Below, piece after piece: positions 1-64,000 of a DNA stretch of 64,000 nucleotides (position 1 is its first letter; every line of letters begins with the position of its first letter). The stretch is from Desulfobacteraceae bacterium. GTDB lineage: Bacteria; Desulfobacterota; Desulfobacteria; Desulfobacterales; Desulfobacteraceae. Below the pieces are notes generated by a model. The model saw only the letters and a program-made list of their open reading frames with translations, was not told the DNA's origin and did no database searches. Position numbers and translations under genes: made by a program. The stretch spans positions 1 through 64,000 of the forward strand of contig JAAELK010000509.1 of assembly GCA_024226935.1 (NCBI GenBank), in the 5' to 3' direction.

Positions 1-2
1 TA

Positions 3-110
3 GGGATTTCATTTTGGGAATATCTCATAGATCGTATTGAAAACAAGAACCAAATACCGCTATTGCCAAATCTGATAAAAATGAAGATGGAAGGCCAATT
101 TTCAATATAG
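3..110 (+). mobile_element. 3' end of a probable insertion-sequence transposase (partial, runs off left edge)
   Basis: An open frame enters from the left edge and ends at a TAG at 108-110, giving 35 residues. They begin [12 protein letters not shown] and continue with IPLLPNLI, then a short basic tail. This pattern (aromatic-rich helix, then a short I-P-x-L-P-x-L-I stretch) resembles C-terminal tails of DDE transposases as I remember them, but I cannot assign an IS family. The interpretation is supported by context: the adjacent hybrid kinase on the opposite strand loses similarity to receiver domains at about position 145. An element end therefore probably lies between 110 and about 150. The rest of the element would be outside the window. 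Confidence 0.45.
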
Positions 111-2409
111 TTCCTTCCCTGCACTTATTGAGAAGTTGCCCATTTTGGGCGATAACAACATTAAATCCAGCATATTCCAGCAATTCAACCGCAAGCTGCT
201 GGTTAATTTCATTATCCTCTACCAATAAAATTCTGGCCCCTGCAATGGAATCAACCAAACCGGTTTCAAAATTTTTTATCACGTCTACATCGGTTTGAAC
301 ATCGGATTGAAGATCAAGAGCCTGGAGAATGGAATTGAGTAAAACAGAAGGGTTAATGGGTTTTAACAAAAACCCGTCAAAATTTGCCTTTTTGACCTGT
401 TCAATGACATGTTCCAGACCATAGGCAGTCACCAATATTATCTTGGGTACCTTTTTTAATCCAAGATGGTGACGAATAATTTCAGATGCCTGAATACCAT
501 CTATACCCGGCATTTTCCAGTCCATTAATATGAGATCAAAGGACCTTGCAGGTTCCAAAAGCTCAATTTTTTCAATGGCTTGCTCTCCCGAGTCGGCCGT
601 TATAACCTCTACTTGATATGACTCCAGATGGCTTTTTAAAATCTTCTGAGAAGCAATACTATTATCCACAATCAAGATTCTCATTCCTTTAAGCCCGCCC
701 GGAAGCTTATATGTTTTTTTTCCCATCCCCCCACCAGGGGAAAAAACAGATGTAAAGAAAAATGTACTCCCGATCCCGGGACGGCTTTTTACCCAGATTT
801 CACCCTTCATCATTTCAACCAGGCGCTTACAGATGGAAAGCCCAAGACCGGTACCGCCAAATTTTCTTGTGGTTGAGGTATCTGCCTGGGAAAATGCGGT
901 GAATAAGTTATCTTTTTGATCCCCGGTAAGACCTATACCTGTATCCTTTACGGAAAATTGCAAAGTAATCCCGGATTCATCTTCCTTGATTTGCTCCACA
1001 GATACGATAATTTCACCCGTCTTGGTAAATTTCACTGCATTATTAGCCAGATTGACAAGTACCTGACTGAGTCTTAAAGGATCTCCTTTAAGGGAAAAAG
1101 GGGTACCAGGTTTTATATCAAATAAAAATTCCAATTCTTTTTTATTTGTTTTGAACATCAACAGATCCGTCAGTTTATCAAAGACATTACCAAGATCAAA
1201 ATCCACAGATTCCAGTATAAGTTTTCCAGCTTCAATTTTTGAAAAATCCAGAATATCATTTATGATACCCAGAAGTGACTGGGCTGATCCCTGTATTTTA
1301 TTAAGATACTCTTCTTGTTTGCCTGATAATTTTGTCAGCAGCGTCAGGTAGCTCAATCCGATAATGGCATTCATGGGGGTTCGTATTTCATGGGACATAT
1401 TGGCTAGAAAATCAGATTTAGCATGGCTTGCCGATTCGGCTTTTTCCTTGGCCAGTTTCAATTTTTTTTCTGCCTTTTGTCTCTGGAGAATTTTCCACAT
1501 GCCGTCCATAAGCAGTGTCAGATTTTCAATATCGGACTGGATATATTTTTCTTTTTTATTTCCCACCCCGGCCACCAATACAATTTTGCCGTTATCGATC
1601 AAAGGGATATTCGCATGGCGAACTATCCTAACATGCCCTTTTGGAGTTCCTTTTTTCAAAAGGTTGGAAGCATTATAATTATTGGTGATCACAGCCTTTC
1701 TTTTCCGAATAGCCTCCCCCCAAAGCCCGGTATCCTTAACCATGAACTGGGTGGGTTTTTCCAGAATTTTGCATTCTTTCATGGCAGTTTTGGACCAGGC
1801 GTACAATGTAAGAATGGTTTCTTTTTTATTCATAAAACAGATATACCCTATTTTGCTGCCTGTCATTCTGACGCCCTCTTCAAGGACATAATTCTTGATT
1901 TTATCAACGGGATCATTGATCATCCGGGAAAGATGATACAAGGATTCCAGATTCTTTTTATTATGCAAAAGTGCTTTTTGGGTATATTTACGTTCCTTAA
2001 TCTCTTTTTTAAGTTGTAACAACAAATTACTTGTCCGAAGCTGGGACTGGATACGAGCCATAAGCTCGGCCTCTTCAAAGGGTTTGGTCAGATAGTCTTC
2101 AGCCCCGGCGGCAAGTCCTGCTACTTTGGCCTCGATCTCATTTTCCGAAGTAAGAAATATAACCGGGATAATTTTAAGCCGATTATCCGATTTAATCATG
2201 CGGCAGGTTTCAATACCATTCAATTCTGGCATGATATTATCCAGCAAAATGATATCCGGTTTTTTTTGGGCCAGATATTCCATACATTTTCTGCCATTTT
2301 CAACCAGATCTACCATAAAACCGTGGTGTTCAAGCAATCTTGCAATCTCCATACGAATGGTCAGGCTGTCATCCACGACAAGGACTTCAGGTTTACTGTT
2401 ATCTATCAT
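25..2409 (-). pseudogene. Hybrid sensor kinase/response regulator (REC-GAF-HisKA-HATPase-REC-REC'), C-terminus disrupted
   Basis: The readable frame is 794 residues. In order it shows an N-terminal receiver domain (residues 7-122; phospho-acceptor D57, T87, K109), a GAF-like region (about 155-305) and a short coiled coil. A HisKA dimerisation helix follows with H340 in SHEIRTPMN, then an HATPase domain (N box [24 protein letters not shown]). A second receiver follows (RILIVDN to about 700). A third starts at about residue 728 ([14 protein letters not shown]) but loses homology after AQNGQ. It is replaced by about 36 unrelated residues that run antisense to the transposase-like frame at 3-110. 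It overlaps cheB by 11 bp and is the likely output kinase of the Che operon. The first receiver could take phosphate from CheA. The remaining third receiver and any Hpt domain are probably beyond the inserted element. Confidence 0.75.
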
Positions 2410-3469
2410 AATCCGAAACTCCTGCTGTCTTTTTATTGGATAAACTTATAATTTTATCTGAAATTTCATGGCTGGGAAGAACCATGACAGCGGCATTGAT
2501 ATTTATGGCAGCCCGGGGCATGCCAAAAACAATGGAGGTGGTCTCATCCTGACAAATAGTAAACCCGCCTGTCTCCCGTATGGATTTTAAACCTTTTGCC
2601 CCGTCACTTCCCATTCCCGTTAAAAGCACACCTATGGGATTTGTTGCCTGGTCCTGGGCCAGGGAAAAAAACAATTCATCCACCGAAGGACGGTAAAAAC
2701 TTCTGGGAGGTGTATCAAGTAGTTGAATATATTGCCGGTCAACAACCATGTGGCGGCCAGGAGGAGCGACCAGGACCTGCCCACCGCATTTTAAAAGATT
2801 TTCATGGCCCCGGGCAAAGGTGACAGTAAAGGGACAATTATCATTGAGCCATTCCACAAAAGTATTTTCTCCCGATTCTGAAATATGAATCACAAGGAGA
2901 ATGGGCAGGTTAAACTCTTTGGGCAACGCCTTAAGAATGCCCGCAACAATACCAGGGCCGCCTGTGGATACACCAATGGCCACCGCATTATACCCGTTTG
3001 TAATCTGCGGGCCTTTATTTTGTATCCCGGAATCAACCCCCTGGATTCCCCTTATTTTTTTTCTGGTGGCGCAAACCTTTATCCTGGCTGCTGCCTGGAC
3101 AGTACGAACAAAATTTTGATCCCATTCCCCATCTGTAAGTCTTCCAGAAGATTTTTCGACGCTGGCAACAGCGCCGGCCAGCATCGCATCCCATAACTTA
3201 AACCTGGTTCCCCTGTTTTTAGCCGATGACAAAACAATAATGGGACAGGGATGAAAACTCATAATATATTCAATGGCTGCAAGCCCGCTCATTATCGGCA
3301 TGGCAAGATCCAGGATAATTACATCGGGATTCAACTCTTTTGCTTTGGTAATGGCCTCTTTTCCGTTTTCAGCTTCCCCTGCCAGAACAATACCGGGGAT
3401 AGATGAAAGAATATGTCCCACTTTTTTCCGAACAGTCAATGAATCATCTGCTACCAATACCCTTATCAT
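2399..3469 (-). CDS. cheB: Chemotaxis-type protein-glutamate methylesterase/deamidase CheB
   Basis: The 356 residues match normal CheB length. The N-terminal receiver (residues 1-120) has ADDS and phospho-acceptor D54 in LDLAMP. The C-terminal esterase starts at about residue 160. It carries the nucleophile S168 in GVSTGGPG, H195 in VIHISESG, and the catalytic Asp region [11 protein letters not shown]. The enzyme removes methyl groups from receptor glutamates when phosphorylated by CheA. It overlaps cheA by 4 bp upstream and the hybrid kinase by 11 bp downstream, so the three are translated from one message. It occupies the WspF position in a Wsp-like order. No receptor gene is present nearby, so its substrate must be encoded elsewhere. 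Confidence 0.95.
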
Positions 3470-5652
3470 CCAATCAGACTCCCTATGGTGGAAAGAAATT
3501 CATCCTCATCAAAAGTGCCTTTAACAATATAAGCATTTGCCCCTACCTCGAGCCCTTTTCTAAGTTCAGCATCACTGCCCAGCGATGACAAGATTACGAT
3601 GGGTGCATCTTTATACCGATGAAGCTGTCTTATCTTTTTAGACAGTTCAAAACCGTCTATTCCCGGCATTTGAATATCGGTAACAAAAAGATCAAAATCT
3701 TGTTGTGAAAATATTTCCAAGGCTTGCTCACCGTTTTTCGCCAATGTGACATTATATCCATTTGAAGAAAGCATCCCCTCAATAAGCATACTTGTGGTCA
3801 TGGAATCATCAATCACCAGAATATCAGGCTTTCTGTGTTCTGTTTTTTCTTTCAGATCCGACATGATCAACGTTTTTGATATTTCAATTATACCGGCCAC
3901 ATCCAGAATAAATCCAGGATATCCATCGGCTAAAATGGTAGAAGACAAAAAATTAGGAATCTGACCCAGGCGGCCTTCCAGTTTTCTTGGCATAACCTCC
4001 ATCCTGCCTATAAGTTTATCAACAACCAAAGCAAGGATTTCAAAATCACCCTTCACAAGGATGATACTTAAGGACCCCGTCTGCTTTTCGGCTCCTGATA
4101 TGTTAAGGATTTCTGAAAGACGAACCAGGGGAATTGGTGTTTCATTGTATGAAATAACAGGTTTTCCTGTTTCAAAAAAAATCTGTTTTTCTTTGATCAG
4201 TCGGGTTTCAATAACAGTTCTGAAAGGGAAAAGATAGTATTGGTCCATAACCTGGACAGCAAATATAGAAGTCAAATCAATGGAAAGTGGAAGGGTTAAA
4301 ATAATACGGCAAAACCCTAGTTTTTTCGATTCTAAACTTATGGCCCCACCCATGCCGGAAATACAATTTTTAACCACATCAAGCCCCACGCCCCGGCCTG
4401 CAAATTCGGTAACAATTTTTGCCGAAGAATACCCGGATTTAAGTATCAGATAATAGGCATCCACGTCGGAAATGGCCTCCACTGCATTTTGTGTGAGAAG
4501 TCCCTTTTCCACGGATCTATTTTTTATGGCCTGGGCATCAAGGCCACGACCATCATCGTAACAAATGATATGAACTTGACCCATCTCTTTAATGAATTCA
4601 AGACAGATGGTGCCGGATTCGGTTTTCCCCCGGTCAAGTCTTTCTTCCGGGGCTTCTATTCCGTGAATTATACAATTTCGCAACAGATGAAAAATTGGTT
4701 CCTTGATCTGATCAAGTAAAGATCTGCCAAGATAAATATCACTCCCTTTGGTTTCAAATTTAATTTTTTTGCCAATCTCCAGGGACAGATCCCGGACAAA
4801 TTTTTCGTACATGAATAACAAGGGTTTGACCGGTACCATATGGGTCTCTTTTATCAAATCGGAAATTTCCCTGGAAAGAGCTGCTGTATCAGAGACTTTT
4901 TTCTCAAGCCAACCAAGGCCTTGTTCTATTTTTTCCAAAGAAATCCCAGGATTATCTTTAAACTTTGTGGGCAAATGTTCCCACTTTTTCACAAGATCCG
5001 TCATGTCACCCGTCATGTTCTTAAGCCAGATATTATTAATTAAAATTTCATTGGATAATTTGGTAATCTGATCCAGAACATCAATCTTTATACGTATGGT
5101 TTCATCGAGTGGCACAGGATTGCTCCCGGAAGACTTGGACCCCGGATCAACTCTTTTTTCCCTGCTCCCGGAAGACTTGGACCCAGGATAAACTTTTTTT
5201 TCGCGGCTCCCGGATTCTTTGTCCGGGAAAGCAGATACAATTTTTTCCATGGAAGTTTTAATATCTGTTTTGGATGCATGATCCTCCCTGCCTGTCAGTT
5301 TTAAAATAATCCCATGGGATTGAATGGCTTTATCATCTTTGCCCTGCTTTACCTGGGAAATGCACTCCTCAAGCCGGGTACAAGCTTCCAGCAAAAGAGT
5401 GATATGCTCCGCGGTGATAGTTTTATCCTGGTCCCTGAAACAGATCAGACACGATTCCATGGCGTGGGCCAGGCCGCTTGTAATAGACAGTCCCATGACA
5501 CTGGCAGCACCCTTGAGAGTATGCAAAGTTCTTAAAACTTTTTTAATACTGGATTTTTTTTCCGGTTTTTTTTCCAGATCTAAAAGTCCACGGGTCAGTT
5601 CGGCCAAAAGTTCAACCGCCTCCACCAAAAAATATTTATACTTTTTGGTCAT
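3466..5652 (-). CDS. cheA: CheA-type histidine kinase with C-terminal receiver domain
   Basis: 728 residues. The Hpt domain has H44 in LHTLKGAAS. A charged linker at about residues 145-175 contains two 14-residue repeats. P3/HATPase follows (LLRNCIIHG N box, DDGRGLD, GRGVGLDVV), then a CheW-like P5 domain and a receiver at about 608-728 (VIDDSM, VTDIQMPG). CheA-REC fusions are typical of Wsp/Frz-type alternative pathways rather than flagellar chemotaxis. The start overlaps the stop of a 24-codon ORF as TAATG and has no good Shine-Dalgarno sequence of its own, which points to translational coupling. A receptor gene would be expected immediately upstream and is missing. The kinase should phosphorylate its own receiver, CheB and the first receiver of the hybrid kinase. 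Confidence 0.95.
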   Translation of the reverse strand: MTKKYKYFLVEAVELLAELTRGLLDLEKKPEKKSSIKKVLRTLHTLKGAASVMGLSITSGLAHAMESCLICFRDQDKTITAEHITLLLEACTRLEECISQVKQGKDDKAIQSHGIILKLTGREDHASKTDIKTSMEKIVSAFPDKESGSREKKVYPGSKSSGSREKRVDPGSKSSGSNPVPLDETIRIKIDVLDQITKLSNEILINNIWLKNMTGDMTDLVKKWEHLPTKFKDNPGISLEKIEQGLGWLEKKVSDTAALSREISDLIKETHMVPVKPLLFMYEKFVRDLSLEIGKKIKFETKGSDIYLGRSLLDQIKEPIFHLLRNCIIHGIEAPEERLDRGKTESGTICLEFIKEMGQVHIICYDDGRGLDAQAIKNRSVEKGLLTQNAVEAISDVDAYYLILKSGYSSAKIVTEFAGRGVGLDVVKNCISGMGGAISLESKKLGFCRIILTLPLSIDLTSIFAVQVMDQYYLFPFRTVIETRLIKEKQIFFETGKPVISYNETPIPLVRLSEILNISGAEKQTGSLSIILVKGDFEILALVVDKLIGRMEVMPRKLEGRLGQIPNFLSSTILADGYPGFILDVAGIIEISKTLIMSDLKEKTEHRKPDILVIDDSMTTSMLIEGMLSSNGYNVTLAKNGEQALEIFSQQDFDLFVTDIQMPGIDGFELSKKIRQLHRYKDAPIVILSSLGSDAELRKGLEVGANAYIVKGTFDEDEFLSTIGSLIG
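5122..5228 (-). repeat. 42-bp tandem repeat in the CheA linker (two full units plus a partial)
   Basis: Units start at 5122, 5164 and 5206, each beginning GCTCCCGGA on the plus strand; the third is partial. Each full unit encodes 14 residues with the pattern G-S-R-E-K-(K/R)-V-x-P-G-S-K-S-S in CheA. The repeat sits between the Hpt and dimerisation domains, where linker length is tolerated. It keeps the reading frame. Confidence 0.85.
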
Positions 5653-5726
5653 TATATTTGCACCAACAGCTTTGCCATGGAAAGCATCACGTAAAATTTG
5701 ATTTTAAATCTTATTTTTGAAACCAT
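5652..5726 (-). other. 24-codon ORF with a strong ribosome binding site, coupled to cheA; possible remnant of a receptor (MCP) gene
   Basis: A perfect AGGAGG (5732-5737) lies 5 nt before an ATG at 5726. The ORF reads MVSKIRFKIKFYVMLS and eight more residues, then stops in a TAATG overlap with cheA. The basic then hydrophobic start resembles the cytoplasmic tip and first membrane helix of methyl-accepting proteins. In Wsp-like operons a receptor gene is expected somewhere in the cluster. Two readings are possible: a deleted receptor gene whose start and stop remain, or a genuine leader peptide that delivers ribosomes to cheA. The sequence shows the ribosome site and overlap; the receptor origin is inference. 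Confidence 0.5.
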
Positions 5727-5792
5727 ATATGCCTCCTATTAATAATAGTTCGGATCATTTTTATGGACATAGGGTATCCATACTATCAAAGA

Positions 5793-6317
5793 TCACCCTG
5801 TCAAATAATCAGGATTGAAGAGTACCACCATCCTATCCTGATGAAAATATTCACCTTTAAGCAATTGCCCGATGGATGGATCCAGGGAAAAGGGTTTGGG
5901 TTTTACCAGGTTTTCATCCACTGCCACAAATCCGATAAGTTTATTCACCATAAAAGAGGTGTTCACCTTAAGCCCCCTGGAAATGATCAAAATATTATCG
6001 GTAAATTCATCCCCGATACTGATTTTGAGCATCTGATGAAGATCCAATACAGACAAAACCGTGTTCCGATAATTGATAACCCCACTTAGATATCCGTCAT
6101 TTCCTGGCAACCGGACAATATCGTGGTCAACAATAATTTCCAGAATATAGGTTGACGGCATCCCGAATTGTTCCTGGCCCAGTTGAAACATCAAATAAGG
6201 GACAAGCTTTCTGGTTTCTTTAGCCACAGGAAGGCTGATGGCAAGGTCAAAGGTCTCTCTCAACTGCCCGAGCCGCTTTTTAATGTCACCTAGGAAATCT
6301 GTTTTTTGTTCCTGCAT
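5793..6317 (-). CDS. cheW: CheW-type coupling protein
   Basis: 174 residues with the CheW SH3-like fold from about residue 38: YLMFQLGQEQFGMP, then V-x-LPGNDGYLSGVINYRN, VLDLHQML and a C-terminal valine-rich strand. An N-terminal extension of about 35 residues (KKRLGQLRETFDLA) is amphipathic. CheW docks receptors to CheA. The start lies inside the end of cheR (28 bp overlap). Of the two CheW genes in the cluster this corresponds to WspD by position. The 140 bp after it, where the 24-codon ORF lies, is the place where the receptor gene appears to be lost. Confidence 0.9.
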   Translation of the reverse strand: MQEQKTDFLGDIKKRLGQLRETFDLAISLPVAKETRKLVPYLMFQLGQEQFGMPSTYILEIIVDHDIVRLPGNDGYLSGVINYRNTVLSVLDLHQMLKISIGDEFTDNILIISRGLKVNTSFMVNKLIGFVAVDENLVKPKPFSLDPSIGQLLKGEYFHQDRMVVLFNPDYLTG

Positions 6318-7819
6318 TTTTTCCTACACAATTGATTAAGTTTTTGTTTAGGCAAGATCCCGAAAAAAAGTCGGATTCGTTCATCATTATCCTTATCAAG
6401 GGTTTTTAACCCATTTAAAAAGGCCTGTCTGGATTTTTGAATATCCCCGAATTTTTGATATATCTGTCCCAACTTAAAGTGGGGAGCAAAAAAATGCTTA
6501 TCCAGAAAAATGGCCTTAAGACTTGCCTGGATAGCACCCTTAAAATCCGAATCTGCCTCTTTAACCATGGCTTTTAAACAATATCCTTCCGGCGAAATAT
6601 CTGATTTTCCCAAAACCTTCTTGTAGCAGAGCCTAGCATCGACAAACCTGGACATATTCAAATTTATCATCCCTGCCAGGATAATTTCCTTCATGGATCC
6701 ATCTTGCCCTTCCAGGTGTTTTGTCATGATCTTAAGAGCCTTGTCATATGTTTCCATGCAATAAAGATCCAATGCGTGGTTGAATGCATCACTCTTTTCT
6801 TTGTCAACCGGAACTTTGGATTTGTCTTTCGTATCCTTGATATCAAAGTCAGTTAAAATCATCTCCTGTCCGTCGGGTGTTGAATCCTGTTGATTCTTTT
6901 CCAGGATTTTTATCTTTTTTGGTGAAGTAGCTAAAGAAATGGCCGGTATTGGAAGGCCCACAAAATGATTATTTGTTTTAATATTATCAATTGAGGAATA
7001 GATTTTTTCTCCATACTGATAAAAAAAGGTATTGCTATGGCCAATTCTTTTTAAAAGATCAACGGGAGCTATATTCCCTTCTGCATGACCCAGAAACAAA
7101 AACCCGTCTTTTCCAAGGCAATTGACAATCCTCTTTAATATTGCCTGAACACGTTCCGGACAAAAATACATCAAAACATTTCTACAAAAAATGACGTCCA
7201 TATTTTTTAATTCCGGTGGATAAATTTCCTGGGCCAGATTAAGTTCCATAAACGAGATAGCCCGACGAAATTCTTTTTTAATTTTGTATCTTTTCTTTAT
7301 TTTTTCAAAATATTTTTCATATTTTTCTTCTTTTCCCCTGAAAGAATGGGAGTCAAAAATCCCTTTCCGGGCTTTTTCAATGGATTGATAATTAATATCG
7401 GATGCATAAATATCAATCCCATTAAAAAAGTTGCAGGATGCCGCTTCTTTAATACAAATAGATAAGGTATATGCTTCCTCTCCACTGGCACAAGCTGCAG
7501 ACCATAACCTTGGTGATCTTTTTTGAGCATCGGCATTTTTAATAACCCTGGGCAGCACGTAGGCTCTAAAAGCTTTCCAATGATCAATGTTCCGAAAAAA
7601 ATAGGTTTCCCCCACGGTTAAATTTGCGATAATTTTTTGATATTCTGTATTATCTGCCCTATTTTGGAGCAAATTAAGATAAATTATTGACGAATTTATG
7701 CCCAGAGCATTCATCCGCCTTAAAATAGTTTTGGAAAGTTTTTGGGATGCATCCGCATCCAGGTGAAGCCCTGTTTCATCTTTAATAAATTTGATGATCT
7801 CCTTTAATGGGTCCACCAT
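6290..7819 (-). CDS. cheR: CheR-type receptor methyltransferase with C-terminal TPR region
   Basis: 509 residues. The N-terminal helical domain and SAM methyltransferase domain occupy about residues 1-275: NLTVGETYFFRN, WSAACASGEEAYTL (SAM loop), VIFCRNVLMYF and GFLFLGHAEG. A linker follows, then a tetratricopeptide-like region at about 340-490 (ALDLYCMETYDKALKIM, GYCLKAMVKEADSDFKGAI, HFKLGQIYQKFGD). CheR-TPR fusions are characteristic of Wsp-type systems (WspC). It methylates receptor glutamates with S-adenosylmethionine. It is 7 bp from the upstream cheW and overlaps the next cheW. Confidence 0.93.
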   Translation of the reverse strand: MVDPLKEIIKFIKDETGLHLDADASQKLSKTILRRMNALGINSSIIYLNLLQNRADNTEYQKIIANLTVGETYFFRNIDHWKAFRAYVLPRVIKNADAQKRSPRLWSAACASGEEAYTLSICIKEAASCNFFNGIDIYASDINYQSIEKARKGIFDSHSFRGKEEKYEKYFEKIKKRYKIKKEFRRAISFMELNLAQEIYPPELKNMDVIFCRNVLMYFCPERVQAILKRIVNCLGKDGFLFLGHAEGNIAPVDLLKRIGHSNTFFYQYGEKIYSSIDNIKTNNHFVGLPIPAISLATSPKKIKILEKNQQDSTPDGQEMILTDFDIKDTKDKSKVPVDKEKSDAFNHALDLYCMETYDKALKIMTKHLEGQDGSMKEIILAGMINLNMSRFVDARLCYKKVLGKSDISPEGYCLKAMVKEADSDFKGAIQASLKAIFLDKHFFAPHFKLGQIYQKFGDIQKSRQAFLNGLKTLDKDNDERIRLFFGILPKQKLNQLCRKKCRNKKQIS

Positions 7820-7826
7820 ATACTCC

Positions 7827-8327
7827 TCAGGATATAAGGCCTATTTCGTCGGTATCCAACTTATTGTCTTGAAACAATTGTAAAATATATTGAATATCGA
7901 GGATGGGAATTAAAACATTGTCCACCCTGGCATAAAACTGAATTTTCCCACTGTCCTGCTGGGCTTTTAAGACCGGAACCCTACCCAGGTTACAAACTGG
8001 GATTTCCATGAATTTAAAAAAGGCATCCACGGCAAGACAAACGAAAGATGTATGATTTTTGACAGCAATCCATCCCGGAGTCGCGCTCAAACTAAAAGGC
8101 TCTGACCCCATAATCTGTTTCAGGTTCAAAATGCAGGTCGCAGATCCGTGAAGATTAAGCACCCCCATCATGATGCTATCCTTAAGGGTTTTTACCGTTG
8201 TGACTGGCATTCTATTCACTTCAAATATATCTGTCATGGATATGGCATAAAGCTCTTGATTTAAGAAAAAAGACAAGACTTTTATCCGTGTATTACCCAT
8301 AGATTTACGATCATTTTTTTTTATCAT
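7827..8327 (-). CDS. cheW: CheW-type coupling protein, first gene of the Che operon
   Basis: 166 residues with a CheW domain: VLSFFLNQELYAISMTDIFEV, then LKDSIMMGVLNLHGSATCILNL and FVCLAVDAFFKFMEI. It differs clearly from the second CheW, as WspB differs from WspD. The sequence before the ATG is rich in A and G (AAAGAGATCTGCG) but the ribosome site is only moderate. The next ATG, nine codons in, is the alternative start. It is the first gene after a candidate promoter at 8443-8470. Wsp operons normally begin with the receptor, which is absent here. Confidence 0.85.
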   Translation of the reverse strand: MIKKNDRKSMGNTRIKVLSFFLNQELYAISMTDIFEVNRMPVTTVKTLKDSIMMGVLNLHGSATCILNLKQIMGSEPFSLSATPGWIAVKNHTSFVCLAVDAFFKFMEIPVCNLGRVPVLKAQQDSGKIQFYARVDNVLIPILDIQYILQLFQDNKLDTDEIGLIS

Positions 8328-8722
8328 CGCAGATCTCTTTACTATTTAAAGGATTAATACGATTTATAAAAAAAACATAGAACTTAAAAATTCAATTTAT
8401 TGATTAAATAAACAAAAATACACGATATTAGAGATATATGAAATGATATCACAATGATATAAGAAGTCAAACCCATTTTCCCAGGTATGACACTTAAGTA
8501 TCCCCCGGATCTGTTCATTATTGTCTTCAATTTGATATTCATTAATAAAAAATTTTTCAAAGCCGCCAGAAAATAAAAAAAATAAGATAAATCTTAAGAA
8601 AATGAGATATGCTATAAAAGCTTATTATCAATACAATCAACACAAAAGAATCAGCGCAAAATGCCAAGAAGTGTTTAATTCATATTTTTTTGTTAAAACT
8701 AATTTGGAAAGGAATTTGGATT
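8328..8722. other. 395-bp intergenic region between divergent cheW and the SDR gene
   Basis: Very AT-rich. It holds the candidate cheW promoter (8443-8470) on the minus strand. I see no convincing ORF, tRNA or hairpin terminator. A plus-strand promoter for the SDR gene must lie in the right half, but no clear -35/-10 pair stands out. Confidence 0.6.
8443..8470 (-). promoter_or_regulatory. Candidate promoter of the Che operon with an internal inverted repeat
   Basis: On the minus strand TTGACT (8465-8470), a 16-nt spacer and TATCAT (8443-8448) fit sigma-70 consensus well. The spacer and -10 box contain ATATCA-TTG-TGATAT, a dyad that overlaps the promoter and could be a regulator site. The start codon of cheW is about 115 nt downstream. 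Confidence 0.5.
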
Positions 8723-9496
8723 ATGTTTACACCCATAAGAGGAAAATCGGTTATCGTAACCGGGTCAAGTAAAGGGATTGGTAAGGGGATTGCCAAAGTT
8801 TTCGCGAAACATGGAGCCAATGTTTTAATTGTGGGTAGAAATCAAAAAGCTGCTCAAATAACGGCTGAAAAATTAAACCAAGAAGAAGGAAAAGTATTAG
8901 CATTTACAGCCGATGTGACGCAATTGGCTGAAATGAAAACCATGGCAAATTATGCAGAGGAACAATTTGGAGGAGTTGATATTCTCTGTAGCAATGCTGG
9001 AATATTTCCCTGCTCAAAATTGGATGAAATGACAGAGGAAAATTGGGATTGCGTTTTAGATGTTAATTTAAAAGGAAACTTTCTGGCAATAAAAGCCTGC
9101 CTTCCCCATTTAAAAAAACAAGCCTATGGCCGAATCATCATGACCTCTTCCATCACAGGACCTATCACCGGTTTTCCGGGTTGGGCGCATTATGCGGCAA
9201 GCAAAGCCGGAATGTTAGGTTTTCTTAAGACAGCGGCCATTGAAATGGCAAAAGACCAAATTACCATTAATGCTATTTTACCCGGGAATATCCAGACGGA
9301 AGGATTGAAAGATTTGGGAAAAGATTATCTTCAAACCATGGCAGCAAGTATTCCCTTGAAAAAATTAGGCAGGGTTGAAGATATTGGAAATACAGCACTA
9401 TTTTTAGCTTCAAAAGAAGCTGGATACATAACAGGACAAAGTATCGTGGTTGATGGAGGACAAATCCTGCCCGAATCCCTGGAAGCCTTGAAATAA
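8723..9496 (+). CDS. Short-chain dehydrogenase/reductase (FabG-like SDR)
   Basis: From the ATG at 8723 the protein has 257 residues, the normal classical-SDR size. It shows the cofactor loop TGSSKGIG, the NAG motif (SNAGIF), the catalytic S in MTSSITG, the YAASK motif and a C-terminal ITGQSIVVDGG. It reduces or oxidises a hydroxyl/keto group with NAD(P)H; the substrate cannot be read from sequence. An ATG at 8690 is in frame, but the 8723 start has AAAGGA about 10 nt upstream and matches family N-termini. It is a single-gene unit between the Che operon and a repeat that begins exactly at its stop codon. Its chromosomal neighbours do not suggest a pathway. Confidence 0.88.
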   Translation: MFTPIRGKSVIVTGSSKGIGKGIAKVFAKHGANVLIVGRNQKAAQITAEKLNQEEGKVLAFTADVTQLAEMKTMANYAEEQFGGVDILCSNAGIFPCSKLDEMTEENWDCVLDVNLKGNFLAIKACLPHLKKQAYGRIIMTSSITGPITGFPGWAHYAASKAGMLGFLKTAAIEMAKDQITINAILPGNIQTEGLKDLGKDYLQTMAASIPLKKLGRVEDIGNTALFLASKEAGYITGQSIVVDGGQILPESLEALK

Positions 9497-9678
9497 ACGG
9501 CCATCGGCCGCCCAAGGATTTCCATCAGCCAGCCTGCCCACAACAAAACATGAAAAAATTTTAATAACCGCCATGGGCGGACCATGGATTTTACCCCTTG
9601 GTTCCGCCCACAACAAAGAGTGAAACTCTCTTTTGATATCGGATGTTTCATATAAAGTTGATTGGTTCTTTCATATGG
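9494..9678 (+). repeat. Nested hairpin repeat: A-type element interrupted by a B-type element
   Basis: The A-type left part (9494-9563) starts at the SDR stop with ACGGCC and contains GCCCACAACAAAA and TGAAAAAATTT. At 9564 a complete B-type element begins (ATAACCGCCATGGGCGG) and runs to about 9655 (GTTTCATATAA). The A-type sequence then resumes as AGTTGATTGGTTCTTTCAT (9656-9674). The uninterrupted A element at 57353-57446 joins these two halves directly. Both element types share ATAACnGCCATGGGC at one end, GCCCACAACAAA in the middle and TTTCATATAA at the other end. Confidence 0.85.
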
Positions 9679-9688
9679 ACCAGTTATT

Positions 9689-9726
9689 ATTCAGCGCAAA
9701 TAACAATCTTGATATTTGCGCTGAAT
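9689..9726. terminator. Perfect 14-bp stem hairpin downstream of lpd
   Basis: ATTCAGCGCAAATA (9689-9702) and TATTTGCGCTGAAT (9713-9726) are exact inverse complements around a 10-nt loop. It lies 38 bp after the lpd stop on the minus strand. No U-run follows on either strand, so it may be an RNA-stabilising or factor-dependent end, or a protein site, rather than a classical intrinsic terminator. Confidence 0.55.
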
Positions 9727-9763
9727 GGTCAAATCAAATTCCTTGGTTCCTGAAACAAGATGA

Positions 9764-11209
9764 TTATCCGTGGAGGGGTATCCCCGAAGCTTTTGATGCC
9801 ACCTCCCCCATAATCTCCGCCAGTGTGGGATGGGCATGGATAGTGTGGGCAATTTCTTCTGCGGTCAGCCCTTTTTCAATGGCCAGGGTAGCTTCCGCAA
9901 TGAGATCCGTCGCATGGGGACCGATTAAGTGAACGCCCAGAACTTTATGACTTTTCTTTTCAATGATCATCTTGGCCTCTCCTGCAATTTCATCAATGGC
10001 CTGGGCCTTTCCCAGAACCCTGAAATTTACGCTTGCCGTCTCCACTTCAAACCCTTTAGCAACGGCTTGATTTTCACTCAATCCCACAGTGCCGATCTCA
10101 GGCATGGTAAAAATGGCTCCAGGTACCACTTCATAGGACATGGTTGATTTTGGATCTGTTTCCAGCGCCATGGCATTTTGGGCAGCCACAAGTCCTTCGT
10201 GGGAAGCCACATGTGCCAGCATAATTTTATCGGGTCCCAGGATATCCCCAATGGCATAAACATTTTCCACAGGGGTTTGCATCTGCTCATTGGCAGGTAT
10301 CCATCCAGGGCCCTGGGTGGACAGACCAATATTTTCAAGACCAAGCCCCTCGGACAAAGGAGTCCTGCCAATACAGACCGCCATAATTTGGGATTTAATC
10401 TGATCTGTTTTTAATTTTTGAGGCTTGGGATTATCGGTAAAGGGACTTGGGGCAAGAAATATCCCTACCCCGTCTCCTATTGTATCGGCTTTGGTGACAA
10501 TAGTATCGCAAAGAACTTTTATTTTACGTTTTTTCATTTCCCTCAATAACAATTTTGAGCAGGCTTCATCCACAGATGGTAAAGGTAAAAGTCTTGACAT
10601 GGCTTCTACAATAGTCACATCACACCCCAATGCGCAAAAGATAAAAGCAAACTCACATCCAATCACACCACCACCAACAATGGTCATGGATTTTGGGATT
10701 GAATCCATAACAAGGATATCATTGGAAGAAAGAATTTTTTTGTGGTCAAAGGGAAAATCAGGCACATTCATGGGCTTTGTGCCCACGGCAATAATCAATT
10801 TATCAAAGTCCAGATCGATTTTTTGTCCATCACTTTTACTCACTTCTATTACACCGGGGGATTTGATTGTCCCCCGACCTTTTTCAATTATAACCCCACG
10901 GCTTTGTAATAATGAAGATATTCCTTTTCTCTGGGTAGCAAGGATCTTTTCCTTCCGATCCATGAGTGCCACCATATCCGGTGTAATTTCCCCCTCAATT
11001 TTGATACCAAATTGATCTGCTTTTAAACATTTTAAAAATAGATCCGCCGAATTTTTCATAATTTTAGATGGGATACACCCCCAGTTAAGACAAGTTCCTC
11101 CCAGATTTTCTTTTTCAATCAAGGTCACTTTTCCACCAAGAGCAGCCCCTCGTAATGCTGCAATATATCCCCCCGGTCCACCACCAATAATAATTATTTT
11201 TTCTGACAT
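9764..11209 (-). CDS. lpd: Dihydrolipoyl dehydrogenase (glycine cleavage L-protein / E3)
   Basis: 481 residues, the usual size. The FAD-binding GGGPGGYIAALRGAALG is followed by the redox disulfide motif GGTCLNWGCIPSK, the NAD loop VGGGVIGCEFA, the second FAD motif YAIGDI, and the C-terminal His-Glu pair in HAHPTLAE. It reoxidises the dihydrolipoyl arm of the H-protein with NAD+. A strong AGGAGG lies 5 nt before the ATG. It diverges from the AsnC-type regulator that heads the gcv operon, so the intergenic region 11210-11424 can control both. Confidence 0.97.
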   Translation of the reverse strand: MSEKIIIIGGGPGGYIAALRGAALGGKVTLIEKENLGGTCLNWGCIPSKIMKNSADLFLKCLKADQFGIKIEGEITPDMVALMDRKEKILATQRKGISSLLQSRGVIIEKGRGTIKSPGVIEVSKSDGQKIDLDFDKLIIAVGTKPMNVPDFPFDHKKILSSNDILVMDSIPKSMTIVGGGVIGCEFAFIFCALGCDVTIVEAMSRLLPLPSVDEACSKLLLREMKKRKIKVLCDTIVTKADTIGDGVGIFLAPSPFTDNPKPQKLKTDQIKSQIMAVCIGRTPLSEGLGLENIGLSTQGPGWIPANEQMQTPVENVYAIGDILGPDKIMLAHVASHEGLVAAQNAMALETDPKSTMSYEVVPGAIFTMPEIGTVGLSENQAVAKGFEVETASVNFRVLGKAQAIDEIAGEAKMIIEKKSHKVLGVHLIGPHATDLIAEATLAIEKGLTAEEIAHTIHAHPTLAEIMGEVASKASGIPLHG

Positions 11210-11336
11210 TCTTGCCTCCTGTCGATTTAGTTCTAAATTAAAATGATTTTATTTTCAGGAAATAAAATGAGTAATAAAGGTTTTTCATTAATTTCATCAC
11301 AAAAATTTGTTTTTCCATAGGTTTTTTAAAAAATAA

Positions 11337-11365
11337 TTGACATTATCATTATCATAGAGTAGTTA
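11337..11365 (+). promoter_or_regulatory. Candidate promoter/operator for the gcv operon with tandem GATAAT repeats
   Basis: TTGACA (11337-11342) is a perfect -35; the -10 at about 11360 (TAGTTA) is weak. Immediately after the -35 lie two tandem ATTATC hexamers, read as GATAATGATAAT on the minus strand. This matches two of the three hexamers of a classical Fur box. The regulator may be the adjacent AsnC-type protein or a Fur-family protein; the sequence alone does not decide. Confidence 0.4.
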
Positions 11366-11424
11366 TCAAGTTAATTTAATAAAATTTGTTTGCTCATACA
11401 TTTTTAGCTAAATAAAGAGGTAAT

Positions 11425-11868
11425 ATGAAGATCGATAAAACTAATATTGATATTATTAGAGAGCTCAAAGAGGGGAAAAAATCCTTTAAAAAGATCGCTG
11501 ATAAACTTGCCATTACCGAAAACACCGTCAGGTCAAGGGTAAACAGACTCCAGGACGAAGGAGTACTGGAAATATGCGGGCTGGTTGATCCTGCCACCCT
11601 GCCGGGCCATAGAACAGGTATCATCGGCATTAAGTTATCAAAAATGAATCTGGTCGAAAAAGGCGAAGAAATCAGCAAACTCCGGGGGGTTATTTCAACA
11701 TCCGTTGTGACAGGCCGGTACGACTTAATTATAATGGTTCTGTTTAAAAAAGGATTTGGCCTACTGGAATTTTATACCGAAGAAATATCTAAAATCGATG
11801 ATATCAGCGCTGTTGAGACATTTGTTGTATATAAATCCTATAATTTAAAAGTTCCCTACATTTTTTAA
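11425..11868 (+). CDS. Lrp/AsnC-family transcriptional regulator
   Basis: 147 residues. The N-terminal winged helix has IDIIRELKEGKKSFKKIA and the recognition helix ITENTVRSRVNRL. The C-terminal RAM (ligand) domain has GIIGIKLS, STSVVTGRYDLIIMV and VETFVVYKSY. AAAGAGG sits 6 nt before the ATG. It is 40 bp upstream of gcvT in the same direction and diverges from lpd. It is therefore the likely amino-acid-responsive regulator of glycine cleavage, with glycine as the natural candidate ligand (inference). Confidence 0.93.
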   Translation: MKIDKTNIDIIRELKEGKKSFKKIADKLAITENTVRSRVNRLQDEGVLEICGLVDPATLPGHRTGIIGIKLSKMNLVEKGEEISKLRGVISTSVVTGRYDLIIMVLFKKGFGLLEFYTEEISKIDDISAVETFVVYKSYNLKVPYIF

Positions 11869-11908
11869 ACCTGTACTTATTTTGTACCCCATATAAAGGT
11901 AAGTTATC

Positions 11909-13159
11909 ATGAACACCAGTTTAAAAACCACATCTTTACATCAATGGCATAAAGATGCCGGGGCAAAGATGGCTGATTTCGGAGGGTTTGACATGCCTCT
12001 ATGGTATGAAGCCGGAGTCAAGAATGAACATCTAGCTGTTTTAAAATCTGCCGGCATATTTGACACCAGTCACATGGCCTGCATAAATGTCGGCGGCAAA
12101 GATTCTTTTGCCCTGATTAATTTTTGCTTCACCCGGGATATTGTTTCCCTCAAGACAGGAAGATGTGTCTACGGCGCATTTTTAGATGAACAAGGACATT
12201 GCATCGATGATGCCATTGTTTATAAATTTGGTGAGACCCAATTTATGATCTGCGTGAACGCTGGTATGGGCGCCGCTATTGCAAGTCATCTTGACAGCAA
12301 AAAAAAGCAAATGGATGTTAGCATCGAAGATTTGTCCGGTAAAATTGCCAAGATGGATATCCAGGGAAAAAATTCTGCTAAAATTTTGGCAAAGCTTATC
12401 AAAAATCCGGAAATTGTTTTTGATAAAATGCCCTATTTTTCATTTAAGGGTCATTTTTCCAATGCACCGGATGGTATTGAGAATGTCACCCTGGCCGACG
12501 GCACCCCGATCCTTTTATCTAGATCTGGATATACCGGAGAGTTTGGATTTGAAATTTTTATAGCTCCCGCCGCCATTGTAGCCCTATGGGAAAAGACCCT
12601 TATTGCAGGCGAAGAATTTGGAATTACAGCCTGTGGATTAGGGGCCAGAGATTCTCTACGGGCAGGAGCCTGCCTGCCCCTGTCACACCAGGATATCGGC
12701 CACTGGAAATTTACCAACCACCCTTGGTCCTTTGCTCTGCCCTATACAGCAGACAAAAAAGGATTTACCAAGGACTTTTTCGGGGCAAAGGCTCTGGCAC
12801 CTGCCGACGACGACAAATTTGTTTACCCCTTTGTGGGAGATACCCTGAGAAAGGCCAATACCGGAGAAAACACAGAAGTTTTAGATGAAAATTGCCAGAA
12901 TTTAGGCCAGGTCCTGACCTGTGCCACAGATATGGGCATCGGCTGGCTTGAAAATAAAATTGTCAGCATCAACACCCCTGATCTTCCCCAAGATTTAAAA
13001 ATAAAAGGACTCAGCTGTGGATTTGTCATGGTTTCTAAACCACTTGAACCAGGTGTAAAACTAAGCCTCAAAGAGGGTAAAAGATCCATAGATGTGACCT
13101 TTGTAACCGATATACGACCAAACAGAACTGCAAGAATGAAATTGGATAATTTTATTTAA
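11909..13159 (+). CDS. gcvT: Glycine cleavage T-protein (aminomethyltransferase), long variant
   Basis: 416 residues, about 50 longer than most GcvT. The N-terminal folate-binding region is recognisable (KMADFGGFDMPLWY, GIFDTSHM), as is GLGARDSLRAGACLPL. The extra length lies in the C-terminal half, around HWKFTNHPWSFALP. It transfers the aminomethyl carbon from lipoyl-H-protein to tetrahydrofolate. It is followed 22 bp later by gcvH. Divergence from canonical GcvT in the C-terminal barrel makes a related folate-dependent aminomethyltransferase an alternative, but the operon fixes the role. Confidence 0.9.
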   Translation: MNTSLKTTSLHQWHKDAGAKMADFGGFDMPLWYEAGVKNEHLAVLKSAGIFDTSHMACINVGGKDSFALINFCFTRDIVSLKTGRCVYGAFLDEQGHCIDDAIVYKFGETQFMICVNAGMGAAIASHLDSKKKQMDVSIEDLSGKIAKMDIQGKNSAKILAKLIKNPEIVFDKMPYFSFKGHFSNAPDGIENVTLADGTPILLSRSGYTGEFGFEIFIAPAAIVALWEKTLIAGEEFGITACGLGARDSLRAGACLPLSHQDIGHWKFTNHPWSFALPYTADKKGFTKDFFGAKALAPADDDKFVYPFVGDTLRKANTGENTEVLDENCQNLGQVLTCATDMGIGWLENKIVSINTPDLPQDLKIKGLSCGFVMVSKPLEPGVKLSLKEGKRSIDVTFVTDIRPNRTARMKLDNFI

Positions 13160-13181
13160 ATCCATTTAAAAGGAGACTGTT

Positions 13182-13580
13182 ATGAAAGAAATCAGCGATC
13201 TTAATTTTCCAGAAGATGTAAAATATACAAAAGACCACGAATGGTCAAAAAGTTGCGGTGATATTGTAACCATAGGACTGAGCGACTATGCCCAGGATCA
13301 ATTGGGCGAGATCGTTTTTGTTGAACTTCCCGAAGTAGGTGATTCTTTTTCCCAGGGTGATGAATTTGGCAGCGTAGAGTCTGTTAAAGCAGTATCGGAA
13401 GTCTACATTCCTATTTCAGGAGAAATTGTTGGAATCAATGAAGACCTTGAAGATGCCCCGGAACTGGTCAATGAAGACTGCTATGAAGGTGGCTGGATAA
13501 TCAAAATAAAACCTGAGGATCCTTCCCAGCTGGACGACTTAATGGACAAAGCCGCCTACCTTAATATGCTAAAAGGATAA
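13182..13580 (+). CDS. gcvH: Glycine cleavage H-protein
   Basis: 132 residues. The lipoylated lysine is K69 in GSVESVKAVSEV, within the hammerhead fold. DHEWSK near the N-terminus and GLSDYAQDQLGEIVFVELP are diagnostic. It shuttles the aminomethyl group between P-, T- and L-proteins. AAAAGGAGA precedes the ATG. lipB and lipA, which modify K69, are encoded three and four genes downstream. Confidence 0.97.
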   Translation: MKEISDLNFPEDVKYTKDHEWSKSCGDIVTIGLSDYAQDQLGEIVFVELPEVGDSFSQGDEFGSVESVKAVSEVYIPISGEIVGINEDLEDAPELVNEDCYEGGWIIKIKPEDPSQLDDLMDKAAYLNMLKG

Positions 13581-13585
13581 ATGCC

Positions 13586-14917
13586 ATGCGTTATCTTCCC
13601 CATACCCAAGAGGATATTGATGCAATGCTGGCTAAAACCGGCCATGCATCCATAGATGATTTATTCGACAGCATACCCGAAGCATTAAAGACAAAAGGTC
13701 CTCTTAATCTTCCGGAAGCCCTGAGTGAATGGGATCTTAATACCTATATGGAAAAACTGGCATCTTCCAATATTGCCTGTAAAGATTATAAATGTTTTAT
13801 CGGGGCTGGCAGTTATGACCATTATATTCCGGCTCTGGTACCCTATCTGGTGTCACGATCCGAATTTGCCACCGCCTATACCCCCTATCAGCCCGAAGTA
13901 AGCCAGGGAACCCTCCAGGGTATCTATGAGTTTCAGACTATGATCACCCAGCTTCTTGGAATGGATATTGCTACAGCTTCCCACTATGACTGCGGTACAG
14001 CCCTTGCTGAATGTGCATTAATTGCCTTGAAAAAAGACAGAAAAGCCAATAAAATAGCTGTTTCTTCCCTGGTCCATCCCAGTCACCGCCAAATTTTGGA
14101 GACCTATCTGCGTCCTACCGGATATGAAATAGTAGAAATCGGTACCAAAGAAGGACTCACAGACCCTACTGCCCTTGAAGCGATGGACGGCATTGCCGGG
14201 GTGGCAGTTCAGTCACCGAACTTTTTAGGCAATATTGAAGATTTAAGTGCTTTCAAGGCCATTGCTGAAAATAAAAAAATCTTGTTTATTGCTTCTTTTA
14301 CAGAAAGCCTGGCCTATGGGCTGCTTAAAAGCCCAGGAGCCTGCGGTGCCGATCTTGTGGCCGGCGAAGGCCAAAGCCTTGGTATTGCCAAGACATTTGG
14401 AGGTCCAGGATTAGGACTTCTGGCAGGCACAAAAAAACTGATGAGATCTTTACCCGGCCGGTTCATCGGCAAGACAAAGGATGCCAACGGGGATGATGGC
14501 TATGTTCTGACTCTGGCGACACGGGAACAGCACATCAAAAGAGAAAAAGCATCTTCCAATATCTGTTCTAATAATGGCCTCAATGCCATGACTGCTGCTA
14601 TGTATCTGGCCACGGTGGGCAAAATCGGTATCCGTGAAATTGCCCAGCAGAACCACGACAAAGCCGTTTACCTGAAAACAAGCCTTGAAAACGCCGGATT
14701 TGAATCGGTATTTGATTCCCCCTTTTTCAATGAATTTGTGCTTAAAGCACCAAAAGGGTTTAGGGAGAAACGAGCAGATCTGATCCAGAACAAATGTGTT
14801 TTTGCAGGGATGGATCTTGAACCCTATTACCCCAAATTAAAAGATCATTATCTTTTTTGTGCCACGGAAACGATATCCAAAAAAGATATAGACCAATTGG
14901 CAAAGGAGGTGCAATAA
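13586..14917 (+). CDS. gcvPA: Glycine dehydrogenase (decarboxylating) subunit 1, P-protein alpha
   Basis: 443 residues, normal for the split P-protein. It starts RYLPHTQEDIDAML, a typical GcvPA N-terminus, and contains FIGAGSYDHYIPALVPYL, YTPYQPEVSQGTLQ, ASHYDCGTALAECAL and FGGPGLGLLA. With GcvPB it forms the PLP enzyme that decarboxylates glycine. The start is 5 bp after gcvH, and its stop overlaps the gcvPB start as TAATG. Confidence 0.97.
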   Translation: MRYLPHTQEDIDAMLAKTGHASIDDLFDSIPEALKTKGPLNLPEALSEWDLNTYMEKLASSNIACKDYKCFIGAGSYDHYIPALVPYLVSRSEFATAYTPYQPEVSQGTLQGIYEFQTMITQLLGMDIATASHYDCGTALAECALIALKKDRKANKIAVSSLVHPSHRQILETYLRPTGYEIVEIGTKEGLTDPTALEAMDGIAGVAVQSPNFLGNIEDLSAFKAIAENKKILFIASFTESLAYGLLKSPGACGADLVAGEGQSLGIAKTFGGPGLGLLAGTKKLMRSLPGRFIGKTKDANGDDGYVLTLATREQHIKREKASSNICSNNGLNAMTAAMYLATVGKIGIREIAQQNHDKAVYLKTSLENAGFESVFDSPFFNEFVLKAPKGFREKRADLIQNKCVFAGMDLEPYYPKLKDHYLFCATETISKKDIDQLAKEVQ

Positions 14918-16389
14918 TGAATAAGCAGCCAGGTACCCGCGGCCTTATTTTCAATGAGCCCCAACTATGGGAAAAAAGTCGGGAAGGCAGATGTGCCGTT
15001 TCCCTTCCCAAAGCAGACGTAGAAAGGGCCGAGATTGCCCCACACCTTATGGGCGATGCACCCGGGCTTCCCCAGCTTTCCGAGCTGGATGTGGTCAGAC
15101 ACTATACACGGCTTTCCCAATGGAATTTTGGTGTGGACTCAGGTATGTATCCTTTGGGTTCTTGCACCATGAAATACAATCCCAAAACCAACGAGGTTCA
15201 AGCAGCCCGGCAGGGATTTGCCGGTGCCCATCCCCTGGCAGGAAAAGAATTTTCCCAGGGTGCCTTAAAGCTCATGTATGATCTGGAACAGGCTTTGGGA
15301 GAGATTACCGGATTTCCCGCTGTCACCCTCCAGCCTGCAGCCGGAGCCCATGGAGAGCTGGCCGGTATGCTCATGATCCACGCTTACCACGCCAAAAAAG
15401 GAAAACAGCGATCCAAGATCATTATTCCGGACACGGCCCATGGAACCAACCCAGCATCTGCCAGTCTTTGTGGATATGAATCGGTAAATATTAAATCTGG
15501 TGAAAAAGGGATCCTGGAACCTGCCACCGTGGCAGCGGTGATGGATGAGGATACCGCCGGTATCATGATCACCAACCCCAATACCCTGGGACTTTTTGAA
15601 GAAAATATCCGGGAAATCTGTGATATTGTCCATGCCAAGGGTGGGCTTGTATATGGTGATGGTGCCAACATGAACGCCATTATGGGAATTGTAAAACCAG
15701 GGGATCTTGGTATCGACGTACTTCACCTGAACCTGCACAAGACCTTTTCCACTCCCCATGGCGGTGGTGGTCCGGGATCTGGACCCGTATCCGTTGTCAA
15801 GGAACTCATCCCCTTTTTACCGGTTCCCAGGATAGAAAAAAATCGAGATGGAAAAGACCTGTCTTCCTATAAATTTGTAACCGATTGCCCGGACAGCATC
15901 GGCAGGCTGCACACCTTTTATGGACATTTTGGTGTCATGATAAAGGCCTATTCCTATATTCTTTCCATGGGGGGAAAAGGACTTCGTGAGGCTTCGCAAC
16001 TGGCTGTTCTCAATGCTAATTACATAAAGGAAAGTCTCAAAGGCACCTTAAACCTGCCCTATGACCGACCCTGTATGCATGAATGCGTATTTAATGACAA
16101 ATACCAGCAGGAAAATCATATCACCACCATGGATATGGCCAAGCGCCTGCTTGACTATGGATTCCATCCGCCTACAATCTATTTTCCATTGGTAGTGGAT
16201 GCAGCCTTTATGGTAGAACCCACGGAAACTGAATCAAAAGAAGATATAGACCAGTTCATTGATGCAGTCAAAGCCATTGCTAAAGAAGCTAAGCTTGATC
16301 CGGAAAAACTGAAAAAAGCTCCTCTTCTAACAAAGGTTACCCGCTTGGATGAGGTAACTGCCGCAAGGAAGCCATGCCTGAGAGGATAA
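14917..16389 (+). CDS. gcvPB: Glycine dehydrogenase (decarboxylating) subunit 2, P-protein beta
   Basis: The start at 14917 is chosen because AAAGGAGGT precedes it and it overlaps the gcvPA stop by one base; the frame is open 20 codons further upstream. It has 490 residues. The PLP lysine is in LHLNLHKTFSTPHGGGGPG. Other motifs are MYPLGSCTMKYNPK, LQPAAGAHGEL and IIPDTAHGTNPASA. It holds the catalytic PLP site of the two-subunit P-protein. Confidence 0.97.
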   Translation: MNKQPGTRGLIFNEPQLWEKSREGRCAVSLPKADVERAEIAPHLMGDAPGLPQLSELDVVRHYTRLSQWNFGVDSGMYPLGSCTMKYNPKTNEVQAARQGFAGAHPLAGKEFSQGALKLMYDLEQALGEITGFPAVTLQPAAGAHGELAGMLMIHAYHAKKGKQRSKIIIPDTAHGTNPASASLCGYESVNIKSGEKGILEPATVAAVMDEDTAGIMITNPNTLGLFEENIREICDIVHAKGGLVYGDGANMNAIMGIVKPGDLGIDVLHLNLHKTFSTPHGGGGPGSGPVSVVKELIPFLPVPRIEKNRDGKDLSSYKFVTDCPDSIGRLHTFYGHFGVMIKAYSYILSMGGKGLREASQLAVLNANYIKESLKGTLNLPYDRPCMHECVFNDKYQQENHITTMDMAKRLLDYGFHPPTIYFPLVVDAAFMVEPTETESKEDIDQFIDAVKAIAKEAKLDPEKLKKAPLLTKVTRLDEVTAARKPCLRG

Positions 16390-17090
16390 CTTTCAAAAGC
16401 CTCAATAAGGTCCAGCGCTCTTGCGTATTCTCCAATCTAGATACTCTGGAATACAAAAGAGCTCTGGACCTTCAAATCTCCACCCTCAACGCCAAAATAG
16501 ATAATCCTTCGGAACCGGACCGGGTTTTCTATCTGGAACACCCCGAGGTTTATACCCTGGGACGACGCGGAGGACGGGAAAACCTCACGGTATCAGAGGA
16601 TTTTTTATCCTCCCGGGGAATTGAAATCGTCCAGACAGACCGGGGGGGAAATATCACCTTTCACGGACCTGGACAGGCAGTTCTCTATCCGATTATCAAT
16701 CTTGAACAGGCCGGAATCGGTGTGGCTGATTTTGTCCATGGCATGGAAGAGATCATGAAACTAACGGTTTTAGATTTTGGAATCACCGCAGACCGTGATC
16801 CAAAAAATCATGGCCTCTGGGTAGGCAGGAAAAAAATCGGAAGTGTGGGGATTTCCATCAAAAAAAATATATCCATCCACGGTCTGGCCTTGAATGTCTG
16901 TCCGGATCTAACTCCTTTTTCCTGGATCAATCCCTGCGGCCTTGAAAATGTGGCCATGACCTCCATTGCCATGGAAAAGGGAATGGATACCACAAAGGAT
17001 GAGGTGAATAAAGATCTCATGAACAGGGTCTGCCACTTATTTTGTCATCATTTTTCCAAGATATTTAATATCTCCATCATAAGAGAGTGA
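16374..17090 (+). CDS. lipB: Octanoyl-[ACP]:protein N-octanoyltransferase LipB
   Basis: 238 residues. Motifs are YTLGRRGGRENL, RGGNITFHGPGQAVLYP, the catalytic lysine in GRKKIGSVGIS, and the catalytic cysteine in INPCGLE. It moves octanoate from acyl carrier protein to the H-protein lysine. The start lies 16 bp inside gcvPB, so it is part of the gcv message. Confidence 0.95.
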   Translation: MPERITFKSLNKVQRSCVFSNLDTLEYKRALDLQISTLNAKIDNPSEPDRVFYLEHPEVYTLGRRGGRENLTVSEDFLSSRGIEIVQTDRGGNITFHGPGQAVLYPIINLEQAGIGVADFVHGMEEIMKLTVLDFGITADRDPKNHGLWVGRKKIGSVGISIKKNISIHGLALNVCPDLTPFSWINPCGLENVAMTSIAMEKGMDTTKDEVNKDLMNRVCHLFCHHFSKIFNISIIRE

Positions 17091-17983
17091 GCATGTGTAA
17101 AACCACCCCAAAAAAAAGTAAACCCGCCTGGTTGAAAAAACCCCTGCCCCAGGGAGGCGATTACCAGCGGGTCAAAAAGCTTCTTTCCAATGCCAATCTT
17201 ACCACAGTCTGCCAGGAAGCAAATTGTCCCAATATGTTTGAGTGTTTTTCCAAGGATACCTCCACCTTCATGATCCTGGGATCTGAATGCACACGGCATT
17301 GCATGTTTTGCAATGTCACTGCCAACAAACCCACGCCGGTGGATCCCGATGAACCCATGCGGGTGGCAATGGCAGCAGCCGAGTTGGGATTGAAATATAT
17401 AGTGGTAACTTCGGTAACAAGGGATGATTTACCCGATGGAGGGGCCACCCATTTTGCCTCGGTTATAAAGGAAATTAAAACCCGCCTGAACCCTGGAAAA
17501 AATGAGGGGTGCCAGAAAGTTAGAGTTGAAGTGTTAATACCTGATTTCCAGGGTGATATCAAGGCTTTGGAAACAATTGTATATGCAAAGCCGGATGTGA
17601 TCAACCATAATATTGAAACCGTTGCCTCCCTTTATGACAGAGTCCGGCCCGAAGCCATATATCAACGTTCTTTAGATCTTTTACAAAGGGTTAAAGCTCT
17701 GGATCCCATGATACCTGCAAAATCAGGTATCATGGTGGGATTGGGAGAAACCATGGCAGAGCTGAACCGGACCATGGAAGATCTTTTTAAGCACGGATGC
17801 GATATTTTAACCATCGGCCAGTATCTGCAACCCACACGACGGCATCTGGAAGTTAAAAAATATTATTCTCCTGAAGAGTTCAAACAATTGGAACAAATGG
17901 CCCGACAACTCGGGTTCAGCCGGGTGGCAGCCGGACCATTTGTCCGCAGTTCTTATAATGCCCAAGATCTTTTCAATACCTGA
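17087..17983 (+). CDS. lipA: Lipoyl synthase LipA (radical SAM)
   Basis: 298 residues from a GTG at 17087; an ATG at 17093 (two codons later) is equally plausible, since both follow AAGAGAG. The auxiliary cluster cysteines are in CQEANCPNMFEC. The radical-SAM triad is CTRHCMFC, and the C-terminal RSSYNA supplies the serine ligand. It inserts two sulfurs into protein-bound octanoate. It ends the operon, and a B-type hairpin repeat begins 6 bp after the stop. Confidence 0.97.
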   Translation: MSMCKTTPKKSKPAWLKKPLPQGGDYQRVKKLLSNANLTTVCQEANCPNMFECFSKDTSTFMILGSECTRHCMFCNVTANKPTPVDPDEPMRVAMAAAELGLKYIVVTSVTRDDLPDGGATHFASVIKEIKTRLNPGKNEGCQKVRVEVLIPDFQGDIKALETIVYAKPDVINHNIETVASLYDRVRPEAIYQRSLDLLQRVKALDPMIPAKSGIMVGLGETMAELNRTMEDLFKHGCDILTIGQYLQPTRRHLEVKKYYSPEEFKQLEQMARQLGFSRVAAGPFVRSSYNAQDLFNT

Positions 17984-17988
17984 TTTTT

Positions 17989-18081
17989 ATAACCGCCATG
18001 GGCGGACCAGGAATTTTACCCTTGGTTCCGCCCACAACAAAGATTGAAACTCTCTTTTTGTATATCGGGAGTTTCAGATAA
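17989..18081 (+). repeat. B-type hairpin repeat between convergent lipA and pyk
   Basis: It starts ATAACCGCCATGGGCGG. A first hairpin pairs GGGCGGACCA with TGGTTCCGCCC, then comes the conserved CACAACAAAG. A second hairpin pairs GAAACTC with GAGTTTC, and the element ends CAGATAA. It is about 93 bp, flanked by ATAA on both sides. Placed tail-to-tail between lipA and pyk, it could act as a two-way transcription end. Confidence 0.8.
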
Positions 18082-18087
18082 ATCTTT

Positions 18088-19503
18088 TTACCTGCATTTT
18101 TCCTTGAGAGTTCCGGCGGTACTGATTTCAATATAAGATGCTCCATGTTTGGCCCCAAAACTGCCAGCCAGCACTATAATCAAGTCATCATCCGCAAAAT
18201 GGTTTTCATCAATAAGCCTGCAGATACATTTTTTAAGTGGTTCATCTGTGGTAATTGCCATGGGGATATAAGTTGCCAAAACCCCAAAGGAAAGGGAAAG
18301 CATCCGCATGACCCGTTGATCATAGACCTGGGCATAAATAGGGTTATCCCCCCGATAGGCGGCCAATGCAAGAATTGAAGTGCCGGTAAGAGAATCCGCC
18401 ACAATACCCTTAGTATTCATCCGCAACACAGCTTTTACCGCTGCCTTGGCAAGATAGGCCGTAACCTTATTCTCCTGTGAATAAGGAACATCAACAAAAC
18501 TGCTTCGCTTACTCTCCACCTCTTCGGCAATCTTGGCCATGGTTCTTACAGCAACCTCAGGATACTTGCCATTGGCGGTTTCACCGGACAGCATCAGGGC
18601 ATCGGCATGATCCAGACAGGCATTGGCCACATCAGAAACCTCAGCTCTTGTAGGTCTTGGAGAATTAATCATGGAATGGAGCATCTGGGTAGCCACAATC
18701 ACAGGACTTCTTTTTTCAATACAGGTTTTGACAATCTGTTTTTGAATCAGGGGTATCTGTTCCGCGGGAATTTCCACGGCAAGATCCCCCCTGGCAATCA
18801 TGATCCCGTAAGCATGATCCAAAATCTCATCCAGATTTTCCACCCCCGGAGCATTTTCAATTTTAGCAATGATTTTAATGGGAGATTTCTTTTCATCCAG
18901 GATATTTTGAACTGCGATTACATCTTCTTTATTTCTGACAAAAGAGTGGGCAATAAAATCAAGATTATTATCAGCGGCAAATTTAATAAATTCCTTGTCC
19001 TTTTCGCTCAAAGCAGGCAACTTTACGTGGACCGAAGGGATATTGATACTTTTTCTGGCCTGGATCACGCCATCATTTTCCACATGACAAGTGAGATATT
19101 CTTCATTTTTCTCCATGACTGCCAGGGCAATATAGCCGTCATCGATGAGGATGGAACTTCCTATGGGAATATCCTTAACAAAATGTTCATAGGAAACACA
19201 AATCAAATCATCCTTGGAAATTTCATGGGGTGCCCCCTTGATTCGTATATAATCTCCATGTTTGACGCTTAAAGGCTGTTGGTTATCACAGGTTCTGATC
19301 TCAGGTCCTTTGGTGTCCAGAAGGATCCCAATTTTGTCCGATACCTTGCGTGTATTAAGAACCACATCAAGGGCATCTTCATGACTCATATGGGCAGTAT
19401 TCAAGCGGACCACATTCATTCCGGCTTTGTAAAGCCTTTCGATAAAATCGGTGGAACAATTTAAATTAGAGATAGTGGCGACTATTTTGGTTTTCCGTTG
19501 CAT
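18088..19503 (-). CDS. pyk: Pyruvate kinase
   Basis: The frame is open from 19566, but the ATG at 19503 has AGGAGAG about 8 nt upstream and gives the standard start MQRKTKIVATI, for 471 residues. Motifs are VRLNTAHMSHEDA, GPEIRT, the active site IIAKIENAPGVENLDEI, GIMIARGDLAVEI and MLSGETANGKYP. It converts phosphoenolpyruvate and ADP to pyruvate and ATP. Its 5' end overlaps holA by 38 bp. Confidence 0.96.
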   Translation of the reverse strand: MQRKTKIVATISNLNCSTDFIERLYKAGMNVVRLNTAHMSHEDALDVVLNTRKVSDKIGILLDTKGPEIRTCDNQQPLSVKHGDYIRIKGAPHEISKDDLICVSYEHFVKDIPIGSSILIDDGYIALAVMEKNEEYLTCHVENDGVIQARKSINIPSVHVKLPALSEKDKEFIKFAADNNLDFIAHSFVRNKEDVIAVQNILDEKKSPIKIIAKIENAPGVENLDEILDHAYGIMIARGDLAVEIPAEQIPLIQKQIVKTCIEKRSPVIVATQMLHSMINSPRPTRAEVSDVANACLDHADALMLSGETANGKYPEVAVRTMAKIAEEVESKRSSFVDVPYSQENKVTAYLAKAAVKAVLRMNTKGIVADSLTGTSILALAAYRGDNPIYAQVYDQRVMRMLSLSFGVLATYIPMAITTDEPLKKCICRLIDENHFADDDLIIVLAGSFGAKHGASYIEISTAGTLKEKCR

Positions 19504-20755
19504 GGGAAGACTCTCCTTTTTTACAGATAGTAATGATAAAATTTTCGATGCCGATATTGGCTTCAATGGGTGATGATTTTAATTGATAATCCAAATCACC
19601 TAAGGCAATAATAGCATTCTTTAATTCATTCAGGGAAAAATTTTCAGATTTTTGAAAAATCAAAAATACTGGATATGGACTTTTGGGATTTGGAGCAAGC
19701 AGAAGATCGGTTGAGATGGACTTTTTTTTATCCTTGCCGGAAACCGTTGCCGGGGATAAAAAAACATCACGTTCCGCTATTTTTTTTTTAACTTTTTCAT
19801 CATGGGAAAGTATGGCCGGCATCATCCCCTGTTTAAACCCATTAAAATTCATTCTTTTAAAATGATGGGAAGAAGTAATCTTTGAAAATGACAAGATAAA
19901 ACTTTTTATCATCAACAATTTTCGTACCTGATTTTCAAGGGATTTTAAAATCTGAAGGGGATGAAACCCGGCTTTGAACAGAGAAGACGCAATAATCAAC
20001 GCCCCTGCAGCATCTTTTTCCAATAATGCATTGGTCAGGCTGAAAATAGGATCTTTTTTATCCCGTATAACCACGGCTTTTATGTCATTGATTCCTATTA
20101 GAGGATCGGTCCCGCAATAGGTTATAAGTTTTTCGATATTCCGGGCAAAAAGTTCCGGGTTGAAACCGGTTTGATCCACAAGGAGATTAAAAGCCATTGT
20201 ATCCATGCGTTTTTTGGAAGACGCCAACAGGTTTCGGCAAATTTGTTGAAGTACTTGTCTTTGCTCATCTAAGTCTGCTTTTCTGACGCCCTGGGATACA
20301 ACACAGTCAATGATAGTCCCGTGGGTCTGAATGGCTTTAAACACTTTTTTGCGCCTATCAAGGGAGGAACAGGTCATCACAAGGGTATGCTTTTGGGGAA
20401 TACCCTTTTCAATCAATCCAGTAAGAAGATCCAAATCTGTCTTGGAATAGGAAATTTCAGATGACAAATTCCCGGCCGAAAACAAGGGCACATTTTTAAC
20501 GGCAATCACCTTTCTGGATAATAAAAAAGAGAAGGTGGTGGTTTGTTCAATGATATCCCCCATGGAGGAGGTAGAGCCCTCAAGAAGATCAAGGTCAAAT
20601 TCACGGTTCCCATCGACAAGCAGGAAGGCAGACAAAGTATTGAATGCCTCTCTCACCAAAAAGGCATCTCCGCAGATCAAAAAAAAATTACAACCAGAGG
20701 ATGGGGCCAAAGAACTTAGATAATCCCCGAGGGCATTGTATTTAACGATTGGCAT
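19466..20755 (-). CDS. holA: DNA polymerase III delta subunit
   Basis: 429 residues, longer than the usual 330-350. The N-terminal clamp-loader ATPase-like fold is visible (NFFLICGDAFLVREA, then VIAVKNVPLF and HTLVMTCSSLDRRKK), followed by the helical lid with DQTGFNPELFARNIEKL. The C-terminal collar region (ALGDLDYQLKSSPIEANIGIENFI) ends typically. A Lys/Ser-rich insertion at about residues 340-370 accounts for part of the extra length. It opens the beta clamp. It overlaps lgt by 14 bp and pyk by 38 bp. Confidence 0.88.
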   Translation of the reverse strand: MPIVKYNALGDYLSSLAPSSGCNFFLICGDAFLVREAFNTLSAFLLVDGNREFDLDLLEGSTSSMGDIIEQTTTFSFLLSRKVIAVKNVPLFSAGNLSSEISYSKTDLDLLTGLIEKGIPQKHTLVMTCSSLDRRKKVFKAIQTHGTIIDCVVSQGVRKADLDEQRQVLQQICRNLLASSKKRMDTMAFNLLVDQTGFNPELFARNIEKLITYCGTDPLIGINDIKAVVIRDKKDPIFSLTNALLEKDAAGALIIASSLFKAGFHPLQILKSLENQVRKLLMIKSFILSFSKITSSHHFKRMNFNGFKQGMMPAILSHDEKVKKKIAERDVFLSPATVSGKDKKKSISTDLLLAPNPKSPYPVFLIFQKSENFSLNELKNAIIALGDLDYQLKSSPIEANIGIENFIITICKKGESSHATENQNSRHYL

Positions 20756-21512
20756 TGGCTGATCTTGATAATTTTATGAGCAGAACCAGGGCAACAAAGG
20801 AGACAACTATACCAATCCCTTGGGACAAGGACAAAAATTTAAAGAAAAAATCTCCCCGGAAATCTCCCCGGAAAAATTCAATCCCGGATCTGAACGCAGA
20901 ATAAAGCATTATATAAGATAAAAAAACCATGCCATGGAATTTTTTTCTTTTCTGCAACCACATCAAAATGAAAAAGAGTAATAAATTTGACAAGACCATA
21001 TATATTTGCGTTGGGTGCAAATAGACATTCAAGGGAGCAATACTGTCTGGATTAGTAAATTTTATGGCAAAGGGCAGATTGGATGGTTTTCCATAACAAC
21101 ACCCGGCAGCCAAACACCCCAAGCGCCCAATAGAATGTCCCAGAGCAATACCGGGAGCCATAATATCAGCAGTCTTGGCAATTGGTATCTTTTTTATCTT
21201 TAAAAAGATAATACAGGCCCCTACAGCGGCAATAAACCCGCCGAAAAAAACCAAACCTCCATTCCAGATTTTAAATATTTCCAAGGGATTATTGCGGTAA
21301 AAATCAAAATTAATTAATACATACAAAAATCTTGCCCCGATAATGGCTGAAAAAAGGATCACAAAAAACAGATCCGAAATCACCTGGTCGCAGGTGTTAT
21401 AAAGCTTTGCATTCCGCTTGGAAAACCAAACGGCTGCCATAAAACCCAGGGCTATAAAAAGACCATAGGTATATAATTTTATTCTACCAAACTCAAAAAG
21501 TATGGGATGCAT
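20742..21512 (-). CDS. lgt: Prolipoprotein diacylglyceryl transferase
   Basis: 256 residues, polytopic. The signature GRLGCLAAGCCYG contains the essential arginine, and HPTQIY follows. The N-terminal HPILFEFGRIKLYTYGLF is typical. It transfers diacylglycerol from phosphatidylglycerol to lipobox cysteines, one step before LspA. lspA lies upstream, separated by a B-type repeat. Confidence 0.96.
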   Translation of the reverse strand: MHPILFEFGRIKLYTYGLFIALGFMAAVWFSKRNAKLYNTCDQVISDLFFVILFSAIIGARFLYVLINFDFYRNNPLEIFKIWNGGLVFFGGFIAAVGACIIFLKIKKIPIAKTADIMAPGIALGHSIGRLGCLAAGCCYGKPSNLPFAIKFTNPDSIAPLNVYLHPTQIYMVLSNLLLFFILMWLQKRKKFHGMVFLSYIMLYSAFRSGIEFFRGDFRGDFFFKFLSLSQGIGIVVSFVALVLLIKLSRSANANR

Positions 21513-21526
21513 ACTAACCTTCTTTG

Positions 21527-21619
21527 TATATGAAACTCCCGATGTAGCAGGAGAGAGTTTCTATCTTTGTTGTGGGCGGAACCCAGGGTTAAATCCCTGG
21601 TCCGCCCATGGCGGTTATT
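21527..21619 (-). repeat. B-type hairpin repeat inside the lspA-lgt intercistronic gap
   Basis: Minus-strand orientation: ATAACCGCCATGGGCGG at the right end, then GGGCGGACCA/TGGGTTCCGCCC, then CACAACAAAG. A GAAACTC/GAGTTTC hairpin follows and the element ends CATATA. It sits 16 bp after the lspA stop and 14 bp before the lgt start, so it will be transcribed as two stable hairpins within the ileS-lspA-lgt message. Confidence 0.82.
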
Positions 21620-21635
21620 CTATAAATCTATCATC

Positions 21636-22124
21636 TTATAAATCAGGTATTTTATTTAATACCACATGGTAAATCAAAATGACCATACCGACACTGATAG
21701 CACTGTCAGCAATATTAAAGGCGGGCCAGTGGACCGTGCCAACATAAAAATCTAAAAAATCCACCACCTTGCCAAATCTGAATCTATCAATCAGGTTACC
21801 AATGGCCCCGCCAAAAATCATGGCCAGCCCAAAGGAAAGAAAAACAAAATCCTTGGCAATCCTTCTGTACAACCAAAGAATAAATATGGCCACCAGGGAA
21901 GAAAGGAAGAGAAAAATAAATTTTCTCAACCCGGGGGATCCGTTGGCAAAAAAGCCAAAGGCCCCCCCGGGATTCAGCACATGATTTATATTAAAGAAAT
22001 TTTTAATTACAATAATATAATCATGGAGTGCCAGGTGGAGCCTTATTAGGTATTTTGTCACCTGGTCGGCAAGGACTACGCCTGCACTGACCAGGATCAA
22101 TCGTATTAATTCTTTTGTTCCCAA
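21636..22124 (-). CDS. lspA: Lipoprotein signal peptidase (signal peptidase II)
   Basis: 162 residues with four predicted membrane helices. The catalytic aspartates are in GGAIGNLIDRFRFG and FNIADSAISVG; NPGGAFGF is conserved. It cleaves signal peptides of diacylglyceryl-modified prolipoproteins. It follows ileS by 13 bp, the same pairing as in many proteobacteria. Confidence 0.96.
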   Translation of the reverse strand: MGTKELIRLILVSAGVVLADQVTKYLIRLHLALHDYIIVIKNFFNINHVLNPGGAFGFFANGSPGLRKFIFLFLSSLVAIFILWLYRRIAKDFVFLSFGLAMIFGGAIGNLIDRFRFGKVVDFLDFYVGTVHWPAFNIADSAISVGMVILIYHVVLNKIPDL

Positions 22125-22137
22125 AAATAATTTTCCT

Positions 22138-24936
22138 TTAAAGGATGTGTTTCAAGGCTGTGACGCATCGGCAACAGGTCGTAGGATGATCCCTATCTTC
22201 TCCGATACTAACATCAAACCGCCAGCAGCGTTCGCATTTCTCTCCATAGGCTTTGTTTACCTTAATGGAAAGTCCCTCAATTTCCTTGCCTTGATAGATA
22301 TCTCCATCCACATTTTCAACCAGAATTGCAGAAGAAACAATGAATATATCATTGAGATTTTCCGTCAGATTTTCCACCTGGGTTCTAAGCTCAGAATCGG
22401 GCAGATAAATTTCAAGGGCAGCATCCAGGGGATGGCCAATGAGCTTGGCTTTCCTTGCCTCTTCCAGGGCCTTGGTAACTTCTGCTCTCAGGCTTCTGAT
22501 ATTTTCCCATTTAAGGGCAAGGTTTTCATCTTTCCATTGGTCATTTAAAACCACCATATTCTCTAAATGGATACTTTCTTTGCTATTATCTCCCAGGGGC
22601 ATATGCTTATAGATCTCATCCGCCGTAAAGGGCAGGATGGGTGCCATAAGTTTCACAATGGCTTCTAAAATAGTTGCCATGACGGTCTGGGCGTCCCTGC
22701 GAAGCGGATCTGCGGTAGGCGAGGTATATAATCTATCCTTGATAATATCCAGATAAAAAGATGATAGATCCTTTACGCAAAAATTATGCAAGGTGTGATA
22801 AATGGTATGGAACTCATAGTTTTCATAGGCAGCCAAAGATTTTTTTACAACCCCATGGAGGCGGTGAAGTATAAACCGATCCAGTTCAGACATGGTGTCC
22901 ACCGGCCGCAGGTCTTTAACAAGGTCAAAATCAGAAAAATTACCCAGCATAAAACGACAGGTATTCCGAATTCTACGATAGGCATCGGATAGTTGTCTGA
23001 TAATATTATTGGAAACGCTTACATCCCCCCGATAATCTGCAGAAGCTGCCCATAATCGCAGTACATCGGCACCATATTGCTTGATTATTATTTCGGGAGC
23101 CAGGACATTACCCACGGACTTGGACATTTTTCGCCCATTTTCATCCACCACAAAGCCATGGGTAAGAACCGCTTTATAAGGCGCATTCCCTGTCCTTCCA
23201 ACTGCTGTGAGCAAAGAAGAGTGAAACCATCCTCTGTGCTGGTCACTGCCTTCAAGATACATATCAGCAGGACGTGAAAGACCTTGTCTTTCATCCAGCA
23301 CTGCGGCATGGCTCACACCGGAATCAAACCAGACATCCAGGATATTATGATCCTTGGTAAATTCTTCGGAACCGCAATCCTCACAGGTTGCTCCCCGGGG
23401 CAAAAGAAAATCAGCCTCTTTTTCAAACCAGATATCAGAAGAATGTTCAGTAAAAAGAGCATGGATTTTGTCCACGGATTCCCGGGTCACATGGACCTTT
23501 TTACAGCTTTTGCAATGGAAAACAGGAATGGGAACTCCCCAGGATCTCTGGCGGGACAAACACCAATCCGGACGGTTTTCAATCATGGAATAAATTCTTT
23601 CCCTGCCCCAGGACGGTATCCATTTAACATTATTGATCTCTTCAAGGGTTTTTTTACGCAGATCAAGTTTATCCATGGAAATAAACCATTGGGGGGTGGC
23701 TCTATAAATAACCGGCTTCTTGCATCGCCAGCAATGGGGATAGGAATGGGACAGATTTTCATTTTTTAACAGGGCATTGCGCTCTTCAAGAACTTCATTG
23801 ATAGCCTTGTTGGCCTTGAAAATAAATTGCCCTCCAAACAGTTCAACATCCTTGGAAAAAACACCATTATCCTCCACGGGAGAATAGCAGTCTAGGCCGT
23901 ATTTTTTAGCCGCAAGATGGTCATCTGCACCGTGGCCGGGAGCCGTATGAACACAACCAGTACCCGCTTCCAGAGTGACATGATCACCTAAAATTATCAA
24001 AGAATCTCTATCATAAATTGGGTGACTGCATTTTTTATTTTCAAGATCCTTGGCAGCAATCTGCGCAAGAACAGTATAATTTTCGAATCCAAGGGTCTGC
24101 ATCACCTGTTCCACAAGCTCTTTGGCCAGGATAATCACCCCATGATCTTGAATTTTAACGGCAGCATAGATAAAATCAGGATGAAGGCAAACACCTAAAT
24201 TGGCGGGAATGGTCCATGGGGTAGTGGTCCAGATCACCATGGAAATATCTTCGTTGGTTCCCCCTGGAATAAGTGTTGAAATATCATCTTTTAAAGGAAA
24301 TTTTACATAAATTGAGGGCGAGGTGTGATCGTGGTATTCTATTTCGGCCTCGGCCAACGCAGTCTGGCAGTTACAACACCAATAGATGGGTTTTTTACCC
24401 AGGAACATATCCCCGGACAAGGCAAACTCACCACACTCTTTGGCAATTCTTGCCTCATAGGGATAATTCATGGTCAAATACGGAGCATCCCACTCTCCTG
24501 CCACACCAAATCGCTTGAATTCATCCCGTTGGATATCTACAAACTTGGCAGCATAGGAACGGCATTCTCGCCGAACCTGAACCGCTGTCATCTCTTTTTT
24601 CTTTTTGCCAAGTTTTTTATCCACATTATGTTCAATGGGAAGACCGTGGCAGTCCCAGCCGGGCACGTAGGGAGCATTAAATCCAGCCATCTGACGTGAC
24701 CGGATAATAATATCTTTTAAAACTTTATTGAGAGCATGCCCCATGTGAAGATGGCCATTGGCGTAAGGGGGGCCATCATGGAGAATAAAGGTGGGCTTAT
24801 CTTTGGATTGTTCCCTTAGCTTTTCATATATTTTGTTTTGTTCCCATTCTTTGAGCATTTCAGGCTCGCGCTGGGGAAGGTTCGCCTTCATAGCAAATTT
24901 GGTTGAAGGCAGATTCAGTGTTTTTTTATAATCCAT
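22138..24936 (-). CDS. ileS: Isoleucyl-tRNA synthetase
   Basis: 932 residues, normal bacterial type. [15 protein letters not shown] carries the HIGH signature, [10 protein letters not shown] the KMSKS loop, and the editing domain has [10 protein letters not shown]. The C-terminal zinc finger is C-x2-CWR...C-C-x-C (CERCWRF, TTCCRC). It charges tRNA-Ile. It is the first gene of ileS-lspA-lgt-holA-pyk. ATTCCTCC on the plus strand gives an AGGAGG-like site just before the ATG. Confidence 0.98.
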
Positions 24937-24977
24937 TATTCCTCCGGTATGCGGATAAATTCATATTCAATATTAAA

Positions 24978-25012
24978 CTTTCCTTTCTAAAGGAAAGGCG
25001 TAAAAAAGTCAA
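24978..25012 (-). promoter_or_regulatory. Candidate ileS promoter with a 9-bp inverted repeat
   Basis: Minus-strand TTGACT (25007-25012) is followed by CTTTCCTTT-CT-AAAGGAAAG (24978-24997). The dyad covers the expected -10/start region (the -10 itself, TAGAAA, is weak). The dyad could be an operator or the first hairpin of the transcript. No T-box elements are visible in the short leader. Confidence 0.35.
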
Positions 25013-25208
25013 GAAATATCAGGTTTTTGAAGGATAAGCATGGGACAAATAAGAATAAAAAGCAATTTAACTGGAATATTATTAATTGATATTGTAACAT
25101 CGGTACAAAATTATTATTGCAGACCATTCAATTTATATAAAAATCGTTTTAAAACAACAAAAAATTGTTTCATAAACCCCCTGAAACAGGACAGGCAAAT
25201 AGATACTT

Positions 25209-25985
25209 ATGATCAAAAAAAGAAGAGCCATCAACAGCCGACATGAAGAGATCATCTCCTTGATTAAGAGCAACGGGTTTGTTACTGTCGAAGAGATGGC
25301 AAAAGTGTTCAAAGTAACACCGCAAACAATCAGAAGAGATATAAACTTTCTTGACAGCGAAGGATATATCTCCAGATACCACGGTGGTGCCGGTCGGTCA
25401 ATAAGCACGGAAAATGTAGCATACCGATATCGAAAAGAATTTCTTCTCAATGAAAAAAATAAAATTGCTAAAACCGTAGCATCAATAATAGAGAATAACA
25501 CCTCTCTTTTCATAAATATCGGTACTACCACCGAGCATGTTGCAATCGAATTAGTTAATCACAAAAAAAAGCTGAGGGTCATCACCAATAACTTGAACGT
25601 TGCCGCCATAATGAGCAAACAAGAAGATTTTGAGGTGATTATTACCGGCGGCATTGTCAGAAGCAAGGATCGCGGAATTACCGGAGAAACTACGATAGAT
25701 TTTATCCGTCAATTCAAGGTCGATATCGGCATCATCGGAATAAGCGGCATCGACCTTGACGGAACATTGCTTGATTTTGATTTCAGAGAAGTCCATATTG
25801 CAAGGACAATTATGGAAAATTCGAGAAAAGTTTACCTTGTCACAGATCATTCAAAGTTTGGCAGAAATGCCATGGTAAAGCTGGGCAATATAACAGAGAT
25901 CCACACCCTGATCACAGACAGAAAGCCGCCAAAACAACTCATGGAAATCATCAAGAATAATAACGTCAAACTAGTTATTGCTTGA
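25209..25985 (+). CDS. DeoR/GlpR-family transcriptional regulator (orphan)
   Basis: 258 residues. The N-terminal HTH (about 10-60) has FVTVEEMAKVFKVTPQTIRRDINFL and a wing ending YHGGAG. The C-terminal DeoRC sugar-phosphate sensor domain has NIGTTTEHVA, TNNLNVA, ITGGIVRSKDRGITG and VTDHSKFGR. It is closest in feel to GlpR, which senses glycerol-3-phosphate. It stands alone: no glycerol or sugar genes flank it, and the neighbours are convergent or divergent. The target is therefore unknown. Confidence 0.88.
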   Translation: MIKKRRAINSRHEEIISLIKSNGFVTVEEMAKVFKVTPQTIRRDINFLDSEGYISRYHGGAGRSISTENVAYRYRKEFLLNEKNKIAKTVASIIENNTSLFINIGTTTEHVAIELVNHKKKLRVITNNLNVAAIMSKQEDFEVIITGGIVRSKDRGITGETTIDFIRQFKVDIGIIGISGIDLDGTLLDFDFREVHIARTIMENSRKVYLVTDHSKFGRNAMVKLGNITEIHTLITDRKPPKQLMEIIKNNNVKLVIA

Positions 25986-26101
25986 TTGTAAACCAACAAG
26001 ATTCTAATTAAACATTTAATGTTTTTGGATTTGCCATCCCTGGGATTAATCTTTTACCAGGGCACCCCATAAACACTCAAAACATTCGCGAAATATACGC
26101 T

Positions 26102-26788
26102 TTAGCAAAAGGAGGTAATTTTTTTTAACTGAATCATATACCTATCCGATTTTTCAAAGGGAAGTTGATAATGATCCGTCCTGATCTCAAATTGCGATTT
26201 AAGATCAGCAGTTATTTCATCGGGTGCCTGTTTACCTTTAAGGGCATAAATTTTCCCTTCCGGCTTAAGCATTGGAAGAGCAAATTCAACAAATTTTTCA
26301 AGCCCGGTAAAAGCCCTGGACATGACTGCGTCATAGGTTGAGGCGTGGGAAACATCACAAGCCAGATCCTCCACTCTTGAGTGAACCGCATCAATATTTT
26401 TCAACCCCAGGGTTCGGATCACATGTTTTAAAAAATTAACTTTTTTCCTGGATGCGTCCACCAGAACAAAACCGATGGAAGGATTGAGGATTTTCAAAGG
26501 AATGGAAGGAAATCCCCCGCCTGTTCCCATATCCATCACCCTTTTTTCCTGCCCTAAAAAGCGCTGAACGGCCAGGGCATCAATAAAATGTTTTTCAGCC
26601 ATGGCCAGTGGGTCAACAATGGCAGTCAGGTTGATTTTTTTATTCCATCGAATCAACTCAGCTCCGTGGGCAGCCATCAAAGATATCTGCTCATCGGTAA
26701 TATCCACCGCGATTTTTTCACTTCCCTGTTTCAAGCGTTCACAAAATTTTTGCATACCTGAATTTATTGAATAAGAAAATTTATCCAT
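26102..26788 (-). CDS. rsmG: 16S rRNA (guanine-N7)-methyltransferase RsmG
   Basis: 228 residues. Motifs are WNKKINLTAI, HFIDAL, the SAM loop MDMGTGGGFPSIPLKI, LVDASRKKVNFL and SRAFTGLEKFVEFA. It methylates G527 of 16S rRNA (E. coli numbering). It lies 14 bp downstream of the nucleoside permease and is probably co-transcribed with it. In many bacteria rsmG sits near mnmG and parA/B; that context is not present here. Confidence 0.95.
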   Translation of the reverse strand: MDKFSYSINSGMQKFCERLKQGSEKIAVDITDEQISLMAAHGAELIRWNKKINLTAIVDPLAMAEKHFIDALAVQRFLGQEKRVMDMGTGGGFPSIPLKILNPSIGFVLVDASRKKVNFLKHVIRTLGLKNIDAVHSRVEDLACDVSHASTYDAVMSRAFTGLEKFVEFALPMLKPEGKIYALKGKQAPDEITADLKSQFEIRTDHYQLPFEKSDRYMIQLKKITSFC

Positions 26789-26802
26789 TTTATAATATAT
26801 CC

Positions 26803-28110
26803 TTAATTTCCCAACAGCAGACTATTGCTGCTATAAAAAGTTCCTGCCACACAAGCCGTCAAAAGACAGGCAAATGTAGCTGCGATCAAGGCCTTGACCG
26901 CTACCTTGGATATTGCGATCGTTCGCTTGGGTGCAAGTGCTGTAATGCCGCCCACAAAAATAGCCATGGAAGCCACATGGGCAAACCCGCACAGGGCATA
27001 GGCAGCCACAACCGCAGACCGGGGATGGACTAGGCTATGATGGGACAGGGCCAGGGCAAGATCCTGATAGGAGGCCACCTCCGTCAGAATAATCCGCTCC
27101 CCGATGATCCGGGAAATAATACCGGCATCAACGGCTGGAACACCGATGATCAGGGTAAAAGGATAAAATATATAACCTAAAAGATGTGTCAAAGACCAAT
27201 CCATGGTGGTACCGATCCAATGGTTGACCATGCCGCCCACGCCCCCCAGAATCAAGTCCACCAATGCAACAAGCCCGATCACAGCAATCAAAAGCGCCAC
27301 AATGCTGAAAACCACCTTAAGCCCGGATGTGGCACCATTAATAATAGCCTCGAAGAGATTGCTATCCCGTTCATAGTGGCTATCAACAACCTTGCCAAGG
27401 GTTTTGGGAATACCGGTTTCAGGAAAAATAAGTTTTGACATCACCAGGGCTGCCGGAGCAGATAAAAAAGAAGCAGAAATCAGGTGGCCTGCAATGGAAG
27501 GAAAAATATTTTGCAAAGTAAACACATATAATGCCAGGACGCTTGATGCCACCGTGGCCATGCCGGCCGTAAGAATAGTGCATAGTTCAGACCGGGTCAT
27601 TTTATCAATATGGGGCTTGATGGTAAAAATTGACTCAATTCCCACAAATATATTGCTGGCCGTACAAAGAGCTTCTGCGCCGGAAATCCTCATCAACCCC
27701 GTAAAAAGCCTTGCAAACTGCCGAATTATAAAAGGCAAAACCCCATAATAATACAATACAGACACAAGGGCGGAAAAAAAGATAATGGTGGGAAAGGCCT
27801 GGAAAGCCAGGATAAACCCCAAAGACCCCTGGACACCCGGCGGAATGGCCAAAGGCCCAAAGACAAACTGTGCCCCCGCCGAAGCCACCCCGAGAACCAA
27901 CACGGCCAAATCATTTATCTTCTGGAAAATTGTGACACCAACAGGAAGCACAAAAAGGAACACAGCAAAAAGCAACTGGAGCCCAAGGGCCCACCCCAAT
28001 AAATGCCAATTAATCTTCTGGGTATTTTTAAAAATAAAGCGTGATATGAACCATGCAATACCCAACAAGCCAAAAATACCGGCAAAACTTATCAAATTAT
28101 AGATATCCAT
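26803..28110 (-). CDS. nupC: Concentrative nucleoside transporter (CNT/NupC family)
   Basis: 435 residues with about ten membrane helices. Family landmarks are FGPLAIPPGVQGSLGFILAF, GAEALCTASNIFVGIESIF, SASFLSAPAALVMSKLIFPE and GIISRIIGERIILTEVASY. It imports nucleosides with H+ or Na+; which ion cannot be told. The downstream partner is rsmG. AGAGGAGATGG just before the ATG gives a good ribosome site. Confidence 0.93.
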   Translation of the reverse strand: MDIYNLISFAGIFGLLGIAWFISRFIFKNTQKINWHLLGWALGLQLLFAVFLFVLPVGVTIFQKINDLAVLVLGVASAGAQFVFGPLAIPPGVQGSLGFILAFQAFPTIIFFSALVSVLYYYGVLPFIIRQFARLFTGLMRISGAEALCTASNIFVGIESIFTIKPHIDKMTRSELCTILTAGMATVASSVLALYVFTLQNIFPSIAGHLISASFLSAPAALVMSKLIFPETGIPKTLGKVVDSHYERDSNLFEAIINGATSGLKVVFSIVALLIAVIGLVALVDLILGGVGGMVNHWIGTTMDWSLTHLLGYIFYPFTLIIGVPAVDAGIISRIIGERIILTEVASYQDLALALSHHSLVHPRSAVVAAYALCGFAHVASMAIFVGGITALAPKRTIAISKVAVKALIAATFACLLTACVAGTFYSSNSLLLGN

Positions 28111-28182
28111 CCATCTCCTCTGGCAAAACTATTTCACTTTTTTATGTTAGGACCGACCATAAGAGCCTGACAATGCCATAAA

Positions 28183-28205
28183 CCCCTAAGCTATTTTTTT
28201 AGGGG
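28183..28205. other. 7-bp hairpin upstream of nupC
   Basis: CCCCTAA (28183-28189) pairs with TTAGGGG (28199-28205) across a 9-nt loop that is mostly T. It lies 73 bp upstream of nupC in its promoter region. It lacks a U-run, so operator or leader structure is more likely than terminator. Confidence 0.35.
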
Positions 28206-28273
28206 AGCGGCATTCTAATCAATGGAATTGGTAAACACAATAAAAAAGATGAAAAATTGAATATTTGCTTTCT

Positions 28274-28402
28274 ATGGCAACCCCGAAAAGAACTGGAAGA
28301 AAAAAAGAGTCTATCATCTTTAAACAGGGGCAGCTTCACCATGAATTGGGAACCATCTATGTGATTTTTCCGAGTGAATCAGAGGGGGACAGATCGAATT
28401 AA
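28274..28402 (+). other. 42-codon ORF, possible remnant
   Basis: ATG at 28274 opens MATPKRTGRKKES, a basic N-terminus, and ends ...SEGDRSN at 28402, two bases before the convergent hypothetical gene. There is no Shine-Dalgarno sequence. The tail sequence GGGGGACAGATCGAATT resembles the ends that often follow REP-associated (Y1-type) transposases in this group, so a degenerate element is possible. I do not recognise the protein. Confidence 0.2.
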
Positions 28403-28403
28403 C

Positions 28404-28886
28404 TCAAATTAATAGATTGAGACGACCGCCAACCGCGCTGGTATTTATACCCACCTTTTTACCATAGACTGCAGGCTGCCGGGCGTTTGTCATCGTCAAG
28501 TCATTTGTGTGCAAATTGGTGCCATCGATTGCCGGTTGTTGTGTTCTTTCAGTTATCAAAGAGTTGCCGGCTGTCGAAGATGTGGACAGTGAAACCCTAT
28601 CAGCAGATGCAGTCGTTTGAACATCAAGCTGCGGCCTTTGTATTTTTGTCAGCCCGCCTGTATTTCCGGCACTTAAAATCGGCTTTACAGGACCGACCTC
28701 GGGATTCTTGAATGCATCACCAATGGCTCGACCATGGGCCTCCCAATAAGCTTTTTGCACTTTCCTGCCGCTTTTGAGGCGCTCTTCCGGGGTATTTCCG
28801 GTAATTTCAAACTCCCCCCGGCTTTTGGCCTGATTATAATATTGATTGAAAGCCGAATAATATTTTCCCTGAATGCTACTTGACAT
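28404..28886 (-). CDS. Hypothetical protein with a polar repeated C-terminal half
   Basis: 160 residues, not recognised. An excellent AAAGGAGG site precedes the ATG, which supports a real gene. The N-terminal third (about 1-60) is compact and charged, with KYYSAFNQYYNQAK and EERLKSGRKVQKAYWEAHGRAIGDAF. The rest is Ser/Thr/Asn/Gln-rich and low in hydrophobics. It contains a loose duplication, QQPAIDGTNLHTND and RQPAVYGKKVGINT. No signal peptide or membrane helix is present. It is a single-gene unit upstream of the EF-G gene and divergent from it. Confidence 0.7.
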   Translation of the reverse strand: MSSSIQGKYYSAFNQYYNQAKSRGEFEITGNTPEERLKSGRKVQKAYWEAHGRAIGDAFKNPEVGPVKPILSAGNTGGLTKIQRPQLDVQTTASADRVSLSTSSTAGNSLITERTQQPAIDGTNLHTNDLTMTNARQPAVYGKKVGINTSAVGGRLNLLI

Positions 28887-29060
28887 GATATACCTCCTTT
28901 TTCCATTTGGGTAACCATCTCTATTCGCTACATATTTTAAGACTTACCTACCCAGTATGTCAATGTTTTTTCACAAAAAAATATTGTTACAAAAAAATTC
29001 CAAAAAGACAGGGTTTTTAAAATTTTTACATACTTTGCTCCGGGCAAAACCATTAAACAG

Positions 29061-29089
29061 TTGACAAACCAGGGGAAAAAGTATACATA
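29061..29089 (+). promoter_or_regulatory. Candidate promoter of the EF-G gene
   Basis: TTGACA (29061-29066), 17 nt, then TACATA (29084-29089), overlapping TATACA at 29082-29087. The 5' leader would be about 150 nt long. Confidence 0.45.
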
Positions 29090-29179
29090 CTCGATTTTCA
29101 TATGCTAATTTTAATCTGGATTCAATTTAATAAAATCGCGCCAATAATTTAGCAAAATTAAAATATAGCAATGCCTTTG

Positions 29180-29204
29180 ACAATATCTATACTTTTGATA
29201 TTGT
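29180..29204 (+). promoter_or_regulatory. 8-bp inverted repeat directly upstream of the EF-G ribosome site
   Basis: ACAATATC (29180-29187) and GATATTGT (29197-29204) flank a 9-nt centre. The left arm overlaps TATACT (29188-29193), a -10-like hexamer. It is either an operator on a second promoter or a leader hairpin just before the SD GAGAGGA. Confidence 0.4.
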
Positions 29205-29243
29205 TGAGAGGAATTTATTTTTATTCATAAGGATGATTTAAAA

Positions 29244-31331
29244 ATGATCAGAGATCTAGAAAGGGTAAGAAACATTGGAATCAGTGCCCATATTGATTCC
29301 GGCAAAACCACACTGACTGAAAGAATTTTGTTTTATACCGACAAGATTCACCAAATCAATGAAGTCAGGGGCAAAGACGGCGTCGGGGCTGTGATGGATT
29401 CAATGGAACTCGAAAGAGAAAGAGGAATCACCATTGCCTCTGCCGCCACCCATTGTGAATGGGACAATCATGCCATCAACATTATTGACACCCCTGGCCA
29501 TGTGGATTTTACAGTTGAAGTTGAGCGGTCTTTGCGGGTATTAGATGGTGTTATTCTTGTCCTCTGCTCTGTATCCGGCGTTCAATCTCAGTCCATTACA
29601 GTAGACCAGCAGATGAAACGCTATGAAGTTCCCTGCATTGCCTTTGTCAACAAATGTGATAGGTCCGGCGCCAATCCCATCAAGGTCAGCGGCCAGTTAA
29701 GAGATAAACTGGGACATAATTCTGTGATGATGCAGTTGCCCATAGGACTTGAAGACAAACATGATGGTATTGTAGATCTTGTTACCATGAAAGCCTATTA
29801 TTTTGAAGGTGATAATGGGGAAACCATGGTTGAAAAGCAGATTCCCGAAGATATGCTGGAAGATGCCACAATTGCAAGGGAAGAGATGCTAGATGAGGTA
29901 TCTCTTTTTTCTGAAGAACTGACCGATGCCCTTCTTGAAGAGATAGAAATCACCACAGAGATGATCATGGCTGCCGTCAGAACCGGTACTATCTCAAGAC
30001 AAATGACTCCCGTGTTTCTCGGGTCAGCATATAAGAATAAGGCAGTTCAGCCTTTGCTCAATGCGGTTCTCAACTACCTTCCTTCTCCCCTGGACATTGA
30101 AAATGTAGCCATTGATCTGGATAATAACGAAGAAAGTGTTGTGTTAGAAAGCGATTTTGATAAACCCAGCGTTGCCCTTGCCTTTAAACTTGAAGATGGC
30201 CAATATGGTCAGCTCACCTATATCCGTGTTTACCAGGGCTGCATCAACAAGGGAGACACCCTTATCAACTCCAGGGACGGCAGAAAGGTCAAAGCCGGTC
30301 GCCTGATCCGTATGCATTCATCCCAGATGGAAGAAGTGGATTCCATACCGGCCGGTCATATCGGTGCCATGTTTGGAGTCGATTGCGCTTCGGGTGATAC
30401 ATTCGTATCTCCAAAAATTAATTATTCCATGATCTCCATGCATATCATGGAACCGGTTATTTCTCTTTCCATTGTCCCCAAGGACAACAAGGCCCAGATC
30501 AATATGTCAAAGGCCTTGAACAGGTTCACCAAAGAAGACCCCACATTCAAGACCTATGTGGATCATGAAACCGGAGATACCATTATCCAGGGTATGGGCG
30601 AGCTTCATTTAGAAGTTTATGTGGAAAGAATGAAAAGAGAATATGGTGCTGAAGTGGAGACCGGAAAACCAAGGGTTGCCTACAGAGAGACCATTACCCG
30701 AAAAGCCCCCTTCAGTTACACCCATAAAAAACAGACGGGTGGTTCTGGACAATTTGGTAAGGTGATGGGGTTCATGGAACCCTGTGAAGAAGAGTTTGAA
30801 TTTGTCAATAAAGTCACCGGTGGCAGGATTCCCACCCAATATATTTCTTCTTGTGAAAAAGGATTTCTGGGCTGCATGGCAAAGGGTCCAAAACTTGAGT
30901 TCCCGGTTACCGGCATCAAGATCACACTTGAAGATGGTGGTTTTCATGCGGTTGACTCCTCTGAAATGGCCTTCCAGGCTGCTGCCAGAGGAGGATTTCT
31001 TGAAGGATATGCAAAGGCAAAACCGGTTATCATGGAACCCATCATGAAAGTGGTTATTGAAACCCCCAATGAATTCCAGGGCTCTTGCATGGGACTGATT
31101 AACCAGAGAAGGGGAATTATCCAAGGCTCCCAAGAAGAAGGTGTGATGTCTGTAGTAGAGTCCCAGGTTCCCCTGTCAGAGATGTTCGGTTTTTCAACCG
31201 TTCTTCGGTCCGGCACCCAGGGCAAGGCTCAGTTTACCATGGAATTTTCTTCCTATAAACAGGTTCCCCAGTCCGTAGCTGAAGACATTTCTAAAAAGAA
31301 AGCAGACGAAAAAGCTGCTAAGAATAAATAA
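29244..31331 (+). CDS. fusA: Elongation factor G, spdEFG1/mitochondrial-like type
   Basis: 695 residues with the five EF-G domains. G1 is [13 protein letters not shown]3 is DTPGHVDF, and G4 is NKCD. The domain IV region [14 protein letters not shown] and the C-terminal [20 protein letters not shown] are intact. [19 protein letters not shown] resembles mitochondrial EF-G1 and the spdEFG1 group (spirochetes, planctomycetes, deltaproteobacteria) more than canonical FusA, which has AHIDAGKTTTTERIL. It drives ribosomal translocation. It stands outside any str operon; no rpsL, rpsG or tuf is nearby. A second EF-G for recycling would be expected elsewhere. It is followed 25 bp later by an ATPase gene. 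Confidence 0.93.
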
Positions 31332-31356
31332 GACCCTTATTTTAAAGAGAGGAATT

Positions 31357-32049
31357 ATGCTTAAAAAAGATCTCATTCTCAAAAGCCCGGTTGAAAAAGC
31401 AATTGGCCTTGAACATATAACTGAAGGTAAATTTGGTGCTGTCCTGTCCCGGGCCGGCGTTGGCAAAACAAGCTTTCTTGTTCAGATTGCACTTACACAA
31501 TTATTGGCAAATCAAAAAATACTCCATGTGAGCCTTGATGAATCCATGGATAAGATCAACCTGAGATATGATGAAGCCTATACCAATCTGATAGACCATG
31601 TTGGATATATTGACCCCCAGAAGGCTGTCCGGCTGTGGGATGATATCTCCCCCAACAAGGTGGGTATCAGCTACACAGAGTCCAACTTTAATACGGATAA
31701 AATAAAAGATTATTTAAGAAGTTTTAAAAAATCGGATATTGCTTTACCAAGTATCATTGTCATAGATGGCCTGAACTTTGATAAAGATGTATCGTCCATA
31801 CTGGAAGACTTAAACTCCTTGAATCAGGAATTTTCCGTTTTCATCTGGTTCTCCATGAAGAGCCATAGAGAAGAAATCTGGAGTAACGACGGATTCCCGG
31901 TTCAACTGGAAGTTGTAAAAGACCTGTTTAACAAAGCAATTTTTCTCCAGCCGGTTGATGACAAGATTGAAGCCGTAATACTAAAAGACGGCGACAGGAT
32001 CAACCAAAAATACAAACTGGACCCAGCCACCATGATGTTGGCTGAATAA
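31357..32049 (+). CDS. RecA/KaiC-superfamily P-loop ATPase, function unknown
   Basis: 230 residues. The Walker A is SRAGVGKTS (about residue 33). The Walker B-like strand SIIVIDGLNFDKD, with hydrophobic residues ending in D, lies at about 130. A later strand, EFSVFIWFSMKSHREE, matches sensor positions in KaiC-like proteins. The C-terminal strand VILKDGDRINQKYKLDP is typical of a conserved deltaproteobacterial family of unknown role. It is probably co-transcribed with EF-G (25 bp gap). A two-way terminator follows. Confidence 0.75.
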   Translation: MLKKDLILKSPVEKAIGLEHITEGKFGAVLSRAGVGKTSFLVQIALTQLLANQKILHVSLDESMDKINLRYDEAYTNLIDHVGYIDPQKAVRLWDDISPNKVGISYTESNFNTDKIKDYLRSFKKSDIALPSIIVIDGLNFDKDVSSILEDLNSLNQEFSVFIWFSMKSHREEIWSNDGFPVQLEVVKDLFNKAIFLQPVDDKIEAVILKDGDRINQKYKLDPATMMLAE

Positions 32050-32080
32050 TTTTTTTTATCATATAAGACGTAAGTCTTAC

Positions 32081-32121
32081 AACGCCCCGGTTTTTTCAAT
32101 AAAAACCCGGGGCGTTTCTAT
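32081..32121. terminator. Intrinsic terminator, two-way
   Basis: AACGCCCCGG (32081-32090) pairs with CCGGGGCGTT (32107-32116). An inner T/A stretch extends the stem, and TTTCTATTTT follows on the plus strand. It sits between the convergent ATPase and acyltransferase-hydrolase genes, with A/T runs on both sides. Confidence 0.8.
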
Positions 32122-32138
32122 TTTATATCTTAATTTTA

Positions 32139-34301
32139 TTACACCCATAATCTGATAAAATTTTCAATGGACTGAAAAACCCGTTCCACCCCGTCACCGG
32201 TCAAAATACAATGGCGATCATAATCAAAAAGATAATACTCTTTAACCTTAGATCCCAACCTCTTAAACAATTTCTGGGTCCCCCTGGGACTGACCACCGG
32301 ATCTTTTATGGACTGAACTACCAGCACCGGTTTTTCAACTGCCTTTAACTTTGGAGATAACTGCTCCATAAGCATTGCAAGCTGATGAATACCTGCAATG
32401 GGATTTCGGATATAATTGATATGGGCATTTTCCGGATTATTTTCAAGAAACTCCTTTGCAATGGCAGACAGGCGAATTTTTTTAATCATGGCATTCCAGG
32501 TATTGATAGCCGGTACAAAATAAGCTCCTAGATCATTGAGCTGCATGGGAGGAGCCACAGCAAAAATTGCTTCATAATCATCCACTCGGCAAGAAAGTTC
32601 AAGGGCAAGACCGGCTCCGGTTGAAAAACCACCGATAACAATTTTATCGCAGGAATGCCTGAGCACCAGATAGGCCTCTTCAACCGATTCCATCCATTGT
32701 TCATAGGTTGTCCCTGCCAGATCCTCCGGAGCCGTACCATGGCCCGCAAGCCGGGGAACAAATACCGTAAAGCCTTTTCCATGGAGATATTGGGCAAAGG
32801 ACTTCATCTCTTCAGGGGCCGCCATATATCCGTGAATCAATAAAACACCTGCGATTTCATTATCATGTTTAAAAAACAAGGGTCTGCCGATCCGTTTTTT
32901 CTTTGATTCTCCCTCAATGTAGTGGGTATTATAAGCGTGACTGAAATCCACATTCATTTTTTCCGTCAAACGGCCTTTAACCAGTTCTCTAATCTGACGC
33001 CAGGATTTCTGAGCAATTTTCTTGAGACAAATTTCTGCTGCACCCACCGGCTCCACTTCATTGGCCATCACTAAAATTGGGTTTTTTGTACGAACAGTAT
33101 GAAAATTGGAGTGAACAAAAAACCTGGCCTGATCCTTGAAAAATCGATTACCTTTAATTTGAATCACTTTAGTTTTCTCGGCAAGGGATAAAAAGTGCTC
33201 TATCCTCTTATACCGATCATCAATCAACAAATGAACCTGATTTTGATGGAAAATATCGGACACACAGCAAATCCGGTTCAGCAAAAGACAAGTAATGGCA
33301 TAATAAACCTTACAGGTAAACTCGTATATATCGATACCCTCTTTTTTATAGGGAAAATGCTTTAGAATACAAGCCATGACATGATCGTAATTTAAAGTAG
33401 TCATATCATATACAGCAGACATATACCTTTCCATAATCCCATTGGAAATTTGTTTCAAAATCTGCCTGGAACTGATATCATCATCAAATCGAACCCGTCG
33501 CCGAACCTGAAGCATACTCTCGATATAGGGATGATTAAGATAGGGATTAATCTCAATGGGCTCTCCAAAGCGTATGGTAATATCCACCCCTGAAAAAAGC
33601 ATTCCACCTTCTGTCATAAGTTCATCAATTACTCTTTTTGAGGGTTCCTTAATAACTGTCTTTGCAATTGATCCTAAAATATTATCCCGGGCATTACCTG
33701 GATAATAGGTAATGTTCACCGGAACTATATAGGTGTTTTGTGCCAACACCATATCCATATCGGTTATCTTCAAATTTTTTGCCAATCTACCAAATTCTGG
33801 TTCTCCTGCGATGGAAAGTCTGCGCAGCCTTTCCCGAAAAAATTCACACCGCAATGCAAGGGCTGCGGCTCCGGTATGGGGACGAGAAATCCCCAGACCA
33901 TCCGATAATGAAAAAGTATCATTTTTTATTAATTTTTTATTTTTGACCATCTTTCCTTCGGGAAAAATAATCCATTGGACATCGCCGGATAACAGAGTTT
34001 GCACAACCAATTGATTCCGGTTGGGATCATGGGTGGAAACACCACCTAATTTAGTTAAAAACCCCTCCAGAAAAGGGATTTCAAACAATCCTCTGGCAGC
34101 AAGGGACCAAATCTGTTTTTTTGTAATAGCATTGATATGGTATGGCAAAAAAATAGTTTCAATTCTTGTAAAATGATTGGCACAAAAAATGATCGCGCCG
34201 GGGGGTATATTTTGGCGACCTTTGATTCTTATGCTGGCCTTTGAAAAACCTGAAAAAGCTTTAAGAGTGTACCCCGACAATTCAAAAGCAAAAGGATTCA
34301 T
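32139..34301 (-). CDS. Fused 1-acylglycerol-phosphate acyltransferase (PlsC-like) and alpha/beta hydrolase
   Basis: 720 residues from ATG 34301, which has GAAGG 8 nt upstream; an in-frame ATG at 34316 adds 5. The first third is PlsC-like: FCANHFTRIETIFLP (motif I), LGGVSTHDPNR (motif II area), IIFPEGKMV (motif III) and YIVPVNITYYP (motif IV). The motif I acid is Glu (H-x4-E) instead of the usual Asp. A helical middle of about 200 residues follows. The last 260 residues form a serine hydrolase: GVLLIHGYMAAPEEM, nucleophile in GGFSTGAG, acid in SIKDPVVSP and His in YDRHCIL. Lipid acyl transfer and hydrolysis on one chain suggests membrane-lipid remodelling, but substrates are unknown. Confidence 0.85.
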   Translation of the reverse strand: MNPFAFELSGYTLKAFSGFSKASIRIKGRQNIPPGAIIFCANHFTRIETIFLPYHINAITKKQIWSLAARGLFEIPFLEGFLTKLGGVSTHDPNRNQLVVQTLLSGDVQWIIFPEGKMVKNKKLIKNDTFSLSDGLGISRPHTGAAALALRCEFFRERLRRLSIAGEPEFGRLAKNLKITDMDMVLAQNTYIVPVNITYYPGNARDNILGSIAKTVIKEPSKRVIDELMTEGGMLFSGVDITIRFGEPIEINPYLNHPYIESMLQVRRRVRFDDDISSRQILKQISNGIMERYMSAVYDMTTLNYDHVMACILKHFPYKKEGIDIYEFTCKVYYAITCLLLNRICCVSDIFHQNQVHLLIDDRYKRIEHFLSLAEKTKVIQIKGNRFFKDQARFFVHSNFHTVRTKNPILVMANEVEPVGAAEICLKKIAQKSWRQIRELVKGRLTEKMNVDFSHAYNTHYIEGESKKKRIGRPLFFKHDNEIAGVLLIHGYMAAPEEMKSFAQYLHGKGFTVFVPRLAGHGTAPEDLAGTTYEQWMESVEEAYLVLRHSCDKIVIGGFSTGAGLALELSCRVDDYEAIFAVAPPMQLNDLGAYFVPAINTWNAMIKKIRLSAIAKEFLENNPENAHINYIRNPIAGIHQLAMLMEQLSPKLKAVEKPVLVVQSIKDPVVSPRGTQKLFKRLGSKVKEYYLFDYDRHCILTGDGVERVFQSIENFIRLWV

Positions 34302-34359
34302 GTGCCATACCTTCAAAACAAGATTGTTTATCCAACCAGTTTATTATATAAAGGTGATG

Positions 34360-34390
34360 TTGACAATAAGCTTGACCTTGTAATTATAAT
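34360..34390 (+). promoter_or_regulatory. Candidate promoter of the NIL-ferredoxin/mnmA/mtaB operon
   Basis: Perfect TTGACA (34360-34365) and perfect TATAAT (34385-34390), separated by 19 nt. The spacing is longer than ideal. The leader to the TTG start at 34456 is about 60 nt. Confidence 0.5.
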
Positions 34391-34455
34391 ACTTAATGTT
34401 AACTTTTTGTCAAAGAGATTTTAATTAAAGGTATGTTAAGAATGGAGGAGCTTCA

Positions 34456-34887
34456 TTGTATTCCAAAATAGTTATTTTACATTTCCCACCCGAGGTTGCC
34501 CAGAATGCGTTGGTCTGTCAATTAACAAAAAAATTTGATCTGATGTTTAATATTTTGAGTGCTAAAATTTCTAGCCGAAAAGAAGGTTACATGGTTTTAG
34601 AAATTTCATCTGCCAACCGATCCGGATTCAATAAAGGGGTAAAATTTTTAAAAGATCAGGGCATTAAGGTTTCAAGCCCGGAACACGAGATTTTCAAGGA
34701 CGAGGAAATTTGCACTCACTGTGGAGCCTGCACAGCAGTTTGCCCCACAGAGGCCTTGCACATCCAACGTCCTGAAATGCAAGTTTTGTTTGACAAGGAA
34801 AAATGCAGTGTCTGTGAACTATGCATCCTGACCTGCCCCAGCCGGGCCATGGGACTTTTCAGTAAAAATACCGAAGAAGTTGTCTGA
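34456..34887 (+). CDS. NIL-domain ferredoxin (two 4Fe-4S motifs)
   Basis: 143 residues from a TTG start, chosen because GGAGGAG lies about 5 nt upstream and no ATG fits. The N-terminal NIL domain (about 1-75; VILHFPPEVAQNALVCQL) is followed by CTHCGACTAVCPTEAL and CSVCELCILTCPSRAM. NIL-ferredoxins are implicated in sulfide-dependent homocysteine formation in anaerobes. Here the protein overlaps mnmA by one base (TGATG), which argues for a role in delivering sulfur or electrons to tRNA thiolation (inference). Confidence 0.85.
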   Translation: MYSKIVILHFPPEVAQNALVCQLTKKFDLMFNILSAKISSRKEGYMVLEISSANRSGFNKGVKFLKDQGIKVSSPEHEIFKDEEICTHCGACTAVCPTEALHIQRPEMQVLFDKEKCSVCELCILTCPSRAMGLFSKNTEEVV

Positions 34888-35930
34888 TGAATTCTCCTGT
34901 CGTAGCAGTTGCCTTAAGTGGCGGTGTGGATTCCCTTGTTACAGGGTTCCTCATCAAAAAAACCTATAAAAAAGTATTTGGTCTCCACTTTACAACCGGT
35001 TATGAAAAGACCCCCACCAATATAAAAGCCCTGGAAGAGCAACTGGGATTTCCTATTCATATAATAGATCTTGCCCAGATTTTTGATAAGCAGGTGGTTC
35101 AATATTTTATGTCAACCTACCTTGATGGCAAGACCCCCAATCCCTGCCTGATCTGTAACAAGCTGATCAAATTCGGTGTTTTATTAGAAAAAGCCTTGGC
35201 ACTGGGAGCAGATGCAATTGCCACAGGCCATTATGCAACCATCGTCAATCCCCTGTCTTTTCCGGACCAAAAAATCAATAAAAGCTGGCTTGAAAAAGGG
35301 ATGGACCCCTTAAAGGACCAATCCTATTTTCTTGCAACCCTTAGTTCCGATCAATTGGAACGAATCATCCTCCCCCTGGCAAAACTCAATAAATCCCAGG
35401 TAAGGATGATAGCCCAAAAAAACAATCTTACCCCCACAGCTCCGGTCGAAAGCCAGGATATCTGCTTTATCCGGGATACCAGCTTTGCAAAGTTTATCAT
35501 TGAAAAAAAAGGGATCTGTCCGAAACCTGGACATATAAAGGATCTCAATGGAAAAATAGTCGGTACCCACAAGGGCCTTTACGCCTTCACCATCGGCCAG
35601 AGACGGGGAATCAACTGCCCGGCATCTGAACCTTATTATGTCCGACACCTGGACCTTTCCACCAATACCCTGGTGGTCTGTTTTAAAAATGACCTGGCCC
35701 AGACAAATATGCAGGTGAAAAATATTATATGGAATTATCCTGAAACCCAAGAGATTACAACCATGACAACCCAAATCAGATACAGCCATAAAGGTGCAGC
35801 CTCACGGCTGATACGCAATGGTGACCTAGGACAGGTAATTTTTAATACGCCACAATTTGCTATCACACCAGGACAGGCAGCAGTTTTTTATAATGAAAAC
35901 AGGGTACTTGGTGCAGGAATTATCCAATGA
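34887..35930 (+). CDS. mnmA: tRNA-specific 2-thiouridylase MnmA
   Basis: 347 residues. The PP-loop is ALSGGVDSLV, the first catalytic cysteine is in GKTPNPCLICNKLIKFG, and the second is in VESQDICFI. TGHYATI and FTIGQRRGI are also diagnostic. It thiolates U34 of tRNA Lys/Glu/Gln. The N-terminal segment after the PP-loop is shorter than in E. coli MnmA. It overlaps its neighbours on both sides (1 and 4 bp). Confidence 0.93.
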   Translation: MNSPVVAVALSGGVDSLVTGFLIKKTYKKVFGLHFTTGYEKTPTNIKALEEQLGFPIHIIDLAQIFDKQVVQYFMSTYLDGKTPNPCLICNKLIKFGVLLEKALALGADAIATGHYATIVNPLSFPDQKINKSWLEKGMDPLKDQSYFLATLSSDQLERIILPLAKLNKSQVRMIAQKNNLTPTAPVESQDICFIRDTSFAKFIIEKKGICPKPGHIKDLNGKIVGTHKGLYAFTIGQRRGINCPASEPYYVRHLDLSTNTLVVCFKNDLAQTNMQVKNIIWNYPETQEITTMTTQIRYSHKGAASRLIRNGDLGQVIFNTPQFAITPGQAAVFYNENRVLGAGIIQ

Positions 35931-37264
35931 AAAAACAAAAATTTTATATTGAAACTTTAGGATGTAAGGTTAACCAATATGAGTCCGACGGTATTGCAGG
36001 CTGCCTCGAAGAAAAAGGGTTTATCCGAAAAACAAAGAACGAATCCGTCGATCTGTGTATCATCAACACGTGTGCGGTAACATCAAAAGCTGGCATGCAA
36101 TCAAGACAGGCCATTCGAAAAATTATTCGAAACAATCCCCATGCCAAAATTGTCGTCACAGGCTGCCATGCCCAGACAGATCGGGATCTTATCAAAAAAA
36201 TTGAAGATGTTGATCAGATTGTCTGTCACAAAGAAAAAACCCTGATTGCCGACCTGATTGCCGACAAGGCCGACGATCAGACCCCGGAATCTTCCCAAAA
36301 ACCTTTTATATTTCAACCACCAGACCATAGTAATGATAATCGTTTCCTTTCATTTAACAAACCGGTAAAAGGAAATATGAGCCGGGCATACCTGAAAATT
36401 CAAGACGGGTGTAATGCTTTTTGCACCTATTGCATTGTGCCCTATGCCCGGGGATCATCTGTGAGTATGCCCCAGTCCCAGGTTTTCAAACATCTGACCG
36501 AACTTTGTCAGTCTGGATTCAAAGAAGTCATCATCACGGGTATCCATACAGGAATGTACGGAATTGATCTAAATCCTCCCACTTCTCTGGTAAGACTTGT
36601 TGAAACAATTGACAAACAAAAATTGGTAAACAGAATCAGGATATCTTCCATTGAGCCTGGAGAAATATCTGAAGAGTTGATCAATCTGGCTTCCCAAGGC
36701 CATATCCTATGTGATCATTTTCATATCCCTTTACAATCTGGAGATGATGATATTTTAAAGAAGATGAAACGACCCTATTCGGCATCTTTTTTTGAAGAGA
36801 TCGTTCTTAAAATCCATGAAAAACTGCCCTTTGCCGGGATTGGTGTAGACACCCTGATCGGTTTTCCCTCGGAGACAGACAAACAATTTGAAAACACCTT
36901 CAATCTCATTAAAAGACTGCCCATATCCTATCTTCACGTATTTCCATTTTCTGCAAGAAAAGGTACCCCCGCATACCATTTCGATGGAAGAGTAGCACCG
37001 GAAGTACTCAAGGAACGATGCGCAAGAATGCGAGAACTGGACAAAGAAAAACGATCCGAATTTGTAGATGCAAATAAAAACAGAAATCTTCGAGGCCTTG
37101 TTCAGAAGACCCAAGATAAAGATTCAAAATTCTATAAAGCCGTAACTTCCAATTACTTAACTGTCCTGATAGAAAAAAATGATTCTCTCAAGGGAAAAAT
37201 AGTTGATCTTATTTATGAACGATGTGATAGTGACCTGAACCCTATTGGCAAAGTCATTGATTAA
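35927..37264 (+). CDS. mtaB: tRNA t6A37 methylthiotransferase MtaB
   Basis: 445 residues. The UPF0004 domain has IETLGCKVNQYESD, INTCAVT and VTGCHAQTD with its cluster cysteines. Radical SAM is CNAFCTYCIVPYARG, followed by EVIITGIHTGMYG and HFHIPLQSGDD; a TRAM-like tail ends the protein. GCKVNQYES and the GIHTG motif favour MtaB over MiaB/RimO. It converts t6A37 to ms2t6A in ANN-decoding tRNAs. With mnmA it makes a two-step tRNA sulfur-modification unit. Confidence 0.93.
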   Translation: MKKQKFYIETLGCKVNQYESDGIAGCLEEKGFIRKTKNESVDLCIINTCAVTSKAGMQSRQAIRKIIRNNPHAKIVVTGCHAQTDRDLIKKIEDVDQIVCHKEKTLIADLIADKADDQTPESSQKPFIFQPPDHSNDNRFLSFNKPVKGNMSRAYLKIQDGCNAFCTYCIVPYARGSSVSMPQSQVFKHLTELCQSGFKEVIITGIHTGMYGIDLNPPTSLVRLVETIDKQKLVNRIRISSIEPGEISEELINLASQGHILCDHFHIPLQSGDDDILKKMKRPYSASFFEEIVLKIHEKLPFAGIGVDTLIGFPSETDKQFENTFNLIKRLPISYLHVFPFSARKGTPAYHFDGRVAPEVLKERCARMRELDKEKRSEFVDANKNRNLRGLVQKTQDKDSKFYKAVTSNYLTVLIEKNDSLKGKIVDLIYERCDSDLNPIGKVID

Positions 37265-37291
37265 CACCAACCATATCGGAGATTTACAACC

Positions 37292-38356
37292 ATGGAAGAT
37301 GTGTACAAAAAACTTGCTGTTCACCTTGATAATACACCCGGCGGATATCCTGCAAGCGAATCCGGAGTTGAACTTAGAATATTAAAACAATTATTCACAC
37401 CGAAAGAAGCTGAACTGGACCTGTCTTTAGTCATGATGCCTGAATCTGTGGATACTATTGCCCAACGGGCCGATAAAAGTCCAGAACAGATTTTACCCAT
37501 ACTTATTGAAATGGGTCAAAAAGGGCTGATTATCCACCTCAACCGGGATGGACAAGACTCATTCATGCTTGCCCAATTTGTGGTGGGAATCTGGGAATAC
37601 CAGGTCAATCGCCTGACTCCGGAATTAATAGCAGATTTCAACGAATATGTTCCCGATTTAATAAAAACCATGGATAAGACTAAAACCCAGCAATTGCGTG
37701 TAGTTCCAGTAACACAATCTGTGACCACTGAACTAAATATCATGGACCATGAACACCTTGAAGCATTGATCAAAACCCAGTCCAAAATCCTGATTGCTCC
37801 TTGTATCTGTAGAAAAGAACATACCATGATAAATGAGGGCTGCGGCAAGATGGAAGAAGCCTGCCTGATATTCGGCGGAGGTGCCTTTATTTATGAAAGC
37901 CGGGGGATAGGTCGAACAATCTCCCAGGAAGAGGCCATTGAGATTGTTAAAAAAGGGATTAGCCAAGGATTGGTAGCCCAACCCTCCAATTCGATAAAAC
38001 CCATTAATATATGCCTTTGCTGCGATTGCTGCTGCCAGATCCTAAGCAACATTAAAAAAACTTCGGCCCCTGCCAGAATTGTAAATTCCAATTACCAGGC
38101 CACAGTGGACCAGGAGCTGTGTACAGGGTGTCAAGTCTGTGAAGATATCTGCCCCATGGATGCCATCCAAATGGATGAAGAAAATATTCTAGCAAAAACA
38201 GATACCGACCGGTGTATCGGTTGTGGATTATGTGTAACCGTCTGCGAATTTGATGCCATGGCTCTTAAAAACAAAGAAAACGAAGAACAATGGGAACCGC
38301 CCCAAACCATAGCTGATACCTATATGAATATTGCCAAAGAAAAAGGACTCTTCTGA
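37292..38356 (+). CDS. Iron-sulfur protein with winged-helix-like N-terminus and two 4Fe-4S motifs
   Basis: 354 residues. The N-terminal 100 residues have a helix-turn-helix-like stretch (VDTIAQRADKSPEQILPILIEMGQKGL). The centre has extra cysteines (APCICRKEH, then CLCCDCCC). The C-terminus is a dicluster ferredoxin (CTGCQVCEDICPMDAI, CIGCGLCVTVCEFDAM). The family is common in sulfate reducers and is annotated only as a 4Fe-4S protein. The CxCxxxH/CCDCC region could hold another metal centre. It follows mtaB by 27 bp. Function is unknown; redox supply to the radical-SAM and thiolation enzymes upstream is a guess. Confidence 0.75.
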   Translation: MEDVYKKLAVHLDNTPGGYPASESGVELRILKQLFTPKEAELDLSLVMMPESVDTIAQRADKSPEQILPILIEMGQKGLIIHLNRDGQDSFMLAQFVVGIWEYQVNRLTPELIADFNEYVPDLIKTMDKTKTQQLRVVPVTQSVTTELNIMDHEHLEALIKTQSKILIAPCICRKEHTMINEGCGKMEEACLIFGGGAFIYESRGIGRTISQEEAIEIVKKGISQGLVAQPSNSIKPINICLCCDCCCQILSNIKKTSAPARIVNSNYQATVDQELCTGCQVCEDICPMDAIQMDEENILAKTDTDRCIGCGLCVTVCEFDAMALKNKENEEQWEPPQTIADTYMNIAKEKGLF

Positions 38357-38374
38357 TTTTAAGAGCCCTTTTTT
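38341..38374 (+). terminator. Intrinsic terminator of the thiolation operon
   Basis: AAAAGG-A-CTCTT pairs with AAGAG-C-CCTTTT with one A-C mismatch, 8-nt loop, followed by T's. It overlaps the last codons and stop of the Fe-S gene. Confidence 0.7.
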
Positions 38375-38384
38375 AAATTTTAAG

Positions 38385-38409
38385 GAGGCCTGATAAAATT
38401 AAAGGCCTC
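38385..38409 (-). terminator. Hairpin at the end of djlA
   Basis: GAGGCCT (38385-38391) and AGGCCTC (38403-38409) form a 7-bp stem whose loop contains the djlA stop. Minus-strand transcript then runs into an A/T-rich stretch. Moderate terminator candidate. Confidence 0.5.
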
Positions 38410-39163
38410 TTTCCTGTTTAATATGCTCATAGGCTTCCTGGATTTCCCTGAATTTATCATTGGCAAACTTGATAAATTCTTCGGGAAGCCCTTTGGCTTC
38501 AATTTTATCGGGATGATACTCAGTCACCAATGTTCTATATTTTTTCTTAATCTCTTCATTGGAAGCGGTTTCATCACACTTAAGCACGGCATAATATTTA
38601 TTGGTCACCCTGACATACTTTGATTTCAATCGAGAATAATCCGTGGCGGAATAATTAAAAATATGTATGGCAGACAAGAGCATGACCTCCTCTTCGCCGG
38701 AGATATAGCCATCTGCCGTGGACACCCGCAACAAAACATCCATCATTAACTCAATGATATTGGGCTGGGCCATGAAAACCATGTAAAACTGATGGGCAAA
38801 TGCCTCAAATTTCTCGGAAGAATTGATTGCCTGGCGAAATATGCGCTTGGCAGTTTCCTGCCCCTTCCAATCCAACTGAAGGTCCTGGGTCATAAATGCT
38901 TCAACCGTCTGGATCTCTTTTTCTGAAATTTGCCCGTCCGCCTTGCAAATTTTAGCCAGCATGGAAAAAGCGGCTGTAAAAAATATTAATTGTGCTTCCT
39001 CGTTGGAGGACAAAGATCTATGCCCTCCAGAGATGGAGTTAAGATATATCGCTTCTCTCTTATCCACAAAAGTATGTCCAAACACTGCTCCTGCCACGGC
39101 ACCAATGGGTCCCCCCAAAGCAAAACCAATAGTTCCACCAATCATTTTTCCAAGCCAGCTCAT
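38399..39163 (-). CDS. djlA: DnaJ-like co-chaperone with TerB domain (DjlA-type)
   Basis: 254 residues. The N-terminus has a glycine-zipper membrane segment (MIGGTIGFALGGPIGAVAGAVFG). A TerB-like helical domain spans about 60-170 (KADGQISEKEIQTVEAFM and TADGYISGEEEVML, each with a D-G-x-I-S-x-x-E pattern). The C-terminal J domain has HPD in VTEYHPDKIEAKG. It recruits DnaK at the inner membrane. It is transcribed towards the Fe-S gene. The J domain is at the extreme C-terminus as in E. coli DjlA. Confidence 0.92.
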   Translation of the reverse strand: MSWLGKMIGGTIGFALGGPIGAVAGAVFGHTFVDKREAIYLNSISGGHRSLSSNEEAQLIFFTAAFSMLAKICKADGQISEKEIQTVEAFMTQDLQLDWKGQETAKRIFRQAINSSEKFEAFAHQFYMVFMAQPNIIELMMDVLLRVSTADGYISGEEEVMLLSAIHIFNYSATDYSRLKSKYVRVTNKYYAVLKCDETASNEEIKKKYRTLVTEYHPDKIEAKGLPEEFIKFANDKFREIQEAYEHIKQERGL

Positions 39164-39265
39164 TATTAATCCTTGCTAAATAAAAATACTTGTATCCTTT
39201 TCAAAGATTATATATAAACATTAATACTTTAAGCGTCAAATAATTTAGCAAGAAAATAGGGTCTT

Positions 39266-39523
39266 ATGCTGATAAAAAATGTTTTAGGAACTTTTATTCT
39301 GCTTTTTAACATGGCCGGACTAGGATATCTTCTCTATCTTGGCATCATGGCGATATTGGAAAAACTTTCTCCCAGGGAAAAAATCCAGGAAAAGATACCT
39401 CCTCCCCCCGCAAAAGAGACATCTACGGCATTGGAAAATCATATTATCCCCGATGAAGATGATCTGCTCAAGGATATGGATCTATCGGATCTTGATAACC
39501 TGAATCTTGATGATTTTGAATAG
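39266..39523 (+). CDS. Small membrane protein with acidic tail, unknown function
   Basis: 85 residues. One membrane helix (about 5-32, FILLFNMAGLGYLLYLGIMA) is followed by a basic then Pro-rich stretch (EKIPPPPAK). A strongly acidic tail ends in DEDDLLKDMDLSDLDNLNLD. The family is not recognised. AGGG before the start is weak. It is 9 bp upstream of the BON lipoprotein gene, so a joint envelope function is plausible. Confidence 0.6.
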   Translation: MLIKNVLGTFILLFNMAGLGYLLYLGIMAILEKLSPREKIQEKIPPPPAKETSTALENHIIPDEDDLLKDMDLSDLDNLNLDDFE

Positions 39524-39532
39524 TTTAAAAAT

Positions 39533-40138
39533 ATGAAAAAACGACCTCTTTTTGATCCATTTTTTAACCCATCCTTCACCTGCCTTATAATATGTGGCAT
39601 CCTTTTTGGTTCAATCCTAACTGGATGCGGCCCAAAAATGGACGCCCTGCCGGTTTTTACTGCAACCTCCGAGAAAAATCCCCCCCGCTCTTTTTTCACC
39701 CTCATTGATGATTCAAGCATCCATGCCAAAATAATAGCCAAGATGATTTCAGATGATTTCATCAAAACCTACCCCATCGACATCGATGTTTACAATGGGG
39801 TGGTTTATCTGAAGGGAACGGTGGAAACCGACTCCCAAAAACGCATGACTGCCGATCTTACCCGGGGGGTTATCGGGGTTATCAGGGTTGAAAATTGGTT
39901 ATTGGTGAAAGACAAGAACATCACTGATAAAACCCAAAACTTGCTTATTCGTGAAAAAATTAAAATGGACTTGCTGAAAGATCCAGATATCGGTCATTTA
40001 CCCATTGAGGTGGAAACAACAATGACCCAGGTAATAATAACAGGTAGAGTCCGGTCCCGGCCCCAAAAACAAAAAGCCACATCCATTGCAAAAAAGAAAG
40101 CAGGCTTCCGTGAGGTTATAAACCGGATTACCTATTAA
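39533..40138 (+). CDS. BON-domain lipoprotein
   Basis: 201 residues. The signal peptide ends in a lipobox, SILTGC (cysteine at about residue 32). Two BON domains follow (about 65-125 and 130-200): DVYNGVVYLKGTVETDSQKRMTADL and VETTMTQVIITGRV. BON proteins bind phospholipids and help keep the envelope intact (OsmY/DolP type). It shares a transcription unit with the small membrane protein. The Lgt and LspA that mature it are encoded in this same window. Confidence 0.88.
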   Translation: MKKRPLFDPFFNPSFTCLIICGILFGSILTGCGPKMDALPVFTATSEKNPPRSFFTLIDDSSIHAKIIAKMISDDFIKTYPIDIDVYNGVVYLKGTVETDSQKRMTADLTRGVIGVIRVENWLLVKDKNITDKTQNLLIREKIKMDLLKDPDIGHLPIEVETTMTQVIITGRVRSRPQKQKATSIAKKKAGFREVINRITY

Positions 40139-40165
40139 AGAACCGCCCGGATTAAATTTTTTTCA

Positions 40166-43100
40166 TTATTTTTTTTGCCATCTCTTCTTCTTTTTTACCT
40201 TATCCGCAACAGGGGCACATTTGGTATCAATACACCCTTTCCCTAAAAGTGTTTCCACCCGATCAAAAAACAAAGGATCGGAACAGGTCATATATTCATC
40301 GGACAATTTTACCAATACCGGAGATTGTCCATCATCAATTTTGATTTTCAAACAGGAGGTACAATCTCCCGGATATCCTTCAATGACAGGCTTTAATTGT
40401 TCCAACACCTCGGTGCCAAACCTTGCAGCATCCACATCAATAAGGATAGCGCTGGTCCATTCTTCGCAGGCCTGATCAATGGGAACTATCTTTTCACCAA
40501 TAAGCTTTACTATATTTTCAGTTTTCTGGACCTCTGCCTCCAAAATCACAATCTGTTCCTCTGCCAGAAGAGGATGGATCTTAGCATAAAGATTGGGAAA
40601 AACCACAACTTCTACACTGGCTGATTGGTCTTCAATGGCACAAAAAGCCATCATATCCCCTTTTTTAGTCTTATGAACTTTCAAGACTTTGATGGTGCCA
40701 CCCATGCGAATCATTTTCTCATTGGATACTTCTTGGATGGTGTTGGAGTTGACATTGGCATATTTTTGAATGATATCAATATACTTATCCATGGGATGAC
40801 CCGTAATATAAAAACCCAGGGCCTCCTTTTCTAAACCCAATAAAAAATTTTCCTCCCACTCCTCAATATCGGGAAGCTTTGGAAGACTCACAGGAAGTGC
40901 CACCCCCATATTGGAATCTGCAAACAAATCCAGCTGGGAGTCCGATTTTTCCCTCTGAATCCGGTTGCCATGATCCAAGGCTTCTTCCAACACGGCCATC
41001 ATCTGACTACGCTTTGCACAACTAAAATCAAAGGCACCACATTTAATCAAGGCCTCCAATACTTTTTTGTTGGCCTTACTGGTATTCACCCGCTCACAAA
41101 AATCATAAAGGCTTTTATAAGAGCCGTTCTCATTATCCCGGATAACTACAATGGATTCAATGGCGGCATCCCCTATCCCTTTGACGGCTGCAAGACCAAA
41201 GCGAATAGATCCATCGGACACGGTAAAGTGAGCATCGCTTTCATTAACATCCGGCGGCAACACCTTAATATCGTGTCCACGGCACTCATCCATATATTTT
41301 ATCACTGCATCGGAATTATTCCGTTCACTGGTCATAAGAGCTGCAATAAACTCCAGGGGAAAATTTGCCTTTAAATAAGCTGTTTGATAAGCAATCAAAG
41401 CATAGGCAGCACTATGGGATTTATTAAACCCGTATCCACCAAATTTTTCCATGAGATCAAATAGCTCTTCCGCTTTTTTCGGATCATGACCCTTCTGGGT
41501 GGCGCCCTTTACAAAAAGACCTCTGTGCTCTTCCATCATGGCGGCAATTTTTTTCCCCATGGCCTTTCTAAGACCATCCGCATCTGCCATGGAGTAATTG
41601 CCCAGGACACCGGCAATTTTCATAACCTGTTCCTGGTACAAAATAACTCCATAGGTCTCTTTGAGAACCTCTTCCAACTCATCAAACAGATAAACCACTT
41701 CTTCCCGACCATTTTTTCTTTCCACATAGGAATCAGCCATACCACTGTCCAAAGGCCCTGGCCTATACAGGGCCACAAGGGCCACAATATCGGAAAAACT
41801 GGCGGGTTTAAGCCGGGAAATCAACTCTTTCATACCGGAACTTTCAAGCTGGAAAACTCCCGTAGTATCAGCCCTTTGCAAAAGATCAAAGGTCTTTTTA
41901 TCTTCATAGTCCAGATGGAGCAAATCGGGAGGCGTTTTACCCTGTTTTTCAATGAGAGCAATACAATTTTTGATAACTGTAAGATTTCGCAATCCTAAAA
42001 AATCAAATTTCACCAATCCCAGTTTTTCCGTATAATTCATATCAAACTGGGTAATGGTTTCCCCTTCCTTGCCCCGGAAAAGAGGCAGGTATTCGTTCAG
42101 GGGCTTATCTGCCACCACAACTCCTGCTGCATGGGTAGAAGCATGCCTTGGCAGCCCTTCCAGAAGCATGGCAACCTCCAGCATCTGGGTTTTTTCTTCG
42201 GATTCACCACATTTTTCCCGGATGGCTGGTACTTCCTCAAGGGCCATGGTCAGATTCTTGATGTTATCGGGTATCATCTTGGCTATTTCATCCACTTCAG
42301 AAAGCAAAACACCAAGGGCCCGGCCAACATCCCGGATAACCGCCTTAGCCTTAAGCCTGCCAAAGGTGATAATCTGGCATACATATTCAGGTCCACCATA
42401 CCTATCAATGGTATACTTATAAATCTGATCCCGGCCTTCAATGCAAAAATCCACATCAATATCCGGCATTGAGAGACGTGCAGGATTAAGAAATCGCTCA
42501 AAAATCAACCCGTGTTCTATCGGGTCAAGAGCAGTAATACCCATGGCATAGGCCACCATGGAACCTGCAGCCGACCCTCTGCCGGGGCCCACGGGAACTT
42601 TGATCTTATTAGCATGGGCAATAAAATCGGCCACAATGAGAAAATAACCGGGAAACCCCATATTAAGGATAATATCGATTTCATACTTAATGCGTTCCCG
42701 GTAAAGCACCTCATCCATATCCGGATTCGTTGCCTTTATTCGAAGCAGCTTATCTTCAAATCCAGACATGGCCTTTTCTTTAAAAAGATCATCTTCCGAT
42801 TCTTCTTCGGTCATGGCATATCTGGGAAAATGGTAAGTCTTCTCTTCAAATTCCACATTGCATTTAGCCATTATTTCCCTGGTATTTTCAATGGCATTGG
42901 GATAGCTTCCAAGGGAATCTTGCATCTCCTGGGAAGATTTGAAATAAAGCTGGTCAGAATCAAATTTAAACCGATTCTGATTATTAATAGTATTGCCTGT
43001 CTGGATGCACAAAAGAATCTCATGGGCTTTGGCATCGCCCTTTGACAGATAATGACAGTCGTTGGTCGCCACCATGGGAATGGACAGCCGCTGGCTTATA

Positions 43101-43687
43101 TCGGCAATACCGGCATTAACCTTGTGTTGGATCTCCATTCCGTTTTCCTGGATTTCCAGATAAAAATTGCCCTCCCCCAGGGTGTTCAAATAATACCTTG
43201 CAGCCTCATCCGCTGCATCAATATTCTTATTAAGAATAGCCTGGGGAATATCCCCCTTCAAGCAGGCAGACAGACCAATCAACCCCTTGGAATGAGCAGC
43301 AAGCAACTGCCTGTCAATCCTGGGTTTATAATAAAACCCCTTAAGTTGGGCAATGGAAACCAACTTGCACAGATTGGTATACCCCTCAAGATCTTTGGCC
43401 AGCAGCACCAGATGATTTAAACCCTTATGATCCTCTTGAGTTCTATCTTTTAAGGTTCTAGGAGCTACATAAACTTCACAGCCCAGGATCGGTTTAATGG
43501 CAGCCTTCCTGGCTTTTTCATAAAATTCAGCCACACCAAACATGGTGCCGTGATCTGTAATGGACACAGCATCCATGCCGTATTCATGGCACCTCTTAAA
43601 AAGAGAGTCCAGGCGTATGGCCCCATCCAGAAGAGAAAACTCCGAATGGAGATGTAAATGATAAAAAGGGGATGATTGATCTACCAT
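40166..43687 (-). CDS. dnaE: DNA polymerase III alpha subunit
   Basis: 1173 residues, normal DnaE1. The PHP domain has HLHSEFSLLDGAI and SITDHGTMFGVAEF. The catalytic aspartates are in MPDIDVDFC, with GPGRGSAAGS upstream. The finger region has DFLGLRNL and GFNKSHSAAYA. An OB fold with IRMGGTIKVLKVHKTKKG precedes the tail. It is the replicative polymerase. It starts 6 bp after guaB and has little ribosome site of its own, so coupling to guaB translation is likely. Confidence 0.98.
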   Translation of the reverse strand: MVDQSSPFYHLHLHSEFSLLDGAIRLDSLFKRCHEYGMDAVSITDHGTMFGVAEFYEKARKAAIKPILGCEVYVAPRTLKDRTQEDHKGLNHLVLLAKDLEGYTNLCKLVSIAQLKGFYYKPRIDRQLLAAHSKGLIGLSACLKGDIPQAILNKNIDAADEAARYYLNTLGEGNFYLEIQENGMEIQHKVNAGIADISQRLSIPMVATNDCHYLSKGDAKAHEILLCIQTGNTINNQNRFKFDSDQLYFKSSQEMQDSLGSYPNAIENTREIMAKCNVEFEEKTYHFPRYAMTEEESEDDLFKEKAMSGFEDKLLRIKATNPDMDEVLYRERIKYEIDIILNMGFPGYFLIVADFIAHANKIKVPVGPGRGSAAGSMVAYAMGITALDPIEHGLIFERFLNPARLSMPDIDVDFCIEGRDQIYKYTIDRYGGPEYVCQIITFGRLKAKAVIRDVGRALGVLLSEVDEIAKMIPDNIKNLTMALEEVPAIREKCGESEEKTQMLEVAMLLEGLPRHASTHAAGVVVADKPLNEYLPLFRGKEGETITQFDMNYTEKLGLVKFDFLGLRNLTVIKNCIALIEKQGKTPPDLLHLDYEDKKTFDLLQRADTTGVFQLESSGMKELISRLKPASFSDIVALVALYRPGPLDSGMADSYVERKNGREEVVYLFDELEEVLKETYGVILYQEQVMKIAGVLGNYSMADADGLRKAMGKKIAAMMEEHRGLFVKGATQKGHDPKKAEELFDLMEKFGGYGFNKSHSAAYALIAYQTAYLKANFPLEFIAALMTSERNNSDAVIKYMDECRGHDIKVLPPDVNESDAHFTVSDGSIRFGLAAVKGIGDAAIESIVVIRDNENGSYKSLYDFCERVNTSKANKKVLEALIKCGAFDFSCAKRSQMMAVLEEALDHGNRIQREKSDSQLDLFADSNMGVALPVSLPKLPDIEEWEENFLLGLEKEALGFYITGHPMDKYIDIIQKYANVNSNTIQEVSNEKMIRMGGTIKVLKVHKTKKGDMMAFCAIEDQSASVEVVVFPNLYAKIHPLLAEEQIVILEAEVQKTENIVKLIGEKIVPIDQACEEWTSAILIDVDAARFGTEVLEQLKPVIEGYPGDCTSCLKIKIDDGQSPVLVKLSDEYMTCSDPLFFDRVETLLGKGCIDTKCAPVADKVKKKKRWQKK

Positions 43688-43693
43688 GGGTGT

Positions 43694-45163
43694 TTAATTA
43701 CTCCCCACTCTATAATTAGGAGCTTCTTTTGTGATCACTACATCATGGACATGACTCTCTTTGAGCCCGGCGGAACTGATCTTGATGAATCTGGCTTTAT
43801 TATGAAGTTCTTCAATGGTAGCGGCTCCCAAATATCCCATACCGGCCTTAAGCCCACCGATCATCTGGACAATATTTTCCCGAACCGTTCCCCTATAAGG
43901 TATTCTACCCACAATTCCTTCGGGTACCAATTCCTCATCCTCCGCCGTATCTTTCTGGTAATACCGATCCGAGCTACCCTGTTTCATGGCTTCCACAGAT
44001 CCCATACCTCTATATGCCTTATATGTACGCCCCTGGTAGATGACAATCTCTCCAGGACTTTCATGGGTACCGGCCAGAAGACTACCCAGCATGACAGAGC
44101 TGGCCCCTGCTCCCAGGGCTTTGGCAATATCCCCGGAAAACTTAATACCTCCGTCTGCGATGATAGGCACTCCGGTTTTCTTGGAAATCTGGGCACAATT
44201 TTGTATAGCCGTAAGCTGAGGAACTCCAACGCCTGCAACAATACGAGTAGTACAAATGGAACCCGGCCCAATCCCGATTTTCACTGCATCGGCCCCGGCA
44301 TCAATGAGGGCCTTTGCACCCAGTTCCGTGGCAACATTACCTGCCACCAGCTGGCAGGCGGGAAAAGCTGCTTTGATTTTTCGAATGGCATCCATTACAT
44401 TTTTAGAATGACCATGGGAAGTATCAATGACCAGGGCATCGGCACTGGCCCGCATCAAGGATTGAACCCGTTCCATCATATCAGAACCTACACCAATGGC
44501 AGCCCCGGCCCGAAGTCTTCCCAAAGAATCCTTGCAGGCATTGGGATATTTTTTAATTTTCTCAATATCCTTGATGGTAATCAATCCTTTGAGCTTACCC
44601 TCTTTGTTTACTACCAGAAGTTTTTCAATCCTATGCTTGTGGAGCATGATTTTAGACTCGTCCAGGGTGCATTTTTCAGGAACAGTAACCAGATTTTCAC
44701 TGGTCATAACATCCCTGGCGGGTTTATCCAATTGGGTTTCAAATCTCAAATCCCGATTGGTAACAATCCCCACTAGTTTATCTCCTTCTGTCACAGGAAC
44801 CCCTGAAATCCGATATTTGGACATAATCTGCAACACCTCGGAGATTAAGGTATCAGGACGGATCGTAATCGGATCTACAATCATGCCGCTTTCCGATTTT
44901 TTCACCCGGTCCACCTCAATGGCCTGTTCTTCAATACTCAGGTTTCGATGAATAAATCCAAGGCCTCCAGCCCTTGCCATGCTGATGGCGGTCAACGCTT
45001 CTGTTACCGTATCCATGGCAGCACTGACAATGGGAACATTGAGTTCAAGTTCTTTAGTAAGCCTTACCCGGGTAGTTACCTCATCGGGTAAAATAGCTGA
45101 ATAATCGGGAACCAAAAGGACATCATCAAAAGAAAGTCCTTCTTCGAATAATATATTGGACAT
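43694..45163 (-). CDS. guaB: IMP dehydrogenase
   Basis: 489 residues. The barrel starts [18 protein letters not shown]. Tandem CBS domains occupy about residues 95-205. The catalytic cysteine is in [17 protein letters not shown], and the flap has [10 protein letters not shown]. It oxidises IMP to XMP with NAD+, the committed step to GTP. GGAGG (AGGTTTTTTATG context) precedes the ATG. It is upstream of dnaE in one unit. No guaA is adjacent. Confidence 0.97.
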
Positions 45164-45260
45164 AAAAAACCTCCAGAAAGGAAAAAGTGTTTATTAATAC
45201 TATTATGGCCGGCAATTTAATTTTTTTTTAAACAGCCAGCCAAATTTAAAATCTCAAATC

Positions 45261-45302
45261 AGTATATAAACACGCACTTTTACCAAAATTTATCAATTTT
45301 GG
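45261..45302 (-). promoter_or_regulatory. guaB upstream region: palindrome plus -10-like box
   Basis: CCAAAATT-TATC-AATTTTGG (45283-45302) is a perfect 8-bp dyad. On the minus strand TATACT (45261-45266) lies about 17 nt downstream of it, so the dyad covers the -35 region. This is the layout of a repressor site. No purine-riboswitch core sequence was seen in the leader. Confidence 0.4.
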
Positions 45303-45458
45303 CAAGTTCAATATTTTTTTGATTCGCAGCCTGGATAAAGACCCGGAAAAGTATGGGGTAATAAAAATACTGTATTCCAACTAGAACTTCACTTGACGAA
45401 AACAGCAAAATTATAATAGGTATGTAAATATTTTTTTACTACAATATAGAGGTGATTG

Positions 45459-46757
45459 ATGAAAAGGATTTTTGTTAGTCTGTTTTTTGTGTTTTTTTGT
45501 ATCTGTTACCAGGCATCCGCCTATTCACAAACCCTGTATTCACTCCATGATCTGTGCCTCAATGCAGATAAAAATGCTGAAACCATAAAAATTGCCACCG
45601 ATGATCTGTTTATTGCCGAGCAGGACAAACAGAGGGCCTTGTCTGTTCTGATTCCCACGGCAACATCATATGGAAGTTACCTCCATTACAAAAATGGAAA
45701 TATCGTCTTCCCTAATTCTACCACAATAGGAGCAAAGTTAACCCAATCTTTTACCCTTAACGGCCGGGAATTGATTGCCTATGATATAAGCAAAAAAGGA
45801 ATTAACAAAGCCCAATTTTCAAGGGAATCCACCCGGGCTAATTACTTGTTTCAAGTTGCCCAGTCCTATTTCCAGATTCTGAGTGCCAAACGCCAGGTGG
45901 AGATCGCCCAGGCGGATGTAGAACGCCTTAAAACCCATAAAATTTCGGTTCAGGAAAAACTTAGTGTGGGCAATGTCACAAAAACAGATCTCTACCGTGC
46001 CGAGGCCGAGCTTTCCAAATCTCTAACCGATACAATAGTAGCTGAAAACAGTGTCGGTCAGAACAAGGCTACCCTTGTTCGCCTTGCAGGTATTGAAGAC
46101 AATTTCAGAGTATCAGCCAAGGATGTTCAAGATATGGACAATTTCACCATAACCTTGGATGAAATCAAAGCCCAGGCACTCAATAGCCGGTATGAAATCA
46201 AGGAAGCGCAAAAAACCCTGGAAATTGCCTCCCAGACCATTCGATATGAAAAAGGAGACTATTGGCCCTCCCTTGCCCTGGAAGGCGGGTACAAGAAAAG
46301 CGACGTATATTATAACACCAACGGAGGACATGTCGATTATGATGATGAAACTACATATATCCAGGCAGATCTCGTCTTTACCTTATATGATGGTGGCCTG
46401 AGAAAAGCCCAGGTACGCCAGGCAAAAGCCAAAGAAAGACAAGCGCAGCAAGCCCTTTCCCTGGAAAAAAAACAAGTTGTTTACGAGGCAAAGGTTTCCT
46501 TCCTGGAATTTGAAACGGCACGAAATACCCTGGTTAATTTACAGGATGAATTAAAATCTGCCCAGGAAAATTTTAATGCAGTCCAGATGCAGTTTAAATA
46601 CGGCACGGCGGACAGCATCGATATGATGGATGCCAATACCCTGCTGACCCAGGCTGAACAAAGAATATCAAATGCAGAATATACCTATTCTCTGGCAATA
46701 TTAAAAATTTTATACACCAAGGGTGACTTATTAACCTACTTGTTGACACCTGCGTGA
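45459..46757 (+). CDS. TolC-family outer-membrane efflux protein (orphan)
   Basis: 432 residues from ATG 45459 (a TTG one codon earlier also opens the frame; AGAGGTG is 5 nt upstream of the ATG). A signal peptide of about 22 residues (FVSLFFVFFCICYQASA) is followed by two OEP repeats with long coiled-coil helices (RQVEIAQADVERLKTHKISVQEKL; KQVVYEAKVSFLEFETARNTL). NVTKTDLYRAEAEL and GTADSIDMMDANTLL are paired TolC landmarks. It forms a trimeric export channel. No membrane-fusion protein or pump gene is adjacent. TATAAT at 45412-45417 is a probable -10. Confidence 0.9.
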   Translation: MKRIFVSLFFVFFCICYQASAYSQTLYSLHDLCLNADKNAETIKIATDDLFIAEQDKQRALSVLIPTATSYGSYLHYKNGNIVFPNSTTIGAKLTQSFTLNGRELIAYDISKKGINKAQFSRESTRANYLFQVAQSYFQILSAKRQVEIAQADVERLKTHKISVQEKLSVGNVTKTDLYRAEAELSKSLTDTIVAENSVGQNKATLVRLAGIEDNFRVSAKDVQDMDNFTITLDEIKAQALNSRYEIKEAQKTLEIASQTIRYEKGDYWPSLALEGGYKKSDVYYNTNGGHVDYDDETTYIQADLVFTLYDGGLRKAQVRQAKAKERQAQQALSLEKKQVVYEAKVSFLEFETARNTLVNLQDELKSAQENFNAVQMQFKYGTADSIDMMDANTLLTQAEQRISNAEYTYSLAILKILYTKGDLLTYLLTPA

Positions 46758-46910
46758 TAAAATTCATCTATGAACCGGAGTTCAATCTTGGGAAGAAAGA
46801 AAAAATTGAGCCAACTATAGGATATAATTGTTTTTTATACCATCCTTATGGCTATAAATGATTCCAGGCGATACTGAACCATCAATGTTTTTATATGGGT
46901 TCCCTTGACT

Positions 46911-46924
46911 AAACCCCGGGGTTT
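46911..46924. promoter_or_regulatory. 14-bp perfect palindrome before the small hypothetical gene
   Basis: AAACCCCGGGGTTT is its own reverse complement. It lies about 64 bp upstream of the next start and just after a -35-like TTGACT (46905-46910). It could be an operator or a tiny hairpin. Confidence 0.35.
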
Positions 46925-46987
46925 CAATACCCTGGGATATCATTTTAACTCCAAGCTGGATTAACCCTTGATATAAAGGAGAAACTT

Positions 46988-47302
46988 ATGTACGAAATCA
47001 TTGCAAATCCTGAAGATTATCAAATTGATCACTTAATAAACGGAACCGGAAATGCAAACATTGAAATATCCCAGGAAGATCGGAATAACTGGGCTGGAGA
47101 AATAACTAATTTTAGTGAAAAACTGACTGAATTTGCAAAAAAAGCCTCGACACTTGCCCAAATTTTTTCATCTCAGGATAAAATTTCGGCAACGCCAGCA
47201 TCCTTGAAAACACTGAAAATTCAACTTTTTTTGATCAATGATTCACTAAATTCAGCTCTTAAAATAGCTGATAAACTGGAAGATGATATTATTCAAAAAT
47301 AA
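46988..47302 (+). CDS. Small hypothetical helical protein
   Basis: 104 residues, not recognised. AAAGGAGA 5-6 nt before the ATG supports translation. It is mainly amphipathic helix: NWAGEITNFSEKLTEFAKKASTLAQ, then SLKTLKIQLFLINDSLNSALKIADKLED. No signal peptide or cysteine. It may be co-transcribed with the TolC-type gene or have its own promoter. A strong terminator follows. Confidence 0.65.
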   Translation: MYEIIANPEDYQIDHLINGTGNANIEISQEDRNNWAGEITNFSEKLTEFAKKASTLAQIFSSQDKISATPASLKTLKIQLFLINDSLNSALKIADKLEDDIIQK

Positions 47303-47333
47303 CTTTTGATCCTGTCATTTCTTGTATTTAAAA

Positions 47334-47380
47334 AAGGTCTGTGAATACCGGGGCAAAGAATGGGTTCACAGACCTTGATT
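47334..47380. terminator. 12-bp stem terminator, two-way
   Basis: AAGGTCTGTGAA (47334-47345) pairs perfectly with TTCACAGACCTT (47365-47376), loop 19 nt, preceded by A's and followed by TGATTTATT. It separates the convergent hypothetical gene and aspD. Confidence 0.75.
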
Positions 47381-47420
47381 TATTCAAATAATAAACTTTA
47401 TAATTATAGCTATAAAATCA

Positions 47421-49019
47421 TCAGTCAGCACAATTTTCCTGATCATATTTTACCTTGAACTCATCAATTACTTTTCTTACCGATTGGCCGATGGCACGAT
47501 AATTATACTCCGTAAGATTAGCTAATGAAACACGGGCTGACGGATGATCATCATCAAATCCCTTACCGGGTAACAAGACCACACCGGTTTCATCCGCCAA
47601 TCTCAGGACAAATTGCGCACCATTTGTCTTACCAATAAACCATTTAGCAAAGTTTTCACCATGCAAGGATTTGGACAGCTTTTCAAGATCCACTAAAGTG
47701 TAATAATCAACACTATTTTCATCATTCTCAGGCACTAACCCTATTGACCGATACAATATATCGTGACGGCGTTGAATCAGACGTTTAGCCTCGGCTTTAT
47801 AATTTTGATTTTCATCAAGCAGATTTGATAAAGCAAATAGTGTCATTTGCAACTGCTGGGGCAATGATAGTCCAGCGGTATGATTCAGTGCAACAACTCG
47901 ACTATCGGCTACCAAACGATCAATAAATTTCAACTTGCGCGGCTGATCAGTCAATGATGAATAACGTTTATCCAAGTGCTTTTTCTCCCCTTTAGACAAT
48001 GCTGCTAATTTGGCATCAAAAATATTATTTTTATGTGCCATAATGGTACCAATACGCCAACCTGTCGCACCAAAATATTTAGAAAATGAATAGACACAAA
48101 TGGTATTATAAGGACAAACAGCAAAAACCGAATGGAAGTTATCTGCAAAAGTTGCATATACATCATCGGTCACAATCATTAAGTCACTACGCCGGCCAAT
48201 AAGCAAATCAACCAATTGATTGAGAAACCCATCGTTCATTTTAACAGAAGGAGGATTACTTGGATTGACCATGAATAGCAGTTTTATCTCTTTATCCAAT
48301 AACTTATTTAATTCATGTTGAGGCACCTGCCAGCCATCATTCTCCACAGCTTTAATATGAATAATCTCCAGGCCATAGGAGGGAAGAATAGGAATTTCCA
48401 GATAGGGAGAAAAGATCGGTGTAATCAGCGCAACCTTATCACCCTGCTTTAATAGCCCGTTTGCCTGGAATGAGCGAAACAGGTAAGCCATAGCAGCTGT
48501 GCCGCCTTCAGTTGCAAATATATCGAACTCATCACTTCGTATTTTTGTACCACATAGTTCGACCGACAAATAAGTTTTCACAATAGTCTCGGATAGTTCC
48601 AGCATCCGGGGTGGTACAGGATAGTTACAACCAAGATAGGCTTGGGTCATTTCATGGAGTATATCTTCTTTACTGATCCCCAAATGATCGTGGCAAAAAG
48701 CTAATGCTGATTTAATAAAATTAATACCCAGTGTACCTTCATTTGACATTGCATAGGTATCAAAACGATTAACTATACCTTTTTTTTCCGGTACACCGCC
48801 AAAACCACTACTTAAATAGGCATAGGAACGCTCTGCCTCCTTTAAGGCAAAATCCCCGATACGCAAAAATGCGTGGCGGGGACGGGTGGCTAAAAAATTA
48901 GGATTACCACGACCGGCATTGAGCATCATCTGCCCTTGTCGCGACTGGGCACGGCGAATCAACTCATCCTTGAGTTCAAATGGACTTAATGCGTTAAGTT
49001 CTTTGCTCATGATAAACAC
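47421..49019 (-). CDS. aspD: Aspartate 4-decarboxylase (bifunctional with aspartate aminotransferase)
   Basis: 532 residues, as in known AspD. It has a fold-type I PLP enzyme layout with an extended N-terminus (LNAGRGNPNFLATRPRHAF). ATEGGTAAMAYLF, NPSNPPSVKM, TDDVYATF and the PLP lysine in YSFSKYFGATGWRIG are visible. The long insert with KHLDKRYSSLTDQPRK is typical of AspD and absent from ordinary aminotransferases. It converts L-aspartate to L-alanine and CO2. It is directly downstream of aspT (11 bp gap). ATG at 49019 or the next ATG three codons on (49010) are both possible; GAGGTG fits the latter. Confidence 0.93.
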   Translation of the reverse strand: MFIMSKELNALSPFELKDELIRRAQSRQGQMMLNAGRGNPNFLATRPRHAFLRIGDFALKEAERSYAYLSSGFGGVPEKKGIVNRFDTYAMSNEGTLGINFIKSALAFCHDHLGISKEDILHEMTQAYLGCNYPVPPRMLELSETIVKTYLSVELCGTKIRSDEFDIFATEGGTAAMAYLFRSFQANGLLKQGDKVALITPIFSPYLEIPILPSYGLEIIHIKAVENDGWQVPQHELNKLLDKEIKLLFMVNPSNPPSVKMNDGFLNQLVDLLIGRRSDLMIVTDDVYATFADNFHSVFAVCPYNTICVYSFSKYFGATGWRIGTIMAHKNNIFDAKLAALSKGEKKHLDKRYSSLTDQPRKLKFIDRLVADSRVVALNHTAGLSLPQQLQMTLFALSNLLDENQNYKAEAKRLIQRRHDILYRSIGLVPENDENSVDYYTLVDLEKLSKSLHGENFAKWFIGKTNGAQFVLRLADETGVVLLPGKGFDDDHPSARVSLANLTEYNYRAIGQSVRKVIDEFKVKYDQENCAD

Positions 49020-49030
49020 CTCTTTTTATG

Positions 49031-50737
49031 TTAACTCACATTTTTTGTTACCAATGCTACAATCACGGGCCCCCATAGTGTTAACCAGATATTGGCGATG
49101 GCATAAGTCGCGGTAAACGAAACAACTGGTGTAGAGTTACCCGCCTTTTCCAATAGTGCAGCAAACCCGGGATTAGCACTGCGCCCACCGGCAATAGTTG
49201 CTAAAATTTCAATCGGATTTTTAATTTTTAACAAATAATAAGAGATAAAAAAAGTAATAATTTGCGGAATAATGGTCACGGCAATACCCAATAACAACAA
49301 CACCATACCATGTTGTTTAATGGTGGTCACAGCCTCGGGACCTGCGGTAATACCAACGACAGCTACAAATACGGCTAAACCAAAATCACGCAAAAAATTT
49401 GATGCCCCCGTCGGCAAATTACCAAAGCGGGGATGCCGGGAACGCAACCAACCAAAAACCAAACCCGATACCAAGCAACCGCCTCCTGTTCCCATTGAAA
49501 TTGACACACCAAAAACCCGCACAGTAATCATGCCGATCAATACACCCAGTGCTATCCCGATACTAAATGCAATAAAATCAGTAATTGTTGCAGACGAAAC
49601 GACATGACCCAATTTACGTGATACCCTATCCAAATCAACAGGCCTGCCAAACAATTTAATATCATCACCACGATGCAAAACAAAATCCTGATCGGGTGTA
49701 ATCGCCTCACCTAAACGTGATACTGCGTGAATAAATAATCCATAATGTTCTTTATCTGCAGTTTGCCCATAACACTGGGCAATTGTTTTACCATCAAACT
49801 CTTTTCTGGAGAGAATGATATTTCTTTCCTCTTCGATAAGTTGCAATATTGCAGGTTTTGCTATTTCATGCTCAAACAATGGATTTTTTTTGATAAAATT
49901 AACACTTTCGGTTGTTACCGCCACAAGATCACCCGCCTGCAAAGCTAAATCAGCATCCACATCGATGGTCTGTCCATCACGAATTAATGCCACAATAGCC
50001 ACCCTGTCAGGACCATAAAAAATCTGCGCTGCCGTCTGGCCGATTACAGAAGAATCGTCAGCCACTTGATATACCCGCGTATCAATATCCTGGATCGCAC
50101 AAAATTGACCCGGATCGAGTTCAACACCACGGCCACGCGCCATGGTAGTTGCTAATTTTTTTGCCTCTTTACGCAGATCCCACTTCATCATGGCAGGAAT
50201 AATTGCGGTAAGAATTAAAATTGGACCAAAAGAGCCAAAAAGATAACACACCGCATAACCAACTGCAATATTGGTCTGCATGGCCTGGGTCACATTCACT
50301 GACAAGCCAAGCTTTGCTATGGCATCACTTGCGGTACCGATCATCGCCGATTGGGTTAGCCCTCCTGCTGCCAACCCGGCTGCCGTGCCTCGATCTAAGC
50401 CAAACTCCCAGGCAGCAATTAATACACAAAGCAATCCCAGCACACAAGTAATGGTAGAAGAAAGTAATTGAATACCGGTCTCACGATTTATTGAACGAAA
50501 AAATTGTGGTCCTCCTTGATAGCCAACCGAATAGATAAACAATGCAAAAAAAATAGTTCCAATTGCGGCCGGCATTTTGATATCAAGTTGCCCTATCAGT
50601 ACACCCATAATTAATGACCCTGCAATACCACCCAAGACAAATGTTTTAATACGAAACTTGCCCACAAAATAGCCCAGGGCAATGGTAATAAACAAAACAA
50701 GTAATGGCGATTTTACCAATAATTGATGCATAAACAT
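49031..50737 (-). CDS. aspT: Aspartate:alanine antiporter AspT
   Basis: 568 residues. Two blocks of membrane helices flank a cytoplasmic region with two TrkA-C (RCK_C) domains at about 215-375 (VYQVADDSSVIGQTAAQI; FVLHRGDDIKLFGRPVD). GTASDAIAKLG and GGRSANPGFAALLEKAGNSTPVVSFTATYAIANI are typical AspT. It exchanges external aspartate for internal alanine, generating proton motive force when AspD decarboxylates inside. The module is known from Tetragenococcus and some proteobacteria and is not typical of sulfate reducers. The pair lies between housekeeping operons and may be acquired. Confidence 0.93.
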   Translation of the reverse strand: MFMHQLLVKSPLLVLFITIALGYFVGKFRIKTFVLGGIAGSLIMGVLIGQLDIKMPAAIGTIFFALFIYSVGYQGGPQFFRSINRETGIQLLSSTITCVLGLLCVLIAAWEFGLDRGTAAGLAAGGLTQSAMIGTASDAIAKLGLSVNVTQAMQTNIAVGYAVCYLFGSFGPILILTAIIPAMMKWDLRKEAKKLATTMARGRGVELDPGQFCAIQDIDTRVYQVADDSSVIGQTAAQIFYGPDRVAIVALIRDGQTIDVDADLALQAGDLVAVTTESVNFIKKNPLFEHEIAKPAILQLIEEERNIILSRKEFDGKTIAQCYGQTADKEHYGLFIHAVSRLGEAITPDQDFVLHRGDDIKLFGRPVDLDRVSRKLGHVVSSATITDFIAFSIGIALGVLIGMITVRVFGVSISMGTGGGCLVSGLVFGWLRSRHPRFGNLPTGASNFLRDFGLAVFVAVVGITAGPEAVTTIKQHGMVLLLLGIAVTIIPQIITFFISYYLLKIKNPIEILATIAGGRSANPGFAALLEKAGNSTPVVSFTATYAIANIWLTLWGPVIVALVTKNVS

Positions 50738-50820
50738 AAATCCCCTCTCTTTATCGTTGATATGTTTAGCTATTCACAGAATATGGCCGATATTGTGGAG
50801 TCACACCCACGCGTTTCCCA

Positions 50821-50835
50821 CTGGTGGAACACCAG
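50821..50835. promoter_or_regulatory. Operator-like inverted repeat upstream of aspT
   Basis: CTGGTG-GAA-CACCAG, a perfect 6-bp dyad with a 3-nt centre, 84 bp before the aspT start. It is a plausible site for a dedicated regulator, but none is adjacent. Confidence 0.35.
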
Positions 50836-50961
50836 ATAAAAATGATTTGCGCATCATCCCATTCACAATATACTCAAATCATCTTTTTATGCAATGCTGA
50901 ATGGAAATAACACCTCTTTACATCCCTTAAAAATAGGAACCAAAGTTTTGTCAATAGAAAT

Positions 50962-50989
50962 AAGACCCTAAATATATTTCAAGGGTCTT
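50962..50989. terminator. Terminator at the end of the aromatic operon
   Basis: AAGACCCT (50962-50969) pairs with AGGGTCTT (50982-50989). It lies 7 bp after the aroC stop on the minus strand, followed there by ATTTCTATT. It also faces the aspT upstream region. Confidence 0.65.
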
Positions 50990-50996
50990 ATATTTA

Positions 50997-52049
50997 TCAA
51001 CGATTTGTTTTTTGTCTTAAAATATGGTCTGTGAGTACCAACGCCAGCATAGATTCACACACTTTATTTATTCTAGGGATAGCGCAAATATCATGGCGGC
51101 CCTTTGTGGAAATAGTGGTGGGCTGGCCCGTATCCGTCAAAGTTTTTTGGGGTTTTAATATGGAAGGGATAGGCTTTACATGAACTCTGACAATGATATC
51201 GTCTCCATTGGAAATACCAGCCAGGATCCCGCCTGAATGATTGCTGGCAAATCCATCCTGGGTCAATTGATCATTATTTTCAAACCCGGTCATTTCAGCG
51301 GCACCGATACCAGCACCGATTTCAACGGCTTTAACGGCACCAATACTCATCATAGCCTTGGCAATATCGGCATCAAGTTTATCAAAAACAGGATCACCGA
51401 TACCGGCAGGAACATTGATGGCTTTTATTTCAACAACACCCCCCAGGGAATCTCCCTGGTTTTTAATAGTTTCTATTTTTTTTTCCATTTTTAATGCAGC
51501 TTCCATGTCCGGACACCTGAAGGGGTTTTTTTCAATTATCTTTGCATCAAAAATATTGGCTCGTATACCTCCCAGTCCAACTGTGTAGCTTTCTATTTTT
51601 ATCTGGTAAGGATCAAGAACAAGCTGGGCCACGGCCCCGGCTGCCACCCTTGCAGCAGTTTCCCGGGCAGAGGCCCTGCCCCCGCCCCTGTAATCCCTGA
51701 CACCAAATTTTTGGTGGTAGGTATAATCTCCGTGACCAGGACGAAATACCGAAGCAATATCTTCATAGGAGCTGGATTTTGCATCCCTGTTTTTAATCAT
51801 GATCATTATGGGAGTACCCGTGGTTTTTCCCTCAAATGTCCCTGATAAGATAAGGGGAGTATCCGGTTCCTTTCGCTTGGTGGAGGCAGGGCCATCGCCT
51901 GGTTTTCTTTTATCCAATGATTTTTGGATAAGGTCCTGATCGATGGGTAATCCCGGAGGACACCCCTGGATCACGACCCCGATAGCCGGGCCATGGGATT
52001 CTCCGAAGGTGGTAATTTGAAATGCTTTACCAAAACTACTGCCTGACAT
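50997..52049 (-). CDS. aroC: Chorismate synthase
   Basis: The frame is open from 52124, but AAAGGAGAG precedes the ATG at 52049, which gives the usual MSGSSFGKAFQITTFGESHG start and 350 residues. FMN/EPSP-binding motifs are GESHGPAIGVVIQGCPPG, FRPGHGDYTYHQKFG, DYRGGGRASARET and GRHD near the end. It makes chorismate from EPSP. The start overlaps aroK by 14 bp. Last gene of pheA-aroE-aroA-aroK-aroC. Confidence 0.97.
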   Translation of the reverse strand: MSGSSFGKAFQITTFGESHGPAIGVVIQGCPPGLPIDQDLIQKSLDKRKPGDGPASTKRKEPDTPLILSGTFEGKTTGTPIMIMIKNRDAKSSSYEDIASVFRPGHGDYTYHQKFGVRDYRGGGRASARETAARVAAGAVAQLVLDPYQIKIESYTVGLGGIRANIFDAKIIEKNPFRCPDMEAALKMEKKIETIKNQGDSLGGVVEIKAINVPAGIGDPVFDKLDADIAKAMMSIGAVKAVEIGAGIGAAEMTGFENNDQLTQDGFASNHSGGILAGISNGDDIIVRVHVKPIPSILKPQKTLTDTGQPTTISTKGRHDICAIPRINKVCESMLALVLTDHILRQKTNR

Positions 52050-52575
52050 GGGAAACTCTCCTTTTGATAATATTTGCTGCCTCTTTGGGTGAATGACGAA
52101 CGGTATTGATTTGTATTTGTCCAAGTTTCCGGTACAAAGGCGTACGCAGACTTATCATTTCCAGGGTCTCCTGGAACAGATCATCATCGGAGAACTTGGG
52201 CCTTGCTTTATGATTTTCAACATCTGCAAGCAGACGCCTGACAATGGTGGCACTATCTGCATGAAGCCAGACACAAATTCCATGGGCTTTAATAAAACTG
52301 CGATTTGCAGGATCCAATACGATACCTCCCCCCGTGGCAATGACTAAATTAGAACCAGAACCTGTATCTAAAAGAGCCTGCCTTTCTTTTTGCCTGAAAT
52401 AATCCCACCCCTTTTGATTTATCATCTCTTCTATGGTGGTCTTAAACTTTGCTTCAATTATCCTGTCTGTATCAACAAATGGACAGCCCATAAGATTTGC
52501 CAGCAGCTTTCCCGTCGTACTTTTCCCGGTACACCGATATCCGATAAGATAAATAGGTTTTATGGTTTCCATCAA
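52036..52575 (-). CDS. aroK: Shikimate kinase
   Basis: 179 residues. The P-loop is GYRCTGKSTTGK, the shikimate site is DTDRIIE, and ATGGGIVLDPANR and RRLLADVENHKARPKF (lid) follow. It phosphorylates shikimate at O3. The first codon may be either of two adjacent ATGs. It has close spacing with aroA (30 bp) and overlaps aroC. Confidence 0.95.
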   Translation of the reverse strand: MMETIKPIYLIGYRCTGKSTTGKLLANLMGCPFVDTDRIIEAKFKTTIEEMINQKGWDYFRQKERQALLDTGSGSNLVIATGGGIVLDPANRSFIKAHGICVWLHADSATIVRRLLADVENHKARPKFSDDDLFQETLEMISLRTPLYRKLGQIQINTVRHSPKEAANIIKRRVSHVRQ

Positions 52576-52605
52576 TTTACAGGCATCCTAATTTTAAAAC
52601 AAAAA

Positions 52606-53865
52606 TTATAAGGTTTCAAAAATATCCCAATACCCGGGAAATGATTTTTCCACACAGGACGGGTTTTCAATTTCCATGCCATCCACAACAAGCCCGGCCA
52701 CGGAAAAAGCCATGGCAATTCTGTGGTCGTTAAAAGTTTCTATAAATGCCCCCTTTGGGGTACCGCCCACAATCTCAATAAAATCATCCCCCTGGGTTAC
52801 CTTAATTCCCATTTTTATCAGTTGAGAAGATACAGCTTCTATGCGATCACATTCTTTTATCCTCAAATGACCAATATTATAAATTCTTGTTGTTCCCTTG
52901 GCAAAAGCTGCCACCACTGCGATGGCAGGCACGGCATCCGGAGTGTCAGACATATCCACCTCCACGCCTTTGAGAGCATTGCCTTTAACGGCCACACAAT
53001 TTTTCCCAAAGCCAAGGGAACAACCCATCTTTTCAAGGATATAAATCTGTTTTTTATCACCCTGGAGAGATTTTTCTTGAATATTATCCACCCCGATTTC
53101 ACTGCCGCTGACAGCTCCTGCCGCCCAGAAATAACCTGCATTGGAAAGATCTGGTTCCACCACATATTCTCCAGATTCATAAATCTGGTTTCCCGGAACC
53201 CGATATTCCCTGTCATTAATTTTATCAACATTTACATTAAATTGGTTCATAACATCAATGGTCAGATCGATATATGGAACAGAAACCGGCAGCCCTGGAA
53301 GACTAACAATCAGGCCTTGCTCCATCAATGCCCCCATCATGAGCAAAGAAGATAGATATTGACTGCTTTTGGAACAATCTATACTGGTGCGCCCCCCTTT
53401 TCTGCCAAGCCCCTTGATGAAAACCGGCGGTGTTCCCTCTAAATTTTTTGACCAGGCTTTTACCTGGATACCATTTAATGCATCCAATAATTCAACCATG
53501 GGACGTTGGCACATCCTTTCATCTCCAGTCAGGGTGTATACCGTCTCCCCTAAAGCTGCAATACCTGCTAAAAGCCGCATGGAAGTTCCTGAGTTCCCGA
53601 GATAAATAGGAGGTTCATGGGGAATGGGTCGACCATTAAATCCTTGCACCTCGACAAGATCAGGTTCCAGTTCTTTGATACCAGCTCCCATTGAAATCAA
53701 GGCTTTTGTAGTCAGGGACAGATCCTGACTTTTTAACAAGTTTCCAATTTTTGAGGTTCCCTTTGAAAGGGCAGCACATATCATCATCCTATGGGAAATG
53801 CTTTTAGAACCAGGTACCTGAACGATTTTGTCCATGATTTGTCTGGATTTGATTTGTTTTATCAT
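52606..53865 (-). CDS. aroA: 3-phosphoshikimate 1-carboxyvinyltransferase (EPSP synthase)
   Basis: 419 residues. Motifs are VPGSKSISHR, LGNSGTSMRLLAGI, GDERMCQRPM, GGRTSIDCSKSSQYLS, LRIKECDRI and FNDHRIAMA. It joins PEP and shikimate-3-phosphate. The N-terminal Gly-96 region reads GNSGTS rather than the GNAGTAMR of classical glyphosate-sensitive class I enzymes, so inhibitor sensitivity is uncertain. It lies 23 bp downstream of aroE. Confidence 0.96.
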   Translation of the reverse strand: MIKQIKSRQIMDKIVQVPGSKSISHRMMICAALSKGTSKIGNLLKSQDLSLTTKALISMGAGIKELEPDLVEVQGFNGRPIPHEPPIYLGNSGTSMRLLAGIAALGETVYTLTGDERMCQRPMVELLDALNGIQVKAWSKNLEGTPPVFIKGLGRKGGRTSIDCSKSSQYLSSLLMMGALMEQGLIVSLPGLPVSVPYIDLTIDVMNQFNVNVDKINDREYRVPGNQIYESGEYVVEPDLSNAGYFWAAGAVSGSEIGVDNIQEKSLQGDKKQIYILEKMGCSLGFGKNCVAVKGNALKGVEVDMSDTPDAVPAIAVVAAFAKGTTRIYNIGHLRIKECDRIEAVSSQLIKMGIKVTQGDDFIEIVGGTPKGAFIETFNDHRIAMAFSVAGLVVDGMEIENPSCVEKSFPGYWDIFETL

Positions 53866-53888
53866 CTATATTCCTCGAAATATTTTTT

Positions 53889-54713
53889 TTAAGTTTTTTT
53901 ACTATAACGCTGATTTTCCAATACAGCATCTCTCATCACCTGAATATCAGGTTTCAAGCCGGTCCACAATTCAAACTGAGCGGCAGCCTGGGCCACAAAC
54001 ATGGATAGTCCATCAATGATGATACATCCTTGTTCCTTGGCAACAGACAGCAATCGGGTTTTTAAAGGGGTATAAACCACATCCATGACCACCATGTCAG
54101 AAGTCAGATTTTTGACCGGAAAGGATAAATCTTCCAGATGGTGGGGATACATACCAAGGCTTGTAGTATTAATTACTATATCTGCCTCAATGGTATCTAT
54201 TTGATCCATGGGAATAAAAACCCCCTTAAATTTAGCAGCCAGGGCAACACCTTTTTCAGAAGAACGATTGGTTATAATTAATTGTCCTCCCTGTTTTGAA
54301 ATACCATAGGCCACAGCCCTTGCCGCCCCCCCTGCCCCAATAATACAAGTGGTTTTGTCTTTTATCCCATGGACAATTAAAGGATCAACCGCCGCCTTAT
54401 AATCTGTATTATATCCTGAAAGTCTGCCATCATGGTTCACTATTGTATTCACGGCTCCAATTTCCTGGGCCTTGTGATCAACTTCATCCAGATAGGGCAT
54501 AATAGTTTCCTTGAATGGAATAGTTATGGATGCCCCTTTAATTTTAAGGGTTCGTATGGATGAGACGGCCCCGGCAACATCAAAGGGCTCAAATGCCAGA
54601 TATACAGCATTAATACGGTTTTGGGTGAAACTGATATTATGTACCAGGGGACTTTGTGAATGGGATACAGGACTGCCTAAAATACAATAGAGATCTGTGG
54701 ATGCATTAATCAT
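53889..54713 (-). CDS. aroE: Shikimate dehydrogenase
   Basis: 274 residues. The substrate site is LGSPVSHSQSPLVHN. SITIPFKETIMPYLDEVD holds the catalytic lysine (F-K-E). The NADP fold is IIGAGGAARAVAYGI, then TNRSSEKG and VYTPLKTRLL. It reduces 3-dehydroshikimate. It starts 4 bp after pheA, so it is tightly coupled to it. Confidence 0.95.
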   Translation of the reverse strand: MINASTDLYCILGSPVSHSQSPLVHNISFTQNRINAVYLAFEPFDVAGAVSSIRTLKIKGASITIPFKETIMPYLDEVDHKAQEIGAVNTIVNHDGRLSGYNTDYKAAVDPLIVHGIKDKTTCIIGAGGAARAVAYGISKQGGQLIITNRSSEKGVALAAKFKGVFIPMDQIDTIEADIVINTTSLGMYPHHLEDLSFPVKNLTSDMVVMDVVYTPLKTRLLSVAKEQGCIIIDGLSMFVAQAAAQFELWTGLKPDIQVMRDAVLENQRYSKKT

Positions 54714-54717
54714 GGGT

Positions 54718-55815
54718 CTAAATCTCCTCTTTTACGAAGACAGGATAGGATCCTAATATTTTTAAGGTAAGAGAATATCTTTTTATCTTTTCAATGGTTT
54801 TTGCAATTTTAGGATCTTCAATATGTCCTTCAATGTCAAGGAAGAAATAGTAACTCCAATTTTGATCCCGGGTGGGTCTTGATTCCAGTTTAAGCATATT
54901 CAACCCGGCTTTTTCAACGGGCTTAAGGGCTTTAATCAACGCCCCCGGCACATGGGATGTTACAAACATAATAGAAGTTTTATCCCGGCCGGTTTTTCGG
55001 GCTGATTCTTTACCGATAACCAAAAAACGAGTAACATTTCCAGAGTAATCTTCGATTTTAGATTCCACCGAGAGCAATCCATAAAGATGAGCTGCCTGCT
55101 GACCTGCAATGGCAGCAACTTCTTGATTTTCAGATGCCATGAGGGCAGCTTTTGACGTGGAACTTGTTTCCAATACTTTTACATGGGCAAATTTTTTCTT
55201 AAGCCATCCCTTGCACTGGGCGATGGCCTGGGGGTGTGAATAAATAGTTTTCATATCGCAGGCTTCGCCTGTTATGGATAATAGATCATGGGAAATGGGT
55301 TCATAATGTTCAGCACAGATCTTTAAATCAAAATCACTGAACAGATCCAGGGTATAATTAACCGCTCCTTCAATGGAATTTTCAACCGGCACCACACCAA
55401 AATGACTATTATTTTTTTCCACATCCCGGAAGATATCAAATAATCCGGGATGTTCAATAAATTGACCGGAGTATTTAAAATGATTTAAAGCGGCAAGATG
55501 GGTGTAACTGGCCTTTGGTCCTAGAAAAGAAATTATCCTGGGTTTTTGAATTTCCCGGGTGGCTGTAATAATTACATTAAAAATATATTGCAAAAGATCT
55601 TTGTTAGCCGGTCCTTTATTCATTTTCCAGAGCTTTTCAATAACCTTTCTTTCCCGGGAACGATCAAGAATCTGACCACCTTTTTCTTTTTTAACAGCAC
55701 CCACTTGTTTTCCAATGGATAACCGTTGATTGATCAGGTCCAAAATCTTAGAATCGATTTGATCAATCTCATCTCTGAGCGGTGCAAGTGCTTTTTCCTG
55801 GGATCTGTTTTCCAT
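54718..55815 (-). CDS. pheA: Bifunctional chorismate mutase/prephenate dehydratase (P-protein)
   Basis: 365 residues. The AroQ chorismate mutase domain (about 10-92) has LRDEIDQIDSKILDLINQRL and ILDRSRERKVIEKL. The dehydratase domain (about 95-275) has FLGPKASYTHLAA, VVPVENSIEGAVNYT and the TRF motif in NVTRFLVIG. The ACT domain carries ESRPTRDQNWSYYFFLDIEG, the phenylalanine-binding signature. It routes chorismate to phenylpyruvate. It heads the aromatic operon, so attenuation in front of it controls the late shikimate pathway as well. Confidence 0.97.
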   Translation of the reverse strand: MENRSQEKALAPLRDEIDQIDSKILDLINQRLSIGKQVGAVKKEKGGQILDRSRERKVIEKLWKMNKGPANKDLLQYIFNVIITATREIQKPRIISFLGPKASYTHLAALNHFKYSGQFIEHPGLFDIFRDVEKNNSHFGVVPVENSIEGAVNYTLDLFSDFDLKICAEHYEPISHDLLSITGEACDMKTIYSHPQAIAQCKGWLKKKFAHVKVLETSSTSKAALMASENQEVAAIAGQQAAHLYGLLSVESKIEDYSGNVTRFLVIGKESARKTGRDKTSIMFVTSHVPGALIKALKPVEKAGLNMLKLESRPTRDQNWSYYFFLDIEGHIEDPKIAKTIEKIKRYSLTLKILGSYPVFVKEEI

Positions 55816-55852
55816 GGTGTCCCCATCCTTTTTAAATAAAAATAACTACAAA

Positions 55853-55891
55853 ATAAAAAAACCGCATCAGGTTATCCCTGCTGCGGTTTTT
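55853..55891 (-). terminator. Attenuator terminator in the pheA leader
   Basis: On the minus strand CCGCAGCAGG (55886-55877) pairs with CCTGATGCGG (55871-55862), flanked by A5 before and T7 after. It lies between the leader peptide and pheA in the direction of pheA transcription, so it must be an attenuator. The upper arm can instead pair with CCTGTCTGTGG (55935-55925) as the antiterminator. Confidence 0.9.
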
Positions 55892-55921
55892 AAGCATGTT
55901 CAATATATGTAAATGATCAGC

Positions 55922-55984
55922 TCACCACAGACAGGCCGGCACAAAGTACCTAAAAAAGAAAAAATATCTGTGTGTAATTGTCAT
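55922..55984 (-). CDS. pheL: Phe attenuator leader peptide
   Basis: A 20-codon ORF starting MTITHRYFFFFRYFV, with five Phe, two Tyr and one Trp codon, ending TGG-TGA. A TTG start three codons upstream (55993) has GGAG at the better distance and would give 23 residues. The Phe run covers the region just after CACAGA (55972-55967), which can pair with TCTGTG of the antiterminator arm. Ribosome stalling at Phe codons would free the antiterminator and let transcription enter pheA. Confidence 0.88.
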   Translation of the reverse strand: MTITHRYFFFFRYFVPACLW

Positions 55985-56027
55985 TTTATTCAATCTGCTC
56001 CAAATTAAAGTTCCATAAAGTCATAAA

Positions 56028-56056
56028 AATCTATACTTCGATCTTCATTCTGTCAA
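56028..56056 (-). promoter_or_regulatory. Promoter of the pheA-aro operon
   Basis: TTGACA (56051-56056), exactly 17 nt, TAGATT (56028-56033) on the minus strand. It lies between the upstream CNNM gene stop (56096) and the leader peptide start, which is where an attenuated operon needs it. Confidence 0.75.
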
Positions 56057-56095
56057 GGCTTTTTATGGAGTATCCCCATAAAATTTTATCCCTGA

Positions 56096-57337
56096 CTATT
56101 CATTTTTCACAATAAATGTCTGGATTCTATTTCCATCCATATCCTTTACCGTAATGGTCCATTTATCTATTTTAATGGACTCACCAGGTTTTGGAATTCT
56201 TTCAATCTCCTCAAGGAAAAAACCGGAAAAAGTATCATAGTTACTTGATTCTGGAATGGATATTCCAATTTCCTTGTTAAGATTATCGATATCGATCTTA
56301 CCGGCCACCAGCCACTTATTTCCTTTGAGCTTAACAATATCAGGCACCATGCGATCAGTCTCATCAACTATCTCCCCGATGATCTCTTCCACCACATCTT
56401 CCAAGGTCACAATCCCTGCAATTCCACCATGCTCATCCACCACCACGGCCATATGGCTCTTTTTTACTTTAAATTCCTGGAGAAGAGAGTCCAGTTTTTT
56501 TGATTCCGGAATAAAATAGGGTTTTTTCATGATCTTCTTGACATCCAGAAAGGCGGTAGCATCATCCTTTGAGGTGGTCAATTTCTGAAAGCTTACAAAT
56601 AAATCTTTGACATGGATGATGCCGATAATATTGTCAATACTGTCTTCAATGACCGGTATCCTTGAAAAGCCTGTTTTCAGGATCGCCTGAATATCAAGCC
56701 CATTTGATACATCAATAACAAACATATCTGCCCTGGGTGTCATAATTTCAGAACAAGAGGTGTCATCAAATTCAAAGATATTAGTAATATATTCTTTTTC
56801 CTCTTCTTTTATCTCCCCGTCTTCCTCCACCACCTCCACCATGGTCATAAGTTCATCTTCTGTCACAGCATCCTGGACATTACCACGGGCCCCATGGAGC
56901 TTGGGAATAAAATTTAAGACAAAAATCAGGGGCCATAGAAACCTGGAAAGCCAATACAAAGGATAAACCACCACCCTTGCCACGGAAATATTATTATGAT
57001 TAGCAAAGGATTTGGGAAAAATTTCTCCAAATACCAAAATTAAAAGGGTCATGACACCCGTTGCAATTCCAACGGCATTGGATTTAAAATAGGAGATCGC
57101 CAGAGAAGTAGCCAAAGACGATGCTCCAATATTGACAAGATTGTTTCCAATGAGAATAGTGGTCAACAAGGTATGGGAGTCCATTTTCATCTCCATGATC
57201 AAATGACCGGTCTTGGAGCCATCCTTGGCAATATGGAGAGCCTTAATTTTTGAAATGGAAAAAAGAGCTGTCTCCGATGATGAAAAAAAACCGGATAGGA
57301 AAAGACATATAACCAGCAATATCAATTCAAACGTCAT
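56096..57337 (-). CDS. CNNM/CorC-family membrane protein (DUF21-CBS-CorC_HlyC)
   Basis: 413 residues. DUF21 membrane domain with about four helices (FLSGFFSSSETALFSI, IGNNLVNIGASSLATS, LILVFGEIFPKS). Two CBS domains follow at about 195-320 (IMTPRADMFVIDV, GFSRIPVIEDSIDNIIGIIHVKDLF, AVVVDEHGGIAGIVTLEDVVEEIIGEI). A C-terminal CorC_HlyC domain ends the protein (YDTFSGFFLEEIERIPKPGE). Members export or sense Mg2+/Co2+; the exact ion is not readable. It lies downstream of lpxB across an A-type repeat. Confidence 0.92.
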   Translation of the reverse strand: MTFELILLVICLFLSGFFSSSETALFSISKIKALHIAKDGSKTGHLIMEMKMDSHTLLTTILIGNNLVNIGASSLATSLAISYFKSNAVGIATGVMTLLILVFGEIFPKSFANHNNISVARVVVYPLYWLSRFLWPLIFVLNFIPKLHGARGNVQDAVTEDELMTMVEVVEEDGEIKEEEKEYITNIFEFDDTSCSEIMTPRADMFVIDVSNGLDIQAILKTGFSRIPVIEDSIDNIIGIIHVKDLFVSFQKLTTSKDDATAFLDVKKIMKKPYFIPESKKLDSLLQEFKVKKSHMAVVVDEHGGIAGIVTLEDVVEEIIGEIVDETDRMVPDIVKLKGNKWLVAGKIDIDNLNKEIGISIPESSNYDTFSGFFLEEIERIPKPGESIKIDKWTITVKDMDGNRIQTFIVKNE

Positions 57338-57352
57338 TACAATTCCTCTATT

Positions 57353-57446
57353 TTATATGAAAGAACCAATCAACTTATCTAAATTCTTTCATATTTTGTT
57401 GTGGGCAAGCCGGTGGGACTTCCTGGGCAGCCCATGGCCGTTATTT
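57353..57446 (-). repeat. Intact A-type hairpin repeat
   Basis: Minus orientation: ATAACGGCCATGGGC at the right end, then a GGGC...GCCC region and CACAACAAAA. A GAAAGAATT...GGTTCTTTC hairpin follows and the element ends CATATAA. It gives the uninterrupted structure for the A element that is split at 9494-9678. It lies between lpxB and the CNNM gene. Confidence 0.8.
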
Positions 57447-57488
57447 ATCTGATTGATGCCATTACTCTAATAATTTTTGGGGATGTTT

Positions 57489-57507
57489 GTCAAATTACTA
57501 ATTTGAC
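57489..57507. promoter_or_regulatory. 19-bp operator-like palindrome after lpxB
   Basis: GTCAAATTA-C-TAATTTGAC, perfect 9-bp arms around one base. It lies 22 bp after the lpxB stop and 150 bp upstream of the CNNM gene. It has the form of a dimeric-repressor site; a hairpin with a 1-nt loop is not stable, so a DNA site is more likely. Confidence 0.5.
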
Positions 57508-57528
57508 CCAGGCTTATTTAACCTGAAC

Positions 57529-58713
57529 TTATTTAACTAAATCAAGGGCAATTCTGGCAGCTCTTTTTGAAGCACCGGGTGCACCAAGGAGTTTTCTGAC
57601 CATCAGGAGCTGATCTTCATAATTTTTCAGGTCGGCCAGCATGTCAAATGCCTTTTGACTAATTTTTTCGGCACTGGCATCTTCTTGAAGCAGTTCTGGC
57701 ATCAACTCCCTACCTGCAATCAAATTAGCAAGCCCTGCATATTTAACCTTTACGAGAAGTTTGGCCATCCTATAACTCACGGGTGACATTTTATAGATAA
57801 TAATGGTTGGCAGGCAGCAAAGAGCCGCCTCCAAGGTAACAGTACCGGAAGCTGCTATCAATAGATCTGATCGCTTGAAAATTTCCATGGGTTTGCCTTG
57901 GATAACTTCAAACAGATCCGATCGATTGTAGGTACAAATAATCTTGTGAATTCTATCCAAGTGGATACCAGAAGCGGCTGATACCAAAAATTTTACACGA
58001 CTTTTTTGCCCATAAATTTTCAAAGCTGTTTCCAACATGATCCCAAGCAGATTTGTAATTTCAGCTTTTCTGGATCCTGGAAGCAACCCTATAACCGGAC
58101 CATCCAATCTATTTTGGTCCAGAACCGATCCATCGGAAAAAAGACCCTTGGGTAAAGTTTTTCTGAGAAAGGGCTTGGCCAGATGATCAGGATAATCATC
58201 CATCAAAGGATTTCCCACGTAAGTGGACGGGATCTTGGCCTTTTTATACAATTTTTCTTCAAAGGGAAATATCAGGGCAGCATGATCTACATACCGCTTT
58301 ATCTGTTTAAGTCTAGATTCTTTCCATGCCCATACCTTGGGAGTAATATAATACAATATGGGAATATCATATTTTTGTTTTACATACCGGGCTGCCTTGA
58401 GGTTAAACCCGGGATAATCGATCAATATGATAAGATCAGGAGGATGGGTCCTTAATCTGGATTTAAAAGTATCAAAGGCTTGTTTTATATATCGAAACTG
58501 AAAAATCACCTCTGTGACCCCCATGGCAGACAATTTTTCAATGGGGAAAAAAATATCAACCTTTGCAGCTTCCATACAAGGCCCGCCAATACCGGAAATA
58601 TAAAGGTCGGGGTCTATTTTTTTCATGGCCTTTACAAGACTGGCTGCATGGAGATCACCCGAGGGCTCCCCGGTCAAAACCATGATCTTACGTTGTTTAA
58701 CAAAAAGATTCAT
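57529..58713 (-). CDS. lpxB: Lipid A disaccharide synthase
   Basis: 394 residues. TGEPSGDLHAASLVKAM, the GIGGPCMEAA loop, DYPGFNLKAARY, YITPKVWAWKESRLKQIKRYVD and LLPGSRKAEI are standard LpxB motifs. It joins UDP-diacylglucosamine and lipid X. It overlaps lpxI by 4 bp. It is the last gene of the lipid A operon here. Confidence 0.96.
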   Translation of the reverse strand: MNLFVKQRKIMVLTGEPSGDLHAASLVKAMKKIDPDLYISGIGGPCMEAAKVDIFFPIEKLSAMGVTEVIFQFRYIKQAFDTFKSRLRTHPPDLIILIDYPGFNLKAARYVKQKYDIPILYYITPKVWAWKESRLKQIKRYVDHAALIFPFEEKLYKKAKIPSTYVGNPLMDDYPDHLAKPFLRKTLPKGLFSDGSVLDQNRLDGPVIGLLPGSRKAEITNLLGIMLETALKIYGQKSRVKFLVSAASGIHLDRIHKIICTYNRSDLFEVIQGKPMEIFKRSDLLIAASGTVTLEAALCCLPTIIIYKMSPVSYRMAKLLVKVKYAGLANLIAGRELMPELLQEDASAEKISQKAFDMLADLKNYEDQLLMVRKLLGAPGASKRAARIALDLVK

Positions 58714-59528
58714 GGGATATCTTCATGGGTCAACGCAATAATTGAGATACCATGACGGTCGGCAAGCCGGATCATCTCTTCTCTGTCAAAGGCAATGGAT
58801 AAATCTGCCTCAAGGGCCAATACTGTGGCGCCTGATTCCACCATGGTCCGGATGGTTGCACAACCAGAAGAGGGTAGATCAAACCTGAGATCCTGACCGG
58901 GCTTGGAAAGTTTGACTACCACGGCTCCATTTCCTGCTGCGATACCTGCCCCTCTCTTGATGGTGGCATCTGTGCCATCAATGGCTTCAACGGCCAGAAC
59001 CGTTCCATTACTGATCACAATACATTGCCCGATATCCAGACGGCCTATCTCCTTGGCAATTTTCCATCCCTGGTAAATATCTTTTTTTTCGGCTTTATCA
59101 GGTGTTTTCTTTGTCCAGCACCCCCTCTTACTTATCAACTCCGGCAAAAGAAAGGTGGAAGGTTTAATTTCAATACCTTCCTTTGATAAAAGATTGGCAA
59201 AGGAAGACAAAAGAGTATCATCATGGGTGAGGCCTGTCTTGGCAATAAAGGCCAGAGCCTTTAAATCCGGGCGGATATCCTTAAAAATATTGGTTTTTGA
59301 AATAGTGCCCAACATGACCGCCTCAAAAACACCATGTTGCTTGAAATATTTTACAAGCTTTGATACCTGACCCAGATAAAGCCATTTAAAATGGGTCACC
59401 TGGTCGACCAAAGTCTTATCGGTTTCTGAATTAAACCCCACTGTCACCACATCATATCCTTTCTGGATAGCTTTTTGGGTAAACAGTAAGGGAAATTGTC
59501 CGCCGCCGGCAATTAATCCAATTTTCAT
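58710..59528 (-). CDS. lpxI: UDP-2,3-diacylglucosamine pyrophosphatase LpxI
   Basis: 272 residues. MKIGLIAGGGQFPLLF at the N-terminus, then DDTLLSSFANLLSKEGIE, the DIGQCIVISNGTVLAVEAIDGTDATI stretch and DLPSSGCATIRTM. This is the DUF1009 family, which replaces LpxH in alpha- and deltaproteobacteria. It hydrolyses UDP-diacylglucosamine to lipid X and UMP. It is placed between lpxA and lpxB. Confidence 0.95.
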   Translation of the reverse strand: MKIGLIAGGGQFPLLFTQKAIQKGYDVVTVGFNSETDKTLVDQVTHFKWLYLGQVSKLVKYFKQHGVFEAVMLGTISKTNIFKDIRPDLKALAFIAKTGLTHDDTLLSSFANLLSKEGIEIKPSTFLLPELISKRGCWTKKTPDKAEKKDIYQGWKIAKEIGRLDIGQCIVISNGTVLAVEAIDGTDATIKRGAGIAAGNGAVVVKLSKPGQDLRFDLPSSGCATIRTMVESGATVLALEADLSIAFDREEMIRLADRHGISIIALTHEDIP

Positions 59529-59531
59529 TTT

Positions 59532-60302
59532 TTACCTGGTAACGCCCCTATTGGATTCGATGATAAAATTTACAAACTTTTTCACTTCGGGTACCTGTTC
59601 CACTTCGGCCTTTACCCGTTCCGATGCCTGCTTAACGGTCAACCCAATTCTAAAAAAGATCCTATAGGCTTTTTTCAATTGCCGGAGAGTGGATTTTTGA
59701 AATTTATGACGTTTTAATCCCACATTATTGAGACCATGAAGGGAAGCACGATCCCCTGCTGCAATAACATAGGGGGGGATATCTTTTACCACGGCCGATT
59801 TACCGCCGATATAGGCATAATCTCCAATCTGGACAAATTGATGGATGGCCACAAGCCCTCCAATGGTTGCATAATCTCCGATCTCTATGTGCCCTGCAAG
59901 GGTTGAATTATTGGCCAGAATAACCCCTTTACCGGTTTTACAATCATGGGCAATATGGGTATAGGCCATTAAATAATTTTCTTCCCCCACTTCGGTGATG
60001 CCGCCGCCAAATTCGGTTCCCTTGTTTATGGTGACAAACTCCCGGATTATGGATCCTCTTCCGATTTTCAAATAGGTTTTCTCACCATGAAATTTTAAAT
60101 CCTGGGGAGCCCCCCCAATGGATGCATATTGAAAAATCTGACAATCAGCTCCCAGGGAAACATCTTCTTCTATGGTGGAATAGGGACCGATGGTAGTACC
60201 GGAACCAATGCAGACATTGGCTTTGATAATGGCATAGGGACCTATGGAGACATTGGTGTCAATTTGTGCAGAAGAATCAATAATTGCAGTGGGGTGGATC
60301 AT
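59532..60302 (-). CDS. lpxA: UDP-N-acetylglucosamine acyltransferase LpxA
   Basis: 256 residues from ATG 60302 (MIHPTAIIDSSAQI, with GGAG 5 nt upstream); an earlier in-frame ATG at 60317 overlaps the lpxD stop. Left-handed beta-helix hexapeptides occupy residues 1-190, with the catalytic His in YTHIAHDCKTG. The helical C-terminus (KAYRIFFRIGLT) follows. It puts the first acyl chain on UDP-GlcNAc. fabZ, often between lpxD and lpxA, is absent. Confidence 0.96.
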   Translation of the reverse strand: MIHPTAIIDSSAQIDTNVSIGPYAIIKANVCIGSGTTIGPYSTIEEDVSLGADCQIFQYASIGGAPQDLKFHGEKTYLKIGRGSIIREFVTINKGTEFGGGITEVGEENYLMAYTHIAHDCKTGKGVILANNSTLAGHIEIGDYATIGGLVAIHQFVQIGDYAYIGGKSAVVKDIPPYVIAAGDRASLHGLNNVGLKRHKFQKSTLRQLKKAYRIFFRIGLTVKQASERVKAEVEQVPEVKKFVNFIIESNRGVTR

Positions 60303-60313
60303 AGTTACTCCAT

Positions 60314-61357
60314 TCATTCTGATTTGTTTTCCAAATTTTTCATTTTTCTTTCCAAAGAAGATATTTTCTTTCTCATCTCCGGCAACCGGGGCACAATACT
60401 GGACACCTTGAGCCAGGTTTTGTGGGGCATGTGGGGAATTCCTGAAACAATTTCATTAGCCGGCACATCTTTTGAAACCCCGGCATAGGGTCCCACAATG
60501 GCGTAATCTCCGATGGTTAAATGGCCCGAAATACCAGCTTTCCCCGCAATAATGACATTTTTTCCAATACAGGTGCTTCCGGCAATTCCCACCTGGGCAA
60601 CCACCAGGGTGTTATCACCAATTTTAACATTATGAGCGATATGGACAAGATTATCTGTCTTAACACCATTACCAAGACTTGTTACCCCTAAGGTTCCTTT
60701 ATCTATAGTGTTACAAGCACCTATTTCCACATGATTGCCGATTTTTACATGACCTGTATGGGCAAGTTTTTCATGGATTTGTGCATTCTGGGCAAATCCA
60801 TAACCGTCGGACCCGATCACAGACCCTGGATGAACTATCACATGGTGACCCAATATCGTGCCCTCCATCAGGGTAACATTGGGTTTAATCACAGTGTAAT
60901 CCCCCAGAACACATCCATTGGCAATATAAACATTGGGCATGATATGGACATGGTTACCAATCACCACATCGTCACCAATCACAACATTAGCTTCAACTCT
61001 TGTTCCCTCCCCTGACCTAAGATTCCTGCCCAGAATGGCAGTGCCATGAACATGGGCAATCAAAGGCTTTTTCGGATGAAAAAGTTCAAGTATCTTGAAA
61101 AATGATAATTTGGGATTGGAAGTTTTCAAGAGAACACAATTTAAAGAAACCAGGGGTTGGGGAGAAAATGACTCCGGAACGATAACAGCCCCGGCCCGGC
61201 ATCGATTCAGCCGAGCCAGATAAGTGGGATCACAGGCAAAGGTTAAATCATGGGAACCTGCATCATCAAAGGATGACAGCCCGGTAATTTCAAAATCGTG
61301 ATCTCCTGTCACCAGGGCTGGAACAATTTTTATAATTTCATTAATGGAAAGTTTCAT
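60314..61357 (-). CDS. lpxD: UDP-3-O-acylglucosamine N-acyltransferase LpxD
   Basis: The frame opens at 61411 within skp; the ATG at 61357 (MKLSINEIIKIV) gives 347 residues, normal for LpxD. The N-terminal uridine-binding domain (DLTFACDPTYLARLNRC) is followed by hexapeptide repeats with the catalytic His in LVHIAHNVKIGDN and the GSDGYGFAQ motif. It adds the second, N-linked acyl chain. Its ribosome site is weak, so coupling to skp (17 bp upstream) is likely. Confidence 0.94.
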   Translation of the reverse strand: MKLSINEIIKIVPALVTGDHDFEITGLSSFDDAGSHDLTFACDPTYLARLNRCRAGAVIVPESFSPQPLVSLNCVLLKTSNPKLSFFKILELFHPKKPLIAHVHGTAILGRNLRSGEGTRVEANVVIGDDVVIGNHVHIMPNVYIANGCVLGDYTVIKPNVTLMEGTILGHHVIVHPGSVIGSDGYGFAQNAQIHEKLAHTGHVKIGNHVEIGACNTIDKGTLGVTSLGNGVKTDNLVHIAHNVKIGDNTLVVAQVGIAGSTCIGKNVIIAGKAGISGHLTIGDYAIVGPYAGVSKDVPANEIVSGIPHMPHKTWLKVSSIVPRLPEMRKKISSLERKMKNLENKSE

Positions 61358-61373
61358 TGGAAATATATTTTCT

Positions 61374-61907
61374 CTAACTCTTTTTAGCAACCTTGGCATT
61401 ATATTTTGCAATTACCTTATCGGTAATATCAACCTTAGCTGGTATATAAATAACACCGGCGGTCTTTCTTTCAATGATCAATGAAAATCCTTCTTTTTTG
61501 CCCATCTCATTGGCGATGTCAAAGACATCTTTTTGCATCTGGTTGATTTTTTCAATCTCAATGCGCCTTAACTCTTTTGTATAATCTTCCTGCATCTTTT
61601 TAAAGTCGTTGATCCTGATCCGAAAATCCCTCTCCTTATCTCTTTTTTTATCTGGACTTAAGACAAGAGATTCTCTTTCAAAGGCCTTGGATACAGCATC
61701 CAGAGATGCTTTTTCTTTTTTCAATTTATTTTGAAATTCCTCTCCTTTTTTCCTCAGGTCTTTCTGGGTCAATTTACCTGCACTGGATTCCTGGATAACC
61801 TTTTCAAAATCAACCACCCCTATTTTAGCCGTATTTGCAGCAAATACCACGTTTGAAAATCCAGCAACAAAGGCCAGTGTAATAATCGCAATCAAAATTC
61901 GTTTCAT
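61374..61907 (-). CDS. skp: Periplasmic chaperone Skp/OmpH
   Basis: 177 residues from ATG 61907 with GGAGG 5 nt upstream; the TTG four codons earlier is part of the ribosome site. Signal peptide RILIAIITLAFVAGFSNVVFA, then a beta-strand start (AKIGVVDFEKVIQESSAG). A long coiled coil follows (LRKKGEEFQNKLKKEKASLDA; DYTKELRRIEIEKINQMQ), and the last strand is IIERKTAGVIYIPAKVDIT. It holds unfolded outer-membrane proteins for BamA, which is encoded just upstream. Confidence 0.94.
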   Translation of the reverse strand: MKRILIAIITLAFVAGFSNVVFAANTAKIGVVDFEKVIQESSAGKLTQKDLRKKGEEFQNKLKKEKASLDAVSKAFERESLVLSPDKKRDKERDFRIRINDFKKMQEDYTKELRRIEIEKINQMQKDVFDIANEMGKKEGFSLIIERKTAGVIYIPAKVDITDKVIAKYNAKVAKKS

Positions 61908-61919
61908 GTTTACCTCCAA

Positions 61920-61998
61920 AAAAATAATTAAAATTATGCATCAAATTAAAAGAATGCACCAAATTAGAAAAATGCACCAATTGAAAAATCAAATTGTC
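61920..61998 (-). repeat. Three tandem ~18-bp copies of the bamA 3' end
   Basis: The last bamA codons (GGTGCATTTTTCTAA) are followed in tandem by TTTGGTGCATTCTTTTAA and TTTGATGCATAATTTTAA. Each downstream unit again carries a GCA-T-rich-TAA sequence. The first copy is coding; the others lie in the bamA-skp spacer. Confidence 0.75.
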
Positions 61999-64000
61999 CA
62001 TCACCTGTTTTCTTTACACCCTTGCCGTCCAAGACAAAACCATAGGCAAGGCGGATGGGTCCCATGGGAGAATTCCAGCGAAGCTCCAACCCGGCACTGG
62101 AATACTGATCCATGAGATCGATACTCTCACTTGCCGTGTACACGTCCCCCCGGTCATAAAAGAGAACCCCTGCCACCCCCATATCTTCCTGGATGGGAAA
62201 AATCATTTCCGCATTGAACTGAACAAATTTTTCCCCGCCACGGGTAACAGTCTTATTGCCAACTGTCTTATTGCAATTGATATCGGTGTCATCAAAACCC
62301 CTAATGGAGTTGATACCCCCTAGATAAAACCGTTCCCAGTCAAGATCTGGGTTGCCGTCGGTCCTGTCGTCAAGGTATCCTCCCTTAAAATGCAGGGCCC
62401 CGGTTAATTTCCATAAAAGCGGGAAGAAAATCCCCGATTCCACACGGTACTTGGTAAAATCGATCTCACCTCCCAGAAATCTGCCGGCATATTCAACGGA
62501 AAATTTATCAAAAACCCCTTCCGTGGGCAGAAAATAATGATTTCTTGAATCATAGCTGATATAGGGCTTAATACTGGAAGTCAAAAATGTTCCCGGAGTA
62601 ACACTGGTATTATCCGAATCAACATCATCGATGGTAAAATGTTCGATATTATATTCCACACCCATGGCCGTATAATCCCAGAACTGCCGATAACCTGTCT
62701 TAAGGGTGAGCCCTACTGCATCCTTGTCATAATAGTCGTACTCTTTTTCAAATTTATAAAGATCGGCCCCCGCAGAGATGGGTTTATCAAAGAGCCAGGG
62801 TTCGTTAAAACTTAAATTGTAAAGGGCTGTTGCACCGGATATTTTTGTGGCAAGCTTTAAGTTTTGTCCCCGGCCCAGCAAATTACGCTCCTCTACTGAA
62901 ACCTGACCAAAGGGACCGTCATCACTGCTGAACCCTCCACCAAAGGCAAAGTTACCAGTGGCTTTTTCCGTAACCTTTACTTCAAGGTTGCGCTTATTTG
63001 GCTCATCGGTTTTAACGGGTTTGATATCGACATTCTGAAAATACTCCAAAAGACCCAGGTTCCTATAACTTCTCTGGATGCCGGACATGCTGAAGCGCCC
63101 CTGCTCCTGGACGGCCATCTCCCGGCGAATAACCTTATCCCGGGTTTTTGAATTGCCCGTGATAATAATCTGGTTAAAATAAACCAAGTCACCCTGGGCA
63201 ATCTTAAAGGAGATATTCACTATCTTGTTTTTTTCATCTTTATTGATCAGGGGAGCCACATTGACATTGGCATATCCCCGGTTTGAATAAAAATCGGTCA
63301 GGGTTAGTAAATCTTTACGGATCAACTCACGATTGTAAAGACCTGATTTATTTAAAGACAGCTTTTTAATCAGGGCTTTTTTAGTGGTCAAAATATCACC
63401 GATAATATCAAGGGTCCCTATTTTATACTGGCCGCCTTCATCGATCTTAAAATTTATGGTGATACTGTGTTTACCGAGAGTAACCTGGGCATCAGAAACT
63501 TTTACATTAACAAAACCATTATTTTTATACAATGATTCTATGCGGATCACGTCATTGTCCAACTCGGTTTCTTTTAAATCACCCGAAGAGGTGATAATTG
63601 ACCAGAACCCTTTTTCCCGGGTTGCCATGACGTTCTTAATTTCTTTGTCACTAAAATAGTGATTTCCATCAAAGGAAATACTTTTAATCTTGACTTTATC
63701 ACCCTCTTTGATGGTGAATACAACATCTGCCTGATCATTTTTAAGTGACTTTATTTCATAGCTGATCTTACAATTATGATAATTTTTTTCCGTATAAAGA
63801 CGTTTTATTTTTTCCACATCATTATTAAGCTTATAGACATTCAAGATGGACCCGCTGCTGGTATCCACCACATCGAATAATTCTTCGTCCTTATATACAT
63901 TATTGCCTTGAAATTTAACATTTCGAACACTTGGTTTTTCCGTTACCGCAAAAACGATCTCAACCCCGCGATCAAGATTATTCTTTTTGACAATCACATT
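61964..64000 (-). CDS. bamA: Outer-membrane protein assembly factor BamA (partial, N-terminus beyond right edge)
   Basis: About 678 residues visible; the frame continues past position 64000, so the signal peptide and first POTRA domain are missing. POTRA domains are evident (VRNVKFQGNNVYKDEEL, IKSISFDGNHYFSDKEI, IGTLDIIGDILTTKKAL, FNQIIITGNSKTRDKVI). The 16-strand barrel follows (FAFGGGFSSDDGPFGQV). The L6 lock motif reads SIRGFDDTDI with a short Asn/Lys/Thr insertion after it. The C-terminal residue is Phe, as required for barrel insertion. It is the first visible gene of bamA-skp-lpxD-lpxA-lpxI-lpxB. Confidence 0.97.
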   Translation of the reverse strand, partial: NVIVKKNNLDRGVEIVFAVTEKPSVRNVKFQGNNVYKDEELFDVVDTSSGSILNVYKLNNDVEKIKRLYTEKNYHNCKISYEIKSLKNDQADVVFTIKEGDKVKIKSISFDGNHYFSDKEIKNVMATREKGFWSIITSSGDLKETELDNDVIRIESLYKNNGFVNVKVSDAQVTLGKHSITINFKIDEGGQYKIGTLDIIGDILTTKKALIKKLSLNKSGLYNRELIRKDLLTLTDFYSNRGYANVNVAPLINKDEKNKIVNISFKIAQGDLVYFNQIIITGNSKTRDKVIRREMAVQEQGRFSMSGIQRSYRNLGLLEYFQNVDIKPVKTDEPNKRNLEVKVTEKATGNFAFGGGFSSDDGPFGQVSVEERNLLGRGQNLKLATKISGATALYNLSFNEPWLFDKPISAGADLYKFEKEYDYYDKDAVGLTLKTGYRQFWDYTAMGVEYNIEHFTIDDVDSDNTSVTPGTFLTSSIKPYISYDSRNHYFLPTEGVFDKFSVEYAGRFLGGEIDFTKYRVESGIFFPLLWKLTGALHFKGGYLDDRTDGNPDLDWERFYLGGINSIRGFDDTDINCNKTVGNKTVTRGGEKFVQFNAEMIFPIQEDMGVAGVLFYDRGDVYTASESIDLMDQYSSAGLELRWNSPMGPIRLAYGFVLDGKGVKKTGDGQFDFSIGAFF

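Follow-up and report, generated by a model that had tools for sequence, protein, structure and literature searches.

In Escherichia coli, the Phe-rich leader pheL and a terminator directly precede pheA, the gene for the fused chorismate mutase-prephenate dehydratase. In the same organism, the ilvGMEDA and thrABC leaders illustrate that one leader can hold control codons for more than one end product. Vitreschak and others reportedly carried out a comparative study of attenuation in proteobacteria in 2004. The attenuation mechanism is established; what appears to be new here is a family of Phe/Tyr attenuators in the Desulfobacterota that has no match in Rfam. Among the literature matches listed (titles and starts of abstracts), we found no description of Phe/Tyr leaders in these bacteria; subscription papers lay mostly outside the search, and an earlier description is possible.

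The locus analysed here lies on the minus strand of a stretch of 64,000 nucleotides from a Desulfobacteraceae bacterium (contig JAAELK010000509.1 of assembly GCA_024226935.1), which we refer to as the window. As in E. coli, a Phe-rich leader and a terminator stand directly before a fused chorismate mutase-prephenate dehydratase gene. The two loci differ in that E. coli pheL has no Tyr codon, whereas the leader family of the window includes Tyr codons, and in that tyrA adjoins pheA on the other strand in E. coli, whereas four aro genes follow pheA in the window. The likeness to the ilvGMEDA and thrABC leaders lies in the multiple control codons, which here are Phe and Tyr, Phe being relatively more frequent ahead of pheA.

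The Rfam model of the E. coli leader (RF01859, Phe_leader) scores 132 bits on E. coli pheL, is absent from the window at its gathering score (55 bits) and is absent from the leader stretch even at E 5. In turn, our models R1, built from pheA leaders only, and R2 both miss E. coli pheL, and the one weak match of R1 in the E. coli record (13.8 bits) lies elsewhere. More generally, neither the window nor any of 20 loci (19 related ones and the window's own) has an Rfam match at gathering score. The original prediction, made from the letters of the window, had described attenuation as in E. coli pheA; the likeness holds for the proposed mechanism and does not extend to family membership.

The leader and the genes behind it

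A promoter-like site, TTGACA (56056-56051) followed after 17 nt by TAGATT (ending at 56028), occupies positions 56028-56056 of the minus strand, 3' of the stop codon of the preceding CNNM/CBS-domain gene and about 40 nt away from it. Such sites are hardly commoner in the scanned region than in shuffles (42 versus 34 ± 5.7), so that the promoter by itself carries little weight; by eye, a TTGACA/TATAAT-like pair can be seen 5' of the leader in several relatives (for example L003, L006, L007, L008 and L009). Further along the minus strand, a possible Shine-Dalgarno sequence, GGAG (55998-56001), is followed at a distance of 13 nt, which counts against an attenuator, by the ATG of a short, presumably translated open reading frame (55922-55984). 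Its 20 codons, MTITHRYFFFFRYFVPACLW, followed by a stop, include five Phe codons (four of them in a row), two Tyr codons and one Trp codon. Arm 1, CACAGA (55967-55972), can pair with arm 2, CCTGTCTGTGG (55925-55935), which can alternatively pair, with one bulged U, with arm 3, CCGCAGCAGG (55877-55886). Arm 4, CCTGATGCGG (55862-55871), forms the 3' half of the terminator stem and is followed by seven T (55855-55861), the U-tract of an intrinsic terminator that precedes the first structural gene, about 40 nt upstream of the pheA ATG, where the 3' end of a short transcript would be expected.

The 168-nt leader is predicted to fold at -48.6 kcal/mol, compared with -30.5 ± 3.9 for 200 dinucleotide shuffles, none of which is as low (z = -4.7), and the predicted fold contains both the 1:2 and the 3:4 hairpins. 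Folding was one of the checks proposed with the original prediction, whose promoter, leader peptide, four arms and T7 are all found base for base on the minus strand. Counting against an attenuator, a generic terminator scan did not list the terminator of the window, the stem of which has an internal mismatch.

Behind the leader, and likewise on the minus strand, lie pheA (chorismate mutase-prephenate dehydratase with an ACT domain, 54718-55815), aroE (shikimate dehydrogenase, 53889-54713), aroA (EPSP synthase, 52606-53865), aroK/aroL (shikimate kinase, 52036-52575) and aroC (chorismate synthase, 50997-52049). These are the identities given in the original prediction, and NCBIfam confirms four of them above curated cut-offs, the shikimate kinase scoring below the cut-offs with AroL as best match. 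For aroC, a start near 52049 is likelier than the open-frame start at 52124, since the family match begins at residue 35 at least. The five genes are co-directional, with gaps of at most 30 nt or overlaps, and are presumably carried on one transcript; they make the amino acid whose codons the leader holds. Directly 3' of the aro operon, at 47421-50737 of the minus strand, are genes for an aspartate 4-decarboxylase and an aspartate-alanine antiporter, probably a separate unit.

Proposed mechanism

We consider it very likely that these elements form a ribosome-mediated transcription attenuator ahead of the pheA operon, which would respond to Phe with a minor share of Tyr. Translation of the leader, premature termination and read-through on starvation are the predicted steps. 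RNA polymerase would start near 56020 and a ribosome would begin the leader peptide. With charged tRNA-Phe, and to a lesser degree charged tRNA-Tyr, in plentiful supply, the ribosome would reach the stop codon and cover arm 2, or would leave and let 1:2 form; in both cases arm 3 would pair with arm 4 and transcription would end near 55855. When charged tRNA is scarce, a stall at Tyr7-Phe11 would place the ribosome over arm 1 and free arm 2 for arm 3; the 2:3 pairing would block the terminator, and pheA-aroE-aroA-aroK-aroC would be transcribed. Conservation of the leader, covariation of its pairings and the placing of the control codons, described below, all support the ribosome-mediated attenuation originally proposed.

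Conservation and compensatory changes

PheA was sought in 58 genomes, our own included, and 57 gave some match. Our own genome is also one of the 23 of the family set, defined by a PheA match at E 1e-110 or better together with upstream sequence (among family genomes, G004 is cut inside pheA and the match in G016 is in two pieces). In 19 of the 23, own genome included, pheA is preceded by a Phe-rich leader that has the arms; the four that have no leader directly before pheA (G006, G013, G026 and G031) count against the attenuator, and the gene directly 5' of pheA in G013 and G026 encodes a 3-dehydroquinate synthase II. The original prediction had staked itself on relatives keeping the Phe codons and the alternative pairing; the 19 genomes keep both, the four do not, and the antiterminator covaries. 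In other families of the order, where the region upstream of pheA was read in 17 genomes, the leader is directly before pheA in one (G053), and the genomes outside the family with a leader before pheA are two (G053 and G221). Within flanks of 1.5 kb, aroE follows pheA in 46 of 51 loci, and of 21 family loci 15 carry a CNNM/CBS gene ahead of pheA. Named genomes were scanned as well and contributed 15 loci, which include Desulfobacula and Desulfospira joergensenii; 8 of the 15 are apparently the same contigs as already in the genome set. R1 matches 12 of these 15, one being cut by a contig end and one weak (L221), and has no match in L225, L230 and L229, the last of which is cut inside pheA; L225, L230 and the weak L221 count against the attenuator. 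The isolate D. joergensenii DSM 10085 (L220) does carry the leader.

For the pairing tests we used 20 pheA leaders, namely the 19 of the family and that of G053. Arms 2 and 3 are 90% paired in this set, with compensatory changes at four pairs, and both the number of paired cells and the covariation score exceed all 500 shuffles and every slid control; the number of pair types does not rise above shuffles (313 of 500 reach the observed value), and 72 of 500 shuffles have at least as many doubly changed pairs. Furthermore, the arm 2:arm 3 duplex has a mean energy of -19.7 kcal/mol within genomes versus -16.5 when arms are swapped between genomes in silico, and none of 20000 permutations was as good. 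RNAalifold finds the 2:3 helix in the 20 leaders and misses the terminator, because gaps split arm 4 in this alignment, and we therefore counted the terminator on a larger alignment (A3), which comprises 82 of the 87 examined matches of R1 after removal of an identical copy and four near-copies. In these 82 related leaders, the 1:2, 2:3 and 3:4 pairings are 87.7, 87.6 and 93.2% paired, and for all three the paired cells and the covariation score exceed all 500 shuffles; for 2:3, doubly changed cells are more numerous in one slid control than in the observed helix (27 versus 20). The tests on both sets are inflated by the relatedness of the leaders, which the shuffles leave in place. The mutually exclusive pairings 1:2, 2:3 (with its bulged U) and 3:4 of the original prediction are thus borne out, conserved by compensatory change in related leaders.

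Control codons and predicted amino acid specificity

If the ribosome is assumed to have a footprint extending about 13 nt to the 5' side of the P site and 12 nt to the 3' side from the start of the A site, a stall with Tyr7 or any of Phe8-Phe11 (55952-55966) in the A site covers arm 1 and frees arm 2. A stall at codons 3-6 would likewise cover arm 1 and free arm 2, one at Tyr13 covers neither arm, and arm 2 becomes covered from Phe14 on. In 101 leaders, the stretch that separates arm 1 from arm 2 is filled with Phe and Tyr codons, which end about four codons before arm 2, the assumed reach of the ribosome. Among codons that lie behind arm 1 and at which a stall would cover it and free arm 2, Phe and Tyr make up 80% of 100 codons in the pheA set and 65% of 478 in the larger set, compared with 19% and 23% of the remaining codons, among which the count places those upstream of the end of arm 1 (3-6 in the window) though they also cover arm 1.

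The reading frame bears on this as well. Over 105 leaders there are 457 in-frame Tyr codons versus 23 and 82 in the other two frames, 421 Phe codons versus 281 and 321, and 65 Trp codons versus 50 and 39, i.e. a strong enrichment for Tyr, a moderate one for Phe and none for Trp; the open reading frames were picked by their highest Phe+Tyr+Trp content, which favours frame 0, and Trp is nonetheless not enriched. The test covers 105 of 106 rows, L090 having been dropped with its frame wrongly set and the identical pair L152/L153 kept. R1 was trained on Phe-rich leaders, so that Phe/Tyr-rich matches score better. With the exception of L096, however, the members of the PheA group, to which L037 was assigned by position, had been identified from gene position before models were built; in this group alone there are 57 Tyr codons versus 24 ± 4.4 in dinucleotide shuffles.

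The original prediction had suggested that Tyr and Trp codons could allow several amino acids to be sensed. For the family, Tyr sensing is well supported by the in-frame codon counts; it would be minor in the window leader, as Tyr7 lies in the control stretch and Tyr13 outside it. We rejected Trp sensing: Trp codons show no enrichment, and the one in the window lies inside arm 2, next to the stop. Elsewhere in the genome there are two TrpE-family matches, both below the curated cut-off, the first with no open reading frame of at least two Trp codons in the 420 nt upstream, the second with one such frame upstream that overlaps the start of the match. Phe accounts for a share, F/(F+Y), of 0.65 in the 21 pheA leaders, compared with 0.44 in the 39 leaders ahead of DAHP synthase and 0.45 in the 38 ahead of ADTH synthase; the Mann-Whitney value for the Phe:Tyr ratio is 4e-9 and ignores relatedness. 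Where a genome has both kinds of leader, four of five agree in direction (G000, G027, G020 and G012) and G221 disagrees.

Alternative explanations

At the permissive threshold, the search of the window leader with Rfam gave only sub-threshold matches, one of which, to the trpB motif (RF04312), is full-length (55850-55974, minus strand; model positions 1-107, 29 bits, E 0.036). This motif has the same layout of two hairpins, the second a terminator, and occurs in other phyla (Firmicutes and Fusobacteria); it most often precedes a gene for an amino-acid-type ABC transporter (PMC11109978). The leader could accordingly be read as a metabolite riboswitch or a protein-bound terminator of this kind, which we regard as highly improbable given a score far below the 59 bits needed for membership and the in-frame codon signal. 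The authors of the motif do not themselves rule out a classic attenuator (PMC11109978). As a side observation, the sub-threshold match hints that the RF04312 riboswitch candidate may itself also be a leader-peptide attenuator.

It is also very unlikely that the leader encodes a TnaC-like arrest peptide, which would respond to the free amino acid by way of the nascent chain and not to charged tRNA. The C-terminus is indeed conserved within subgroups (CLW, LPVVR, RSVHPV), but no C-terminal peptide is conserved across them: arm 2 is read in different frames, as TGT CTG TGG TGA in the window and CTG CCT GTG GTG CGC TGA in L018, so that it is the RNA that has been kept and not the peptide. The aromatic codons, moreover, lie at ribosome distance from arm 2. 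Least probable of all is a terminator that serves the upstream CNNM/CBS gene, with a small frame that arose by chance, for although the leader is T-rich, which favours Phe codons, and that gene ends about 40 nt before the promoter-like site, the leader is kept without a CNNM gene in the available flank (L011, L012, L017 and L021) and before different target genes, Tyr codons are concentrated in frame, and there is covariation in 1:2 and 2:3, pairings for which a bare terminator has no use.

A wider family of Phe/Tyr leaders

Such leaders are also found at other loci of the same genome, in which R2 has three matches at E < 0.001 (the window, C119 and C176), the next being at E 0.29. The C119 leader, MNFCDTDSFYFYFRFYFYTWLPVLR, precedes a DAHP synthase. 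The C176 leader, METIKTQFIFIFGRFFFFRSVHPV (E 9.6e-4), has seven Phe codons and no Tyr codon and precedes, outside the window, a gene for a 622-residue fusion of a type I-beta DAHP synthase and a prephenate dehydratase (L174:5107-6972, minus strand). Long open frames with a prephenate dehydratase match are present at similar places in many relatives. Twenty regions were taken, three of which were unusable and one of which did not belong to this comparison; a C176-like leader lies upstream of the corresponding gene in 15 of the 16 relatives with usable sequence. The 16 fusion-gene leaders, own included, hold 106 Phe and 4 Tyr codons. An alignment of 15 of these leaders, which omits one relative, is 100% paired in 1:2, 2:3 and 3:4; only for 3:4 does the covariation lie above every shuffle, 25 of 500 reaching the 2:3 value and 50 of 500 the 1:2 value. 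These leaders may share a common ancestor with that of the window.

Across the order, R1 matches 148 of 242 genomes at E 0.05, about a dozen of which are expected by chance, since E-values are per genome. We examined the 87 best-scoring matches, leaving aside the family pheA leaders already in the model (the leader of G053, retained, is also a training sequence), and 84 of them precede genes of the shikimate or aromatic pathway: 39 a DAHP synthase, 41 an ADTH synthase, two pheA, one aroE and one aroK-aroB. The remaining three comprise one match without an assigned gene and two at contig ends. Profiles were applied to two of the DAHP synthase calls (TIGR00034) and one of the ADTH synthase calls (TIGR01949), and two ADTH synthase calls rest on tblastn only. 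The R1 match of nine genomes (G035, G040, G043, G045, G046, G047, G049, G050 and G057) is located some 2 kb 5' of pheA and on its strand, and the first gene behind it is an ADTH synthase in the five that were read (G040, G047, G049, G050 and G057).

In the phylum search, run at E 0.001, matches were obtained in 89 of 247 genomes, 8 of which belong to the same order. By eye, 13 of 19 further phylum loci precede a DAHP synthase, an ADTH synthase or a shikimate kinase (L177, L178, L180, L182 and L184 were checked with NCBIfam, the kinase being below the cut-off); two have no readable gene, and L175, L176, L179 and L189 stand before other genes. Of the loci outside the order, L168, L169 and L171 (the last NCBIfam-checked) precede aromatic genes and L172 an ABC-type binding protein. 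In our reading, the window leader is a Phe-shifted member of a larger Phe/Tyr leader family in the order, with thinner support in the phylum.

Several such leaders stand before other genes. In L172 (245-1441, minus strand) and L175 (312-1514, minus strand), Phe-rich leaders and terminators stand, by eye, before binding-like proteins of branched-chain-type ABC transporters that have no NCBIfam match at E 1e-30; they are possibly tied to aromatic amino acid uptake. A Tyr-rich leader lies about 300 nt before a gene resembling the alpha subunit of an ADP-forming acyl-CoA synthetase in L176 and L189 (533-1720, plus strand), the latter alone tested with a profile and below the cut-off. In L179 (275-1453, plus strand), a Phe/Tyr leader precedes a PLP-dependent aminotransferase, perhaps an aromatic transaminase.

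Implications

We think it likely that the Desulfobacterota run much of their aromatic synthesis through an attenuator family that Rfam does not match and that we did not meet in the literature searched, and that the mixture of Phe and Tyr codons fits the enzyme behind the leader: a modest excess of Tyr over Phe before DAHP and ADTH synthases, a shift to Phe before pheA, and almost only Phe before the fusion of DAHP synthase and prephenate dehydratase. If this is true, one genome would need nothing but the mixture of codons to read the supply of Phe and Tyr at three points of the pathway. Leaders that probably work like that of E. coli pheA, but are missed by the Rfam Phe model, are common in another phylum, where they precede the first step of shikimate synthesis. 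Their graded content of Phe and Tyr codons predicts, in a form open to test, the relative weight that a leader peptide gives to each of two amino acids, and the leader models provide a marker of aromatic operons among sulfate reducers and related bacteria.
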